Source: a virus
Length of the DNA stretch: 38,070 nucleotides
Reading direction: 5' to 3' (one strand)
Virus record (IMG/VR): IMGVR_UViG_3300047496_000216
Coordinates: 1 to 38,070 of that record
The notes beneath the pieces were generated by a model that saw only the letters and a list, made by a program, of their open reading frames with translations, was not told the DNA's origin and ran no database searches. Positions 1-38,070 of this stretch are shown here, one piece after another; position 1 is the first letter of the stretch; the number at the start of each line of letters is the position of its first letter. Made by a program: the position numbers and the translations under genes.

Positions 1-243
1 CGCTAGAGTCATCCACAAGGAACAAGGGTGGGTGCCTATAGGTTACCACCAGCTTTGGCACGTGAGCGCCCCCTACCGCTATAACTACAAGCTTGGGAGT
101 GCGGCAGGAGCAGACTGTGGCCACGGGAAAATCGAATTCTGATGCCTGAGGTCATTGTTTACCATTTGGATAGCGAGTTAGAGCACTTGAAGGGGAAAAA
201 CTGGAAGGGGCGTCAAAGCCGAAAGTTCGGCCCTTCTCAAACT
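1..243. repeat. Contig-end redundancy, left copy (16-base deletion)
   Basis: Bases 1-243 match 37812-38070 base for base apart from 16 bases present only in the right copy, between GCAGACTG and TGGCCACGG at about base 117. The overlap shows that the contig is circular, or that the molecule is terminally redundant or circularly permuted. The missing bases change the reading frame of the glycosyltransferase that spans the junction. The right copy keeps the frame open, so the left copy is the defective one, either a real minor variant or an assembly error at a contig end. Confidence 0.95.
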
Positions 244-435
244 TCCCCAGAGAAAAAATTGGTGGGTGCCACGGCGCCCCATGTGACACAAAAAAAATCA
301 AGTGACACAACACATGACACAGGGCCTGTGGTTCACTCGAAAGTGATCCATCAGATAAATCATCGGATTGTCCATCATTTTAGGTGTCCTCCGTGCCCCC
401 CGAGACCAAAGCCAAAGCCGCCTTATTGTGATTGA
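142..435 (+). CDS. GT-A glycosyltransferase, C-terminal part (gene split by contig ends)
   Basis: This reading frame is the 3' end of the gene that begins at 37330. Joining 37330-38070 to base 244 gives one continuous 310-residue protein that stops at 433-435. The ATG at 142 is an internal methionine, not a real start: the same codon lies inside the open frame at 37969 in the right copy. Upstream of 118 the left copy is out of frame because of a 16-base deletion, and the true frame hits a stop at about 140. The last 60 residues form a low-complexity tail rich in His, Thr, Lys and Pro, ending in a Cys-Pro-rich segment (PPCPPRPKPKPP). Such a tail is not part of the GT-A fold and may bind metal or a partner. 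The function is described at 37330. Confidence 0.8.
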   Translation: MPEVIVYHLDSELEHLKGKNWKGRQSRKFGPSQTSPEKKLVGATAPHVTQKKSSDTTHDTGPVVHSKVIHQINHRIVHHFRCPPCPPRPKPKPPYCD

Positions 436-439
436 CGTA

Positions 440-463
440 TCGTTATACAATCGTTAAACAATT
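440..463. promoter_or_regulatory. Operator-like tandem repeats (TCGTTAWACAAT x2)
   Basis: Two abutting 12-base copies, TCGTTATACAAT (440-451) and TCGTTAAACAAT (451-462), lie just after the glycosyltransferase stop and upstream of the ERF operon. The second sits in a 15-base word, AATCGTTAAACAATT (449-463), that recurs exactly at 37268-37282. An inverted relative, AACGATTGTA, is at 539-548. The first copy overlaps TACAAT (446-451), a plausible -10 element, although no good -35 is visible. Tandem sites over a -10 suggest repressor binding. The ribbon-helix-helix protein at 37100 is the natural candidate, which is inference. Confidence 0.5.
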
Positions 464-468
464 CATCG

Positions 469-633
469 ATGCGAGTGAATGACTCAAAAAAGCCGTACGA
501 CGCCGTCATGGCGGTTCGTGTTTGGAGCCACATGGTAAACGATTGTAGGCGACTAAGATTGAGCTACTCGGAGATCGCAAGACAAGCAATTCTATCGAAG
601 ATAAAGAAGGCCAAGAACGCGAGGAGAAAATGA
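469..633 (+). CDS. Small basic helical protein, possible DNA binder
   Basis: This is a 54-residue open frame whose stop TGA overlaps the ATG of the ERF gene (ATGA), the usual sign of translational coupling. The second half is strongly basic and helical and contains RLRLSYSEIARQAILSKIKK, which resembles a compact DNA-binding helical segment. The ATG at 469 and a GTG at 475 are both possible starts, and neither has a strong ribosome-binding site. I do not recognise a family. Position directly before a recombination gene and behind operator-like repeats makes a regulatory or recombination accessory role plausible. Non-coding leader sequence is the alternative. Confidence 0.45.
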   Translation: MRVNDSKKPYDAVMAVRVWSHMVNDCRRLRLSYSEIARQAILSKIKKAKNARRK

Positions 634-1307
634 AGAACTCTCCGGAACTAAAAAACTTGGCGGCCGCTCTTTCGAAAGCTCAAGCGGAGATCCGTGGCGC
701 CTTAAAGGATCAGCAGAACCCTTACTTTAAAAGCAAGTACGCAGATCTCGCCTCCGTTTGGGATGCTTGCCGTGAGCCTCTCACTAAGAACGGTTTGAGC
801 GTTGTGCAGGTTCCAGAAGTCGTAGAAGATAAAATCTATTTAGTTACCGCTTTATTGCACTCTTCCGGAGAATGGATTTCTGGCGGATATCCGATCATTC
901 CAATTAAACCGGACCCTCAGTCACTGGGATCTGCGATGACCTATGCGAGGCGATATGCCTTGTCTGCTATCGTGGGAGTTTGTCCGGAAGACGATGATGG
1001 CGAAGCGTCGATGTCTAGAAATCAGACTCATAGACCGGAAACGAAAACTAAAGCCGAACCGGCTCCAGAAACCACGCCGTCTCCCTTTTTAAGCGAACGA
1101 CAGCTAGCTCAGTTCTTCGCGGTCGTTAAAGAGACTGGTTGGGACAAACCTGAAGCGAACTTAAAAGATTTGATTTCTGCGAAGTGGGGCATCAAATCCA
1201 GAAAAGAAATTCCGGTTGGACTTTTTAAAGAGATTTTAGATTACTTGAGAGCGAATCGGTGGGCGTCACTTTCTGCGCCTACCGATTTCGCTCCGAGCGA
1301 TATTTAG
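630..1307 (+). CDS. erf: ERF-family single-strand DNA annealing protein
   Basis: This 225-residue protein matches the ERF superfamily of phage recombinases, which anneal complementary single strands and promote recombination, for example for genome circularisation. The N-terminal domain (about residues 1-130) carries the family signatures: LSKAQAEI near the start, NPYFKSKYADLASVWDACR (about 31-49), and SLGSAMTYARRYALSAIVGV (about 98-117) with the conserved glycine and arginine pair, followed by the acidic EDDDGE. A Pro/Thr-rich linker (about 135-150) leads to a helical C-terminal domain that probably binds partners. A GAGGAG site precedes the ATG by four bases. The partner nuclease is probably the VRR-NUC protein at 4106. 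A terminator follows at 1334. Confidence 0.9.
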   Translation: MKNSPELKNLAAALSKAQAEIRGALKDQQNPYFKSKYADLASVWDACREPLTKNGLSVVQVPEVVEDKIYLVTALLHSSGEWISGGYPIIPIKPDPQSLGSAMTYARRYALSAIVGVCPEDDDGEASMSRNQTHRPETKTKAEPAPETTPSPFLSERQLAQFFAVVKETGWDKPEANLKDLISAKWGIKSRKEIPVGLFKEILDYLRANRWASLSAPTDFAPSDI

Positions 1308-1333
1308 GCCAGTGAAGCGGCCTAAAAACTGGG

Positions 1334-1385
1334 CGGGCACGCGGGGCTCCTTTACATCAATAAAATCTCCGCGTGCTCGTTTTTT
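1334..1385 (+). terminator. Rho-independent terminator after erf
   Basis: CGGGCACGCGG (1334-1344) pairs with CCGCGTGCTCG (1369-1379) over 11 positions with one G-U pair, across a 24-base loop, and is followed at once by six T (1380-1385). It separates erf from the glycosyltransferase at 1403. A smaller hairpin, TAGGCC/GGCCTA, sits on the erf stop codon just upstream. Confidence 0.75.
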
Positions 1386-1402
1386 GAACATGGGGTTGGG
1401 GT

Positions 1403-2155
1403 ATGAGAGTTTTTGTTGTCACGTCCGCTTATTGCCAAGCGGGACTTCTAGCTCACGGTTTAAAAAGGTTCGAAGCGATAAAGACTCCTGGCCTTATCTA
1501 CCGTCACGTCGTGGTCGGTGGACACTATCCGTTCCCAAATAAAGCGCACAACGAGGTTTGCCTAAGAAGAATTTGTGACGCATTCGGCGTCGAGTACATG
1601 CAGCCCGAGTACGACTTGGGATCCGCGCAAACACAGAATTGGTGCCTACAACAGCTGGACATTCAGCCCGGGGACGCGTTCATCAACCTGGATCCGGATG
1701 CGATGTGCTCAGTCCGTGGTTGGGATAAAGCGATGTTCGATGTGCTTTCTTCCGACCCTGAATGCGCACTGATTCACTGCATTTCGCCACCCGTGCAAGA
1801 CATGATAGACGAAGGGAAGACTCCCATCGAAATAAAACACGTCTCTGGTTATCAACTCGCGGTTCCTCTTCGCCCCGACCAATTTAATCTCACAATGTGG
1901 AGATATTCGGTCATTCACGACTTCGGAGGCATTCTTCAACAGCATCCCTATTACGGGCAGGTTGAGATCCCGATGTATATGGCGATAAGAGAAAAAGGAT
2001 TTTACAACGCCTACCTACTTGGTTTCAGGGAGGATGAGCGAGGTAAAGACATGCACGATCCGGAATTCACTATGTGGAAGAGAGCTCACGCTCACGATAT
2101 GACCTACATGGGGAAGTTCGAAGAGTACTGTCAGGCAAATGGATGGATCAAATAG
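1403..2155 (+). CDS. GT-A fold glycosyltransferase (GT2-like)
   Basis: This 250-residue soluble protein resembles nucleotide-sugar-dependent glycosyltransferases of the GT-A fold. The N-terminus MRVFVVTSAY is a first beta strand. AQTQNWCLQQL (about 75-85) fits the helix that precedes the metal site. FINLDPDA holds a DXD-type motif (Asp97-Pro98-Asp99) that would bind the metal and sugar nucleotide. The C-terminal half has HD-rich segments (GKDMHD, RAHAHDMTYMG) typical of the acceptor side in phage-borne members. No membrane segment is present, so it should act in the cytoplasm. A G-rich Shine-Dalgarno (GGGGTTGGGGT) precedes the ATG. It lies behind a terminator and starts a run of genes to 4441. 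The acceptor is unknown. Confidence 0.75.
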   Translation: MRVFVVTSAYCQAGLLAHGLKRFEAIKTPGLIYRHVVVGGHYPFPNKAHNEVCLRRICDAFGVEYMQPEYDLGSAQTQNWCLQQLDIQPGDAFINLDPDAMCSVRGWDKAMFDVLSSDPECALIHCISPPVQDMIDEGKTPIEIKHVSGYQLAVPLRPDQFNLTMWRYSVIHDFGGILQQHPYYGQVEIPMYMAIREKGFYNAYLLGFREDERGKDMHDPEFTMWKRAHAHDMTYMGKFEEYCQANGWIK

Positions 2156-2164
2156 GAGGCAAAA

Positions 2165-2386
2165 ATGGAAGACGCTGAAATCGACTCTCACTTAAGTGAC
2201 GCGAAATCAAATCTAGTGAACACTGATGTTTTTCAGTCGTTCGTTATCGTCGGTAAAGTAAAGGACAGGGACACGATCTCTTTCATCGATTACGGGGAAA
2301 GCCTGTTCGATAAGGCTTCGGTCGTTAATTTCATGAACGAGTTTTACAAGGCCAGAATGCTGGCCGCAGTTGGAGGAATGAAGTAA
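2165..2386 (+). CDS. Small protein of unknown function
   Basis: A 73-residue acidic protein with a textbook ribosome-binding site (AGGAGG, seven bases before the ATG). It starts nine bases after the glycosyltransferase stop and overlaps the next gene by one base (TAATGG), so it belongs to the same operon. Its layout (short N-terminus, two or three hydrophobic strands around FVIVGKV and TISFIDYG, then a helix VVNFMNEFYKA) parallels that of the next protein, in which a strand pair precedes VLKFMNAIMDRE. They may be diverged duplicates. No family recognised. Confidence 0.65.
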   Translation: MEDAEIDSHLSDAKSNLVNTDVFQSFVIVGKVKDRDTISFIDYGESLFDKASVVNFMNEFYKARMLAAVGGMK

Positions 2387-2598
2387 TGGAGAGCTTAGAA
2401 CAGTCAGTCGTTGATTTTATGAAAACCCACAATCTACAAGGCTGCGTTACCGCGTGGATCACCGAAGAGGGTTCGATTCAAACCGTGTTTGCGAACACCA
2501 CTCAGGTGAGCAGGCTCGGAGTTTTGAAGTTCATGAACGCGATCATGGATAGAGAACTCGACATGTCCCTCAACGTAGAAAAGATTCAGCACGCCTAA
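2386..2598 (+). CDS. Small protein of unknown function, possible paralogue of preceding gene
   Basis: A 70-residue protein coupled to the gene before it by a one-base stop/start overlap. GGAGG in the upstream gene (about 2371) serves as its ribosome-binding site. It has a short helical start (VVDFMKTHN), two strands (CVTAWITEEGSIQTVF) and a final helix (GVLKFMNAIMDRELDMS). The FMN.(I/F) helix resembles the helix at the end of the upstream protein, so a small duplicated fold is possible. Its place between two glycosyltransferases hints at an accessory role, but this is context only. Confidence 0.65.
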   Translation: MESLEQSVVDFMKTHNLQGCVTAWITEEGSIQTVFANTTQVSRLGVLKFMNAIMDRELDMSLNVEKIQHA

Positions 2599-2607
2599 GA
2601 GGTAGCA

Positions 2608-3636
2608 GTGGCTCGTCAATTTAATTTGGCTTGTATCTTTCCTGATGCCATGGACGCGACGTCATTTTATCGTGGCGCGCGTCCCATGGGACTCCTTAAA
2701 AAGAAGTTAGACTTTGGGATTATAACAAATCCTCAAGCCCTTAACTGGCCGGAGACTAGCAGTTGCGACGCGGTCTATCTTCAACGCCCGTTCTCTGAAG
2801 CGCACGTTCAAATGTGCAATCTCGCGCGCTATTTGAACCTGCCTATTTGGATAGACTTCGATGACAACATTTGGGACATCCCGATTCACAATAAGGCGTG
2901 GCAAAACTACCGGGCGGCCGGCACCAGACAGAATATCCTTTCGATGCTTCAGATGGCGGCCGTAGTCACGACGACTACTCCGTTCTTAAAATCGAAGGTG
3001 ACTCACAAAAACGTGAAGGTGATCCCCAATTGCTATGACGATTACCTTTTGGGAGAAGGATCCAGGCTTCAACGAAAGAAAAATATCAAGCCCAGGAAAA
3101 TGATTTTTTGGAGAGGCTCGGACTCACATCAGAAAGATCTGATGCAGGTGACAGAAGCTATCATTAAACTCTCTCGGGCCGATCAGAAGTGGGAATGGGG
3201 AATAATGGGTTACGATCCATTCTTCTTACTTCAGAACATGCCGCCTTCTCGTACTCACTTCATCAATTACACGGACATCATCCGGTACTTTGAAGAGATC
3301 CAAAAAAGACAGGCGGCCATTCACATCGTTCCTCTTTTTGTCGACGATTTCAATAAAGCGAAAAGTAATATCGCCTGGATCGAAGCGACCCATGCGGGAA
3401 GTGTCGTGCTAGCGCCTGACATCGAAGAATGGAGAAAGCCTGGCATCGTAAACTATAAAAATCCAGTGACTCATCCGACGGACTTCGAAGAGAAGTTAAA
3501 GCATATGATGGATAACTTCGATGAGTACCGAGGATTTAACGAAATTAGCTGGGCATACATTAAGGAGAATCTTCTCCTTTCAAACGTGAACGAGAAGAGA
3601 GCCGACATCTTAAGAGAGATTATAAAAGACCTATGA
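2608..3636 (+). CDS. GT-B fold glycosyltransferase (GT4/GT1-like)
   Basis: This 342-residue protein resembles GT-B glycosyltransferases that transfer a sugar from a nucleotide donor. The first half shows an N-terminal Rossmann-like unit with SFYRGARPMGLL and PIWIDFDDNIWDIP (about 89-102), a signature of phage and cell-wall GT4-like enzymes. VIPNCYDDYLL (about 140-150) marks the domain junction. The second half has the donor-site layout: a strand-turn FWRGSDSHQKD, then IAWIEATHAGSVVLAPDIEEW (about 257-277) with the conserved acidic residue after IAWIE. No signal peptide or membrane segment. The start is GTG with AGAGGT five bases upstream. Its stop overlaps the ATG of the next gene (ATGATG). 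Confidence 0.78.
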   Translation: MARQFNLACIFPDAMDATSFYRGARPMGLLKKKLDFGIITNPQALNWPETSSCDAVYLQRPFSEAHVQMCNLARYLNLPIWIDFDDNIWDIPIHNKAWQNYRAAGTRQNILSMLQMAAVVTTTTPFLKSKVTHKNVKVIPNCYDDYLLGEGSRLQRKKNIKPRKMIFWRGSDSHQKDLMQVTEAIIKLSRADQKWEWGIMGYDPFFLLQNMPPSRTHFINYTDIIRYFEEIQKRQAAIHIVPLFVDDFNKAKSNIAWIEATHAGSVVLAPDIEEWRKPGIVNYKNPVTHPTDFEEKLKHMMDNFDEYRGFNEISWAYIKENLLLSNVNEKRADILREIIKDL

Positions 3637-3959
3637 TGACAAAAAAAGACATCATCGACATCTTCGAAATCGATCCGAAGCTCTTAAAAGACTGCGAGAT
3701 CATTTTCTCTAGTTACCAAATGGAGAATTACGACGGTGAGATCTACATTCTGCTCGCAAAAGATGGGAAGCTTTTCGATGTAGAAGCTTCTCACTCATCC
3801 ACCGAAGGCCTTGTCGGCCAGTGGGAGCCGATTGAGACCACGATGAAGATGCTCAAAGAACGGTTTTCGAATAAGGATGCGTGTAAGATATTCGAAGAGG
3901 ATCACGGCAAAGAGGCCTTGAAAGAGATCAAGACGCTAGTGGATCTTACTTGGAACTAG
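3633..3959 (+). CDS. Conserved phage-type hypothetical protein
   Basis: A 108-residue acidic protein that begins within the stop codon of the glycosyltransferase before it, so translation is probably coupled. The segment GKLFDVEASHSSTEGLVGQWEPIETTMKML (in parts) resembles a small family I recall in many phages, with a pattern like E-(V/A)-x-x-S/H-x-S-x-x-G-L-x-G-Q-W-x-P-x-x-T. The Cys residues usual in that family are replaced here. Its biochemical role is not known. The gene stays with the glycosyltransferase run and is followed after ten bases by the next gene. Confidence 0.7.
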   Translation: MMTKKDIIDIFEIDPKLLKDCEIIFSSYQMENYDGEIYILLAKDGKLFDVEASHSSTEGLVGQWEPIETTMKMLKERFSNKDACKIFEEDHGKEALKEIKTLVDLTWN

Positions 3960-3969
3960 GGAGGTAGTT

Positions 3970-4188
3970 ATGGACCTAGAGACTCGGGCGACTCAGTATG
4001 CGATTGAACGGGTGGATCAGCTGAAGGGCACCGATATGTCGCAGCCCTTTGATACGGTTCTTTTCAAGGCGATGAAAGAGGCATGGTTGGAGGGGTATCA
4101 TACAGATGACGATCGAAGCGCAAATCCTATCATCGATAAAACACCTACTTCAGATCCTGACTTCTCAGGGAAAGGTCAGATACCGTAG
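3970..4188 (+). CDS. Small acidic protein of unknown function
   Basis: A 72-residue protein with a strong ribosome-binding site (GGGAGG, six bases before ATG). The N-terminal half is predicted helical (RATQYAIERVDQLKG, FDTVLFKAMKEAWLEGYHT) and the C-terminal third is disordered and acidic. Its last 83 bases overlap the start of the VRR-NUC gene in another frame, so the C-terminus is constrained by two proteins. No family recognised. Confidence 0.6.
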   Translation: MDLETRATQYAIERVDQLKGTDMSQPFDTVLFKAMKEAWLEGYHTDDDRSANPIIDKTPTSDPDFSGKGQIP

Positions 4189-4441
4189 AATCGACGGCTC
4201 CCCCAGGATCCGAGGCCAAGGGAACTTCTCCCCCTCCTCTCATCGCGGAATGACGGATCTCGTCATCTTCATCAAAAATGGCCCGACAGTTTGGGCTGAA
4301 GTGAAGAACAAAAAAGGCACCCTCACATCCCATCAGGTGGCATTCCAAAACGACCTTCTAGACATGGGTCACATCCACCAAGTGTGGAGATCCCTTCAAG
4401 ATGCAGTGTGCGGCTTGGTAGAATTGGGAGTCGAGCTATAA
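4106..4441 (+). CDS. VRR-NUC domain nuclease
   Basis: This 111-residue protein is a single PD-(D/E)XK-type VRR-NUC domain, a family of phage and restriction-like nucleases that cut branched or single-strand DNA and often stand in for a Holliday-junction resolvase. The signatures are present: GMTDLVIF with Asp51, the E-x-K pair in WAEVKNKKG (Glu65, Lys67), and the QVAFQ helix with Gln77. A basic stretch, YRRIDGSPRIRG, precedes the core. With ERF it provides a minimal recombination and processing set, for example resolving concatemers before packaging. The ATG lies in the upstream gene, with GGAGGGG about nine bases before it. No helicase or primase is present. Confidence 0.82.
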   Translation: MTIEAQILSSIKHLLQILTSQGKVRYRRIDGSPRIRGQGNFSPSSHRGMTDLVIFIKNGPTVWAEVKNKKGTLTSHQVAFQNDLLDMGHIHQVWRSLQDAVCGLVELGVEL

Positions 4442-4447
4442 TAAGGA

Positions 4448-4624
4448 ATGCCGAAATCAAGGTTCAACGTGCCCGAGTTCACGTTCAAGCTTGTCACCCA
4501 CGTTTTACTAGGGGTTCTTACCTACCTGGCCGTTCAAATGTACTCGGACGTTAGGTCGCTCGATATCCGAATCGCGGTTATCGAATCGAAGCTTCAATGT
4601 CATCTGAAGGGGCGGAAGCCTTAA
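4448..4624 (+). CDS. Small single-pass membrane protein with coiled-coil tail
   Basis: This 58-residue frame starts seven bases after the nuclease stop. A charged N-terminus is followed by one membrane segment (KLVTHVLLGVLTYLAVQMY, about 15-33), a heptad-like helix (DVRSLDIRIAVIESKLQ) and a basic end (KGRKP). This is the layout of XhlA/holin-associated or small spanin-like proteins. Next to the oppositely oriented lysis genes, a lysis role is plausible but not shown. AAGGA lies directly against the ATG, which is close for a ribosome-binding site. Its last 47 bases overlap, antisense, the end of the gene at 4578-4778. Confidence 0.55.
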   Translation: MPKSRFNVPEFTFKLVTHVLLGVLTYLAVQMYSDVRSLDIRIAVIESKLQCHLKGRKP

Positions 4625-4778
4625 GCCTATCCTTTACCCCTTGAAGCTCAGTTCGGATCTGAGCCTTTCCCTGTACTGGATGTAACAGGGCGATGATTTC
4701 TCGAATGTCAGTGATGATCTCAGGGGCGATCTTGACCGCTTCGACAACAAGTCCAATGATATTGAAAATGTTTCCCAT
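4578..4778 (-). CDS. Small helical protein, end of lysis region
   Basis: A 66-residue protein at the 3' end of the late minus-strand block. The first half (FNIIGLVVEAVKIAPEIITDIREIIALL) is an amphipathic to hydrophobic helix, and the second half (QIRTELQGVKDRLKA) looks coiled. AAAGG stands nine bases before the ATG. Proteins of this kind occur beside phage endolysins, but I cannot assign a family. The 3' end overlaps a plus-strand gene by 47 bases. AAGGGG/CCCCTT (4607-4612, 4637-4642) could form a weak bidirectional terminator. Confidence 0.6.
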   Translation of the reverse strand: MGNIFNIIGLVVEAVKIAPEIITDIREIIALLHPVQGKAQIRTELQGVKDRLKASAPSDDIEASIR

Positions 4779-4836
4779 AAGGCATTACCTTTATTTGAGC
4801 TTCGTTTATTTGAGTCTCGTTGGGACCAGGTACTTA

Positions 4837-5085
4837 TTACCCGAGAAAAGCGTCCGCGAGGTCTCCCAAACGGTAACCAATTGTCTCGAGGCACGTCGCC
4901 CGGTCCTTCTCTTCAGTCGGGATCCCACTTACGGCGCCCAAGACCCCGATGAGTTCTCCGAGTTCGCTTCCGGCGATTTCAGTGGCGGACTTCCCTGCTT
5001 TGACCGCTTTTACAATGTCGATTACGAGAAGTGCAGCTGCGTCGATACCTACGGCGTAATTCACAGTCCGTTGAGCGATTGCCAT
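4837..5085 (-). CDS. Small helical protein of the lysis region
   Basis: This 82-residue protein is read from the ATG at 5085, which follows GGGGGAG by seven bases. Longer frames to 5133 have no ribosome-binding site. It is alanine-rich and helical (DAAALLVIDIVKAVKAG, IAGSELGELIGVLGAVSGI), with a charged loop (TEEKDRAT) and a helical end (YRLGDLADAFLG). The hydrophobicity is too interrupted for a clear membrane span. It shares the hydrophobic (V/I)(V/D)xxVKA pattern with the 66-residue neighbour, so the two may be related or work together. Position after the endolysin suggests a lysis or virion accessory role. Confidence 0.65.
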   Translation of the reverse strand: MAIAQRTVNYAVGIDAAALLVIDIVKAVKAGKSATEIAGSELGELIGVLGAVSGIPTEEKDRATCLETIGYRLGDLADAFLG

Positions 5086-5099
5086 GATTTTCTCCCCCT

Positions 5100-5192
5100 T
5101 TAAAGGATGACAGTGTGCAACACAGTGACGCACACCAAAACGATAACTTCGATCACCAAAAGTTCAGTAAGGCTTAGCATGTACCGGCTCAT
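5100..5192 (-). CDS. Tiny membrane protein downstream of endolysin
   Basis: A 30-residue frame starts at 5192 inside the endolysin stop codon (TGATG). The protein begins MSRYMLSLTE and continues as one uninterrupted hydrophobic helix (LLVIEVIVLVCVTVLHTVIL), the right length to span a membrane. Coupling to the endolysin stop and the single transmembrane helix fit a small holin- or pinholin-like protein. Its shortness means coding status needs proof. Confidence 0.5.
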   Translation of the reverse strand: MSRYMLSLTELLVIEVIVLVCVTVLHTVIL

Positions 5193-5638
5193 CAGATCAC
5201 CTTGTAGGTTCTAAGGTTGTTACCAGTGAGCGCTAGGTACTGGTTTTCTCCTGCAACCTTCACACCCAACCATTGGTGCATGTAGCGCTGTGGCTTCATC
5301 CCAAGATGAAGGCCACCGATCTCTTTTCCGTTGAACTGCCATTCAGGATAGACCCCGATAGAAGTAAACCCAAACCGCACTGCGCTAAGAAAGAGGTTTA
5401 AAAGAGTAAAAGGACCGCAGACGTAGTCAGGGACGATCACATCTACCGCAAATCCCTCATAGTGCTCACTGTCTTCAGTGTGCTTCCCTTGAGTTCCACA
5501 ATCGATGTGCGGATGAACACCAATGAAATCGGTCCAGGCGTCGAGCGCTTGGATAAGTTTAAAGTCCATGCGGAGCGGTTCCCCGAAGTCAGGAGTTGGT
5601 TTGAAATTCCTGATGGTGTCCCACTCTTTTTGGGTCAT
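5192..5638 (-). CDS. Endolysin, M15 peptidase type (D-Ala-D-Ala carboxypeptidase-like)
   Basis: This 148-residue protein has the metal site of the Hedgehog/D-Ala-D-Ala peptidase fold: SEHYEGFAVDV matches SxHxxGxAxD with His59 and Asp66, and GGLHLGM supplies His111. Such proteins cut peptidoglycan stem peptides or cross-bridges and serve as phage endolysins. There is no signal peptide, so export through a holin is expected; small membrane proteins follow directly at 5100 and nearby. Length is typical of single-domain M15A lysins. The gene lies after the tail genes, with no good ribosome-binding site before the ATG, so reinitiation from the upstream gene 21 bases away is likely. Confidence 0.85.
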   Translation of the reverse strand: MTQKEWDTIRNFKPTPDFGEPLRMDFKLIQALDAWTDFIGVHPHIDCGTQGKHTEDSEHYEGFAVDVIVPDYVCGPFTLLNLFLSAVRFGFTSIGVYPEWQFNGKEIGGLHLGMKPQRYMHQWLGVKVAGENQYLALTGNNLRTYKVI

Positions 5639-5659
5639 GCGATCTATTTTACCAGGCCT

Positions 5660-6274
5660 TCAATTGATCTTGATGAAATTGTTTACGGTGACGTTTTTAG
5701 GAGCAGTTTCAAGACCGACACTAGCGTTGATGACCAGGTTCGTTACTACGGTCGCGGCGCCCGCCGGCAAAGCTTGAGCGAAAGAGCTTCCAGTGTTCGC
5801 AAGTCCGACAAGCACTGATGTGATGGAATTGCCAAGAGTTATGAAAATGGAATGAGTATGAAAAATGACGTTGTCTGCCTGATAGCTTCCCAGGGCGAGA
5901 TCGCCGAGCTCATTAATCCCGGCCCCATTGTCTTTCATCCTCGTGAAAAGACCTCTCATGTCAGGAACTGAAGTGGCTCCGAAGGTAGTGCCATAGGTCG
6001 TGCTAGAGATAGGAGTGCCGGAAGATGTCCCATCAACCGTAGACCTTCCATCAGCTAAAATCCACACGGTCCCCAGTTGCGCTTGCAACTGCGCCTCAGT
6101 CAAAAAAGCTCGCTTGATGGACCCCACAGGAACCGGGTTATTGAAGTTCGTGAGCACGTAATTGATGACTTGTGAGATGCGAAGCAGGAACGAATCTTCG
6201 ATGCCTGCGATGAAGCTCGCCTCCTGGATCTGAAGAGTCATTCCTCTATTAAAAACTCCTGGTACGTTGGACAT
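5660..6274 (-). CDS. Tail collar-type protein, third tandem copy
   Basis: This 204-residue protein is the last of three related tandem genes. It follows the tail-collar pattern: an N-terminal helical region ending in a VGSI(K)-x-x-FLTEAQLQAQLG segment (about 50-70), then WILADGRS, PDMRGLFTRMKD, the HTHS motif, and the common C-terminus NNFIKIN. In phages this domain trims tail-fibre ends and sits at the host-contacting tip. The 115 residues between the collar segment and the end differ from its neighbours, which fits receptor-facing variability. It overlaps the upstream copy by one base. It could be a short tail fibre or a decoration of the tail tip. Confidence 0.75.
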   Translation of the reverse strand: MSNVPGVFNRGMTLQIQEASFIAGIEDSFLLRISQVINYVLTNFNNPVPVGSIKRAFLTEAQLQAQLGTVWILADGRSTVDGTSSGTPISSTTYGTTFGATSVPDMRGLFTRMKDNGAGINELGDLALGSYQADNVIFHTHSIFITLGNSITSVLVGLANTGSSFAQALPAGAATVVTNLVINASVGLETAPKNVTVNNFIKIN

Positions 6275-6840
6275 CAGTTCACCCTAATAAAAAAGTTGGT
6301 GGTGGAGTTCAAAACTCGAGTCTCGTTTCCGCCTGCGTTTTGGATTGTGGCAGACATATTAGAAGGGCCGGTGATATCAGCGTAAGTGGATCCAGTTCCA
6401 CATTGGTTAGTGGAACTAAAAGACGCCAAGTTTTGACCAGTTTGAGTGGTTGCGTGGCTATGAGAGGCCAACTGGTCCGTCTGAAAAGTGCCAAGAGGCA
6501 GGTCTCCGCTCGCATTACCGAAGATGTCAGCACGGTTGTTTTGCTTCCCTCTTAAGAACATTCCACGAAGATCCGGGAGAACCGTGGACGAGAACAATTG
6601 AGCGAAAGCGCTACCCGTGACATCCCTGCCATCGCACAAGATCCACCCGGTTCCCATGACAGCCTGGAACTGAGCTTCGGTGAGGTTACACGAAACGATC
6701 TCTCCAACCGCGTATTGTTCGATTTGGTTCAGGATGTAGTTTAAAGACCCTGCAATCTTTTGGAGCATCGATTCGCTCATCGGAGCGTTTTCGTTTATCT
6801 CCTGAGCCTGAATGAACTGTGGTGAATCGGGGACGTTCAT
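6274..6840 (-). CDS. Tail collar-type protein, second tandem copy
   Basis: A 188-residue relative of its two neighbours. It has AVGEIVSCNLTEAQFQAVMG, then GWILCDGRDVTGSAFAQL, LPDLRGMFLRGKQNNR, LASHSHATT (His-x-His of collar domains) and the shared ending NFFIRVN. It is the closest of the three to classical collar-domain proteins, which carry W-x-x-C-D-G and PDLRG. It overlaps both neighbours by a single base, so the three are made from one message and may form a mixed assembly. Confidence 0.8.
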   Translation of the reverse strand: MNVPDSPQFIQAQEINENAPMSESMLQKIAGSLNYILNQIEQYAVGEIVSCNLTEAQFQAVMGTGWILCDGRDVTGSAFAQLFSSTVLPDLRGMFLRGKQNNRADIFGNASGDLPLGTFQTDQLASHSHATTQTGQNLASFSSTNQCGTGSTYADITGPSNMSATIQNAGGNETRVLNSTTNFFIRVN

Positions 6841-7457
6841 TAATTTATCCTGATGAAATAGTTTACGATGGTGCTTCTCGCCCTGGTCTCGGTAAGCGGT
6901 ACGTTGTTAAAGTCGGCGTGAGATGGAGCCGTCGTAAACTGCGGGCCGCTCATAGAAAAACTCAAAGATCCGCCGGCCTGAGGAGGATAAGAGCCACCGA
7001 TTAGTACATTGCCGACGCCGAGAGTTCCGTTCGTTCCACCCACGTTGTTGACCAGTGTATTGGTATGAGTGTGCGAGCCGTAGTTCCCACTTTGGTTCTG
7101 TCCTAAAGAAAATTCTCCGTCTGGGTTTTGGTTGCCGTCTGATCTTCCGTTATTCTTTCCTCGAAGCGTGCAGGATCTGGCATCAGGGACAGTGCTATTC
7201 CCAGTGAGCGTTTGAAAGGCGGAGCCTGCACAACTTTGACCGTTACACAAGACCCAGCCGGCACCGCGAGACGCCTGAAACTGAGCGGTCGTCATGATGC
7301 TTTCAACTATCGTCCCTACTGGTGCTTGAACCGAAATGTTTGCGAGAATGTAGTTTGCAATGGACGCAAGCCGAGTCGCGAGCGTGTCACTGCATGTTGC
7401 AAGGTAGTACGTTTGAGCGAGCGTTACTCTTACTGAGCTTGGTGGTACTTGAGCCAT
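6840..7457 (-). CDS. Tail collar-type protein, first tandem copy
   Basis: A 205-residue member of the triplet, containing APVGTIVESIMTTAQFQASRG, GAGWVLCNGQSCAGSAFQTL, VPDARSCTLRGKNNGRSD, YGSHTHTNT and the ending NYFIRIN. PDLRG of the family is PDARS here, and an extra Cys pair (CNGQSC) may form a disulphide. The gene starts one base after the hub gene stop. Tandem copies with conserved ends and variable centres fit duplication and divergence for receptor recognition. Confidence 0.78.
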   Translation of the reverse strand: MAQVPPSSVRVTLAQTYYLATCSDTLATRLASIANYILANISVQAPVGTIVESIMTTAQFQASRGAGWVLCNGQSCAGSAFQTLTGNSTVPDARSCTLRGKNNGRSDGNQNPDGEFSLGQNQSGNYGSHTHTNTLVNNVGGTNGTLGVGNVLIGGSYPPQAGGSLSFSMSGPQFTTAPSHADFNNVPLTETRARSTIVNYFIRIN

Positions 7458-7458
7458 A

Positions 7459-10059
7459 TTAAATGAAGCGGTACGCCCCTCCCTTGTCTGCTACATAACC
7501 TATTAAGTCGCAGAAATATCCACTTGGTGCCCCAGTCGGTGCGAATTGACCACTCACACCAGGACCGCTGGGCGTGAATCCCATGCTGTTTTTGAGGGTA
7601 ATGAGGCCACCAGAAATACTCAAGATCTGTTGATCCAAAGAGTCTTGGGTGTACTGATAATTGTGAACCCTACAGTATCCACCGGTGAAAAATCGATAGG
7701 AGTCTCCTGGATAGACCACAAACTGAAACGGAGAGACGCCGCCAGAAATTTGGACTCTGTGTGATGTGAACGCGTGTATGTTCTTGTAAACGTTGTTTGT
7801 CGCTATGGACCCAGTAGTGGGATACGACGGTATGTCCATTACATACCCGGACGGTGGTGAAAACGGCAGCGGAGGTGAAATCGTCATTTGATACGGATTC
7901 ACGGGATTGATGGACTGAATGACAGAAGCGCCCGTGACCGTCCACCCAGTATCGTGGACGAGGATAGGTTGATTGAGATAGTTGATCCATTTGTTCGGCT
8001 CATTAAAAGGGAACTTTGGATTTGCGTGACTAAAAGAATCGGTGAGTATCAGTATATTCGGCGTCGAGCCAACGCCGACGACAGTAGATGGTGATATGAC
8101 GCCAAAACGATCTGAAGCTGAGGCTCCCACGCCAGAGACCAATCCCAGGGTAACCTTACCTGTTGAGATATCAAGATTACGGTTGGTGACTTCAAATAGT
8201 TGTGTTCCAAAGTTCAGACTCCCGTCATTAAAGTTAGTGAGAAAGAGATTCGTCCCATCAAGGCCTACGACGTCGCCTGCTTCGATAAGGCTCCCTACCC
8301 CGTAGTTCACACTCAAATTGATGATGCTCGCACCCAGCTTGTACCTGGACAGAAGGTACTGAGAACGAGTGGTGAGTGTCGCTCCGATGTTTGAAGAGAG
8401 ACTCGTCCTTATCCCATCCGCAGTTATTGGGAGAACGCTCGACAACCCTATTTGAGTGAGGCTTGCGCTATCCAACAAATCGAAAACAGACTGGTAGGTG
8501 CTTAAGTCGTCGGCGAGATCGTATTGCCAGAAAATTTCGTTGAAGAACTTTCTAGAGTTTACAGCCCTTGTAATCGTAATGTTTTGAGGCTCAAGAATAC
8601 TGTCTTGATTTAGGACTACGAGTTGCGACTGAGAGATCGGAGGCTTAGTGATGTTTACCGAGCACTGCCCACGACGAGTTAAAGAGTAGGCCGCAACCGG
8701 CAGGTAGATCTGACTCTCGATAAAATCTTTCCCAGAGGTACTTGCGTTTATGAAGAACGAGTAGGCATCATCGGTGTCATTAAGAAACTCGGCCTGAAGA
8801 TTTAAGTGCCCTTGGATGTCTACGTCCAGTGGCTCCATCATGAGCCCGCACTCGTTTGGATAGGTATCGAACTGACTTCGAATCGAGAAGACGGCGGTGC
8901 TTAAAGGACCTTCGGCAGTAAAAGTCACAATCCCGGCACCAGGATAGGCCAGGGTAATAATTTGGTTTGGCTGAGCGGATGAGATGCTCTCGACGGCAAC
9001 GACGGTAAACGTCCCGTTGTTCGCAGGATTAGGCGATCCAGAGATGGTAATGTAATCCCCGGTCACGACGTTGTACGACTGAATGGCATCTATTCCGTCC
9101 GGGAGGACGAGAGCGTTCTGTACTAAACCAAGTGACGAAGAGGTTTGAGCGAGCGCTTTGATGGGTTGGTTCGTTATCCAAGGACCGCCCCATCCAGAGA
9201 GCATGAGCTTCAAAGCCATTGGAATGCAGCTATCTTGGATCTGAACATACCCCGCAACTGCGGCACCGGCAGCGTGTGGAGCGGGCGTCGTTCCTCTTGC
9301 CCCTCTTGTCACGTTAACAAAGAAACTACCGGACACACTCCCCGAAACTACTCCACCGGATATCGAATTGGGTCCGTAAGAAATAAATTCGTTGTCGACT
9401 AAAATGTACGGGCTTATCGCAGTATCGTAACCATTGTTTGGACCTAGGATTGGAGCGAAGAAATCATTCGGGTTTACGACTGGGATATTGGTCGTGAGGT
9501 TGTCGATCCCATAGCTCATCGTCGTTGCGGGCTGAAAGAAAAGGTCCTGCCGCCTTTTTAAGTTTGGGTCAGACAGTTGTAGCGTAATGAGCCCAGCCTT
9601 AGATTGAACTTGGCTGACAAAGCCTCTGAAGATCTGAAAGTAATCTTGAGGGTAACTGACGTTCGAATACCCTAAGAAAACAGTGACCGTAGTGCCCAGG
9701 ATGTCTTCGATGAGAACGCCGGGTGAAATCACCTGACTCATGAACCCGTTCTTATCAATGAAGGCTAAAGAGATTTGGCTAACGGATCCCTTTCCCTGCT
9801 CGGGCTCCAATGTTTGAGAAATCGTGAGTGAAGATCCGGCCAAAGACACCAGATCCAAGAACCCTGAAAGCTTTTTGAAACCACCATAGACGAGGCCAGG
9901 CTCACCGTAAGTAATCCCCGGATCCCCGTATTTCACGATCGTGTAGATAGGGCCGTTTGTGAGTAGGGTGCTTAGTCCCGCAATCTGAACAACAACAGAG
10001 ATGTTCTTGTTCATGCTCTGATTTGCGAGCAGGTAATTATTAGTGGGGTTCAAAGACAT
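7459..10059 (-). CDS. Tail-tip / baseplate hub-like protein
   Basis: An 866-residue protein placed after the distal tail and adhesin genes and before the collar-type proteins. The N-terminal part (about 1-180) has the strand-rich look of hub domain I (VVVQIAGLSTLLTNG, LIYxxxVKYGDPG repeats, DYFQIFRGFVSQV, LITLQLSDPNLKRRQ). The middle (about 270-560) contains PMALKLMLSGWGGPW and a long region with TLTTRSQYLLSRYKLGASI, which resembles gp27/Tal-type hub proteins where the tail tube meets the tip. The C-terminal quarter is strand-rich and probably exposed. Hub proteins initiate tail assembly with the tape measure and often connect to receptor-binding parts. Start overlaps the adhesin stop by one base (TAATG). 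Confidence 0.65.
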   Translation of the reverse strand: MSLNPTNNYLLANQSMNKNISVVVQIAGLSTLLTNGPIYTIVKYGDPGITYGEPGLVYGGFKKLSGFLDLVSLAGSSLTISQTLEPEQGKGSVSQISLAFIDKNGFMSQVISPGVLIEDILGTTVTVFLGYSNVSYPQDYFQIFRGFVSQVQSKAGLITLQLSDPNLKRRQDLFFQPATTMSYGIDNLTTNIPVVNPNDFFAPILGPNNGYDTAISPYILVDNEFISYGPNSISGGVVSGSVSGSFFVNVTRGARGTTPAPHAAGAAVAGYVQIQDSCIPMALKLMLSGWGGPWITNQPIKALAQTSSSLGLVQNALVLPDGIDAIQSYNVVTGDYITISGSPNPANNGTFTVVAVESISSAQPNQIITLAYPGAGIVTFTAEGPLSTAVFSIRSQFDTYPNECGLMMEPLDVDIQGHLNLQAEFLNDTDDAYSFFINASTSGKDFIESQIYLPVAAYSLTRRGQCSVNITKPPISQSQLVVLNQDSILEPQNITITRAVNSRKFFNEIFWQYDLADDLSTYQSVFDLLDSASLTQIGLSSVLPITADGIRTSLSSNIGATLTTRSQYLLSRYKLGASIINLSVNYGVGSLIEAGDVVGLDGTNLFLTNFNDGSLNFGTQLFEVTNRNLDISTGKVTLGLVSGVGASASDRFGVISPSTVVGVGSTPNILILTDSFSHANPKFPFNEPNKWINYLNQPILVHDTGWTVTGASVIQSINPVNPYQMTISPPLPFSPPSGYVMDIPSYPTTGSIATNNVYKNIHAFTSHRVQISGGVSPFQFVVYPGDSYRFFTGGYCRVHNYQYTQDSLDQQILSISGGLITLKNSMGFTPSGPGVSGQFAPTGAPSGYFCDLIGYVADKGGAYRFI

Positions 10060-12110
10060 TAGTAATGCTCTTCGACGATGGTAATCCCTTGAGCTCCGAC
10101 GTTTCCTGTTCCGGCAGCGGATCCGGTACCGTTAGTTCCCGCCGCGCCGCCAGCCGCTGTCCCTAGCGATCCAAAGCTTGAATTGCCACCTGCTGAACCT
10201 GCCGCGCCGCCTTGTCCAACAGTAATTAATTGTCCTCCGGTGCCGATTTGAGCGGCCGTTGCATAAACTATGACCGTACCACCACCACCTCCGCCGCCAC
10301 CGCCGCTACCACCGCCGCCACCGCTACCGCCGCTACCACCACCACCATAAATACGTCCTGGGTTCCCGTTGTTCCCATCTGAAGAGCTTCCGCCGCCACC
10401 ACCCAAAAAAGATGACCCGCCAGAACCTCCAGCTCCATCAAATTGACCGACGACGCCCCCCGCTCCATTCCCGCCGTCTTGCCCTTGAAAATTAATTGTT
10501 CCACCGGTACCAAGTCCTCCCGCACCGCCAGTACCAGCCGGTTGGGCTGTTGTCCCGCCCGCTCCACTACCACCACCTCCTCCGACGATAGTGATCTTGT
10601 ACCAAGCGGGAGAAGGTCCTACCGGTGGTTTATAGTTGGTAGCGACGCCGCTTGTGAAAACCTGAACCGTCGTCGCCTTAGTCTGAGCAGGAGTAATGAA
10701 CGGCTTTAAGGACAACTCTCCCGGAGCCGTACTCCAAGATCCCGCAGTTGGATTATTGAATGCGGCTCGCGCCAACATTCGAATCGGGACCGAAGTGTAT
10801 CCAGTCGTCGAATACAAGATGGTTCCACTAATGCTACCAACACCTGAAACTCTGGTCGCGTTTTGAAGAATCGCTTCATCGAAACTGGATGAAGAGCTCA
10901 CGCCCAGGTTGAAGTTACCGCCTGAGAAAATTCCGTACACGTAAATGTAACTTGAAACGCTCGATGCCTGACCAAGAGTCGCGCCTTGAGGGATGGTAAT
11001 GCTTACGGCACTTGTGACCGAAACCTCTTGGTAATCACCGTTAGTCACAACGCTGTCTCTAAATCCAATCTTTACTGCAGAAGCACCGGCCCCAGGGTCA
11101 GTCGCTCCATCCGATTGTTTCAGCGCGATGGTCAAGGCGTTCCCGGACACGCTCATCTTGATGCCAAGATTGAGTAGCTCTTGAGACGATGAAAGGACCG
11201 TGCCGCTACCACCACTAACGGGCGCCCACTTAATACCGTTGGCTTGAGTAGAGTCTGCAGTGAGTACGTTCCCGTCTGGACCCACACCAAGACGGACATT
11301 CGCAGAAGAATTGCGAGTAATCAGATCGCCCTTGTTAGTCAAAGGCAATATCGTGGCTCCGTAGTTTTGATCGAAAATAGCCGGCATGTCGGAATACGAC
11401 GGCGACGTAGTAAGCGGATTAAAAAGCTGTTGGAAGTAGAAGCTGATGGAAGAATTCGCCGGGAAGGAATACTGGGTCTCGACTCCTCCGACATTGGAAA
11501 AGAACGAAAGCGTGAAGTTTGTTCCCGTGGGATTTGTCATCCTCCCGTAGACCACGTTCCCCGAAACGTCTTGGAATACGGTAGTCCCGCTCGGCTGCCT
11601 AATGAATGACTTATTGTAAGGAGGATTCACCACGATCCCAGGCATCGTTTGCCCGGTGGATGCGATGAGAGTTGGTAGAAAACTCGATGCATTCCCGGAC
11701 ACCCCGGTCACACTCATGTTCGATAGCGCAGGCTGATAAAACCCAACGAGGGCGGGCGACCCAATCCCTGACGGAGAAATGAGCGGTCCGTCTCCCGGGA
11801 GTCCTGTGTGCTTGTGGCCCGTGACTGGATGAAAGGCAGTATCCAGGTTTTGAATGCTTTGAAAGAAATTCTGCCCAGGAACGATTCGACCTGAAACCGT
11901 TGTGTATCCAGTTGCAGCCGCGAACTCAGTGTTCCCGACCGTGAGGCGCGTAAAATTCATCAGCGCCTGAATGTTTACGATGGTGGCGCCGCTATTAGGG
12001 TTACTGGTGTTCGCAAGGGTTACTTGACCGACCCCGGTGCTTGCGACCTGGGCGTCGATGAATGACGGGTTTGTAGTTACCGCGTTTACTGGTGTTCCAT
12101 CGATGATCAT
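10059..12110 (-). CDS. Tail fibre/adhesin with glycine-rich C-terminus
   Basis: A 683-residue protein. The N-terminal 110 residues should attach to the tail, with HPVTGHKHTGLPG (about 92-104), a His-x-His motif common in trimeric fibres. Residues 120-480 are Ser/Thr/Gly-rich beta structure. The last 180 residues are a glycine-rich domain: VGGGGGSGAGG, GGGGGSS and GGSGGGGGSGGGGGGGGG runs separated by short variable loops, ending in GAQGITIVEEHY. Such a domain recalls the polyglycine-sandwich tip of T-even-type gp38 adhesins and phage glycine-rich collar domains, where loops contact the receptor. The GC-rich coding repeats could recombine. Ribosome-binding site GGGAGG is five bases before the ATG. 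Confidence 0.75.
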   Translation of the reverse strand: MIIDGTPVNAVTTNPSFIDAQVASTGVGQVTLANTSNPNSGATIVNIQALMNFTRLTVGNTEFAAATGYTTVSGRIVPGQNFFQSIQNLDTAFHPVTGHKHTGLPGDGPLISPSGIGSPALVGFYQPALSNMSVTGVSGNASSFLPTLIASTGQTMPGIVVNPPYNKSFIRQPSGTTVFQDVSGNVVYGRMTNPTGTNFTLSFFSNVGGVETQYSFPANSSISFYFQQLFNPLTTSPSYSDMPAIFDQNYGATILPLTNKGDLITRNSSANVRLGVGPDGNVLTADSTQANGIKWAPVSGGSGTVLSSSQELLNLGIKMSVSGNALTIALKQSDGATDPGAGASAVKIGFRDSVVTNGDYQEVSVTSAVSITIPQGATLGQASSVSSYIYVYGIFSGGNFNLGVSSSSSFDEAILQNATRVSGVGSISGTILYSTTGYTSVPIRMLARAAFNNPTAGSWSTAPGELSLKPFITPAQTKATTVQVFTSGVATNYKPPVGPSPAWYKITIVGGGGGSGAGGTTAQPAGTGGAGGLGTGGTINFQGQDGGNGAGGVVGQFDGAGGSGGSSFLGGGGGSSSDGNNGNPGRIYGGGGSGGSGGGGGSGGGGGGGGGTVIVYATAAQIGTGGQLITVGQGGAAGSAGGNSSFGSLGTAAGGAAGTNGTGSAAGTGNVGAQGITIVEEHY

Positions 12111-12111
12111 T

Positions 12112-12900
12112 TCATCCTCCCGTCAAAAATATTGCGCTTTGAACGACAACCCTGAATTTCATAATCCCCGTATCCCAGGCGAACGGGAAATCAGGTCTCA
12201 TTTCGCTGCCCTTGAATCCCAACCCCTGACTATCGAAGGGAGTACTTTCAAGCGTGCACGTGTAAAAAGTATTCGGTGAATTGATGTTAGGTGTGAAGTC
12301 CATCTCTCGTTGTTGGATTGCCCACACCATGAAAGGCGTCCAGTTTGTGATCCAATCGCTTTGACTGATGTATTTGAACTGAACTTCGAAGAACTGTTGG
12401 ATATTGAAAACGACGGCTTCTTTAACGCCCGATGCGCTCACGTTCACCGATCCAAAGACCTTTTGGTAAAAGTTCGTGTCCGTATAGCTGTAACCCACCA
12501 TGCTAGGAGCGAGCACTTTACCGGCGCTTGAATTACCAGTGTAAGAAACGGCGCCAGTTTGATCGAGAGTTTGAAATCCGATGAGTGGCGCCACGGTTGA
12601 AGCGGTTCTTGGTCCACTCAAGAAAAGAAGAGAGAAGAAAGAGCCACTCGTTGCGATGGTCACCCGGTTTTGAGTTCCGCCGGACACATTGCGGTTCGCA
12701 GTCGCGGTGTAGGTGTTCGTGGGATCCGCAGCCTGAAGCGCGGTGACGATAGCGTTCAAAAGTCCGGTCAGCGAGTAATACCCTTGAGCGATAGTGGCCT
12801 GAAGTACCGGACCACTGTTCACGATCTGAAAATCGATGGACGAGTTGTAGGACGTTATCTGAAAGTTATAGAGGAACAGGCTCTGACTTGTAAGTGCCAT
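12112..12900 (-). CDS. Probable distal tail protein
   Basis: A 262-residue protein between the tape measure and the adhesin, where siphophages encode the distal tail protein that caps the tube. It starts with strand-rich SQSLFLYNFQITSYNSSIDFQ, has a middle with VTIATSGSFFSLLFLSG, and ends with a conserved-looking FKFRVVVQ-type strand. The fold cannot be confirmed from sequence alone. It overlaps the tape-measure stop by one base. An alternative is another tail-tip or chaperone protein. Confidence 0.5.
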   Translation of the reverse strand: MALTSQSLFLYNFQITSYNSSIDFQIVNSGPVLQATIAQGYYSLTGLLNAIVTALQAADPTNTYTATANRNVSGGTQNRVTIATSGSFFSLLFLSGPRTASTVAPLIGFQTLDQTGAVSYTGNSSAGKVLAPSMVGYSYTDTNFYQKVFGSVNVSASGVKEAVVFNIQQFFEVQFKYISQSDWITNWTPFMVWAIQQREMDFTPNINSPNTFYTCTLESTPFDSQGLGFKGSEMRPDFPFAWDTGIMKFRVVVQSAIFLTGG

Positions 12901-14789
12901 TAGAGGCCTCCCCCGATGGATTGAACCTTGAAGTCGGTAGCATCCGCACTCTGTCTGATTAGTTGGGTGAGCCGGGTCTGGGTCTCAGCCGAGTCAAAGT
13001 AAGAACCCTGGATGACAATGTTCACGGCTTGAGAAGCTTGAGCGGCCGTGGGACTCGATTCATTTAAGGCTCCCGTCGATGGGAGACCTAAGCTTGTGGA
13101 AGGGGTTAGACCTCCGCCCGCGCTCGACACACCACTACTGGTCGGGAGACTTGATGACGAAGTGTTCGAACTGCCGGCGAGCGACTTTAAGAGTCCCGCC
13201 AAGACTTCTAGACCCGCACCGGCAGCTAAGCCCAATGGGTTTGGCGGGAAGATGCTTGACGCGATGAGAAACGCGCCTTGAGCCTGCGCTTGGTCCGCGA
13301 TAGCGCCGATGATGGCGCCCTTCATCGCATCGCCCACACTCTTCGTGCCTTCTCCCATTTGTTCGAAAGCGTCACCCACGTTTTTCGACAAACTCTGAGC
13401 CGCCGATGCCCCTGTCCCTGCGAAGTCCAGTAGGCTTGCCTTGGCCTTTTGAGAGAAGAGGGCGGCCCCTGCCTGCATCTTATTGAACGCCCCTTGAGCC
13501 GCTTTTACCTGATTCTCGTAGGACTTAATCACGAGTTGTTGGCGCGTGCTTTCCGCGTCGAGCGTCAATGCCGTGAGTTGCTTCTCATGGGAGCTAGCAA
13601 GAGATAGTTCTTCATCGAGTCTTTGCTTTTTACTCAGCGATTTGTTCGTCTCTATTTGAGAAAGCTTCTGTTGGTACTGCTCTTCCGCGAGCTCTTTTTG
13701 AGCGAGAAGGTTCCGATCGACGTCGGCCTCACTCATCGCGACCTTTTCGTCGTCTGCGAGCGCTTGCTTTTTGATGGCCAGAATGTCTGCCTGAAACTTC
13801 GTTTGAAGCTGTTTCAGCTTCTGTTGGTCCACCGAGGCGGCAGCGATTGCGGCAGAATTCCCCCCAGAACCGCCGCCCGCCGCCGCCTGTTTCTGAGCTT
13901 CGATAGCCTTATTCGAATCGGCGACAATTTGATGTAGCCTGGCCTTTGCCGCATCGACATCGTTCCCGCTGATAAACGCCTTAAGCTGTAACGCCGCTCC
14001 CCTTAGGATCGTGATGAATCCCTGCACGGCAGGGCCCGCATACTTTTCAAAAACTAAAACTAGTGAATCCTTGATGTCGAGAAGTGTGGCCTTCAACTGT
14101 TGCCACATGTTTGTGGAAGCCAGGATGTCGGTGTTGATACCCTGGAACGCTGTGCGCCCTTTTTCGAGCACCGCGTTTAGGATCGCCTGATTCTTTCCCT
14201 GTTGGCTTAGAGCATCTACCGAAATCCCGAGAGTGTCCGCGTAGGCCTGCTCAGCCTTGGTCACATCAACTCTGAGTCCCATGCCGGTTAAAAGTCTTTG
14301 GTTCCCGGTTTCGACTGCTCGAGTGAGTTGTTGGAAGGTGGTTGTTATGTCCTGGCCAGTAACGACCGAAGCTTTTCTCGCAAGCTCCATTAATTGGGGT
14401 AACTGGGAAGCGGAAGCTCCCATCGCAACGATGGCTTGGTTTGCCATCTTAAGAAGCGACGTCTCATCGATTAAACCCGCCGAAGCTTGTTCGAGCCCTT
14501 GCTTAAGGCTCGCCCCAGACAGTCCGGCGTTCTCAGTCAATACCTCAAACTGTTGGTTGACCGCTTTTATCTGCTCGGCATCGAACACGGCCCCCATCGC
14601 AGTTTTCACCGCTGCGAAGGCGACTCCCATTGCGCCCAGAAGGGGTATCGCGGCATCAAACCCGTCGATAAGACCTTGAAGGTTTTTTGCGTCCCCGAGC
14701 CCGCTCACTCTACTTTGAGCGTCAGTTATCGCGTCGATGAAGTCTTTGGCGTCTAGATCTAGGCGAAATATCTGTGTGTCATCGGCCAT
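12900..14789 (-). CDS. Tail tape measure protein
   Basis: A 629-residue mostly helical protein, the longest such protein in the tail block, located right after the frameshifted tail chaperones as in lambda-like phages. The N-terminus (MADDTQIFRLDLDAKDFIDAI) and hydrophobic stretches (LLGAMGVAFAAVKTAMGAVF; IIGAIADQAQAQGAFLIASS) are typical. The middle (about 290-460) is Gln/Lys/Glu-rich coiled coil (KQLQTKFQADILAIKKQALA). It sets tail length. At roughly 0.15 nm per residue, a tail near 95 nm is expected (an estimate from the helical ruler rule). The C-terminal region is Ser/Gly-rich. Start overlaps the preceding frame by one base. Confidence 0.9.
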   Translation of the reverse strand: MADDTQIFRLDLDAKDFIDAITDAQSRVSGLGDAKNLQGLIDGFDAAIPLLGAMGVAFAAVKTAMGAVFDAEQIKAVNQQFEVLTENAGLSGASLKQGLEQASAGLIDETSLLKMANQAIVAMGASASQLPQLMELARKASVVTGQDITTTFQQLTRAVETGNQRLLTGMGLRVDVTKAEQAYADTLGISVDALSQQGKNQAILNAVLEKGRTAFQGINTDILASTNMWQQLKATLLDIKDSLVLVFEKYAGPAVQGFITILRGAALQLKAFISGNDVDAAKARLHQIVADSNKAIEAQKQAAAGGGSGGNSAAIAAASVDQQKLKQLQTKFQADILAIKKQALADDEKVAMSEADVDRNLLAQKELAEEQYQQKLSQIETNKSLSKKQRLDEELSLASSHEKQLTALTLDAESTRQQLVIKSYENQVKAAQGAFNKMQAGAALFSQKAKASLLDFAGTGASAAQSLSKNVGDAFEQMGEGTKSVGDAMKGAIIGAIADQAQAQGAFLIASSIFPPNPLGLAAGAGLEVLAGLLKSLAGSSNTSSSSLPTSSGVSSAGGGLTPSTSLGLPSTGALNESSPTAAQASQAVNIVIQGSYFDSAETQTRLTQLIRQSADATDFKVQSIGGGL

Positions 14790-15531
14790 TAGATGCCACC
14801 CAAATCTCTCTTGAAGGCCAGAAGCTCAAAGAGCCTGTCCTTAGCAAAATTATTGTCGGGTTCTTTTCGCGCTTTCGGAGGACCGACTGGCCCCTTCGTG
14901 ATCAGCTGGGATGCGTACCGAGCCCGAATCCCCTCGTAATAATCCAGCGTGCACATCGGGATTGCGGCTATATCCACCCTTTGCAAAAGGTCTTGAATGT
15001 GAAGGTTGTGAGCGTCCCGGTACATGACGAAGAACCTGGATGCCGCCATGCCGAGCACCTGGTCCGGCGTCCAGGAGAACGTTCGACACATGAACGTCAC
15101 CATGACAGAGGCGTTGATTAGGAGACTGGGGAGCTCTGGGACTGGGTCAGATTCTTTTTTTTTTCAGCGTCTTCGGCCTGCGCCTTACCCGTTATCGTGT
15201 TAACGACGTAATTGAATAGGGCCGCGACCTGAGGGACTGACATCTTTGCCACTTCAGCGGGGCCGATAGTGGGACATACCTCAGAAAAAAAGTGACCGTA
15301 AAGAGTGTAAAGCTCTTCGGTCGTGGTGTCCGATTTCGTTTTGCCATTTAGAAGATCCGCGTACTTATTCATCACGCGCATGAACGACTTCAGATTCATG
15401 GGACGGATTTCGTGAAGTCGTCCTTCCCACTTGAACCAAACGCTATCCGCCATCAGGGCATCCAGGTCCGCGATGACAATGCGGTTCTCTGGATTTATTT
15501 CTCTGCCCGTTCTGAAGTTAAACAGCTTCAT
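14789..15531 (-). CDS. Tail assembly chaperone, -1 frameshift fusion (G-T type)
   Basis: The 137-residue upstream frame and the 104-residue downstream frame are linked through a run of ten A followed by G. A slip of -1 on this run changes EKKK-NLTQ into EKKK-ESDPV and stays open, without any stop, to 14789. This gives a 247-residue fusion. The gene order (tail tube, chaperone with slippery run, tape measure) matches lambda gpG/gpGT, in which the minor fusion recruits tail-tube subunits to the tape measure. The downstream part (SWTPDQVLGMAASRFFVMY, KDRLFELLAFKRDLGGI) resembles T-part sequences. No ribosome-binding site precedes an independent start for the downstream frame, which supports frameshifting. 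Confidence 0.85.
15118..15531 (-). CDS. Tail assembly chaperone, unshifted product (G type)
   Basis: The 137-residue product made when no frameshift occurs. It folds as a small helical protein (FMRVMNKYADLLNG, VAALFNYVVNTITG) with a charged end and stops at 15118. It sits between the tail-tube gene, which ends three bases upstream, and the tape measure, the position of gpG-type chaperones. Lambda-like phages produce this form in large excess over the fusion. The start has no strong ribosome-binding site and is likely coupled to the tail-tube stop. Confidence 0.85.
   Translation of the reverse strand: MKLFNFRTGREINPENRIVIADLDALMADSVWFKWEGRLHEIRPMNLKSFMRVMNKYADLLNGKTKSDTTTEELYTLYGHFFSEVCPTIGPAEVAKMSVPQVAALFNYVVNTITGKAQAEDAEKKKNLTQSQSSPVS
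15154..15164 (-). other. Programmed -1 frameshift slippery site
   Basis: On the coding strand the site is ten A then G, read in frame as GAA AAA AAA AAG. It offers an A-AAA-AAA-AAG-type slip of -1. It lies 11 codons before the zero-frame stop, and the -1 frame is open from here to 14789. Homopolymer length also makes this spot sensitive to sequencing error, so the count of ten should be confirmed. Confidence 0.8.
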
Positions 15532-15534
15532 CGT

Positions 15535-16380
15535 TTACACGTAGTTCGCGGCCTGTGTGGTGAGTGTGAACACATCGTTCACCACAAAGCTTACGGACCC
15601 AGTCACAATTTGGAATGCGATTACGTTAATCGGTGCCGCGTTGAAGGGAAGTCCTACGTAGGCAAGACCCAGTGGTCCTGACTGGCTTCCCGACACGTTG
15701 AACACTCCGCCCGAAGGAACCGCGGTAACGCACGTCGCAGTGATGATTTCCGTCTTCGTGTAACCACCGAATACCGTGATGCCAGAGATCGATCCGTTCC
15801 CGGTTCCGGCATATCCAGAACTGCCACCAGTTGCAGCACTCAAACCGATGTTCGGATCCCCATAGGTGAAGAACCTGGGCGGCGTGACCGAAGTATCCGG
15901 CAACACGTTCCAAGTTACTTTAAGACGGGTCTGCTCTTCAGGGCCGTAAGGGAATTCGGATACGGCCGCCGCAACCGCTTTAAAGAAATTGAAGTCTTGG
16001 CTTCGGTCTGTGTTGGGAAGTGAAAGAGGATGAAGATTGAGTGGCCCAGCCTTTTGAAGGTCGGTTTCTGCAATCGACATCTGAAAAAAGTTGAGGTTGG
16101 AACCACCCGAAGTCGCGAGTCGTGAGTTCGGGAACACTACCTGAACGTTCGACTTATTCACTACTTCGGCGAGTGAAGTATCGACCGTAATTTTTATCGA
16201 ACTGACGCGCCTGTCGACTACGGTTTTGCCGTACTGGTCGACCATGAGCTCGGATTTTCCGTACTCAGTCTTGATGGAGACTTTATCTAGCGTGCCCCCT
16301 AAGTCGACACCGTTGAAGGTGACGCGCATTGGTGTGAGTTGTAGATTCCCAGGTGTGACGTTAGATACAGATGCCGGCAT
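15535..16380 (-). CDS. Major tail tube protein
   Basis: A 281-residue protein rich in beta structure, directly before the chaperones and after the tail-completion genes, the position of the tail-tube subunit. The N-terminal two-thirds has the tail-tube pattern: MRVTFNGVDLGGTLDKVSIK, a long loop (YGKSELMVDQYGKTVVDRRV), then SSIKITVDTSLAEV and, later, RLKVTWNVLPD. The last 90 residues (GSSGYAGTGNGSISG onward) look like an added beta-rich, possibly surface-exposed domain. Such decorations are common in siphovirus tubes. GGGGGG stands four bases before the ATG. No sheath gene is found, so the tail is taken to be non-contractile. Confidence 0.82.
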   Translation of the reverse strand: MPASVSNVTPGNLQLTPMRVTFNGVDLGGTLDKVSIKTEYGKSELMVDQYGKTVVDRRVSSIKITVDTSLAEVVNKSNVQVVFPNSRLATSGGSNLNFFQMSIAETDLQKAGPLNLHPLSLPNTDRSQDFNFFKAVAAAVSEFPYGPEEQTRLKVTWNVLPDTSVTPPRFFTYGDPNIGLSAATGGSSGYAGTGNGSISGITVFGGYTKTEIITATCVTAVPSGGVFNVSGSQSGPLGLAYVGLPFNAAPINVIAFQIVTGSVSFVVNDVFTLTTQAANYV

Positions 16381-16434
16381 TTAGCCCCCCAACCCATGTA
16401 AGACTGCGATGACTGCCCGATCCTCTTTTAACCC

Positions 16435-16950
16435 CTAGGACGTGGGCAGCGATTTGTTCTCGTAGTGTTCGACTTCCAATTCTACCATAACCGACTTACT
16501 GAACGCTTGTAGATCAGCATCGTCTGGATATGGAACATCTCCACTGAAAACAGTTCTCAAAACTTTGCAAATGAGTCTCACCCTGTTCAGCGAATCGGTC
16601 AACTCGGCACCGTCAAGCACCATAACAAGAGCCGCTTGATAGAGCCACGTTTTATAGAACAATTTCTGATGGGTCTTATCCTCTACGATCGCTTCCAGGA
16701 AAACTTTAGCTGCCGCGTTATGAAAGTTTGCGTTGGTTGGTAACCTGAAACTGAAATCCCGACACACGCACATAATCGCTGGGCGACGGTAACCATGGAT
16801 CGGGTAGTAGTTGAAATAATCCTTCGGTGGTTCAGTCGATGCGAGATTATCCCCCTCAAGGGTAGCGCAAGCCTTTAGGGCCGTCGGTAGATTTGTCTGA
16901 ACATAATTCAAGATCGTGATGACGGTGGCTTTTGCTAAGCGAAGCGCCAT
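16435..16950 (-). CDS. Probable tail terminator / neck protein
   Basis: A 171-residue protein between the gpG-like connector and the tail tube, the usual slot for the tail terminator. The start MALRLAKATVITILNYVQTNLP is a helix common in such proteins, followed by a strand-rich region (PAIMCVCRDFSFRL) and a helical section (VFLEAIVEDK, LFYKTWLYQAALVMVLDGAEL). It overlaps the upstream gene by one base. Function is inferred from position and size only. Confidence 0.6.
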   Translation of the reverse strand: MALRLAKATVITILNYVQTNLPTALKACATLEGDNLASTEPPKDYFNYYPIHGYRRPAIMCVCRDFSFRLPTNANFHNAAAKVFLEAIVEDKTHQKLFYKTWLYQAALVMVLDGAELTDSLNRVRLICKVLRTVFSGDVPYPDDADLQAFSKSVMVELEVEHYENKSLPTS

Positions 16951-17420
16951 TAGGACGCTCCCGTTTTGATGTAATTATTGATGGCGGCGCTTACCGCAGC
17001 GCGAGTGTCGGGACCGAAAGTGGTGAAGTTCCGTCTGTCGTTCGCAAATCCAGCGTAGAGAAAGCCGTCGGCCTGCGACAGGAAAATCCTGATCCCCTGT
17101 TGGTCCACAATTTTTCGATGATAGGTTTGGTTCGTTCCAACGACCGCTTGTAGAAGCGTTCCGGTCGCGACCATCATCTTGGTCCCCTGATAAGGGAATT
17201 CTGCGTACTTTTTGGCTTTGCGTTTAGCGTATTCAGGATTCAGCCTTGGCCAAAGCCGCCCCTCACTCCACCCTTCGGTATTCCACCTTGCGATTTGGGC
17301 GTCCTGGTAGATCTTGTAGACCCGGTTGTTTAAGACCGGGCGAATATCATTCACGCGCGTCATGATCGCTTTCAACCGGTCCGTTATCCCAGTCCGGGCG
17401 GTCGTTATGCCGGCGCTCAT
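16950..17420 (-). CDS. gpG-like virion morphogenesis / tail completion protein
   Basis: A 156-residue basic protein that fits the phage virion morphogenesis family (Mu gpG, HK97 gp10-like), which joins head and tail. The family pattern is visible: EGRLWPRLNPEYAKRKAKKY (about 55-75), then a loop (AEFPYQGTKMMVATGTLLQAVVG) with the conserved G-x-L-x-x-(S/A) region, and a helical end. The better start is ATG at 17420, which overlaps the upstream stop as ATGA; a TTG at 17426 is possible. Confidence 0.78.
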   Translation of the reverse strand: MSAGITTARTGITDRLKAIMTRVNDIRPVLNNRVYKIYQDAQIARWNTEGWSEGRLWPRLNPEYAKRKAKKYAEFPYQGTKMMVATGTLLQAVVGTNQTYHRKIVDQQGIRIFLSQADGFLYAGFANDRRNFTTFGPDTRAAVSAAINNYIKTGAS

Positions 17421-18079
17421 CGACAAGGTGTAATGGCTCCCACGTTGCCAGACAAAGAAATGAAGTTTGGAGACAACGCCATTCCCTGACGCTCATAGTA
17501 ATCGTCCCTCAACTTATCGGCCTTCGCGGTGTAGGCCGACGCGAGTGCGAGGAACGATTTCACGGGCCCCTCAGTGCCACGAACTGGTGCGTCTTGAAGC
17601 TGATAAACCTCGCTCGCTCGTTCCGCCCACCGAGCCGCCATCTTCTCGTAAGCTTCCGCAGTTGCATAATGCAACGCTGCCGGTTGAAGGCCATCGATTA
17701 TCTGCGTCGGGTCCGCAGAAGCAATAAGGCTCTGCGCTGAATTCTTAAGGAATGTCTGAAGCTCCGCGTCGAAGAACCATTGGTAGTAGTAGGTGGCTTC
17801 AAGCGTGTCGCTGTTTTGTGGCGCTACGGGGACCTGAAATTCTCCCGTGATGATGTCATCGAGCGTGCAGGTCTGAAGCACTCCGTTCAAATAGATGCCG
17901 ACGGGTGCTGTCGGTGTCGTGAAGTTTGTGACCCTACGCTGTTCGAAGGTCTTGAAGGTGACGTTCACCCCGTCTTGGTTACCAAAAACTTTGGTGCGAT
18001 ACCGAATGCGGTCTTGAGGGCCGTCGCTCGCGAGCGTTCGAAGGTCATTTGTGGCTGTTGTTAGCGTCCAAAGTCCCAT
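17417..18079 (-). CDS. Head-tail connector / neck protein candidate
   Basis: A 220-residue protein read from the ATG at 18079, preceded by GGGGGA at four bases. It has a beta-rich N-terminal half (TKVFGNQDGVNVTFKTFEQR, VGIYLNGVLQ, with a carbohydrate-module-like jelly-roll flavour) and a helical C-terminal half (ALHYATAEAYEKMAARWAER, AKADKLRDDYYERQG). The helical part is like gp6/gp15-type connectors. It lies among the neck genes after the capsid. It overlaps the preceding gene by 35 bases and the next by four. Confidence 0.55.
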   Translation of the reverse strand: MGLWTLTTATNDLRTLASDGPQDRIRYRTKVFGNQDGVNVTFKTFEQRRVTNFTTPTAPVGIYLNGVLQTCTLDDIITGEFQVPVAPQNSDTLEATYYYQWFFDAELQTFLKNSAQSLIASADPTQIIDGLQPAALHYATAEAYEKMAARWAERASEVYQLQDAPVRGTEGPVKSFLALASAYTAKADKLRDDYYERQGMALSPNFISLSGNVGAITPCR

Positions 18080-18491
18080 GGGATCCCCCAATGTCGTTGA
18101 GCAGAGAAAGCGCGACTGCGAAATCCATGTCGGGCGTGATCATGATGTACCGAAACCCCAAAGCTTTGATGTGCTCGGCCTTTGTCCTGCATTCCTCTAT
18201 CTGCCAATGGAATGTCGGTTCATCGACTAAAAGCGGTCCACCTTCCGCGTGCGGAAAGTATTTGCCGACTGTCCACAATCTCGGCTGCCACAGGTACTTG
18301 TCTTGAAGGCCAGGGACATACCAGTTCAGGTAGAAAAACTTATCGTTCGCAAGCTTCTCGGCAATGGTCGTAAACCGATTGTGACGCTCTGCGAACATCA
18401 CCTGCTTGCTTTGATCGATTTCGCGCCGTTCCGGGACGAGTGGTGATTCTTTGGATGCGATTGCTTTGGACGCGATGGCTTGGTTCTTCAT
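18045..18491 (-). CDS. Head/neck region protein of unknown function
   Basis: A 148-residue protein downstream of the capsid gene and its terminator. It begins with an Ala-Ile-Ser-Lys repeat (MKNQAIASKAIASKES), has an aromatic middle (FFYLNWYVPGLQDKYLWQPRLWTVGKYFP) and ends in ITPDMDFAVALSLLNDIGG. No family recognised. A GCCCGC/GCGGGC hairpin (18502-18518) lies between it and the terminator. The GGGGGGAGAG upstream of the hairpin is too far from the ATG to act unless the hairpin forms and brings it close. Confidence 0.65.
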   Translation of the reverse strand: MKNQAIASKAIASKESPLVPERREIDQSKQVMFAERHNRFTTIAEKLANDKFFYLNWYVPGLQDKYLWQPRLWTVGKYFPHAEGGPLLVDEPTFHWQIEECRTKAEHIKALGFRYIMITPDMDFAVALSLLNDIGGSHGTLDANNSHK

Positions 18492-18564
18492 AATGGCTTT
18501 GGCCCGCTTCCCGCGGGCTCTCCCCCCAAGTCGACTACTACCATGCGGCCCCCTTTAAATAAAA

Positions 18565-18599
18565 GGGCCACTGGGAACAGGAACAAAACCCAGTGGCCC
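18565..18599 (-). terminator. Rho-independent terminator after major capsid gene
   Basis: A perfect 11-base stem, GGGCCACTGGG/CCCAGTGGCCC (18565-18575 and 18589-18599), with a 13-base loop. In the minus direction it is followed by TTTTATTT. It lies 35 bases after the capsid stop and would cap a highly expressed capsid message while letting some read-through to the tail genes. Confidence 0.85.
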
Positions 18600-18634
18600 C
18601 TCGGTTGTTTCTTCACCGCAGGATGGCAGGAAAC

Positions 18635-19915
18635 TTACACGCTTCCGTCGTTACCTTGATAAATGAAGCGCGGGTCGATGTAGTCCGCGTTCATTCGGGT
18701 CGACGCCTTAAAGCGCACGATGTCTCGGTCAAAGCTTTGACCCGAGTCCGGCGCCTCTTGAACAATCGATACCGGCTCCCGGTACTGGACGATGAAGAAT
18801 GGCTTCGAATCGTCACAGAGATACCAGGCAGTCGATGTCCCGTCGGTCACGCCACTGTTGTTGAACATGTAGCGAGAGACCGAGATCTCAGCGATGGTTT
18901 TAAATGGAGATTCCGGTCCCAAGGGGTTGATGGCGAACGCGCCGCCCGCAACTCCCGCCGCCTGTGCGCCCGAAGGATAGTACGATGACCGAACTAAAAC
19001 GGCCGTATCGAACATGATCTTCGGACCAATAAGGAGGCGCCGAGGCTCAACCTGCATACGAATGCCCTGCAAGTTCTTCTGAGCGAGCAGTGCCACCATC
19101 GAGGTCTGGATATTGGCCTGCGAAATCGCACCGAACGCTGCCGGTCGGTTCGACCCGCCACCAATGAAATTCTGCGAGTACGGATAGTTCGCTTCCGTGC
19201 TGGGCTTCGTTTCACTGGTTGGGATAATGAGGTTGATGTATTTCATGTTGGCCGCTGAAGCCAACTTTCCGTACACCCACACTTCGGTGAGCACTTTTAA
19301 GTACTCGCCGAGTAACGCCGCCTGACGGGCGAATGAACCCGTCTGGTCGTCGTTTAGTAATTCTTTTTCAATCGGGTACATCGCGCCGAACTTGCGAGCA
19401 CGGAGCTTGATGTCCAGTGCTGCGGCACCGACTTCGGGATACGTTCCCTGAATCGGTACTTCGTTCGGGAATGCAATCCCGTGGTTCGGAGCATAGAGCT
19501 CTTCAGTCCGAGTGCTCTGAACGGCAGTCGTCCACTCCTCAAATACCGTGTCGACCGTCTCGTACGCGTTCAGCGTGATGTTCTGAATACCGGCACGCAG
19601 AAACTGCGTGAAGGTCGTCTCAGAGTCCGCTTCTCGGATTTTTAGGGCTCGGCGGAAACCCTTCCAATCGAAATTCCGTTCCTTTAAAGGATTAGGAAAC
19701 TCTTTCGAAAGAGGATCGTACCCGAACTTATTCTTGAAGAACGCCCGAAAGTCCGCCGCCTCTTCGCAGTTATAAGCCGCTTCGCGTAGGACTTTCTTGT
19801 TCTCGAGCAGTTTAGGAGAGCGCTTAATGAACTCTCCTCGCCCCGCCATCTCCATAAGAGAGGCGAGACCTTTTGCCTGAGCTTCCTCAGGCGACATGAA
19901 ATTTTTAGTATCCAT
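18635..19915 (-). CDS. Major capsid protein (HK97 fold, Mu gpT-like)
   Basis: A 426-residue protein located after the protease-scaffold and decoration genes. The N-terminal 80 residues are helical and charged, then DSETTFTQFLRAGIQNITLNAYETV starts the capsid fold. The spine and A domain show VPIQGTYPEVGAAALDIKLRARKFG and QVEPRRLLIGPKIMFDTAVLVRSS, the pattern that Mu-type gpT and related capsids use at the P domain. The end (SFDRDIVRFKASTRMNADYIDPRFIY) matches the conserved terminal strand. GGGGGAG precedes the ATG by four bases, and a strong terminator follows, both as expected for the most abundant virion protein. Confidence 0.9.
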   Translation of the reverse strand: MDTKNFMSPEEAQAKGLASLMEMAGRGEFIKRSPKLLENKKVLREAAYNCEEAADFRAFFKNKFGYDPLSKEFPNPLKERNFDWKGFRRALKIREADSETTFTQFLRAGIQNITLNAYETVDTVFEEWTTAVQSTRTEELYAPNHGIAFPNEVPIQGTYPEVGAAALDIKLRARKFGAMYPIEKELLNDDQTGSFARQAALLGEYLKVLTEVWVYGKLASAANMKYINLIIPTSETKPSTEANYPYSQNFIGGGSNRPAAFGAISQANIQTSMVALLAQKNLQGIRMQVEPRRLLIGPKIMFDTAVLVRSSYYPSGAQAAGVAGGAFAINPLGPESPFKTIAEISVSRYMFNNSGVTDGTSTAWYLCDDSKPFFIVQYREPVSIVQEAPDSGQSFDRDIVRFKASTRMNADYIDPRFIYQGNDGSV

Positions 19916-19929
19916 TCGCTCCCCCTAGA

Positions 19930-20457
19930 TTATGGAATGACCAAAGTGTTGTTCGGATACGTGTGTCCGAGCTTCACAAGGCCTTGTTGTCCAGACGCCA
20001 CCGATGTCATGTTGGGTCCTTGGAAGAGACCAATCGCCGAACCTGACACCGAACCCGATACCGGCTGAACAGCCGTTACCGTCTGCGCGTCGCTTGTGAT
20101 GTCGTGATAAACGACGTTACCAGCGACGAACGAATCGCCCGTCTTGAGTTTCATGCTCGCAACGCACGCGAAAATCGGTCCGGGCATCTTCGACTGTCCC
20201 TGAGCCGCATCGACTGCGGTAGAGTACGGGCTTTTTAAGTTTCCGGTGACAACCGTCACTGTCGCGATACCTACAAAACTCTGCGAGTTAAGCGCAGAGT
20301 TCAAAGGAATGAGCGTGCCAGAAATCGGCTCGAGGCAAAGCAAATCGCCTTGGTTAAAAGAGATCGCAGTAGTAATTACCGGAGTGGCGTCAGGGAATAA
20401 GCTCCCGGCCTCTTCGGAGCGGACTACGCGGTTTAATGCCGTAGTTGCGGATCCCAT
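19930..20457 (-). CDS. Head decoration protein candidate
   Basis: A 175-residue protein read from the ATG at 20457, which follows GGAGG by five bases; the longer frame to 20469 lacks such a site. It is Ser/Val/Thr-rich and strand-like, without helices of note, and sits between the scaffold and the capsid gene, where decoration (head stabilisation) proteins are encoded. DLLCLEPISGTLIPL and FVAGNVVYHDITSDAQTVTA look like small beta-barrel segments as in DUF2190-type proteins. Assignment rests on place and composition. Confidence 0.65.
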   Translation of the reverse strand: MGSATTALNRVVRSEEAGSLFPDATPVITTAISFNQGDLLCLEPISGTLIPLNSALNSQSFVGIATVTVVTGNLKSPYSTAVDAAQGQSKMPGPIFACVASMKLKTGDSFVAGNVVYHDITSDAQTVTAVQPVSGSVSGSAIGLFQGPNMTSVASGQQGLVKLGHTYPNNTLVIP

Positions 20458-20555
20458 AGGGACCTCCAAATTTGAATGTGGCGATTAAAGATTAGATGCG
20501 GGCTTTGCAGTCCACCCAGGACCGCCCCCAACCCACGCTTAAGCTTTTTTCAGCC

Positions 20556-21524
20556 TCAGGTTTTTTTAATGAACTTCGACAAATCAACCGGCATTTTACT
20601 GCCCGCTGACTCGACGATTTTCTCGACGTTGATAACGAATCCTTTGCCTTGAACGCTTCCCGCGTTGGCCTTGTACCCGCTAACGAACATCGAAATTTGA
20701 GCGTCGATCTCCGCCTTCGACTTGAAGGAGGCGCCGCTCTCTTTAAAAGCTTTGGTCGCATGATGCGGGAGTTTCGTCGCACCCAACTTTTGATCCAGGT
20801 AGTGAGAGAGTTCTTCTTTTCGCTTCGCTTCTTTCAGCGCCGCGTTCTCTCCCGATAACCGAAGAACTTTGCCTTCCAAGACTCGAAGACGGCTAAGAAT
20901 CGATTTCTTCGACTCCTGTTGTCCAGCCCCTTTTGCGGAAAGACCGTTCTTCCCTTTTCCGCCGCGTCCGGTTGAAGGGAGAGACTTGGAGAACTTGTCA
21001 TCGTATTCGATGGCGCCTCTGGGAGGAGGCGGATATCCGTCTTCGCCTTCGGCTTCGTCCTCACCTTGCTTGCACTCGTCTTCGCCTTCGCTTTCCGATT
21101 CGTCTTCGGCTTCGTCTTGTCGTTGTTTGGCTTCATCTTCCGCCTGCTTTGCAGCCTTCATGGCTTCGTGCTTCATATTCTTGAACACGTTGGCCGCGCA
21201 TTTCATCGCGTCTTCGCCTTCGTAACCCATTTCGTGGGCATTACGCATAGCTTTGGCCGCCATGTCTAAATCGCCTTCGGACTCGGCTTCGGATTCATCT
21301 TCCGACTGACCGCCGACATATTTCTTGAGCATCTGCATGATAAGCTGTTTATCCTGACTGGCGTCTGCGTGATCGCCCCCAGAATCAGTAGAAGCACCTG
21401 CATCATCAGAGTCATCTGTGTCGCCACCTTCATCGTCCATCACACCGCTCGCACCAGCCGGAAGATTTTTCTTCTTTGGAGGAAAGGCTTCGTCTTCGTC
21501 ATTCATCATTTTGCTTTGCTTCAT
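20556..21524 (-). CDS. Nested scaffold protein (internal start)
   Basis: An in-frame ATG at 21524 (Met329 of the fusion) is preceded by AGGAG and exactly six A, a strong ribosome-binding site for an internal start. It would give a 322-residue protein with only the acidic and coiled-coil scaffold half. This is the arrangement of lambda C/Nu3, in which the nested frame makes scaffold in excess over the protease. That the strong site is placed at the domain border supports use. Confidence 0.7.
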   Translation of the reverse strand: MKQSKMMNDEDEAFPPKKKNLPAGASGVMDDEGGDTDDSDDAGASTDSGGDHADASQDKQLIMQMLKKYVGGQSEDESEAESEGDLDMAAKAMRNAHEMGYEGEDAMKCAANVFKNMKHEAMKAAKQAEDEAKQRQDEAEDESESEGEDECKQGEDEAEGEDGYPPPPRGAIEYDDKFSKSLPSTGRGGKGKNGLSAKGAGQQESKKSILSRLRVLEGKVLRLSGENAALKEAKRKEELSHYLDQKLGATKLPHHATKAFKESGASFKSKAEIDAQISMFVSGYKANAGSVQGKGFVINVEKIVESAGSKMPVDLSKFIKKT

Positions 21525-22508
21525 TTTTTTCTCCTGTTCTATCATCGCGAGAACTCGTCCACCGGCACCCGCCTCTGTGACAAGATCGCAACTGACAGCG
21601 TCAGTAATGGCTGATACGACTCGAATTGACTGTGCACCATCCTCCACCGCCTTGTTCAATTTTACAAGAGCGGACGGAGGAACGGAAGCCTGTTTAAGAA
21701 AATCCGCGATATCAACTTCATCAGCCTCACCGTTTGCGTTAATTGAAAGTCCGATAAAATCTTGGTCCTGATATTTTTTGGAGTAGAGAACTGCGCCTTC
21801 CATCAGTTGTCTCGCCCAGTCGAATGCCTCCCCCGGCATGATGACGAGATCACCCTTTAGAATAAGATGGTTATTACCACCATCCGTCGCTTCCACATTC
21901 TCAAAGTAACCCAGGATATCTCTAACGCTTCGCTCCGGACGTACCTTTTCCGAAACCGCATCAGGATGATCGGCGTAAATCTTCTTACCTTCAAAGACAG
22001 AAGCCGCCGACTGAATCGACTCCGCCGAGTAATAAAATAGATCTCTGAGATTGCCCAACCCCTCTTGAATGAGGATTACCTCAAAGCGATTGGGATCACC
22101 ACTCGCACTGCCCGCAGCCTCCCGGATCCTGGACGTCAGAAAGTTGATGGGTTGGTGGTTCGCCTGTTGAATCTTACTCTTTGTCGTCCGGTGGAACACG
22201 GACGCGTGAGGCGCGGTCCTATGATGAACCTTCAAAGGCTTGAGCGTTTTCCCTGCCGGCGACTTTGAACTTGGGTTCTCTTCTTTTTTCTTTATGCCGG
22301 GTCGAAGCATCTGAGCGAACGTCGATGAACTGTCCGCCTCTTGCTTCGTCTTCATCTTCTTTTTCACATCGGCGGTGACTTGAGGTTTGCCGGGCGCCGG
22401 ATGCTCGCCTGCCTTCTTTGTGACCTGGGCGTGAGTCTTCTTAAGCGCGTCTGCGTACTTATTAGGCGCGTGCTTTGGAAGTGGAAGCTGTTTGAAGTTA
22501 CCAGGCAT
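20556..22508 (-). CDS. Prohead protease-scaffold fusion
   Basis: A 650-residue protein. Residues about 115-320 form a capsid maturation protease domain: IYADHPDAV holds His181, FIGLSINANG holds Ser255, and IRVVSAITDAVSCDLVTEAGAGG is the typical end of these S78/U35-like proteases. The first 110 residues are basic and Pro-rich, probably removed. Residues 330-560 are very acidic (runs of Asp/Glu/Gln), followed by a coiled coil (ILSRLRVLEGKVLRLSGENAAL) and a basic tail ending DLSKFIKKT, the layout of a scaffold. The protease would clear the scaffold after head assembly. The coding bases for the acidic part are repetitive. Start overlaps the preceding gene by 11 bases. Confidence 0.85.
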   Translation of the reverse strand: MPGNFKQLPLPKHAPNKYADALKKTHAQVTKKAGEHPAPGKPQVTADVKKKMKTKQEADSSSTFAQMLRPGIKKKEENPSSKSPAGKTLKPLKVHHRTAPHASVFHRTTKSKIQQANHQPINFLTSRIREAAGSASGDPNRFEVILIQEGLGNLRDLFYYSAESIQSAASVFEGKKIYADHPDAVSEKVRPERSVRDILGYFENVEATDGGNNHLILKGDLVIMPGEAFDWARQLMEGAVLYSKKYQDQDFIGLSINANGEADEVDIADFLKQASVPPSALVKLNKAVEDGAQSIRVVSAITDAVSCDLVTEAGAGGRVLAMIEQEKKMKQSKMMNDEDEAFPPKKKNLPAGASGVMDDEGGDTDDSDDAGASTDSGGDHADASQDKQLIMQMLKKYVGGQSEDESEAESEGDLDMAAKAMRNAHEMGYEGEDAMKCAANVFKNMKHEAMKAAKQAEDEAKQRQDEAEDESESEGEDECKQGEDEAEGEDGYPPPPRGAIEYDDKFSKSLPSTGRGGKGKNGLSAKGAGQQESKKSILSRLRVLEGKVLRLSGENAALKEAKRKEELSHYLDQKLGATKLPHHATKAFKESGASFKSKAEIDAQISMFVSGYKANAGSVQGKGFVINVEKIVESAGSKMPVDLSKFIKKT

Positions 22509-22866
22509 TACGTTTTTCCCTCACCCACTTTGGAACGAACTTTACCAGTATATCGCATTTGTGACCGGCCTGTGGGATCACCTGCGGCGAGTAATCCAAA
22601 GCCTCGATGGGGATACCTTGGGACTTCGCGACGCGTTCGACCTCTTCCAGTGTCTTACATCGATACCCTTCGATTTCATACATCATGCGCTTATTCATCG
22701 ATTGCTTCAGCGCTTTGCCGCCTTCATCAACCGAGGCAAGAATTTCTTGCCCACTGATCTGTGGCAGGAACTTCTCCCTATCCTTTTTGAACTGCTCGAA
22801 CGTCGGAGCTCCGGCATTCAAAAGCTGTTGGTGGATGTGAGGGTTTAATAGGTCTCGTTCGTTCAT
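22498..22866 (-). CDS. Head-block protein of unknown function
   Basis: A 122-residue basic protein between the portal and the protease-scaffold. It overlaps both neighbours, by four bases (ATGA) upstream and 11 downstream. The fold looks helical with a central acidic/Lys mix (ALKQSMNKRMMYEIEGYRCKTLEEVERVAKS), and a final part is basic (KFVPKWVREKRNAW). No family recognised. Position suggests head assembly or packaging. Confidence 0.65.
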   Translation of the reverse strand: MNERDLLNPHIHQQLLNAGAPTFEQFKKDREKFLPQISGQEILASVDEGGKALKQSMNKRMMYEIEGYRCKTLEEVERVAKSQGIPIEALDYSPQVIPQAGHKCDILVKFVPKWVREKRNAW

Positions 22867-24788
22867 GCGCCGTACCTCATCGCAATTTTTCTTTTCTCAG
22901 GGGATGTCACGCGTGATGACTTGGACTCGTCCTCTTTAGGAGGCTGTGCACCGAAAGGATGCCCAGCCGAATCACCGCTGCCATCGTTACCGACACTAGA
23001 CCCAGGACTATTACCGCCACCTGTTCCAGACGCTCCACTTGATCCCCCTGCGCCTCCCGGCGCTGTCAGTATCCCATCGAGGTTCGCAGGCAAAGGGCCC
23101 TCGTCGGCCATGGACTGCGCTTCGGTGGGATAATCGTAATTTGTGATGTTGAGCTCTTTGGAAGCCATCGTAGCCGCGCGCTCTTTAGAGATCCACATCG
23201 CCCCTTCGGCTGCCGCAATGTCCTTAATCTTCGCCGAGCGATCCTGAGTGATGAGTTCTGGGAACGTCACTTCGAGTGCCGGCATCTGAACTCCCATCAC
23301 TTCGAACAGCCGCCCTACAATGCGGCGAATCATATACTCGCAGTGAAGCTGATACCCTTCGAAGAGCTTCGTCACAGGTTCAGTACCGACCAACGCCGAT
23401 GCCCGGTTCGTGGAGCCGCCGATGTGGGCGCCGAGATAACTGATAGGTAGACGGCTCCCCATCGCAATCTTCGTCATGACCCATTCGAGCGTAGGATCCG
23501 TTCCGCCGGTACCCGACGCCAAGTTACTGAGGTACTCGCGCTTAATCTTAGATGTGTGGATGAATTCCGAGCCCGCGTTTGGGATTGTGCCCTGGTTCTG
23601 TTGGTCCATCATGTAGGCTTGAAGGTCCGCCACATTGCCATCGATGGTCGTGTCTATCGACCATGCCGCCATCTTCTGAAGGCTTGTCACCTTGTAGTCC
23701 ACGGTGTCCGAGAGCCTTTTAAAGTCACCGAAGTTCGGGAACAGTATCGAGCGGCCTCGCTTCTCGTTTGATGCGCAGTTGATTTTGAAATGCATCACCT
23801 GCTCGGGCGGCAATTGTTGGAAGATGAATTTGGAACTTGTGACGGGTTTTCCCCCGTCACTACCGCTGTACAACTGGTACTGAGTGGGTGCGACCCACTG
23901 GTAATAGAGCACTCGCTTTATGTCTTCTGGATACGTCACTATCTCCCAAATGACCGACGGATCGATTTGTCGTATTCGTGGCAGGATCCCTCGAGCGGGC
24001 TCTTGTCCAGGCGAAATCTGATAGCTGATGTTCACTTCATCGTTCGGGAGCCACCAAATCATTTGCTCGCCGTAGAGGATGTACTCTTTGAAGATACTTC
24101 GGAACATCATCGGGAATTCGTTTGCGATGGCAAACGACTCGTAGATCGCTTGCGCCGAGCGTTCCACGTTTTGGTCATCATCCGTAAAATCAACCGTGAA
24201 TCCACGACCGAGTACGAAATCAACGATGATATCAATCACCGCGTGAGCCGCCGCATTGTGGTTGTAGTGGTAGTAGGCGAGCGCGTGCATCGCTAAGTAA
24301 TCGTGGTAGTACAGTTGCTTGTAAAACGGACCACCGAGCAGTGGGATGAAGTCCTGACCGATGAGGTTGCCGCCGCCCTGTGGCGAACTACCACTCGAGT
24401 TATTCCAGTTGTTGTAGCCATCGAAACAATCTTCTCTAAAGACGTTTCTGATGGCTTCTCTGAGCGGAATGTCTTTGTGGCGACGGAAGCATTCCAGGAA
24501 CTGGCCTTTATTTAGATCTCGAGTAGAGAACGTTCCATCTGCCTCTTTGCAAAGAACACGGGCTTCAATATCCACGTTAGGATTTGTTTGAAGATGGTGA
24601 ACAAGCTCAAGCGTGGTACGAGGCTCTTTCGATTCAGTAGCACCAAATCTAAAGTCGTTCTCGTATCGAGTCGGATCGAAGGCATTTTGTGAGTTGACCT
24701 GCACCTGTTGCTTAGAGCGTACGTCATTGGGTTCCTCCATAATGAACCGATCAACCCTGTCAGGTTGATGTTTCATCTCGTCAGCCAT
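22863..24788 (-). CDS. Portal protein
   Basis: A 641-residue protein with the portal pattern: HDYLAMHALAYYHYNHNAAAHAVIDIIVDFVLGRGFTVDF (in parts, about 165-205), FKEYILYGEQMIWWLP (clip and wing strands), RIRQIDPSVIWEI, PEQVMHFKIN, GRSILFPNFGDFKRL (stem), and a helical crown. The last 100 residues are Gly/Ser/Pro-rich (GGAGGSSGASGTGGG) and probably disordered. The portal dodecamer forms the entry for DNA and binds the terminase. The gene lies after the MuF-like gene, the reverse of the usual order. Ribosome-binding GGGGGA is about ten bases before the ATG. Confidence 0.88.
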   Translation of the reverse strand: MADEMKHQPDRVDRFIMEEPNDVRSKQQVQVNSQNAFDPTRYENDFRFGATESKEPRTTLELVHHLQTNPNVDIEARVLCKEADGTFSTRDLNKGQFLECFRRHKDIPLREAIRNVFREDCFDGYNNWNNSSGSSPQGGGNLIGQDFIPLLGGPFYKQLYYHDYLAMHALAYYHYNHNAAAHAVIDIIVDFVLGRGFTVDFTDDDQNVERSAQAIYESFAIANEFPMMFRSIFKEYILYGEQMIWWLPNDEVNISYQISPGQEPARGILPRIRQIDPSVIWEIVTYPEDIKRVLYYQWVAPTQYQLYSGSDGGKPVTSSKFIFQQLPPEQVMHFKINCASNEKRGRSILFPNFGDFKRLSDTVDYKVTSLQKMAAWSIDTTIDGNVADLQAYMMDQQNQGTIPNAGSEFIHTSKIKREYLSNLASGTGGTDPTLEWVMTKIAMGSRLPISYLGAHIGGSTNRASALVGTEPVTKLFEGYQLHCEYMIRRIVGRLFEVMGVQMPALEVTFPELITQDRSAKIKDIAAAEGAMWISKERAATMASKELNITNYDYPTEAQSMADEGPLPANLDGILTAPGGAGGSSGASGTGGGNSPGSSVGNDGSGDSAGHPFGAQPPKEDESKSSRVTSPEKRKIAMRYGA

Positions 24789-25891
24789 GTTTCGAAGTCC
24801 CCCAAGTCCTCATTCGGCTCACCCTCTTCCGCATCGGTCAAAGGCGCCAAATCGCACCGGCAATACGGATGAATGGGAGGTTCGCTCCCATCGCATTCGT
24901 CGTCCTTGTGCTCTCCCGACAACTGTTTTTGAATCTCAGTCGTACTCAACCCATCGCGCCAAAGGCAACAGTCATCAGTCTTGTTGTCAATGACGGCTAT
25001 CCACTGAAAGTCGATTATACCATTCTCTTTCGCTACGTCGATTTGGCCGGCACGAACGTTGGCGACAAAGTCCTCCGTCATGTCCTTTTCGACCTCCCAA
25101 AGGTAACGCACAACGTTCTCACCGCTTGAGTCATCGATGACCGTGTCTGCGACGCCGGTCCCTCTGGTCGTTGGGATATTGGCATCGAGGTATTGGTCGA
25201 CTATCTGTTGCCACGTATCGTCATCTAGTATCCCGACCGTGAGTGAGTCCGGATCCTCAGTGGGCTTAGTGGGTTTGAAGGCTTCCCGGACCACCCGTTT
25301 CACCTTCCTGAGTCTTTTCTTGAGTTTCCGAACTTTCTTCGCGGTCGGGAAGACTTTGGTGACGGCGGCTCGCATCTCCTCGTCATCGCGACGAAGTAGA
25401 ACGCTTTGCATGATCGCATGAACCACCGCGGTCCTTAGCTTATCGAAGGCGAAGCGGATCCTAACCGCTGGGTCACCTCCGAAGGGGGAGTCAGTCACGT
25501 GACGGGCGTTTAGCTTTGCGGCGTCTAGTTTCAGCCGAGTCTTACGACCCAGGGCACGTCCGATCGCTTCACCTTCTCCTGCGTAACTAAGCGAATAGGC
25601 CATCCGTCTATTCGCAAAGTAGATGTCGATTGAATCGTCAGCCGCTTTGTCGAAGAACGAGTGCAGCATATGATCGATTCGATTAGTAGTGATGGCAGCG
25701 TCGTGCCGCGCCAGGTGTTGTATGTGGGAGATAAAGAAATCGATGAGCTCCCACAGGTCCGCCATGACAGTAGAGAGCTTGTCTTGGTTGGCACTGAGGA
25801 GATATTCAAGCGCCTTGTTTTTCTCTAAAACGAAACGTCGGTAAGCCGGGTTGTTGTTTAGAGGTCGCTTCTCTTTTTTTGATCGAGTCAT
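24773..25891 (-). CDS. MuF-like minor head protein
   Basis: A 372-residue protein with the signature of the phage minor head (Mu gpF, SPP1 gp7) family in its C-terminal 130 residues: IDFQWIAVIDNKTDDCCLWRDG (in parts, about 300-322), then EPPIHPYCRCDLAPL with the conserved PP-x-H-P-x-C-R-C. The N-terminal part is helical and basic (KKVRKLKKRLRKVKRVV). These proteins sit inside the head near the portal and may be ejected with DNA. The gene overlaps the portal start by 16 bases and the zinc-finger frame by 86. Confidence 0.85.
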   Translation of the reverse strand: MTRSKKEKRPLNNNPAYRRFVLEKNKALEYLLSANQDKLSTVMADLWELIDFFISHIQHLARHDAAITTNRIDHMLHSFFDKAADDSIDIYFANRRMAYSLSYAGEGEAIGRALGRKTRLKLDAAKLNARHVTDSPFGGDPAVRIRFAFDKLRTAVVHAIMQSVLLRRDDEEMRAAVTKVFPTAKKVRKLKKRLRKVKRVVREAFKPTKPTEDPDSLTVGILDDDTWQQIVDQYLDANIPTTRGTGVADTVIDDSSGENVVRYLWEVEKDMTEDFVANVRAGQIDVAKENGIIDFQWIAVIDNKTDDCCLWRDGLSTTEIQKQLSGEHKDDECDGSEPPIHPYCRCDLAPLTDAEEGEPNEDLGDFETWLTR

Positions 25892-26018
25892 TTAAACAGT
25901 CCAGTGAGCAGAAATGCTCGAAATAGCCATCGGTGTTTTTGGAGAATGGAACTGGATTACACGATGCGAAATATTTAAAGCAATGGTCACACACATAACC
26001 CGCGTCTTTCTTCGACAA
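25806..26018 (-). CDS. Zinc-finger miniprotein, TTG start
   Basis: A 70-residue protein starting at a TTG (26018), with AGGAGG five bases before it, at the end of the terminase gene. It holds a CDHC pair (about residues 11-14) and an FCSLDC pair (about 41-46), spaced as in FCS/MYM-like treble-clef fingers. Its basic C-terminal third overlaps the MuF-like gene by 86 bases in another frame. A longer ATG/GTG frame would run inside the terminase and is unlikely. Zinc-finger miniproteins occur in packaging clusters, where they may bind DNA or a terminase partner. Confidence 0.65.
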   Translation of the reverse strand: MSKKDAGYVCDHCFKYFASCNPVPFSKNTDGYFEHFCSLDCLNDSIKKREATSKQQPGLPTFRFREKQGA

Positions 26019-26020
26019 TC

Positions 26021-27367
26021 TTACCTCCTGATGATGAACATCTTGCCAGGCTTCACTGCCGATTGGATAGGCGTGATCTCGCAAATTGCGTAGCCGATAC
26101 CATCTGACGCGTGAGTCATGTCCCCCTTTGGTCCCGAATCCAAAATTAACGTCGCACCTTTCTTCCAGGCAACTTGAGAAAGGTCGCGCTGCAAGTTTCG
26201 ACACTTGGGGCTATGCCACATACTGACTTGGCCCGAAGCACTCCTAAGCACCGCGTTCACCGCGTTCACCCTGTCTTTTACGGTCGGGTTGCAGCTTGGA
26301 GTGCGGCTCGTCCACCGGATGGAGTTCGCATCCAGTATCTGACCCACGATGTCATAGTCGCTTTGCCCGGCCGCGGCCCGTTGCCCTGCGTTCGATGTCG
26401 CATCCCCACAGATAACAATCCCTGCAGGATGACCTTTAACCCGCTCCACAAGCTCAAGCGCCGCTTCGGGTGTGTGACTGTGTTCCAAGTGAATCTCATC
26501 GTGCCAGTACCAATTTGGCCCCGCGTTTTGCCCAAGCGTCCAGCACATAGGCGTCAGGTTGAAGTCCATTGCGACGATGATGGGGAGCGCGGGATGAATC
26601 CCGCCATCACGGGTGAGAGGTGATGTGTCACGTACGTTGTGGTCGCCGTAGGCGTAGTAGACCGGATGCTCCGCGATGTTCACGTGCTTTGCGTCGAGTT
26701 CTTGGGCTGCCGTCACTTTCGAATAGGTTTTAAGCAACTGGTCGTAGAACTCTTGGGTGATGATGCCGGCCTTCACAGCTTCGATAGTTGCGACGTGGGT
26801 GAAGCCGTAGGTGAGGTCTTTCGGGTTCTTTACGATGAACCGTTCATAGCTCCAATCCTCACCATTCGTCGTTGAGGTTACGAGTCCTCGAATCTTCTTT
26901 GATTCACGAAGACGACTCACAATGACGTCGTGAGTGTTCTGAGGCGTGTCCCGGACCTCGTCCATCCAGTACCAAGAGAACTCGATACCACGAAGCGGGT
27001 TTGGCTTACTCATCACACGGGTAAAGATCGTGACCAGTCGGTTTTTGGCCTTTACCGAAATGATGTTCGCGTAACTTTTGAACTCCCGTCGTCCTCCCCA
27101 GTGTCGGGGTGGCCTTTTGTCTGCGACCCACTTGTAACCGTAGTAATCAAGCCAGTAGAAGAATTCTCGAAGTGTCGCTTGGGAAAGTTGGTTATAGGTG
27201 TTCGCACCGATGAGACCCGATTCGTCTGGCATCGTGTCTATATTCTCGAGCGCGAAGTGGGATCCTGTGAAGGTCTTACCTACTGCGACACCGCCAAAGA
27301 ATGCGTAATGCGTAAAGGGATTCTTCACCACCGCGGCTTGCCATGGGTGAAGATGGATATCGCTCAT
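26021..27367 (-). CDS. terL: Terminase large subunit
   Basis: A 448-residue packaging motor. Walker A is GGVAVGKT (Lys31, Thr32), Walker B is WYWMDE (Asp136, Glu137). The nuclease domain has its three acidic residues in VAMDFN (Asp268), ICGDAT (Asp322) and HASDGIGYA (Asp422). ATPase hydrolysis drives DNA into the head and the nuclease cuts the concatemer. The length is typical of a full two-domain protein. It overlaps the small subunit by four bases (ATGA). Confidence 0.95.
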   Translation of the reverse strand: MSDIHLHPWQAAVVKNPFTHYAFFGGVAVGKTFTGSHFALENIDTMPDESGLIGANTYNQLSQATLREFFYWLDYYGYKWVADKRPPRHWGGRREFKSYANIISVKAKNRLVTIFTRVMSKPNPLRGIEFSWYWMDEVRDTPQNTHDVIVSRLRESKKIRGLVTSTTNGEDWSYERFIVKNPKDLTYGFTHVATIEAVKAGIITQEFYDQLLKTYSKVTAAQELDAKHVNIAEHPVYYAYGDHNVRDTSPLTRDGGIHPALPIIVAMDFNLTPMCWTLGQNAGPNWYWHDEIHLEHSHTPEAALELVERVKGHPAGIVICGDATSNAGQRAAAGQSDYDIVGQILDANSIRWTSRTPSCNPTVKDRVNAVNAVLRSASGQVSMWHSPKCRNLQRDLSQVAWKKGATLILDSGPKGDMTHASDGIGYAICEITPIQSAVKPGKMFIIRR

Positions 27368-27726
27368 TGCTTATTGTGGTAGGCCGCTTGTTCAGCTTCG
27401 GTGCAGGTGATTACGGTGCGCGGCTTTTCATCTTCATCCTCTTCGACAACTATAGGTGCCGGCGTGTCCGATTGACCCAGGAGTTGCTTCCCAAGCCAAA
27501 TGAGCATGGTCACGTTGCCGGCTTCCGCTATCTCTATTTGCTTTCGTCTAATGCGCTCACGGGTTTCATCGCGACCTTTTTTTAGAAGGGGCCCGTATCG
27601 GCGCTTTAGAGCGCTCTCCCCGATATCTAAGACGCTCCCTATCTCCGAGTCGGTGCAATGGTTACGCGCCATTCCATAAATCACCTTTTCGACTTCCGGA
27701 GTGATTTGTTTTAGCGGTCTCCCCAT
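27364..27726 (-). CDS. terS: Terminase small subunit
   Basis: A 120-residue DNA-recognition protein and first gene of the late block. The start MGRPLKQITPE and the helix-turn-helix (NHCTDSEIGSVLDIGESAL then RYGPLLKKGRDETRERIRRKQ) match the small terminase/DNA packaging family; GNVTMLIWLGKQLLGQ is the shared helix used for ring assembly. The C-terminal 30 residues are acidic. It recognises the pac or cos site and loads the large subunit. Only 44 bases separate it from the divergent glycosyltransferase gene at 27771, so the late promoter must lie in or near that gap. Confidence 0.9.
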   Translation of the reverse strand: MGRPLKQITPEVEKVIYGMARNHCTDSEIGSVLDIGESALKRRYGPLLKKGRDETRERIRRKQIEIAEAGNVTMLIWLGKQLLGQSDTPAPIVVEEDEDEKPRTVITCTEAEQAAYHNKQ

Positions 27727-27770
27727 TTTTAACTCCCCATCCCATTGTCCTACTATTAGTCTACCACTCG

Positions 27771-28694
27771 ATGAAAAAGCTACTGGCCGTTTACAATGTT
27801 TGTGGGATTTCGGGTCGAGAGAATATCCCGTATTACGTCAACGCAATCGAATCCATGCTTCGTCAAGATTTGAGTGAGACTGATGTCGTGGTCTCTGGCT
27901 GCATGAGTTCAAAGCCTGTTCAAACGCAGCTGCAAGATACTTTTGGTGCAAGAATTTCTTACAATTGGATCTTGCAGCCACTGCCTTTAGGCGTCACGTT
28001 CAACCATACTGTGGCACGATGTGTCGAACGGTTTGGAGAGTATGACGGTTACCTCTACGTGGATTCTGGCATCAATTTCTGGAACCCAGACGGAGTGGTG
28101 CTTGGGAATACGTTCTCGACACTCTTTCAAGGGATGCGTCAGTACAACGCGGCTATCATTGCCGCGATGCCATCAAACGATGACGGGAGACAGTGGTGGA
28201 ATATCAGCTATCCGCCTGACGGTTCGGACTACCGGTACTCTTTAGGACAGACGACGAACATGCACTGCCAAATCTTTTGTGCGGATTGGCTTAGGACGTA
28301 CGGCCGAATCTTGCCTGACATATTCGCTTCCGATTCCAGTGAGTCCACATTTTCATTTTTATGTTCCGCACTTCGTCGTCCCTTCATCATGAGACAGCGC
28401 GCCCACGTCTTTCATGCGCATTCGATGGACGGAGCGTCTTCTGGGTTTCGAGGGCAACTTCTCTTTAAGACCACGCGCACAATGGATGAGAGGTACAACG
28501 AAGGGAAGCACTTAGGGTTTGGATATGAAGAGTGCGACCCACAGAAGCGGTGGATGCATGACCCGACAGCTTACGACGCTGACGGTTATCCAATAAGCCC
28601 TGAACTTGCGCTTTATTTGAAGGAAAACTTGTTCTTGAAGCAGTCGGAGTTTGATTACCGTTGGATCAATTCAGTTATGTTCGCAAACCGCTGA
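27771..28694 (+). CDS. Glycosyltransferase (GT2-like, variant DXD)
   Basis: A 307-residue soluble protein with GT-A features: MKKLLAVYNVCGISGRENI at the start, a helix with YYVNAIESMLRQ, GVTFNHTVARCVERFG (nucleotide-binding helix), and GYLYVDSGINFW, where Asp98-Ser-Gly stands at the DXD position with its second Asp missing. The C-terminal half (FHAHSMDGASSGFRGQL) has conserved His/Asp that could assist catalysis. It heads a two-gene plus-strand island with the C-methyltransferase-like gene and is divergent from the terminase block. The acceptor is unknown. Confidence 0.7.
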   Translation: MKKLLAVYNVCGISGRENIPYYVNAIESMLRQDLSETDVVVSGCMSSKPVQTQLQDTFGARISYNWILQPLPLGVTFNHTVARCVERFGEYDGYLYVDSGINFWNPDGVVLGNTFSTLFQGMRQYNAAIIAAMPSNDDGRQWWNISYPPDGSDYRYSLGQTTNMHCQIFCADWLRTYGRILPDIFASDSSESTFSFLCSALRRPFIMRQRAHVFHAHSMDGASSGFRGQLLFKTTRTMDERYNEGKHLGFGYEECDPQKRWMHDPTAYDADGYPISPELALYLKENLFLKQSEFDYRWINSVMFANR

Positions 28695-28714
28695 GCGTTG
28701 TAAAGGGATGTAAA

Positions 28715-29851
28715 ATGTACACCAGGATTACCAAATGTAGGGCGTGTGGGCATCAAAGTTTCGTTCCCGTTTTAGATCTTGGAATGCAAGCACTGACCGG
28801 TGTTTTCCCAAAGTCGAAATCAGATCCGGTTGAAAAGGCTCCACTTCAACTAGTGCGTTGCGGGAAGTGCGAGCTCGCTCAACTTCATCACACCGTGCCG
28901 CCAACCCTCATGTTCGGAAAAGGGTACGGGTACCGATCGTCTTTGAATAGATCCATGGTTTCTCACCTTGAATCAAGTGCAAGAGCGATTGAGCACATGG
29001 TTGCGATCAAGGACACGGACGTTGTGGTCGACATAGGCTCGAACGATGGCACAACACTCAAAGCTTTTAGAAACGGTGAGCGATGGGGATTTGATCCTGG
29101 TGACTTTCAGAAATATTACGACGGCACTGAAATCCATTTCGTCAACGATTACTTCAAAAAAGGAATGTGTCCCAAAGCGAAAGTGATTACCGCTTACGCA
29201 ATGTTCTACGATCTTGACGATCCGATTTCATTCTTGAGCGACATGGCAGATACCCTTGCACCTGGCGGTGTCATCGTCCTTGAGCTCGCGTATCTTCCGA
29301 CAATTGTTAAAAACACTGCTTACGATACGATCTGTCACGAACACCTTTGTTACTACCGGATCTTCGACGTCGAGACGATGGCTATTAAAGTTGGTCTGCG
29401 AAGGAAATTCGCTATGTTGAACGATACCAATGGCGGGAGCGCGTTCATCGTTCTTGAAAAAGGAGTCCCGATAAATTCGAGAAGCCTTCAGGATTACCAT
29501 TTGTATCTCGATTCGTTTGCAACCCGTGTGAGAGAAAGAAAAGAGCAGTTGCTTAAATTCCTCGACGCTCACAGAGGAAAGGTCGTGGGCTACGGCGCAT
29601 CCACCAAAGGGAACGTGCTACTTCAGTATTGCGGGATCACAGAAGAGTTGCTTCCAGCCATCGTTGATGTGAATCCCGACAAGTGGGGATCGTTTACTCC
29701 TGGATCTCTTATTCCGATTGTTCCTGAGGGAACTATTGAGTCTGAGTACTTCTTAGTCATGCCGTGGCATTTCAAAGACGACATCTTGAAACGGAACCCG
29801 AAACAGAAGTTCGTCTTCCCGCTGCCTACCCTGGCCACATACCGAGCTTAG
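28715..29851 (+). CDS. SAM-dependent C-methyltransferase (sugar C-methyltransferase type)
   Basis: A 378-residue protein with three parts. A zinc site comes first (Cys8, Cys11, Cys49, Cys52). The SAM domain follows, with VVVDIGSNDGTTLKAF (motif I, about 103-118) and HEHLCYYR (about 210). The C-terminal domain carries GKVVGYGASTKGNVLLQYCGI (in parts), as in NovU/TylC3-type enzymes. This order matches proteins that add a methyl to C-3 or C-5 of nucleotide sugars. The ATG at 28715 has AAAGGG seven bases before it and is better than the upstream ATG at 28661. Its end overlaps the convergent gene at 29826 by 26 bases. No sugar-synthesis genes are nearby, so a host sugar nucleotide should be the substrate. 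Confidence 0.83.
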   Translation: MYTRITKCRACGHQSFVPVLDLGMQALTGVFPKSKSDPVEKAPLQLVRCGKCELAQLHHTVPPTLMFGKGYGYRSSLNRSMVSHLESSARAIEHMVAIKDTDVVVDIGSNDGTTLKAFRNGERWGFDPGDFQKYYDGTEIHFVNDYFKKGMCPKAKVITAYAMFYDLDDPISFLSDMADTLAPGGVIVLELAYLPTIVKNTAYDTICHEHLCYYRIFDVETMAIKVGLRRKFAMLNDTNGGSAFIVLEKGVPINSRSLQDYHLYLDSFATRVRERKEQLLKFLDAHRGKVVGYGASTKGNVLLQYCGITEELLPAIVDVNPDKWGSFTPGSLIPIVPEGTIESEYFLVMPWHFKDDILKRNPKQKFVFPLPTLATYRA

Positions 29852-30707
29852 AGAATATTCTAAGCCAGAATAGTTCGGGGTTTCGCGTCTCGGTTACTTG
29901 TCTGTGTAGACTCATACGTGAGACATCCAGACACTTTTCAGCGTCCTTAGACTCACTCTCTTTGATCATTGTCCTAATATCTTCCACTGACCGCCACTCG
30001 AAATAATCAACGAACCACTGCCGTGTGATCGGATTTGTCTGTTCCAGAAGAATGCATTTAGCCAAACCAGCTTCTCTAACTCTGTTCTTCACATGCCATG
30101 TTTTTCCGCTTCCAGATCGAGCGAAGTTCACCACAAACTTACAACGGAGCATGAAATCTGCGTAGTCTTGATAGGTGCCGTACCTCTCGCACCTGGGCCC
30201 CACAGTCACAAGACTTCCGAGCTCTCGAATAGCGTCGCTTCGTTCTTTGCTTCCCGTTCCACCCACGAATCCCAAGAGAATGTCTTTTTCTACTGTCTTA
30301 TCGTACGGCCTCGGATCGAGCGGCATGAGAGTGGTCAGATCATTCCCAGAACTTGGCCAGTAACTTGAACCATCCATATTCACTTGAAACGTAAACGCGT
30401 TCGCTTTCCGGTACTGTTGAATGGACGGCCACCAGTCTGGGCACGCTCCGTCGCAGCATAGGTGAACGACTGGGCAGATATGCTCACGAATGGTTGCGAA
30501 CATGTCGGCCGGCATCTTTAGCGGCCCTTCCGCCGCTCCAATGTAGAACACGACGTCCGGGTTCAGTGCTTCGACATAACTGTAGGATGGCACTAGTTTC
30601 GAATAGAAGTGGTGTGTAATCTCTAGGTTCCAGTGAGTGACACTCGTTAAGCTATTCACCACGGGCTCTAAAGCCATCGACTCGTTTGTGATCCAAAGAA
30701 CTTTCAT
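29826..30707 (-). CDS. CgeB-like glycosyltransferase, copy A
   Basis: A 293-residue protein resembling the glycosyltransferases of the CgeB/DUF3880 type (GT-B fold). The first half has MKVLWITNESMALEPVV, then VVHLCCDGACPDWWPSIQQ and VNMDGSSYWP. The second half has DILLGFVGGTGSK, then YGTYQDYADFMLRCKFVVNF and a conserved RVREAGLAKCILLE (donor site). It is clearly paralogous to the protein at 32405; both have the CCD-x-x-CPDWWP block and the YGTYQDYA block. No membrane segments. AGGGA lies eight bases before the ATG. A 7-base stem (29846-29852, 29859-29865) covers the convergent end with the methyltransferase gene. Confidence 0.75.
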   Translation of the reverse strand: MKVLWITNESMALEPVVNSLTSVTHWNLEITHHFYSKLVPSYSYVEALNPDVVFYIGAAEGPLKMPADMFATIREHICPVVHLCCDGACPDWWPSIQQYRKANAFTFQVNMDGSSYWPSSGNDLTTLMPLDPRPYDKTVEKDILLGFVGGTGSKERSDAIRELGSLVTVGPRCERYGTYQDYADFMLRCKFVVNFARSGSGKTWHVKNRVREAGLAKCILLEQTNPITRQWFVDYFEWRSVEDIRTMIKESESKDAEKCLDVSRMSLHRQVTETRNPELFWLRIFSKLGMWPG

Positions 30708-30733
30708 TTTATTTCCCTAACCTCAGCCACTTT

Positions 30734-30976
30734 TCATTTCTCCCCCGACCGCGATAGCGAACCCGACCGCGACCACGACCGCGACCACGCCCTCGACCGC
30801 GACCACGATAGCGAACACGACCACGCCCTCGACCGCGACCACGACCGCGACCACGACCGCGACCACGCCCTCGACCGCGACCACGATAGCGAACACGACC
30901 GCGAACACGACCGCGAACACGACCGCGACCACGACCGCGCCAGGTCGAAACTCGCTCTTAGTAGGCTCGCATTCAT
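30734..30976 (-). CDS. Trp-Ser-Arg repeat protein made of a hexanucleotide minisatellite
   Basis: An 80-residue frame begins at an ATG that overlaps the upstream stop (ATGA), as all its neighbours in this operon do, and encodes almost only a dipeptide repeat (SRSWSRSR, SCSRSCSR, SRAWSRSW). All reading frames of the repeat give other repeats, so it could be a spurious by-product. The coupled start and uninterrupted length favour a real, if simple, product. The first 13 residues (MNASLLRASFDLA) are not repeated. Function unknown. Confidence 0.4.
   Translation of the reverse strand: MNASLLRASFDLARSWSRSCSRSCSRSCSLSWSRSRAWSRSWSRSWSRSRAWSCSLSWSRSRAWSRSWSRSGSLSRSGEK
30746..30941. repeat. Hexanucleotide minisatellite with 59-base higher-order repeat
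   Basis: About 196 bases built of six-base units close to CGACCG, CGACCA and CGAACA. On top of these, 59 bases (30764-30822) recur exactly at 30842-30900, an offset of 78 bases (13 units). The region is G-C-rich and strongly strand-biased, with C almost only on the plus strand in CGA/CGC units. Copy-number change by slippage or unequal recombination is expected. Confidence 0.9.
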
Positions 30977-31248
30977 TTCACTGTTCGTGGAAGTTTGTGA
31001 TTCCAGATCGATGCATCCACAATGCTTCCGCGACCTATGATCACGTTTCCTATCATCGGCTCTACTTCATTTAGCTCGCCAGTAGAAAGCGCATTATGAA
31101 ATCTGCCATCGTCTGCTATCCATGCGCACTCGCTTAAGATCAATTCCTTTTGGAATACCGCCTCAAGTCTCCCCGTATAGTGATGAGTCACCGTACGGAT
31201 GAAATAGTTAGCGCCAATTTGCCATGGGTTTGTTGCCATTACTTTCAT
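30973..31248 (-). CDS. Conserved small phage protein of unknown function
   Basis: A 91-residue protein. QIGANYFIRTVTHHYTGRLEAVF and VIIGRGSIVDASIWNHKLP (in parts) match a small family I recall from many phages (probably DUF6948), but I cannot verify the name here. The fold should be a small beta-barrel. It is coupled to the gene before it (ATGA at 31245-31248) and to the repeat gene after it. In my recollection members of this family are often followed by a simple repeat frame, as here. Confidence 0.7.
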   Translation of the reverse strand: MKVMATNPWQIGANYFIRTVTHHYTGRLEAVFQKELILSECAWIADDGRFHNALSTGELNEVEPMIGNVIIGRGSIVDASIWNHKLPRTVK

Positions 31249-31811
31249 TTTATCTCCTCTATGCAGACGAGCTTGGCTTTGTGTGTTTCAATGTCAGCCT
31301 TGTATAACAGTTTATCAGGATCCGGATCGAATCCTCTCCAAGCACCCACACAATCATCGTATCGCTCCATATATTCCACCGTCGGCGCATCCTTGAGCCA
31401 TTGACGAACCTGGCTCGAAAGCTTATCTCCCCCAATTTGCTTAAGACCTAAGAGCTCGCGTACCTCATACAAGACCTTCCACGGCCAGCTAGCTTTTCCT
31501 TCCCCGCACTTAGAACATTCCAATTGTTTGGCGGTTGGTTCGGTGTGAATAGTCAATCCGCACTCGGGGCATTCCCATCTGTAGTCACGAACAGAAGAAT
31601 CCAAAATAATTGCTTTATGCTTACTTCTGGGATCAGGCTCACTTCTCCAAGCCCTACCGCCCTCTTCGTATGAGTGAGAATAGACTTCACATGACGAACT
31701 CTTCAGCCATGCTTCTAGCTTGGCGTTGGCGGCGTCGGCTAGCAATTGCGGATCCGTACAACCATTGTCTGAATCGATCCATGGTTCGAAATCTTCCGGT
31801 GTGAATTTCAT
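31245..31811 (-). CDS. Zinc-ribbon protein of unknown function
   Basis: A 188-residue protein. The centre has a zinc ribbon: CPECG (about 81-85) and CSKCG (about 99-103). An N-terminal helical part (ADAANAKLEAWLKS) precedes it and a Trp- and Lys-containing C-terminal part (VRQWLKDAPTVEYMERYDDCVGAW, in parts) follows. It overlaps both neighbours by four bases. It could bind nucleic acid or a protein partner; no family recognised. Confidence 0.65.
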   Translation of the reverse strand: MKFTPEDFEPWIDSDNGCTDPQLLADAANAKLEAWLKSSSCEVYSHSYEEGGRAWRSEPDPRSKHKAIILDSSVRDYRWECPECGLTIHTEPTAKQLECSKCGEGKASWPWKVLYEVRELLGLKQIGGDKLSSQVRQWLKDAPTVEYMERYDDCVGAWRGFDPDPDKLLYKADIETHKAKLVCIEEIK

Positions 31812-32161
31812 TTCTTTTCCAAAAAATCCAGTAATTCTTTTCGAGGCAGTGCCATCGCAAGAAACTCATCGGTAGTCCTGTGGGCTTTTGGATACATCAA
31901 TATCGGTTCTAGTGAGATCAGATATTTCGCCAGAAGCATGTGCAATTGATGGTTCTCTCGAATAGTTTTTTCCTCCTCTTGCACGTGAGTCAGGTCTGAG
32001 GATGGAACGTCCAACAAAGCCCCATCCACAAAACCTTCAGGACAATGTCCGGCTTTGATTTGGATGATCGCCATCAACTGACTTCCATGGCGATAGATGA
32101 ACTCCACCACATCGACCCAGCATCGACGGTGTGCATCCACATTCCAGTATGCTGTCTTCAT
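31808..32161 (-). CDS. Hypothetical protein of coupled minus-strand operon
   Basis: A 117-residue protein with two His/Cys-containing stretches (AYWNVDAHRRCWVDVVEFIYRHG; KAGHCPEGF) and a helical C-terminus (LHMLLAKYLISLEPILM). AAGG precedes its ATG by two to five bases. It lies in the chain between two CgeB-like glycosyltransferases. Not recognised. Confidence 0.6.
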   Translation of the reverse strand: MKTAYWNVDAHRRCWVDVVEFIYRHGSQLMAIIQIKAGHCPEGFVDGALLDVPSSDLTHVQEEEKTIRENHQLHMLLAKYLISLEPILMYPKAHRTTDEFLAMALPRKELLDFLEKK

Positions 32162-32200
32162 AACCTTATTTATTTTCTTCCATTTTTCACGTTGCCTTAA

Positions 32201-32335
32201 CTAAAAAGCGTTCCATGCTAAACTCCAAAGCATCCAAGCAAACCGAAAGAAAATAATTCCGATGGGGACTACCACGAAGAACAATATCCCCAAAGCGAAC
32301 CAGCTACAGAGGATGTCCCAGATATCTTCATCCAA
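32201..32335 (-). CDS. Small two-part membrane protein, TTG start
   Basis: A 44-residue frame begins at TTG (32335), with GGGGGG seven bases upstream, and overlaps the previous frame by eight bases. It starts acidic (MDEDIWDIL) and continues as a long hydrophobic span (WFALGILFFVVVPIGIIFFRFAWMLW, in parts) with aromatic ends, fit for one or two membrane passes. With the 26-residue partner it looks like a membrane micro-pair. A holin-like or exclusion role is possible but unproven. Confidence 0.5.
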   Translation of the reverse strand: MDEDIWDILCSWFALGILFFVVVPIGIIFFRFAWMLWSLAWNAF

Positions 32336-32408
32336 AAATCAACCCCCCGATGATCACAGCGATGGAGAGCGCAAACACGATGAGGGTTGGTATTAAGGAC
32401 TCACTCAT
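32328..32408 (-). CDS. 26-residue membrane miniprotein
   Basis: A 26-residue frame whose ATG overlaps the stop of the glycosyltransferase before it (ATGA). Its sequence (MSESLIPTLIV onward) is one short hydrophobic helix ending in IIGGLIFG. The coupled start favours translation, but its length keeps the call tentative. Confidence 0.45.
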   Translation of the reverse strand: MSESLIPTLIVFALSIAVIIGGLIFG

Positions 32409-33289
32409 TTCATTACCTTCACCTGATGGAAGACCGAGTCCCAGAATCTCTCAGGCGAATGGTAACTCATTACGTCTGAGTACATTCTCTCCGAATAGCT
32501 CTTCGCCTCTTTCAAAGACATACTGACCACAATACGTTCGATATCGTCGATAGAATCGTATTCCAAGTATTGAATTCCTTTTTGGAACCAAAGCTCCGTT
32601 ATCGAGTCCTTTGGCTCCAAGAGACACGCTCCGGCAAGCGCAGTCTCTACCACGCGTGCCTTCACGTGCTTTCCCCGTCCTGATCCGGTCTCGCACATGT
32701 TGATAACGAAGTGGCAGCGCTTTAAGAAGTTCGCGTAGTCCTGGTAGGTGCCGTAGTTTTCATTTCGAGGGGCGACTACGAGGAGGCCTCGCTTTTTAAG
32801 TTCATCCGTGAGCTCTTTCCTCTTCCCCCCACCGCACCCACCTGCAAACCCCAGGACGATGTCTTTAACCACCTTCTCGTCGTAGAACCGGGTATCGATG
32901 GGGCAAAGAGTAGTTAGATCCCATTCGCTCTCAGGCCATTCGGTACTTCCGTCGATATTGACGATGAAAGTGAAGACTCCCTTTTCCTTGTACTCAATGA
33001 GAAGTGGCCACCAATCGGGGCACCCCGCATCGCAACAGATCATAACGAGCGGCGCTTTTTCTTTGATGGACAGTAAGTGCTCAATGGATAGGCGCCTAGG
33101 ATCCAAAGTCCCGATGTAAAGAATGAGGTCCGGTTTTCTCTGCTCGATGACGAAAGAGATCGCGTGAACTTGATCTTCCATCTCGAAGTAGTCCATCCTT
33201 GTGGTTTCGGTAACCCCAGAGATCGTATCGATGGACCTGATGATAGGCTCTAAGCTCATCGACGTGGTGCCGAGCCAAAGGACTTTCAT
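32405..33289 (-). CDS. CgeB-like glycosyltransferase, copy B
   Basis: A 294-residue paralogue of the protein at 29826. Common blocks are MKVLW(L/I), SLEPI, CCDAGCPDWWP, FTFIVNIDGSTEWP, DLTTLCPID, IVLGFAGGCG, YGTYQDYANFLKRCHFVIN and RVVETALAGACLLEP. The glycine-rich and CPDWWP motifs look intact in both. Start is the ATG at 33289, just after GGAGG, so the six residues before it in the longer frame are not used. It overlaps the upstream gene by four bases. The two copies could add different sugars or form a heterodimer. Confidence 0.76.
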   Translation of the reverse strand: MKVLWLGTTSMSLEPIIRSIDTISGVTETTRMDYFEMEDQVHAISFVIEQRKPDLILYIGTLDPRRLSIEHLLSIKEKAPLVMICCDAGCPDWWPLLIEYKEKGVFTFIVNIDGSTEWPESEWDLTTLCPIDTRFYDEKVVKDIVLGFAGGCGGGKRKELTDELKKRGLLVVAPRNENYGTYQDYANFLKRCHFVINMCETGSGRGKHVKARVVETALAGACLLEPKDSITELWFQKGIQYLEYDSIDDIERIVVSMSLKEAKSYSERMYSDVMSYHSPERFWDSVFHQVKVMK

Positions 33290-33600
33290 GCCTCCTCCGG
33301 GGAACATCCAAATTTGTCGTGCTCATAGATTTTCACGAACTTTAAGTATTCAAGACACCCACTTAGGAGGTCCATAATCAAAGAATTTAATCTTTGTTGA
33401 GCTTGTCTTTGAATTTCGGCTATTGGAACATCTTTCTTCAGATCTATTTCTTTCAGGGAATGCGAAAGTTTAGTGAAGTCATCGTCCTCTTTTACCCACT
33501 TCTTAATCAGCTTCGCACTGCGCTTGTACCGCCGCTTTCGCATCGTGGCCTCGATGGCTTTCACTTTGTTTTTGGATCCTGGTTTTCGACCTCTTGGCAT
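33286..33600 (-). CDS. Basic AT-hook-like protein of unknown function
   Basis: A 104-residue protein. Its start MPRGRKPGSKNK is an AT-hook-like (GRKPGSK) basic motif, followed by a Lys/Arg-rich helix (MRKRRYKRSAKLIKKWVK), then an acidic helical section and a helical end. DNA binding is plausible. It is the first gene of the chain after the terminator at 33622-33701 (AAGGGAG seven bases before the ATG) and overlaps the glycosyltransferase start by four bases. Confidence 0.7.
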   Translation of the reverse strand: MPRGRKPGSKNKVKAIEATMRKRRYKRSAKLIKKWVKEDDDFTKLSHSLKEIDLKKDVPIAEIQRQAQQRLNSLIMDLLSGCLEYLKFVKIYEHDKFGCSPEEA

Positions 33601-33612
33601 CTCTCACTCCCT

Positions 33613-33701
33613 TAAAAAAAGAAGCCCGCGTGAATTAGGTTTGTCCCACAATCTTTGGTTCGCATGACTGACCCGAAAAAAGTGGCTAACCACACGCGGG
33701 C
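33613..33701 (-). terminator. Long-loop terminator or attenuator hairpin
   Basis: AGCCCGCGTG (33622-33631) and CACGCGGGCT (33692-33701) pair perfectly over ten bases around a 60-base loop that itself contains GTGG-TTAG-CCAC. In the minus direction the stem is followed by TTCTTTTTTT, the terminator layout. The T run ends at the Shine-Dalgarno of the gene at 33286, so the hairpin stands between the winged-helix cluster (34659-33740) and the chain of genes below, where it could act as attenuator. Confidence 0.6.
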
Positions 33702-33739
33702 TCCCACCTTGCTTCATCGATCGCAGGCAACGTTGTCAG

Positions 33740-34045
33740 TCATTGTTCGACAGGTGTCAAGGGAGTATTTGGCGGCGAGTCAAGCCACTTACCGTCTCTT
33801 TTCATCTTGCGAACCCACTCTCGGAGTAGGCCCTTTAATTCAGGATCGAGGTTGTCTATGAGGGGTCGGTCCTTGATGAAGTACTTCCCGCATTTGTGGT
33901 CGATGCCATAACGCTTACGGACTATCTCCCCGGCTTCCATGTACCAATCGAACGTGACTTGGGGCGGCTCGATATTGACGACCGGCCTTGGCTTTTCGAT
34001 CTGGATTGCCCCAAGCTTCGGTTTCGGATTCTCCGGATCCCACAC
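33740..34045 (-). CDS. Hypothetical protein next to replication-initiator-like gene
   Basis: A 101-residue protein from a GTG start (34045) with GGGAGG nine bases before it. The N-terminal part is Pro/Lys-rich (PENPKPKLGAIQIEKPRPVV), the middle is helical with an HKCGKYF segment, and the end is a helical basic segment (ELKGLLREWVRKMKRDGKW). It follows the replication-initiator-like gene after 35 bases and may be a partner such as a loader. No family recognised. Confidence 0.6.
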   Translation of the reverse strand: MWDPENPKPKLGAIQIEKPRPVVNIEPPQVTFDWYMEAGEIVRKRYGIDHKCGKYFIKDRPLIDNLDPELKGLLREWVRKMKRDGKWLDSPPNTPLTPVEQ

Positions 34046-34080
34046 GACTTACCTCCCAGTACCATGTTTATGGTGTGAGC

Positions 34081-34659
34081 CTACGCCATGCCTCTATTTC
34101 TTCGCAGGAAAGCTTTTGTCTCTTCCGAAAGCTCCTGCACCCCTTGGTATTCGTCGAAGGCTTTAATCCACTCTTGGGTGACCCGAACGGCTCTCTCCCC
34201 CCGCCCCCTATCGGGGGGGGGAGAGCCGCGTTTCGAATACAGACTATGGTTATCTCTATAAATAGAGATAGAAGAATAAATACATTTTACTTGTGAGCCG
34301 AAACGTTCCACCCCCCCAAAAAGCCCGTCAAATGCCTTCTGAGCGGCGTCGATGAGGATCTTAAAAGTGGTCCCAAATTCGTTCGCACCCCACCGAATTA
34401 GGTTGTGAAAGTCGAGCTCTCTTAACGCATTGCGTATAGTGAGTCTTGCGCATCCCTCTGACCCGGCAAGTCGAAGTTGAGAGAAGTGGCCTTCCCCCTT
34501 TTTGACCCAGACTATCTTCCCCTCCCGCTTCGTGGGGCCGTCTTTAGGGTGCGCCATTGCCCGTAGCTGAAAGAAAATGAGTCTGGCCGTCCTTGTGAGC
34601 TCCCCGTTGTGAAGAACTCTTCTTTCGGCAGGCACGTAGCCTATTTGACTGTACGACAT
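34081..34659 (-). CDS. Winged-helix replication initiator-like protein
   Basis: A 192-residue protein. The first 110 residues match the winged-helix domain of phage replication initiators: LTRTARLIFFQLRAMA, then GEGHFSQLRLAGSEGCARLTIRNALRELDFHNLIRW (in parts, with the recognition helix LTIRNALREL), and a strand FGTTFKILI. The linker (about 125-160) is coded by DNA with two strong palindromes (34188-34228, 34251-34270). The C-terminal part is helical and acidic to basic and could recruit the host helicase. With no helicase or primase gene in the genome, such recruitment would be needed. Lambda O has the same domain order, with the origin inside the gene. The alternative is a transcription regulator. 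Confidence 0.6.
   Translation of the reverse strand: MSYSQIGYVPAERRVLHNGELTRTARLIFFQLRAMAHPKDGPTKREGKIVWVKKGEGHFSQLRLAGSEGCARLTIRNALRELDFHNLIRWGANEFGTTFKILIDAAQKAFDGLFGGVERFGSQVKCIYSSISIYRDNHSLYSKRGSPPPDRGRGERAVRVTQEWIKAFDEYQGVQELSEETKAFLRRNRGMA
34188..34228. other. G/C-rich hairpin inside the replication-initiator-like gene
   Basis: CGG-CTCTC-T-CCCCCC (34188-34202) pairs with GGGGGG-G-GAGAG-CCG (34214-34228): 15 positions with one T-G pair and an 11-base loop. A run of nine G (34213-34221) on the plus strand completes it. It codes the GSPPPDRGRGERA linker of the gene on the minus strand. It is one of the most stable hairpins in the window. Confidence 0.85.
34251..34270. other. AT-rich palindrome inside the replication-initiator-like gene
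   Basis: TATCTCTA-TAAA-TAGAGATA: a perfect eight-base stem on a four-base loop, 22 bases from the G/C-rich hairpin. It codes the Ser-Ile-Ser-Ile part of the linker. AT-rich and palindromic elements next to a G/C hairpin are what one would look for in an origin of replication. Confidence 0.75.
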
Positions 34660-34697
34660 GAACGTATCCCCCCAATCCCATTGGTGAACTGCGTCAG

Positions 34698-34756
34698 TCG
34701 ATTTTATGCTTTACATGACTAGGTGAGTTACGTAGTACAATGCTCACATAAATCGA
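34698..34756. promoter_or_regulatory. Inverted repeat upstream of the replication-initiator-like gene
   Basis: TCGATTTTATG (34698-34708) and CATAAATCGA (34747-34756) form an inverted repeat with one extra T, about 38 bases apart. The flanking GCGTCA and GACGCC extend the resemblance. TACAAT (34736-34741) between the arms could be a plus-strand -10, but the nearest -35-like TTTACA (34710-34715) is 20 bases away, too far for a normal promoter. The region carries the start of the minus-strand gene at 34659 and may be its regulatory site. Confidence 0.4.
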
Positions 34757-34773
34757 CGCCTAATCGATATGAC

Positions 34774-34825
34774 AAGCCCGGTCAGACGAGATCGTCAAGA
34801 TCTCTCTGACCGGCTTTCATTTTTT
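34774..34825 (+). terminator. Plus-strand rho-independent terminator without an upstream gene
   Basis: AAGCCCGGTCAGA (34774-34786) pairs with TCTGACCGGCTT (34805-34816) with one bulged C, continued by GAGATC/GATCTC on a GTCAA loop, then TTTCATTTTTT. It is a strong terminator for plus-strand RNA, but no plus gene lies upstream for kilobases. Read from the minus side the tail is A-rich before the stem and not T-rich after it, so it is not a good terminator for the gene at 34824. Confidence 0.75.
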
Positions 34826-35015
34826 AGCAGACTTGACTCCAGAAAAAGTGGCCGCAAAGCACCCCGATGGCAAATGGGATGATAGGGTACTTCAGGCTGT
34901 TGGTGTAAACCACCCAAGAAATCGTGTTCGAGAACCCACCCTTGATCGCCGCATAAATGTCGTAGATGGCCAACAAAACGACGGCGAGGGCCATAATGGC
35001 GATGGTTAAGGTCAC
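34824..35015 (-). CDS. Small membrane protein, holin-like candidate
   Basis: A 63-residue protein with two hydrophobic helices: LTIAIMALAVVLLAIYDIYAAI (about 2-24) and PIIPFAIGVLCGHFFW (about 44-59), with a polar loop between. PIIPFAIGVLCGHFFW resembles small phage membrane proteins I recall with a P-(I/V)-I-x-F-x-x-G-x-x-x-G-H-x-F-W end. The start is GTG at 35015, covered by a palindrome (35004-35021). No strong ribosome-binding site precedes it. Holin or membrane-bound exclusion protein are possible; it is far from the endolysin. Confidence 0.65.
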   Translation of the reverse strand: MTLTIAIMALAVVLLAIYDIYAAIKGGFSNTISWVVYTNSLKYPIIPFAIGVLCGHFFWSQVC

Positions 35016-35021
35016 TTAACC
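35004..35021. promoter_or_regulatory. Palindrome covering GTG start
   Basis: GGTTAAG-GTCA-CTTAACC is a perfect seven-base inverted repeat around the GTG start codon of the membrane protein gene. It may be an operator, or an RNA hairpin that hides the start. Confidence 0.5.
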
Positions 35022-35066
35022 AAATCTTACCCTATCCATTCAATGACTTAGCGCAGCAATATTAAC

Positions 35067-35095
35067 TCGACATCTCTTATACAGCGCGTTATAAT
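35067..35095 (+). promoter_or_regulatory. Sigma70-type promoter of the lipoprotein operon
   Basis: A -35 TCGACA (35067-35072, five of six TTGACA positions), a 17-base spacer and a perfect TATAAT (35090-35095). Transcription should start near 35102, and the AGGAGGAGGG ribosome-binding site follows before the ATG at 35122. It is the best promoter I see in the window, and would be read by unmodified host RNA polymerase. Confidence 0.85.
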
Positions 35096-35121
35096 AGAAT
35101 TGAATCGAGGAGGAGGGACGT

Positions 35122-35535
35122 ATGAAGGCACTTAAACTTTTAGGGTTCGCTCTTTTAATTGCAGCCTGCGGCAAGGCGCCGATGGCCATCAACTCATCGG
35201 TCGCGACCACCTACGTTCCGCTCTTTGGGATTGGGTCTGGACAAGCCGAAAAGGACTTTATGGCGCGGCCACAGGTGATGGCTCTGTCGTACAACTATAC
35301 GGCACCTGTGCTGCAAAACTACGGGGACGAGGAGATGGACCAGGACACGAACCCATACATGCTCTACGTGCTTCAGGACAACACGAACCAAAAAAAGCTC
35401 ATCTCCTTGAACTGTAGCAATGACCCGACGGTGAATGCGGCGAACGCCTCGATCCCGGGCTACAAGGTTACAACGACCATCGTCACCATCGATGACGGGT
35501 ACGGCTGCGACTTTTACATCGAAAGGACAGAGTAA
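35122..35535 (+). CDS. Phage-encoded lipoprotein
   Basis: A 137-residue protein with a lipoprotein signal: MKALKLLGFALLIAAC, with the lipobox IAAC and Cys16 as the lipidated residue. The mature part is strand-rich, with two Cys (NCSN, GYGCDFY) that may form a disulphide, and an acidic/Asn-rich middle. Phage lipoproteins made from a strong early or constitutive promoter commonly block receptors for superinfection exclusion, or can act in lysis. The promoter at 35067 and an AGGAGGAGGG site point to its own strong expression. No family recognised for the mature domain. Confidence 0.8.
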   Translation: MKALKLLGFALLIAACGKAPMAINSSVATTYVPLFGIGSGQAEKDFMARPQVMALSYNYTAPVLQNYGDEEMDQDTNPYMLYVLQDNTNQKKLISLNCSNDPTVNAANASIPGYKVTTTIVTIDDGYGCDFYIERTE

Positions 35536-35732
35536 TGTGCGAAGAAATTTTATTAGCTTCACAGGTTTTGTTTCAACTCATCAAGTATGACGGATTACGA
35601 CTCATCTCGATCCACGCAAAGCGTCCACTTGTGGAACTTGTTCTAACCACCTGGAACAGGCCCTACACAATAATTGGAGAAGAGGATGGACGAGTCTTAC
35701 TTGAACGAAATAATGAAGTCGAAGGACAGTGA
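35535..35732 (+). CDS. Small protein of unknown function in the lipoprotein operon
   Basis: A 65-residue protein that starts one base inside the lipoprotein stop (TAATG). It has a helical N-terminus with Cys2 (MCEEILLASQVLFQLIKYDG), then strands (LRLISIH, VELVLTTW, YTIIGEEDGRVLLE). No signal or membrane segment; likely cytoplasmic. Not recognised. It overlaps the next frame by 47 bases. Confidence 0.6.
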   Translation: MCEEILLASQVLFQLIKYDGLRLISIHAKRPLVELVLTTWNRPYTIIGEEDGRVLLERNNEVEGQ

Positions 35733-35892
35733 CCTACGGCCCTACATTTCACGAGAAACCGCTTTGGAGCTCTTTACAGCGCTTAAGATGCTTCTTGAGC
35801 TTAAGCCGACCTGGGATGGCCCTACGGTGAAGTACGCGAAAGAGGTTCACGACAGGGCCCGGGACGAGATAATCAAGAACTCCAAAAAATAA
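35686..35892 (+). CDS. Small helical protein of unknown function
   Basis: A 68-residue charged protein read from the ATG at 35686, with GGAG six bases upstream; a TTG at 35674 has weaker support. Nearly all helical (ALELFTALKMLLELKP, VKYAKEVHDRARDEII). Last gene of the lipoprotein operon. Its final codons, AAAAAATAA, are shared with the T-run of the antisense terminator at 35884. Confidence 0.55.
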   Translation: MDESYLNEIMKSKDSDLRPYISRETALELFTALKMLLELKPTWDGPTVKYAKEVHDRARDEIIKNSKK

Positions 35893-35950
35893 GGCCCGGG
35901 TCATCGCAGTTGAGGATGCTCAGTACAACACCCTCTCAGCTCGCCGGGCC
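35884..35950 (-). terminator. Terminator downstream of the papain-like gene
   Basis: GGCCCGG (35893-35899) pairs with CCGGGCC (35944-35950) around a 44-base loop that has an inner stem (GAGGATG with CACCCTC and one G-U pair). In the minus direction the stem is followed by TTATTTTTT. It would terminate the protease message, 77 bases after its stop. Confidence 0.6.
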
Positions 35951-36026
35951 CTAAGTCGCAAGTTCTCTCGTAATCCACATAACCAGGAGATCCACTCTCC
36001 CCGTTACGGTCTCATCCACGATTGTC

Positions 36027-37010
36027 TTATTTTTTATCCAGGGAGTCTACGACATCCTGGATTTCTTTTTTGGCCTCTTCCGCCTGGTACTTCGCGGCAG
36101 GCTTCAAGGACCCCTTCACCCCGATCGTGGTGCCCTCCACCGAGAAGTCAGTGACAGGGACTGGCGGGAGCGGCTTGTCGTTGATGGTGTAGAAGGCCGC
36201 TTGGTTACCGATGTTGTTACAGGGGCGGCCCGTGCGGCCCGTGTAAGCTATCCGCATCCAGCCGTTCTCGCCCCATTTCGGACCCCAGCTGTTTCGCATG
36301 ATCCAGTACTTACCCGTGTCGCTCCATCCAACGATGTTCACCATGTGGTTCACCTGTTGGTTCGAGCACGCATTGTAGATACCTGACTCGTACTGGGCGA
36401 ACGCGTTGTCGGCACCGACTGTCACCGAGACCGGACCCGAGGAGAGGATCGCCTGTTGGATTTGCTTCACGGTGGGAACCGAACTCTCAGACCCCACGTA
36501 GTGCCACCCGATAATCCCGGCTGTAGGCGTCGAGGCTTTGCAGCGCTGCGTGCGCGCGACGTAGGGGTAGCTATCCCACGAAGGGGCCCCTTTTGGCGTC
36601 ACGAAGTAAGTGGCAGCGTCAAACGTGCCACCGTTACAGCCAAGCTCATGGCCACAATCTACCAGGTACTGTTGGGAGAGCCGGCCAGGGTCTTTCCCGT
36701 ACAGGGTCCAGACGTCCCTAAGGGTCGCCGTGAGGGAGAACGCCCAGCACGACCCGCACTGGCCTTGATCTTCTATCTGTGTGATTTTATTACGTAAATC
36801 GTATTCTGCCGGGATTGGAAGGTCCTCTCCTGGCGTCTGGTAATCCAGGTTTTGGCTTACCTTAGGGAAGCTCAAAAACCCGGTCTTGTACTTCACGGGC
36901 TTATCCGTGAAGTGGAAGGTCCAGCCTTCCGACTTCGCGCGTTCGGTGAAGTCGACGTTTGTCGCAAAAAGTGAGCCGCAAAACAGTAAAGCTAAAAGGA
37001 GTACTTTCAT
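36027..37010 (-). CDS. Secreted papain-family (C1A) cysteine protease
   Basis: A 327-residue protein with a signal peptide (MKVLLLALLFCGSLFA, residues 1-16, cleavage before Thr17 or so). A 47-residue propeptide-like region follows, then a complete C1A domain: DQGQCGSCWAF with Gln82 (oxyanion hole) and Cys88 (nucleophile), CGHELGCNGG (about 119-128), NHMVNIVGWS with His222, and IMRNSWGPKWGENGWMRI with Asn240. All catalytic residues are present. The usual I29 inhibitor prodomain is missing or very short. The last 50 residues (PVTDFSVEGTTIGVKG and a helix) are an extension. The start is ATG at 37010, with GGGGGGA seven bases upstream; the ATG at 37037 would add nine residues. Papain-type proteases are unusual in phages. 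It could act in the periplasm or outside. Confidence 0.92.
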   Translation of the reverse strand: MKVLLLALLFCGSLFATNVDFTERAKSEGWTFHFTDKPVKYKTGFLSFPKVSQNLDYQTPGEDLPIPAEYDLRNKITQIEDQGQCGSCWAFSLTATLRDVWTLYGKDPGRLSQQYLVDCGHELGCNGGTFDAATYFVTPKGAPSWDSYPYVARTQRCKASTPTAGIIGWHYVGSESSVPTVKQIQQAILSSGPVSVTVGADNAFAQYESGIYNACSNQQVNHMVNIVGWSDTGKYWIMRNSWGPKWGENGWMRIAYTGRTGRPCNNIGNQAAFYTINDKPLPPVPVTDFSVEGTTIGVKGSLKPAAKYQAEEAKKEIQDVVDSLDKK

Positions 37011-37099
37011 GGTGTGTCCCCCCAAAGTTTCTTTCATCGTACCACGGTAATGAGCTCAGCCCTTGACTGTCGTTAGACACGGGGCGTACAAGGTTTGGA

Positions 37100-37276
37100 A
37101 TGATCGAAGGCTCTGAAAAAAAACTGCACCGGGACCGAAGACTCGCTTTTAGGCTCAACACTCTTGAGTACTGTCAGTTGATGGACTCTGCGAAAAAAAT
37201 GGGTCTCGACGTTTCAAGCTACCTTCGTCACCTGATTCACACGCGCCCCTCCAAAAAAGAAAAGGTTAATCGTTAA
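37100..37276 (+). CDS. Ribbon-helix-helix DNA-binding protein
   Basis: A 58-residue protein with the RHH (Arc/MetJ) fold: a basic start (MIEGSEKKLHRDRR), a strand LAFRLNT, helix A (EYCQLMDSAKKMG), a turn (LDV) and helix B (SSYLRHLIHT), ending basic. RHH proteins bind DNA as dimers through the strand and often regulate their own operon. AAGG lies six bases before the ATG. Its stop overlaps a TCGTTAAACAAT operator-like site (37270-37281), which recurs twice after the next gene. TTGACT (37063) with TACAAG 18 bases on could be a weak promoter. Confidence 0.75.
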   Translation: MIEGSEKKLHRDRRLAFRLNTLEYCQLMDSAKKMGLDVSSYLRHLIHTRPSKKEKVNR

Positions 37277-37282
37277 ACAATT
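37268..37282. repeat. 15-base direct repeat, first copy (AATCGTTAAACAATT)
   Basis: Exact copy of 449-463. In the circular genome the two copies flank the glycosyltransferase gene that runs from 37330 through the junction to 435. It overlaps the ribbon-helix-helix stop codon. It may be an operator for that protein, or the trace of an insertion. Confidence 0.65.
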
Positions 37283-37329
37283 TGCCTAAAGAAGCGGACC
37301 CCGCTTAAATCGTGGTTCTTGGGGGAACC

Positions 37330-38070
37330 GTGCGATTAGAAGCTGTCATCGTCTGCAAAAACTACTCTGACTTTTTGGCCGAAACTCTGCCTTTGAACGT
37401 GCAACACTTCGACGAAGTGGTCGTCATGACATCTCACGATGATGTGGAGACCCAAAAGCTTTGCGAACGCTTAAGTGTGGAACACGTAAAGACCGACTGT
37501 TTCTTGGATGACGGCGACACGTTCAACAAAGGCAACGCGATTAATCTTGGGATCTCGCACCTCCCCCGAAAAGGGTGGCTACTTCACCTGGACGCAGACA
37601 TCGTCCTTCCCCACCGGTACCGGTACATGCTCGAGAAGACGGAGCTTAACCCGAAGAATATCTACGGGGCGGACCGCGTAAACGTGTACGGTTGGGAAGC
37701 TTGGTCTGCCTTGAAGCCGCGTCTCATACCCCATTACCAAGACCATTGGTTTGTGGATCCGGGTTTTTGCCACACGTGGATGGGAGCCACACCTTCTGGT
37801 CTTAAATTTGGCGCTAGAGTCATCCACAAGGAACAAGGGTGGGTGCCTATAGGTTACCACCAGCTTTGGCACGTGAGCGCCCCCTACCGCTATAACTACA
37901 AGCTTGGGAGTGCGGCAGGAGCAGACTGTTGGTTCCCGGCTCAGTGGCCACGGGAAAATCGAATTCTGATGCCTGAGGTCATTGTTTACCATTTGGATAG
38001 CGAGTTAGAGCACTTGAAGGGGAAAAACTGGAAGGGGCGTCAAAGCCGAAAGTTCGGCCCTTCTCAAACT
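37330..38070 (+). CDS. GT-A glycosyltransferase (GT2-like), N-terminal 247 residues
   Basis: The frame from GTG at 37330 (GGGGGA four bases upstream) runs open to the window end and continues from base 244 to 435, giving 310 residues. MRLEAVIVCKNYSDFLAETLP is the first nucleotide-binding strand and loop. FNKGNAINLGISHLP is the second helix. LLHLDADIVLP has the DXD (Asp88-Ala-Asp90) that binds the metal ion. Later blocks (GADCWFPAQWP, EVIVYHLD with its His) are acceptor-side motifs of GT2-like phage enzymes. The 16 bases missing from the left copy fall in GADCWFPAQWP, so only this copy codes a sensible protein. No membrane segment. The donor and acceptor are unknown. Confidence 0.82.
   Translation, partial: MRLEAVIVCKNYSDFLAETLPLNVQHFDEVVVMTSHDDVETQKLCERLSVEHVKTDCFLDDGDTFNKGNAINLGISHLPRKGWLLHLDADIVLPHRYRYMLEKTELNPKNIYGADRVNVYGWEAWSALKPRLIPHYQDHWFVDPGFCHTWMGATPSGLKFGARVIHKEQGWVPIGYHQLWHVSAPYRYNYKLGSAAGADCWFPAQWPRENRILMPEVIVYHLDSELEHLKGKNWKGRQSRKFGPSQT
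37812..38070. repeat. Contig-end redundancy, right copy (intact)
   Basis: 259 bases equal to 1-243 plus 16 bases. Removing the left copy gives a circle of 37,827 bases with an intact glycosyltransferase gene. Confidence 0.95.

Follow-up and report, generated by a model that had tools for sequence, protein, structure and literature searches.

Sugar genes in the window

The window, a virus record of 38,070 bases that we analyzed over its whole length, carries six glycosyltransferase (GT)-like genes and one gene for a predicted sugar C-methyltransferase, which we name by their positions (Table 1). An ORF check found all seven where a preliminary description had placed them. Together, they occupy 6,579 nt (6.58 kb, 17%, or about a sixth of the genome), close to the earlier estimate of ~6.5 of 37.8 kb. 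The highest 19-residue mean hydropathy was 0.84–1.17 for the GTs and 1.59 for the methyltransferase, and the GTs, as described before, lack any membrane-like segment. All seven enzymes are apparently soluble.

Table 1. Positions, strands, and main evidence for the sugar genes and the adjoining terminase genes.
Feature	Position	Strand	Evidence and remarks
GT2-like, first part	37312..38070	+	PF00535 E 2.4e-4; LHLDADIV motif; start GTG at 37312 or 37330; continues across contig ends to base 435
GT2-like, second part of 37312 gene	1..435	+	Start copy lacks 16 bases, frame broken near base 118 (alignment of end copies)
GT2-like glycosyltransferase (GT-A), DPD motif	1403..2155	+	Family-level PF00535; profile vs solved GT2 enzymes
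GT4-like glycosyltransferase (GT-B), phrog_7162 family	2608..3636	+	phrog_7162 E 2.6e-29; AF2 model
Large terminase and small-terminase-like gene	26021..27726	-	Terminase_6N E 1.5e-9; siblings 40-46% identity; context, outside pathway
Unassigned protein, possibly GT-A	27771..28694	+	Back to back with small-terminase-like gene
Sugar C-methyltransferase, TylC3/TcaB9/NovU type	28715..29851	+	PF08421, PF13489, PF08484; TylC3 4.7e-37, HEH stretch conserved
CgeB-like glycosyltransferase, paralogue of 32405	29826..30707	-	PF13524 E 0.0028; 42-43% identical to 32405
CgeB-like glycosyltransferase	32405..33307	-	PF13524 E 3.1e-9, over cut-off; inner ATG at 33289

Because the ends of the record overlap, with bases 1–243 repeating 37812–38070, the genome is circular or circularly permuted, with a length of ~37.8 kb. 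When both copies of the overlap were aligned, the end copy had 16 bases more than the start copy, and only with the end copy is the 37312 gene intact (316 aa). The structural genes are siphovirus-like and comprise a terminase, a lambda/SPP1-type portal, a MuF-like protein, a Mu gpT-like capsid, and a tape measure. Three tail-collar-like proteins were read by eye. No integrase was recognized among the ORFs, with the library scan covering part of those in the structural module. Promoter- and terminator-like sites did not exceed the number expected by chance, and the window held neither a tRNA nor an Rfam family at the gathering threshold. We abandoned a guess of Bdellovibrionota as the host, which had been based on GC content and signal peptides.

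Assignment of the enzymes

The preliminary description had counted six GTs. We found family or structure evidence for five of them, while the identity of 27771 as a GT is unproven. With the methyltransferase included, six of the seven genes are supported by a family or a fold; the donors and the order of transfer discussed below we infer.

Among the GT-A-like genes, 37312 scored 21.5 bits against PF00535, just under the cut-off of 23.3, and carries a DAD motif; we class it as a borderline GT2 candidate. The 1403 protein alone gave no family match of its own. In the alignment of its family, PF00535 was matched by 6 of 10 sequences (best 1.9e-11) and D97 and D99 are invariant, and the family profile matched solved GT2 enzymes at 1.6e-8. 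Thus, 1403 is predicted to be GT2-like through its relatives.

For 27771, Pfam and PHROGs gave nothing, and PDB sequence matches were at chance level only. The model, built from two sequences, was poor (pLDDT 42); its N-terminal 98 residues run, with low confidence, as beta-alpha-beta-alpha-beta-alpha-beta into VDSG. A fold search with this model returned tied Rossmann-type folds that were not GT-specific, and we set these matches aside, the model being too poor to use. Profile comparison with the 1403 family yielded nothing, and no relatives were detected in the scan of bacterial and archaeal genomes. The single relative that we found lies on a 98.7-kb phage contig (L005/L088), which carries portal, HK97-type capsid, and DNA polymerase genes together with a DUF1559 pseudopilin-type gene. 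Its neighbors there, a few kilobases away, are four CgeB-like GTs together with an epimerase and a GHMP kinase. This co-occurrence suggests that 27771 belongs to the same pathway.

Of the CgeB-like pair, 32405 scored 37.4 bits against PF13524, for which the curated cut-off is 25, and 29826 fell below this cut-off with 18.0 bits. The match was shared by five of the six members of their small family. PDB sequence searches with the CgeB-like proteins, 37312, and 2608 gave no useful match, and a tblastn search of the phage collection with 27771, 37312, 1403, and 32405 was negative. Viral contigs scanned with 32405, 27771, or 2608 as a single protein likewise yielded no match; relatives there came to light with alignment-based scans. 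Some of the small genes between the GTs had been suggested as possible further members of the pathway; our scans assigned them to no convincing family.

The firmest call of the set is the predicted methyltransferase. The 28715 protein carries PF08421, PF13489, and PF08484 in the right order, with 58.4, 38.0, and 105.6 bits against curated cut-offs of 31.3, 27, and 23.5 (Methyltransf_13/_23/_14, E down to 3e-30). It also matches D-mycarose 3-C-methyltransferase TylC3 and TcaB9 over its full length. These results bear out the earlier description of a NovU-like enzyme at the level of the family, as NCBIfam gave no match and the NovU, TylC3, and other types are indistinguishable here. Enzymes of the TylC3/TcaB9 type work on nucleotide-bound 4-keto-deoxyhexoses, and 28715 would probably methylate a ring carbon of such a sugar.

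A phage-centred GT family linked to head genes

The 2608 protein matches phrog_7162, annotated as "glycosyltransferase." Its AF2 model reached a pLDDT of 95.1, and the nearest structures are GT4 enzymes, with BshA first (Z 25.8, rmsd 3.0 Å, 309 of 342 residues aligned). The model thus agrees with the earlier reading of 2608 and predicts a GT-B/GT4 fold over the whole chain.

Using the window copy and that of a related locus (L002), a profile scan found at least 229 relatives in viral contigs, and a 45-row profile found at least 5 in 84,980 bacterial and archaeal genomes; both counts are lower bounds, as the scans use short conserved patterns. By these counts, the family is phage-centred. One of the five genome matches (L091) is itself a phage contig, in which terminase, portal, the GT, further GTs, an epimerase, and MuF-like and capsid-like genes were read by eye in a row. 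Another (L089) is a bacterial polysaccharide cluster of Methylococcus with an ABC transporter.

Next to what genes the family lies was analyzed with the best 80 of the 229 viral relatives, which gave 64 loci after removal of near-identical copies. A head gene was recognized by clustering in 33 of the 64, with labels assigned from cluster representatives and partly by eye. In 30 of these 33 loci, less than 2 kb separates the GT from a head gene (median gap, 237 bases). Genes drawn at random from the same loci were this close in 17.9 ± 2.4 cases, with a maximum of 27 in 5,000 draws, and never matched the median gap. A PHROG scan pointed in the same direction: MuF/head morphogenesis, portal, and terminase families lead among the immediate neighbors of the GT, and no such concentration was seen among genes at a distance of at least 6 kb. 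More distant relatives within the family adjoin SbcC or DNA polymerase instead.

Deoxysugar genes in sibling phages

The terminase of the window matches ten loci at 40–46% identity, all of which had been fetched for their 2608-family GT and which are partly redundant (L002/L008 and L006/L007 each represent one contig or one sequence that occurs in duplicate). By eye, the remainder of the L002 record seems to encode a contractile tail. The GT lies ~1.4 kb before the terminase in L007, L008, L020, and L029. We found RmlB and RmlC between terminase and portal in L020 and L029, RmlB between GT and portal in L013, and RmlC just before the portal in L008, as well as weak RmlD-like matches in L002 and L020. 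Only the RmlB of L029 passed the curated cut-off; the RmlC matches and the L013 RmlB were slightly under it, and the L020 RmlB and RmlD clearly so. A deoxysugar theme is thus common to phages that share one kind of terminase and perhaps differ in their tails. RmlA, RmlB, and RmlC were not seen in the window, and 28715 is predicted to act on the same class of intermediate as the sibling Rml genes.

It is possible, if on the doubtful side, that these phages form a lineage of uncultured phages that is marked by the window-type terminase and may include several tail types. Such a lineage would carry a swappable deoxysugar module beside its packaging genes (RmlB, RmlC, or RmlD-like in some, the C-methyltransferase here) and would glycosylate its own particles, and 27771 would represent a new GT family.

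Proposed pathway and its acceptor

That the seven genes serve sugar transfer is well supported, and on balance we think it somewhat probable that they make up a glycan system through which the phage decorates proteins of its own virion. The host would supply an NDP-4-keto-6-deoxyhexose, probably dTDP-4-keto-6-deoxyglucose; neither RmlA nor RmlB was found in the window. A ring carbon of this nucleotide sugar would then be methylated by 28715, after which the 4-keto group might be reduced by a host enzyme or kept. Soluble GTs of the GT-A (37312, 1403, and perhaps 27771) and GT-B (2608, 29826, and 32405) types would act in the cytoplasm, attaching the first sugar and those after it. With a head or tail protein as the presumed acceptor, the product would be a glycan coat on the particle.

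Virion protein glycosylation was already the leading hypothesis of the preliminary description, and it is still the best reading, on the indirect evidence of the head genes near 2608-family members, the Rml genes beside terminase and portal in the siblings, and the precedents of the phages Corndog and Che8; its acceptor remains putative. In Corndog, an O-methyltransferase and three GTs lie between portal and protease, and modification of the capsid has been suggested (PMC4351075). Glycans have been reported on the capsid and tail tube of mycobacteriophages, according to works cited in PMC12619734 and PMC11256854. With these examples, glycosylation of the virion is the natural reading. Positional support within the window is partial: the cassette 27771–33307 directly adjoins the terminase genes, but 1403 and 2608 are flanked by an ERF gene and a VRR-NUC-like gene and lie outside the head module. 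This location counts against a virion acceptor, as do the distant 2608-family members beside SbcC or DNA polymerase, the polysaccharide cluster of L089, and the absence of a Ser/Thr-rich C terminus from the capsid protein.

The enzymes might instead remodel a glycan of the host surface (lipopolysaccharide, capsule, or S-layer) and, for example, block superinfection or the re-adsorption of progeny to debris. Lipid-linked sugars at the inner membrane face are accessible to soluble GTs, the structural matches of 2608 include PglA and WaaG, and the Methylococcus cluster holds one of its relatives. However, the cassette encodes no membrane protein, flippase, or acyltransferase. Furthermore, the 2608 family was almost absent from the bacterial genomes scanned and is therefore not a common prophage or cell-envelope gene, and its linkage to head genes also speaks against a surface target, which we consider unlikely. 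The proximity of distant family members to DNA polymerase or SbcC in other phages would fit hypermodification of phage DNA bases with glycans, by which restriction could be escaped. DNA-glycosylating phage GTs are well known (cited in PMC12619734), and annotated DNA alpha-glucosyltransferases occur among the viral fold matches of 2608. These, however, have a low TM-score and rank well below other phage GTs, and the close members of the family sit in head modules. In addition, the earlier statement that no gene preparing DNA bases is visible held up: a hydroxymethylase, a thymidylate synthase-like protein, or a TET/JBP protein was not present among the window proteins scanned, which include part of the structural-module ORFs. 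We judge an action on DNA, which might take an unfamiliar route, to be quite improbable.

Alternatively, the glycan might be attached to one of the small proteins of the phage, for example the Ser/Arg/Trp repeat protein encoded at 30734–30976, directly before the CgeB-like 29826. This protein has 80 residues, 31 of them serine, and its gene shares 4 nt with the upstream neighbor and adjoins the GT. The repeat, in turn, may be a young DNA expansion, as it is built from 12- and 30-nt units, and the protein belongs to no Pfam family; we give this acceptor very little credence.

Few phages are documented to have glycosylated particles. Sugar coats may nevertheless be common, as the head-gene linkage of a phage-centred GT family in many uncultured phages suggests. 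A 2608-family GT beside terminase or portal offers a sequence handle for finding and testing such phages. According to PMC11256854 and PMC12619734, the glycans of mycobacteriophages shield them from antibodies, which makes the trait relevant to the immune recognition of phages.

Comparison with known systems

As in the siphoviruses Che8 (gp108-110) and Corndog (gp35-38), several soluble GTs are encoded here, and the Corndog set also includes a methyltransferase, inside the head operon. The methyltransferase of the window is a predicted sugar C-methyltransferase, in contrast to the O-methyltransferase of Corndog, and the GT set differs from both in its CgeB-like pair. Profile comparison with the Che8 GTs gave no significant match, with single-sequence templates that afford little power. 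The glycan cluster of the Synechococcus phage DSL-LC02, a cyanophage, likewise combines a relative of 28715 (38% identity) with many GTs. There, the methyltransferase gene lies between those for GDP-mannose 4,6-dehydratase and GDP-fucose synthase, ahead of the GTs; the window has neither of these two genes of the 168-kb cyanophage genome. TylC3 and TcaB9 share the three-domain family of 28715 but belong to antibiotic sugar pathways.

Serotype-conversion cassettes are also phage-borne systems of sugar transfer. The contrast drawn with them earlier holds, as the genes described here include neither a flippase nor a membrane-bound transferase and are not accompanied by a recognized integrase. In the Streptomyces phage KimJongPhill, the terminase genes are immediately preceded by genes 4-6, for a UDP-glucose dehydrogenase, a methyltransferase, and a 2608-like GT. 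Like the DSL-LC02 cluster, this stretch speaks for the proposed pathway; it contains one GT only, with 24% identity over 66% of the 2608 query. Phage glycan clusters and glycosylated virions were already known. New here are the density of such genes in a small genome, an enzyme set that combines a CgeB-like pair with a sugar C-methyltransferase, and the statistical association of head genes with a phage-centred GT family.

Additional features of the genome and its relatives

The two copies of the terminal overlap differ by 16 bases, TGGTTCCCGGCTCAGT, which are present only in the end copy. This difference, which may be an assembly fault or a real variant, breaks the frame of the GT2-like glycosyltransferase gene spanning the contig ends (37312) in the start copy.

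Upstream of a CgeB-like glycosyltransferase gene, a 12/30-nt tandem array codes for a small ORF dominated by serine (31 residues), arginine (16), and tryptophan (9), which overlaps its upstream neighbor by 4 nt.

The papain-family cysteine protease has a putative signal peptide, and such a protease with an apparent signal peptide is unusual for a phage. The small protein with the lipoprotein-type signal possibly originates in, or is destined for, the host envelope.

Features of the window and of a sibling phage
Feature	Location	Strand	Basis or remark
End overlap	window 1-243 and 37812-38070		two copies, 16 bases different
Ser/Arg/Trp-rich ORF, 80 aa	window 30734-30976	-	composition, tandem array
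Small protein, lipoprotein-type signal (LIAAC)	window 35122-35535	+	signal motif
Papain-family cysteine protease	window 36027-37037	-	PF00112, E 2.5e-52
Ala/Tyr/Thr-rich repeat protein	L002 19178-19687	-	on sibling phage contig

An extended sugar island lies on the 98.7-kb phage contig G002 (locus L005); among its genes are those for radical SAM/B12, GHMP kinase, epimerases, and four CgeB-like glycosyltransferases. The contig also carries a DUF1559 pseudopilin-type gene, a type typical of planctomycetes. Distant relatives of the GT4-like glycosyltransferase 2608, found in loci L076-L085, are directly adjoined by SbcC or DNA polymerase genes; this setting differs, and the acceptor there could be DNA.

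Follow-up and report, generated by a model that had tools for sequence, protein, structure and literature searches.

A papain-family protease with a predicted export signal in a tailed-phage genome, and the gene company of its relatives

What does a tailed phage do with a secreted protease of the papain family? The question is raised by a gene on the minus strand of a 38,070-nucleotide stretch of viral DNA (IMG/VR record IMGVR_UViG_3300047496_000216), which was analysed over its whole length and is called the window here. A sequence-only reading had described the gene as a secreted C1A protease with the layout of a moron.

The protease and its layout

The open reading frame from 37010 to 36027 on the minus strand is, by its sequence, a C1A papain-family protease gene with the full Gln/Cys/His/Asn set, and its product is predicted to be active. 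The translation is free of stops and has 327 amino acids; an alternative in-frame ATG at 37037, upstream of this start, would give a product of 336. The protein matches Peptidase_C1 (PF00112) in Pfam over residues 66-258 with an E value of 2.3e-52, and its score of 178.7 bits against a curated cut-off of 20.7 places it in the C1A family. Q82, C88, H222, and N240 are all found and are invariant in an alignment with two solved plant proteases, which bears out the catalytic set named in the sequence-only reading. The CGSCW and NSWG motifs are also present, as in bacterial single-domain C1A proteases. Sequence matches in the PDB at E<=1e-3 number 177 distinct entries, the top one being Procerain B (4e-35). 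The AlphaFold model is weak, with a mean pLDDT of 60, and the Foldseek search made with it places papain-fold chains best (E 9e-16, target TM about 0.7).

The protein can be divided into four parts, all encoded on the minus strand. Residues 1-16 (36963-37010) form a predicted signal peptide, and the N-terminus, MKVLLLALLFCGSLFA followed by TN, resembles a Sec signal by eye, in agreement with the earlier claim. Residues 17-64 (36819-36962) are a short pro-segment of about 48 residues, recognized from Pfam and alignments, with a motif around Gly44 that is common to the relatives. The catalytic domain, with the four active-site residues, occupies residues 65-275 (36186-36818) according to Pfam, the alignment, and the fold match. 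The remaining residues, 276-327 (36030-36185), are an unconserved tail in the alignment and a long helix in the model. Pfam gives no match to the I29 inhibitor domain at E<=1, so the short propeptide lacking I29 was read correctly. It is not the oddity it had been taken for: Gly44 is kept in 45 of the 47 phage rows and in 45 of the 50 bacterial ones, suggesting that a short pro-segment is normal for the bacterial and phage C1A group. A signal-like N-terminus is found by a simple rule in 33 of 42 phage C1A proteins. Several phage homologues have a lipobox, and the window protease has no clear one.

The catalytic residues, motifs, and fold are thus those of bacterial single-domain C1A proteases (MEROPS C1A, PF00112), while the window protease differs in being phage-borne and predicted to be exported, with a short pro-segment of non-I29 type. 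It differs likewise from the I29-type (cathepsin L-like) proenzymes in having no I29 pro-domain.

The phage genome and the setting of the gene

The window is a tailed-phage genome closed on itself, of about 37.8 kb. In a self-comparison bases 1-243 repeat 37812-38070 apart from one 16-bp indel. A glycosyltransferase-like reading frame crosses the end junction in the right-end version, and the left copy breaks the frame. The genome holds a terminase (large subunit at 26021-27367, minus strand, from profile matches), a portal, Mu-type head proteins, a head maturation protease, a tape measure, tail collar proteins, and an Erf recombinase. Because the ends overlap and the protease gene lies inside the closed genome, the gene is phage-borne; the bacterial chromosomal context that had been named as a refutation was not found. 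Pfam shows no integrase domain among the 43 pooled open reading frames of the window. PHROGs gives an 'integrase' label (phrog_21421) to one window frame, which is not among the frames scanned singly. A possible M15-like endolysin lies at 5192-5638 on the minus strand, away from the protease gene; it was recognized by eye and has no Pfam match above the cut-off. No plausible reading frame of the window has an HExxH motif. Glycosyltransferase- and methyltransferase-like genes at 2608-3636, 28661-30707, and 32405-33307 of this 38-kb phage suggest modification of surface sugars. The nearest terminase relative, on contig L002, is only 46% alike, and that contig has no C1A gene.

The protease gene appears to form a unit of its own. 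At about 35890-35953 on the minus strand, 3' of the gene, a GC-rich stem that bears a nested arm is followed by UUAUUUUU, giving a terminator-like hairpin with a U tract. The 151-nt stretch containing it has a folding-energy z score of -4.2, and none of 200 shuffles was equally stable; a consensus terminator scan did not report it. A candidate terminator, as expected of a moron gene, is therefore present, and this half of the earlier claim of a separate unit is supported. For the other half, a promoter of its own, a scan covering sigma70-like promoters found no match upstream on the minus strand. Some 10 nt separate the ATG from a GGGGGG element on its 5' side. The neighbour that had been called an RHH regulator is a small divergent frame at 37100-37276 (plus strand), and this assignment has slight backing from a NikA-like ribbon-helix-helix match in Pfam of 23.3 bits, below the 27-bit cut-off.

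The base composition also sets the gene apart. Its G+C content of 0.564 is the highest of the 33 window genes compared, the other 32 having a mean of 0.503 (sd 0.029). Its GC3 is 0.713 against 0.571 (sd 0.054) and is matched only by the gene of a putative lipoprotein of 137 amino acids at 35122-35535 on the plus strand (GC3 0.717), known from the list of reading frames. The solitary unit, the hairpin, and the highest G+C suggest that the protease gene is cargo-like, and the raised composition of the stretch fits recent gain.

Relatives in phages and bacteria

Relatives of the protease are scarce in isolated phages and recur in uncultured viruses. With the window protease as query, tblastn gave hits in 7 of the 50,697 phage records searched, each a weak match of about 25% identity, and in 7 of 72,556 plasmids, the best at 32%. 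As a single query against IMG/VR it found no match. Alignment-based scans of uncultured viruses gave 16 and 49 contigs with C1A genes, 8 of them common to both, for a total of 57; the scans rely on exact patterns, so that members are missed. The statement that C1A proteases are very rare in tailed phages therefore holds for isolates, and in uncultured viruses such genes are recurrent. A C1A frame was recovered in 47 of the 49 contigs of one scan (all but L198 and L202), and among these 47 the catalytic Cys is kept in 46 and the His and Asn in all. A terminase profile (phrog_2) matches 29 of the 49 contigs and fires as well in 11 of 14 control genomes; contigs lacking this match may be fragments or non-viral. 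Four phage C1A pairs gave dN/dS values of 0.07, 0.08, 0.12, and 0.12 (dS 1.66, 2.86, 0.81, and 0.80), the third and fourth of these pairs having one member in common, and the other four of the eight pairs yielded no value, one of them consisting of identical sequences. The window protease matches phrog_16701 at 1.1e-9, which indicates that a phage C1-like family had already been clustered; its name says 'peptidase' and nothing about export or an operon. Two collection matches, H1 and H2, were left out of the phage C1A count, and L004 (MT837935) was rejected as a phage locus since its surrounding genes look chromosomal by eye.

In one group of relatives the protease gene is part of an operon. 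The order is an amidase endolysin, the C1A protease (usually a lipoprotein), an exported HExxH metallopeptidase, and a nuclease-like gene, the last label being given by eye. The group was assembled from a metallopeptidase scan (10 contigs) and the C1A scan and has 12 contigs, 11 of them distinct (L088, L092, L093, L135-L137, L139, L141, L168, L175, and L179). An amidase-model match lies directly 5' of the C1A gene in 10 of the 12; of the other two, one contig starts inside the C1A gene and one has no match. The metallopeptidase is directly 3' in 11 of the 12, and the nuclease-like gene is found in 10. All genes of the operon are on the same strand, and the gaps between endolysin, C1A, and metallopeptidase genes range from -95 to +87 bp. 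Pfam confirmed Amidase_2 in the endolysins of L088 and L093, the two scanned. The terminase of L139 finds those of L095 (36%) and L093 (29%) and misses those of L092 and L088; such differing terminases suggest that the operon is retained while other modules change.

The metallopeptidase is named from HExxH and ExxAD motifs, which the exported protein after the C1A gene bears in L088, L092, and L093, and from a Pfam M48 match at E 0.13 in one of these three members. No Pfam family scored above its cut-off in the three. The AlphaFold model, built from three sequences, is poor (pLDDT 55) and has no PDB match at E<=1e-3.

This arrangement is not found around the window protease, which has no endolysin gene directly upstream. 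Outside the operon group, Phage_lysozyme, GH108, Amidase_2, and M15_3 domains occur once each among 52 same-strand neighbours at 26 loci, a count made with no control set and from which no enrichment is claimed. None of the host loci examined, each of about 2-7 kb, has a C1A gene adjoining a metallopeptidase gene. On an Elusimicrobia contig (L016:2842-4943) an amidase-model frame overlaps and follows the C1A gene. In L090 a trypsin-family protease gene (9020-9877) is directly 5' of the C1A lipoprotein gene, and in L095 a lipoprotein with HELGH is encoded 3' of the C1A gene.

The phylogeny of the catalytic domain, proposed earlier as a check of the host, identifies the kin of the window protease and leaves the host unsettled. 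Both trees come from quick searches with SH-aLRT support only. In the first, which omits L003-L008, L018, L101, and L102, the protease is in a 20-row clade (support 97) with Elusimicrobiota, Bdellovibrionota, and phage rows, and Elusimicrobiota rows are its direct sister (support 100). The second tree is richer in phage rows and omits L176, L189, L190, L203, and L204. Its corresponding clade (support 95) has 29 rows, 19 from Elusimicrobiota, 3 from Bdellovibrionota, and 7 from phages including the window. L024 and L054 are labelled as Bdellovibrionota in the second tree, although they are titled Proteobacteria and Deltaproteobacteria. In this tree the window protease branches before the Elusimicrobiota rows. 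Since phage, Elusimicrobiota, and Bdellovibrionota rows intermingle, the sister group does not decide the host. The phage rows of the second tree require at least five label changes on well-supported branches, suggesting that C1A genes have probably been exchanged repeatedly between phages and bacteria. Homologues of the window protease turn up in 80 of the 290 genomes from Bdellovibrionota and 30 of the 198 from Elusimicrobiota, and the closest cellular ones, from the latter phylum, reach 53% identity over the domain. Phages thus hold secreted proteases in common with predatory and other environmental bacteria.

The hosts of the operon phages can be suggested from the metallopeptidase. Of 280 Bdellovibrionota genomes 190 encode members of its family, often many and as many as 10 per genome, against 16 of 198 Elusimicrobiota genomes. 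The two sets are the phyla of genome G018 (the source of L013) and genome G023 (the source of L009), and the phylum names used here are taken from their titles, Bdellovibrionaceae and Elusimicrobia. Given this contrast in abundance, Bdellovibrio-like bacteria are the probable hosts of the operon phages. Two other routes to the window host were uninformative. The window terminase matches 3 of 290 Bdellovibrionota and 1 of 198 Elusimicrobiota genomes at 25-29% identity, and none of 12 genomes holding close C1A genes. The lipoprotein encoded at 35122-35535 has weak partial matches in 3 of 280 genomes, and no viral relative of it was found. Bdellovibrio phages were reportedly described as a three-membered system in a paper of 1972. 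The lytic Bdellovibrio isolate phage phi1422, which is part of the searched phage collection, has no match to the window protease or to the C1A protease or metallopeptidase of L092, suggesting that such enzymes are accessory and that release can generally do without them.

Possible roles and known systems

We tentatively favour a role late in infection, as a possibility short of an even chance. The phage would hold an exported C1A protease as cargo, drawn from a pool common to Bdellovibrionota, Elusimicrobiota, and their phages. The protease would be exported by Sec and shed its own short pro-segment, and the mature enzyme would cleave envelope or surrounding proteins, helping the cell to disassemble and virions to leave. 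Such a role is suggested by the relatives, in which the C1A gene comes directly after an endolysin gene and before that of a second exported peptidase. Among the functions listed in the sequence-only reading, action on the envelope gains from this gene order. For the window itself the argument is weaker, as its protease gene is solitary and not beside the endolysin candidate. The lack of an HExxH frame in the window, of a C1A gene in L002, and of matches in phi1422 also speaks against this role. The main rival is lysogenic conversion, which we consider somewhat unlikely: as a moron, the gene would benefit the host during infection or in a lysogen-like state, for example by digesting prey or other external proteins. 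The terminator-like hairpin, the G+C and GC3 values, and the nearness to cellular Elusimicrobiota proteases, with homologues across both phyla, all agree with a moron. Against it are the endolysin operon of the relatives and the lack of a Pfam integrase domain, the single PHROG label aside.

Other explanations agree less well with the evidence. Superinfection exclusion, in which a surface-anchored protease strips receptors from the infected cell, is quite unlikely; the lipobox of several phage homologues would keep them on the cell envelope, but no clear lipobox is seen in the window protease, and the endolysin and second peptidase of the relatives suit bulk degradation better. In L090 and L091 the C1A gene adjoins terminase and head genes, as might be expected of a virion-associated enzyme that breaches surface proteins at attachment. 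This is nevertheless very improbable for the window, where the gene is outside the tail module and the signal peptide would export the protease ahead of cytoplasmic assembly. That the gene is not a phage gene, but misbinned host sequence or part of a chimeric contig, is scarcely credible: the raised G+C that the gene has in common with its neighbour could be read in this way, but the contig closes on itself with the gene inside, and homologues are found on many virus contigs, most of those in the larger scan with a terminase match.

The favoured role in release can be extended to the operon phages, although we regard the extension as unlikely. Predatory Bdellovibrionota live inside prey. Their phages would encode an export kit, made up of an endolysin, a lipid-anchored papain-like protease, an exported metallopeptidase, and a nuclease-like protein, that dissolves both the predator and the prey remnant, so that virions exit two cells; the window protease would be a solitary relative of the kit protease. 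To our knowledge the known lysis systems of endolysin, holin, and spanin include no exported protease. A recurring operon of an endolysin and two exported peptidases would amount to a new phage means of dismantling cells, and it would offer a molecular hint as to how phages of predatory bacteria escape from a host that itself sits inside another cell.

Phage-borne cysteine proteases have precedents. The C10 protease bfp3 has a papain-like fold. According to PMC2873492, it is carried by Bfgi2, an excisable siphovirus-like prophage element of Bacteroides fragilis; it is phage-borne like the present protease but belongs to family C10 and not C1A, and Bfgi2 is an integrated prophage with an integrase. 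PMC10380794 reports the acquisition of short C1A peptidases of the xylellain type by Myoviridae, Siphoviridae, and giant viruses, likewise a case of bacterial C1A genes in tailed phages. Going by the description of that type as 'short' there, the present phage set is distinguished by export or lipid anchoring, by pro-segments, and partly by an extra C-terminal domain. C1A proteases in tailed phages are therefore already published; for the exported form and the endolysin-protease operon no paper was found in the open-licence literature, most subscription titles being outside this scope.

Some phage copies may be nearer to the xylellain type, namely those of Lak-A1 and L097-L103. Lak-A1 is represented by four records with one C1-like place each, and in the place that was read the C1-like frame has no signal peptide and adjoins a portal-like gene by eye. 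Signal-less C1-like proteases near portal- or head-type genes were seen by eye in L008 (Prevotella phage Lak-A1), L098, and L100-L103, where they possibly act in head maturation or have a structural role. Near their phage C1A genes, L091 (8125-8808), L090 (10862-11677), L156 (4228-4920), and L158 (1990-2649) encode exported proteins of about 220-270 amino acids that look alike; those of L091 and L090 are 30% identical, and the likeness of the L156 and L158 copies was judged by eye.
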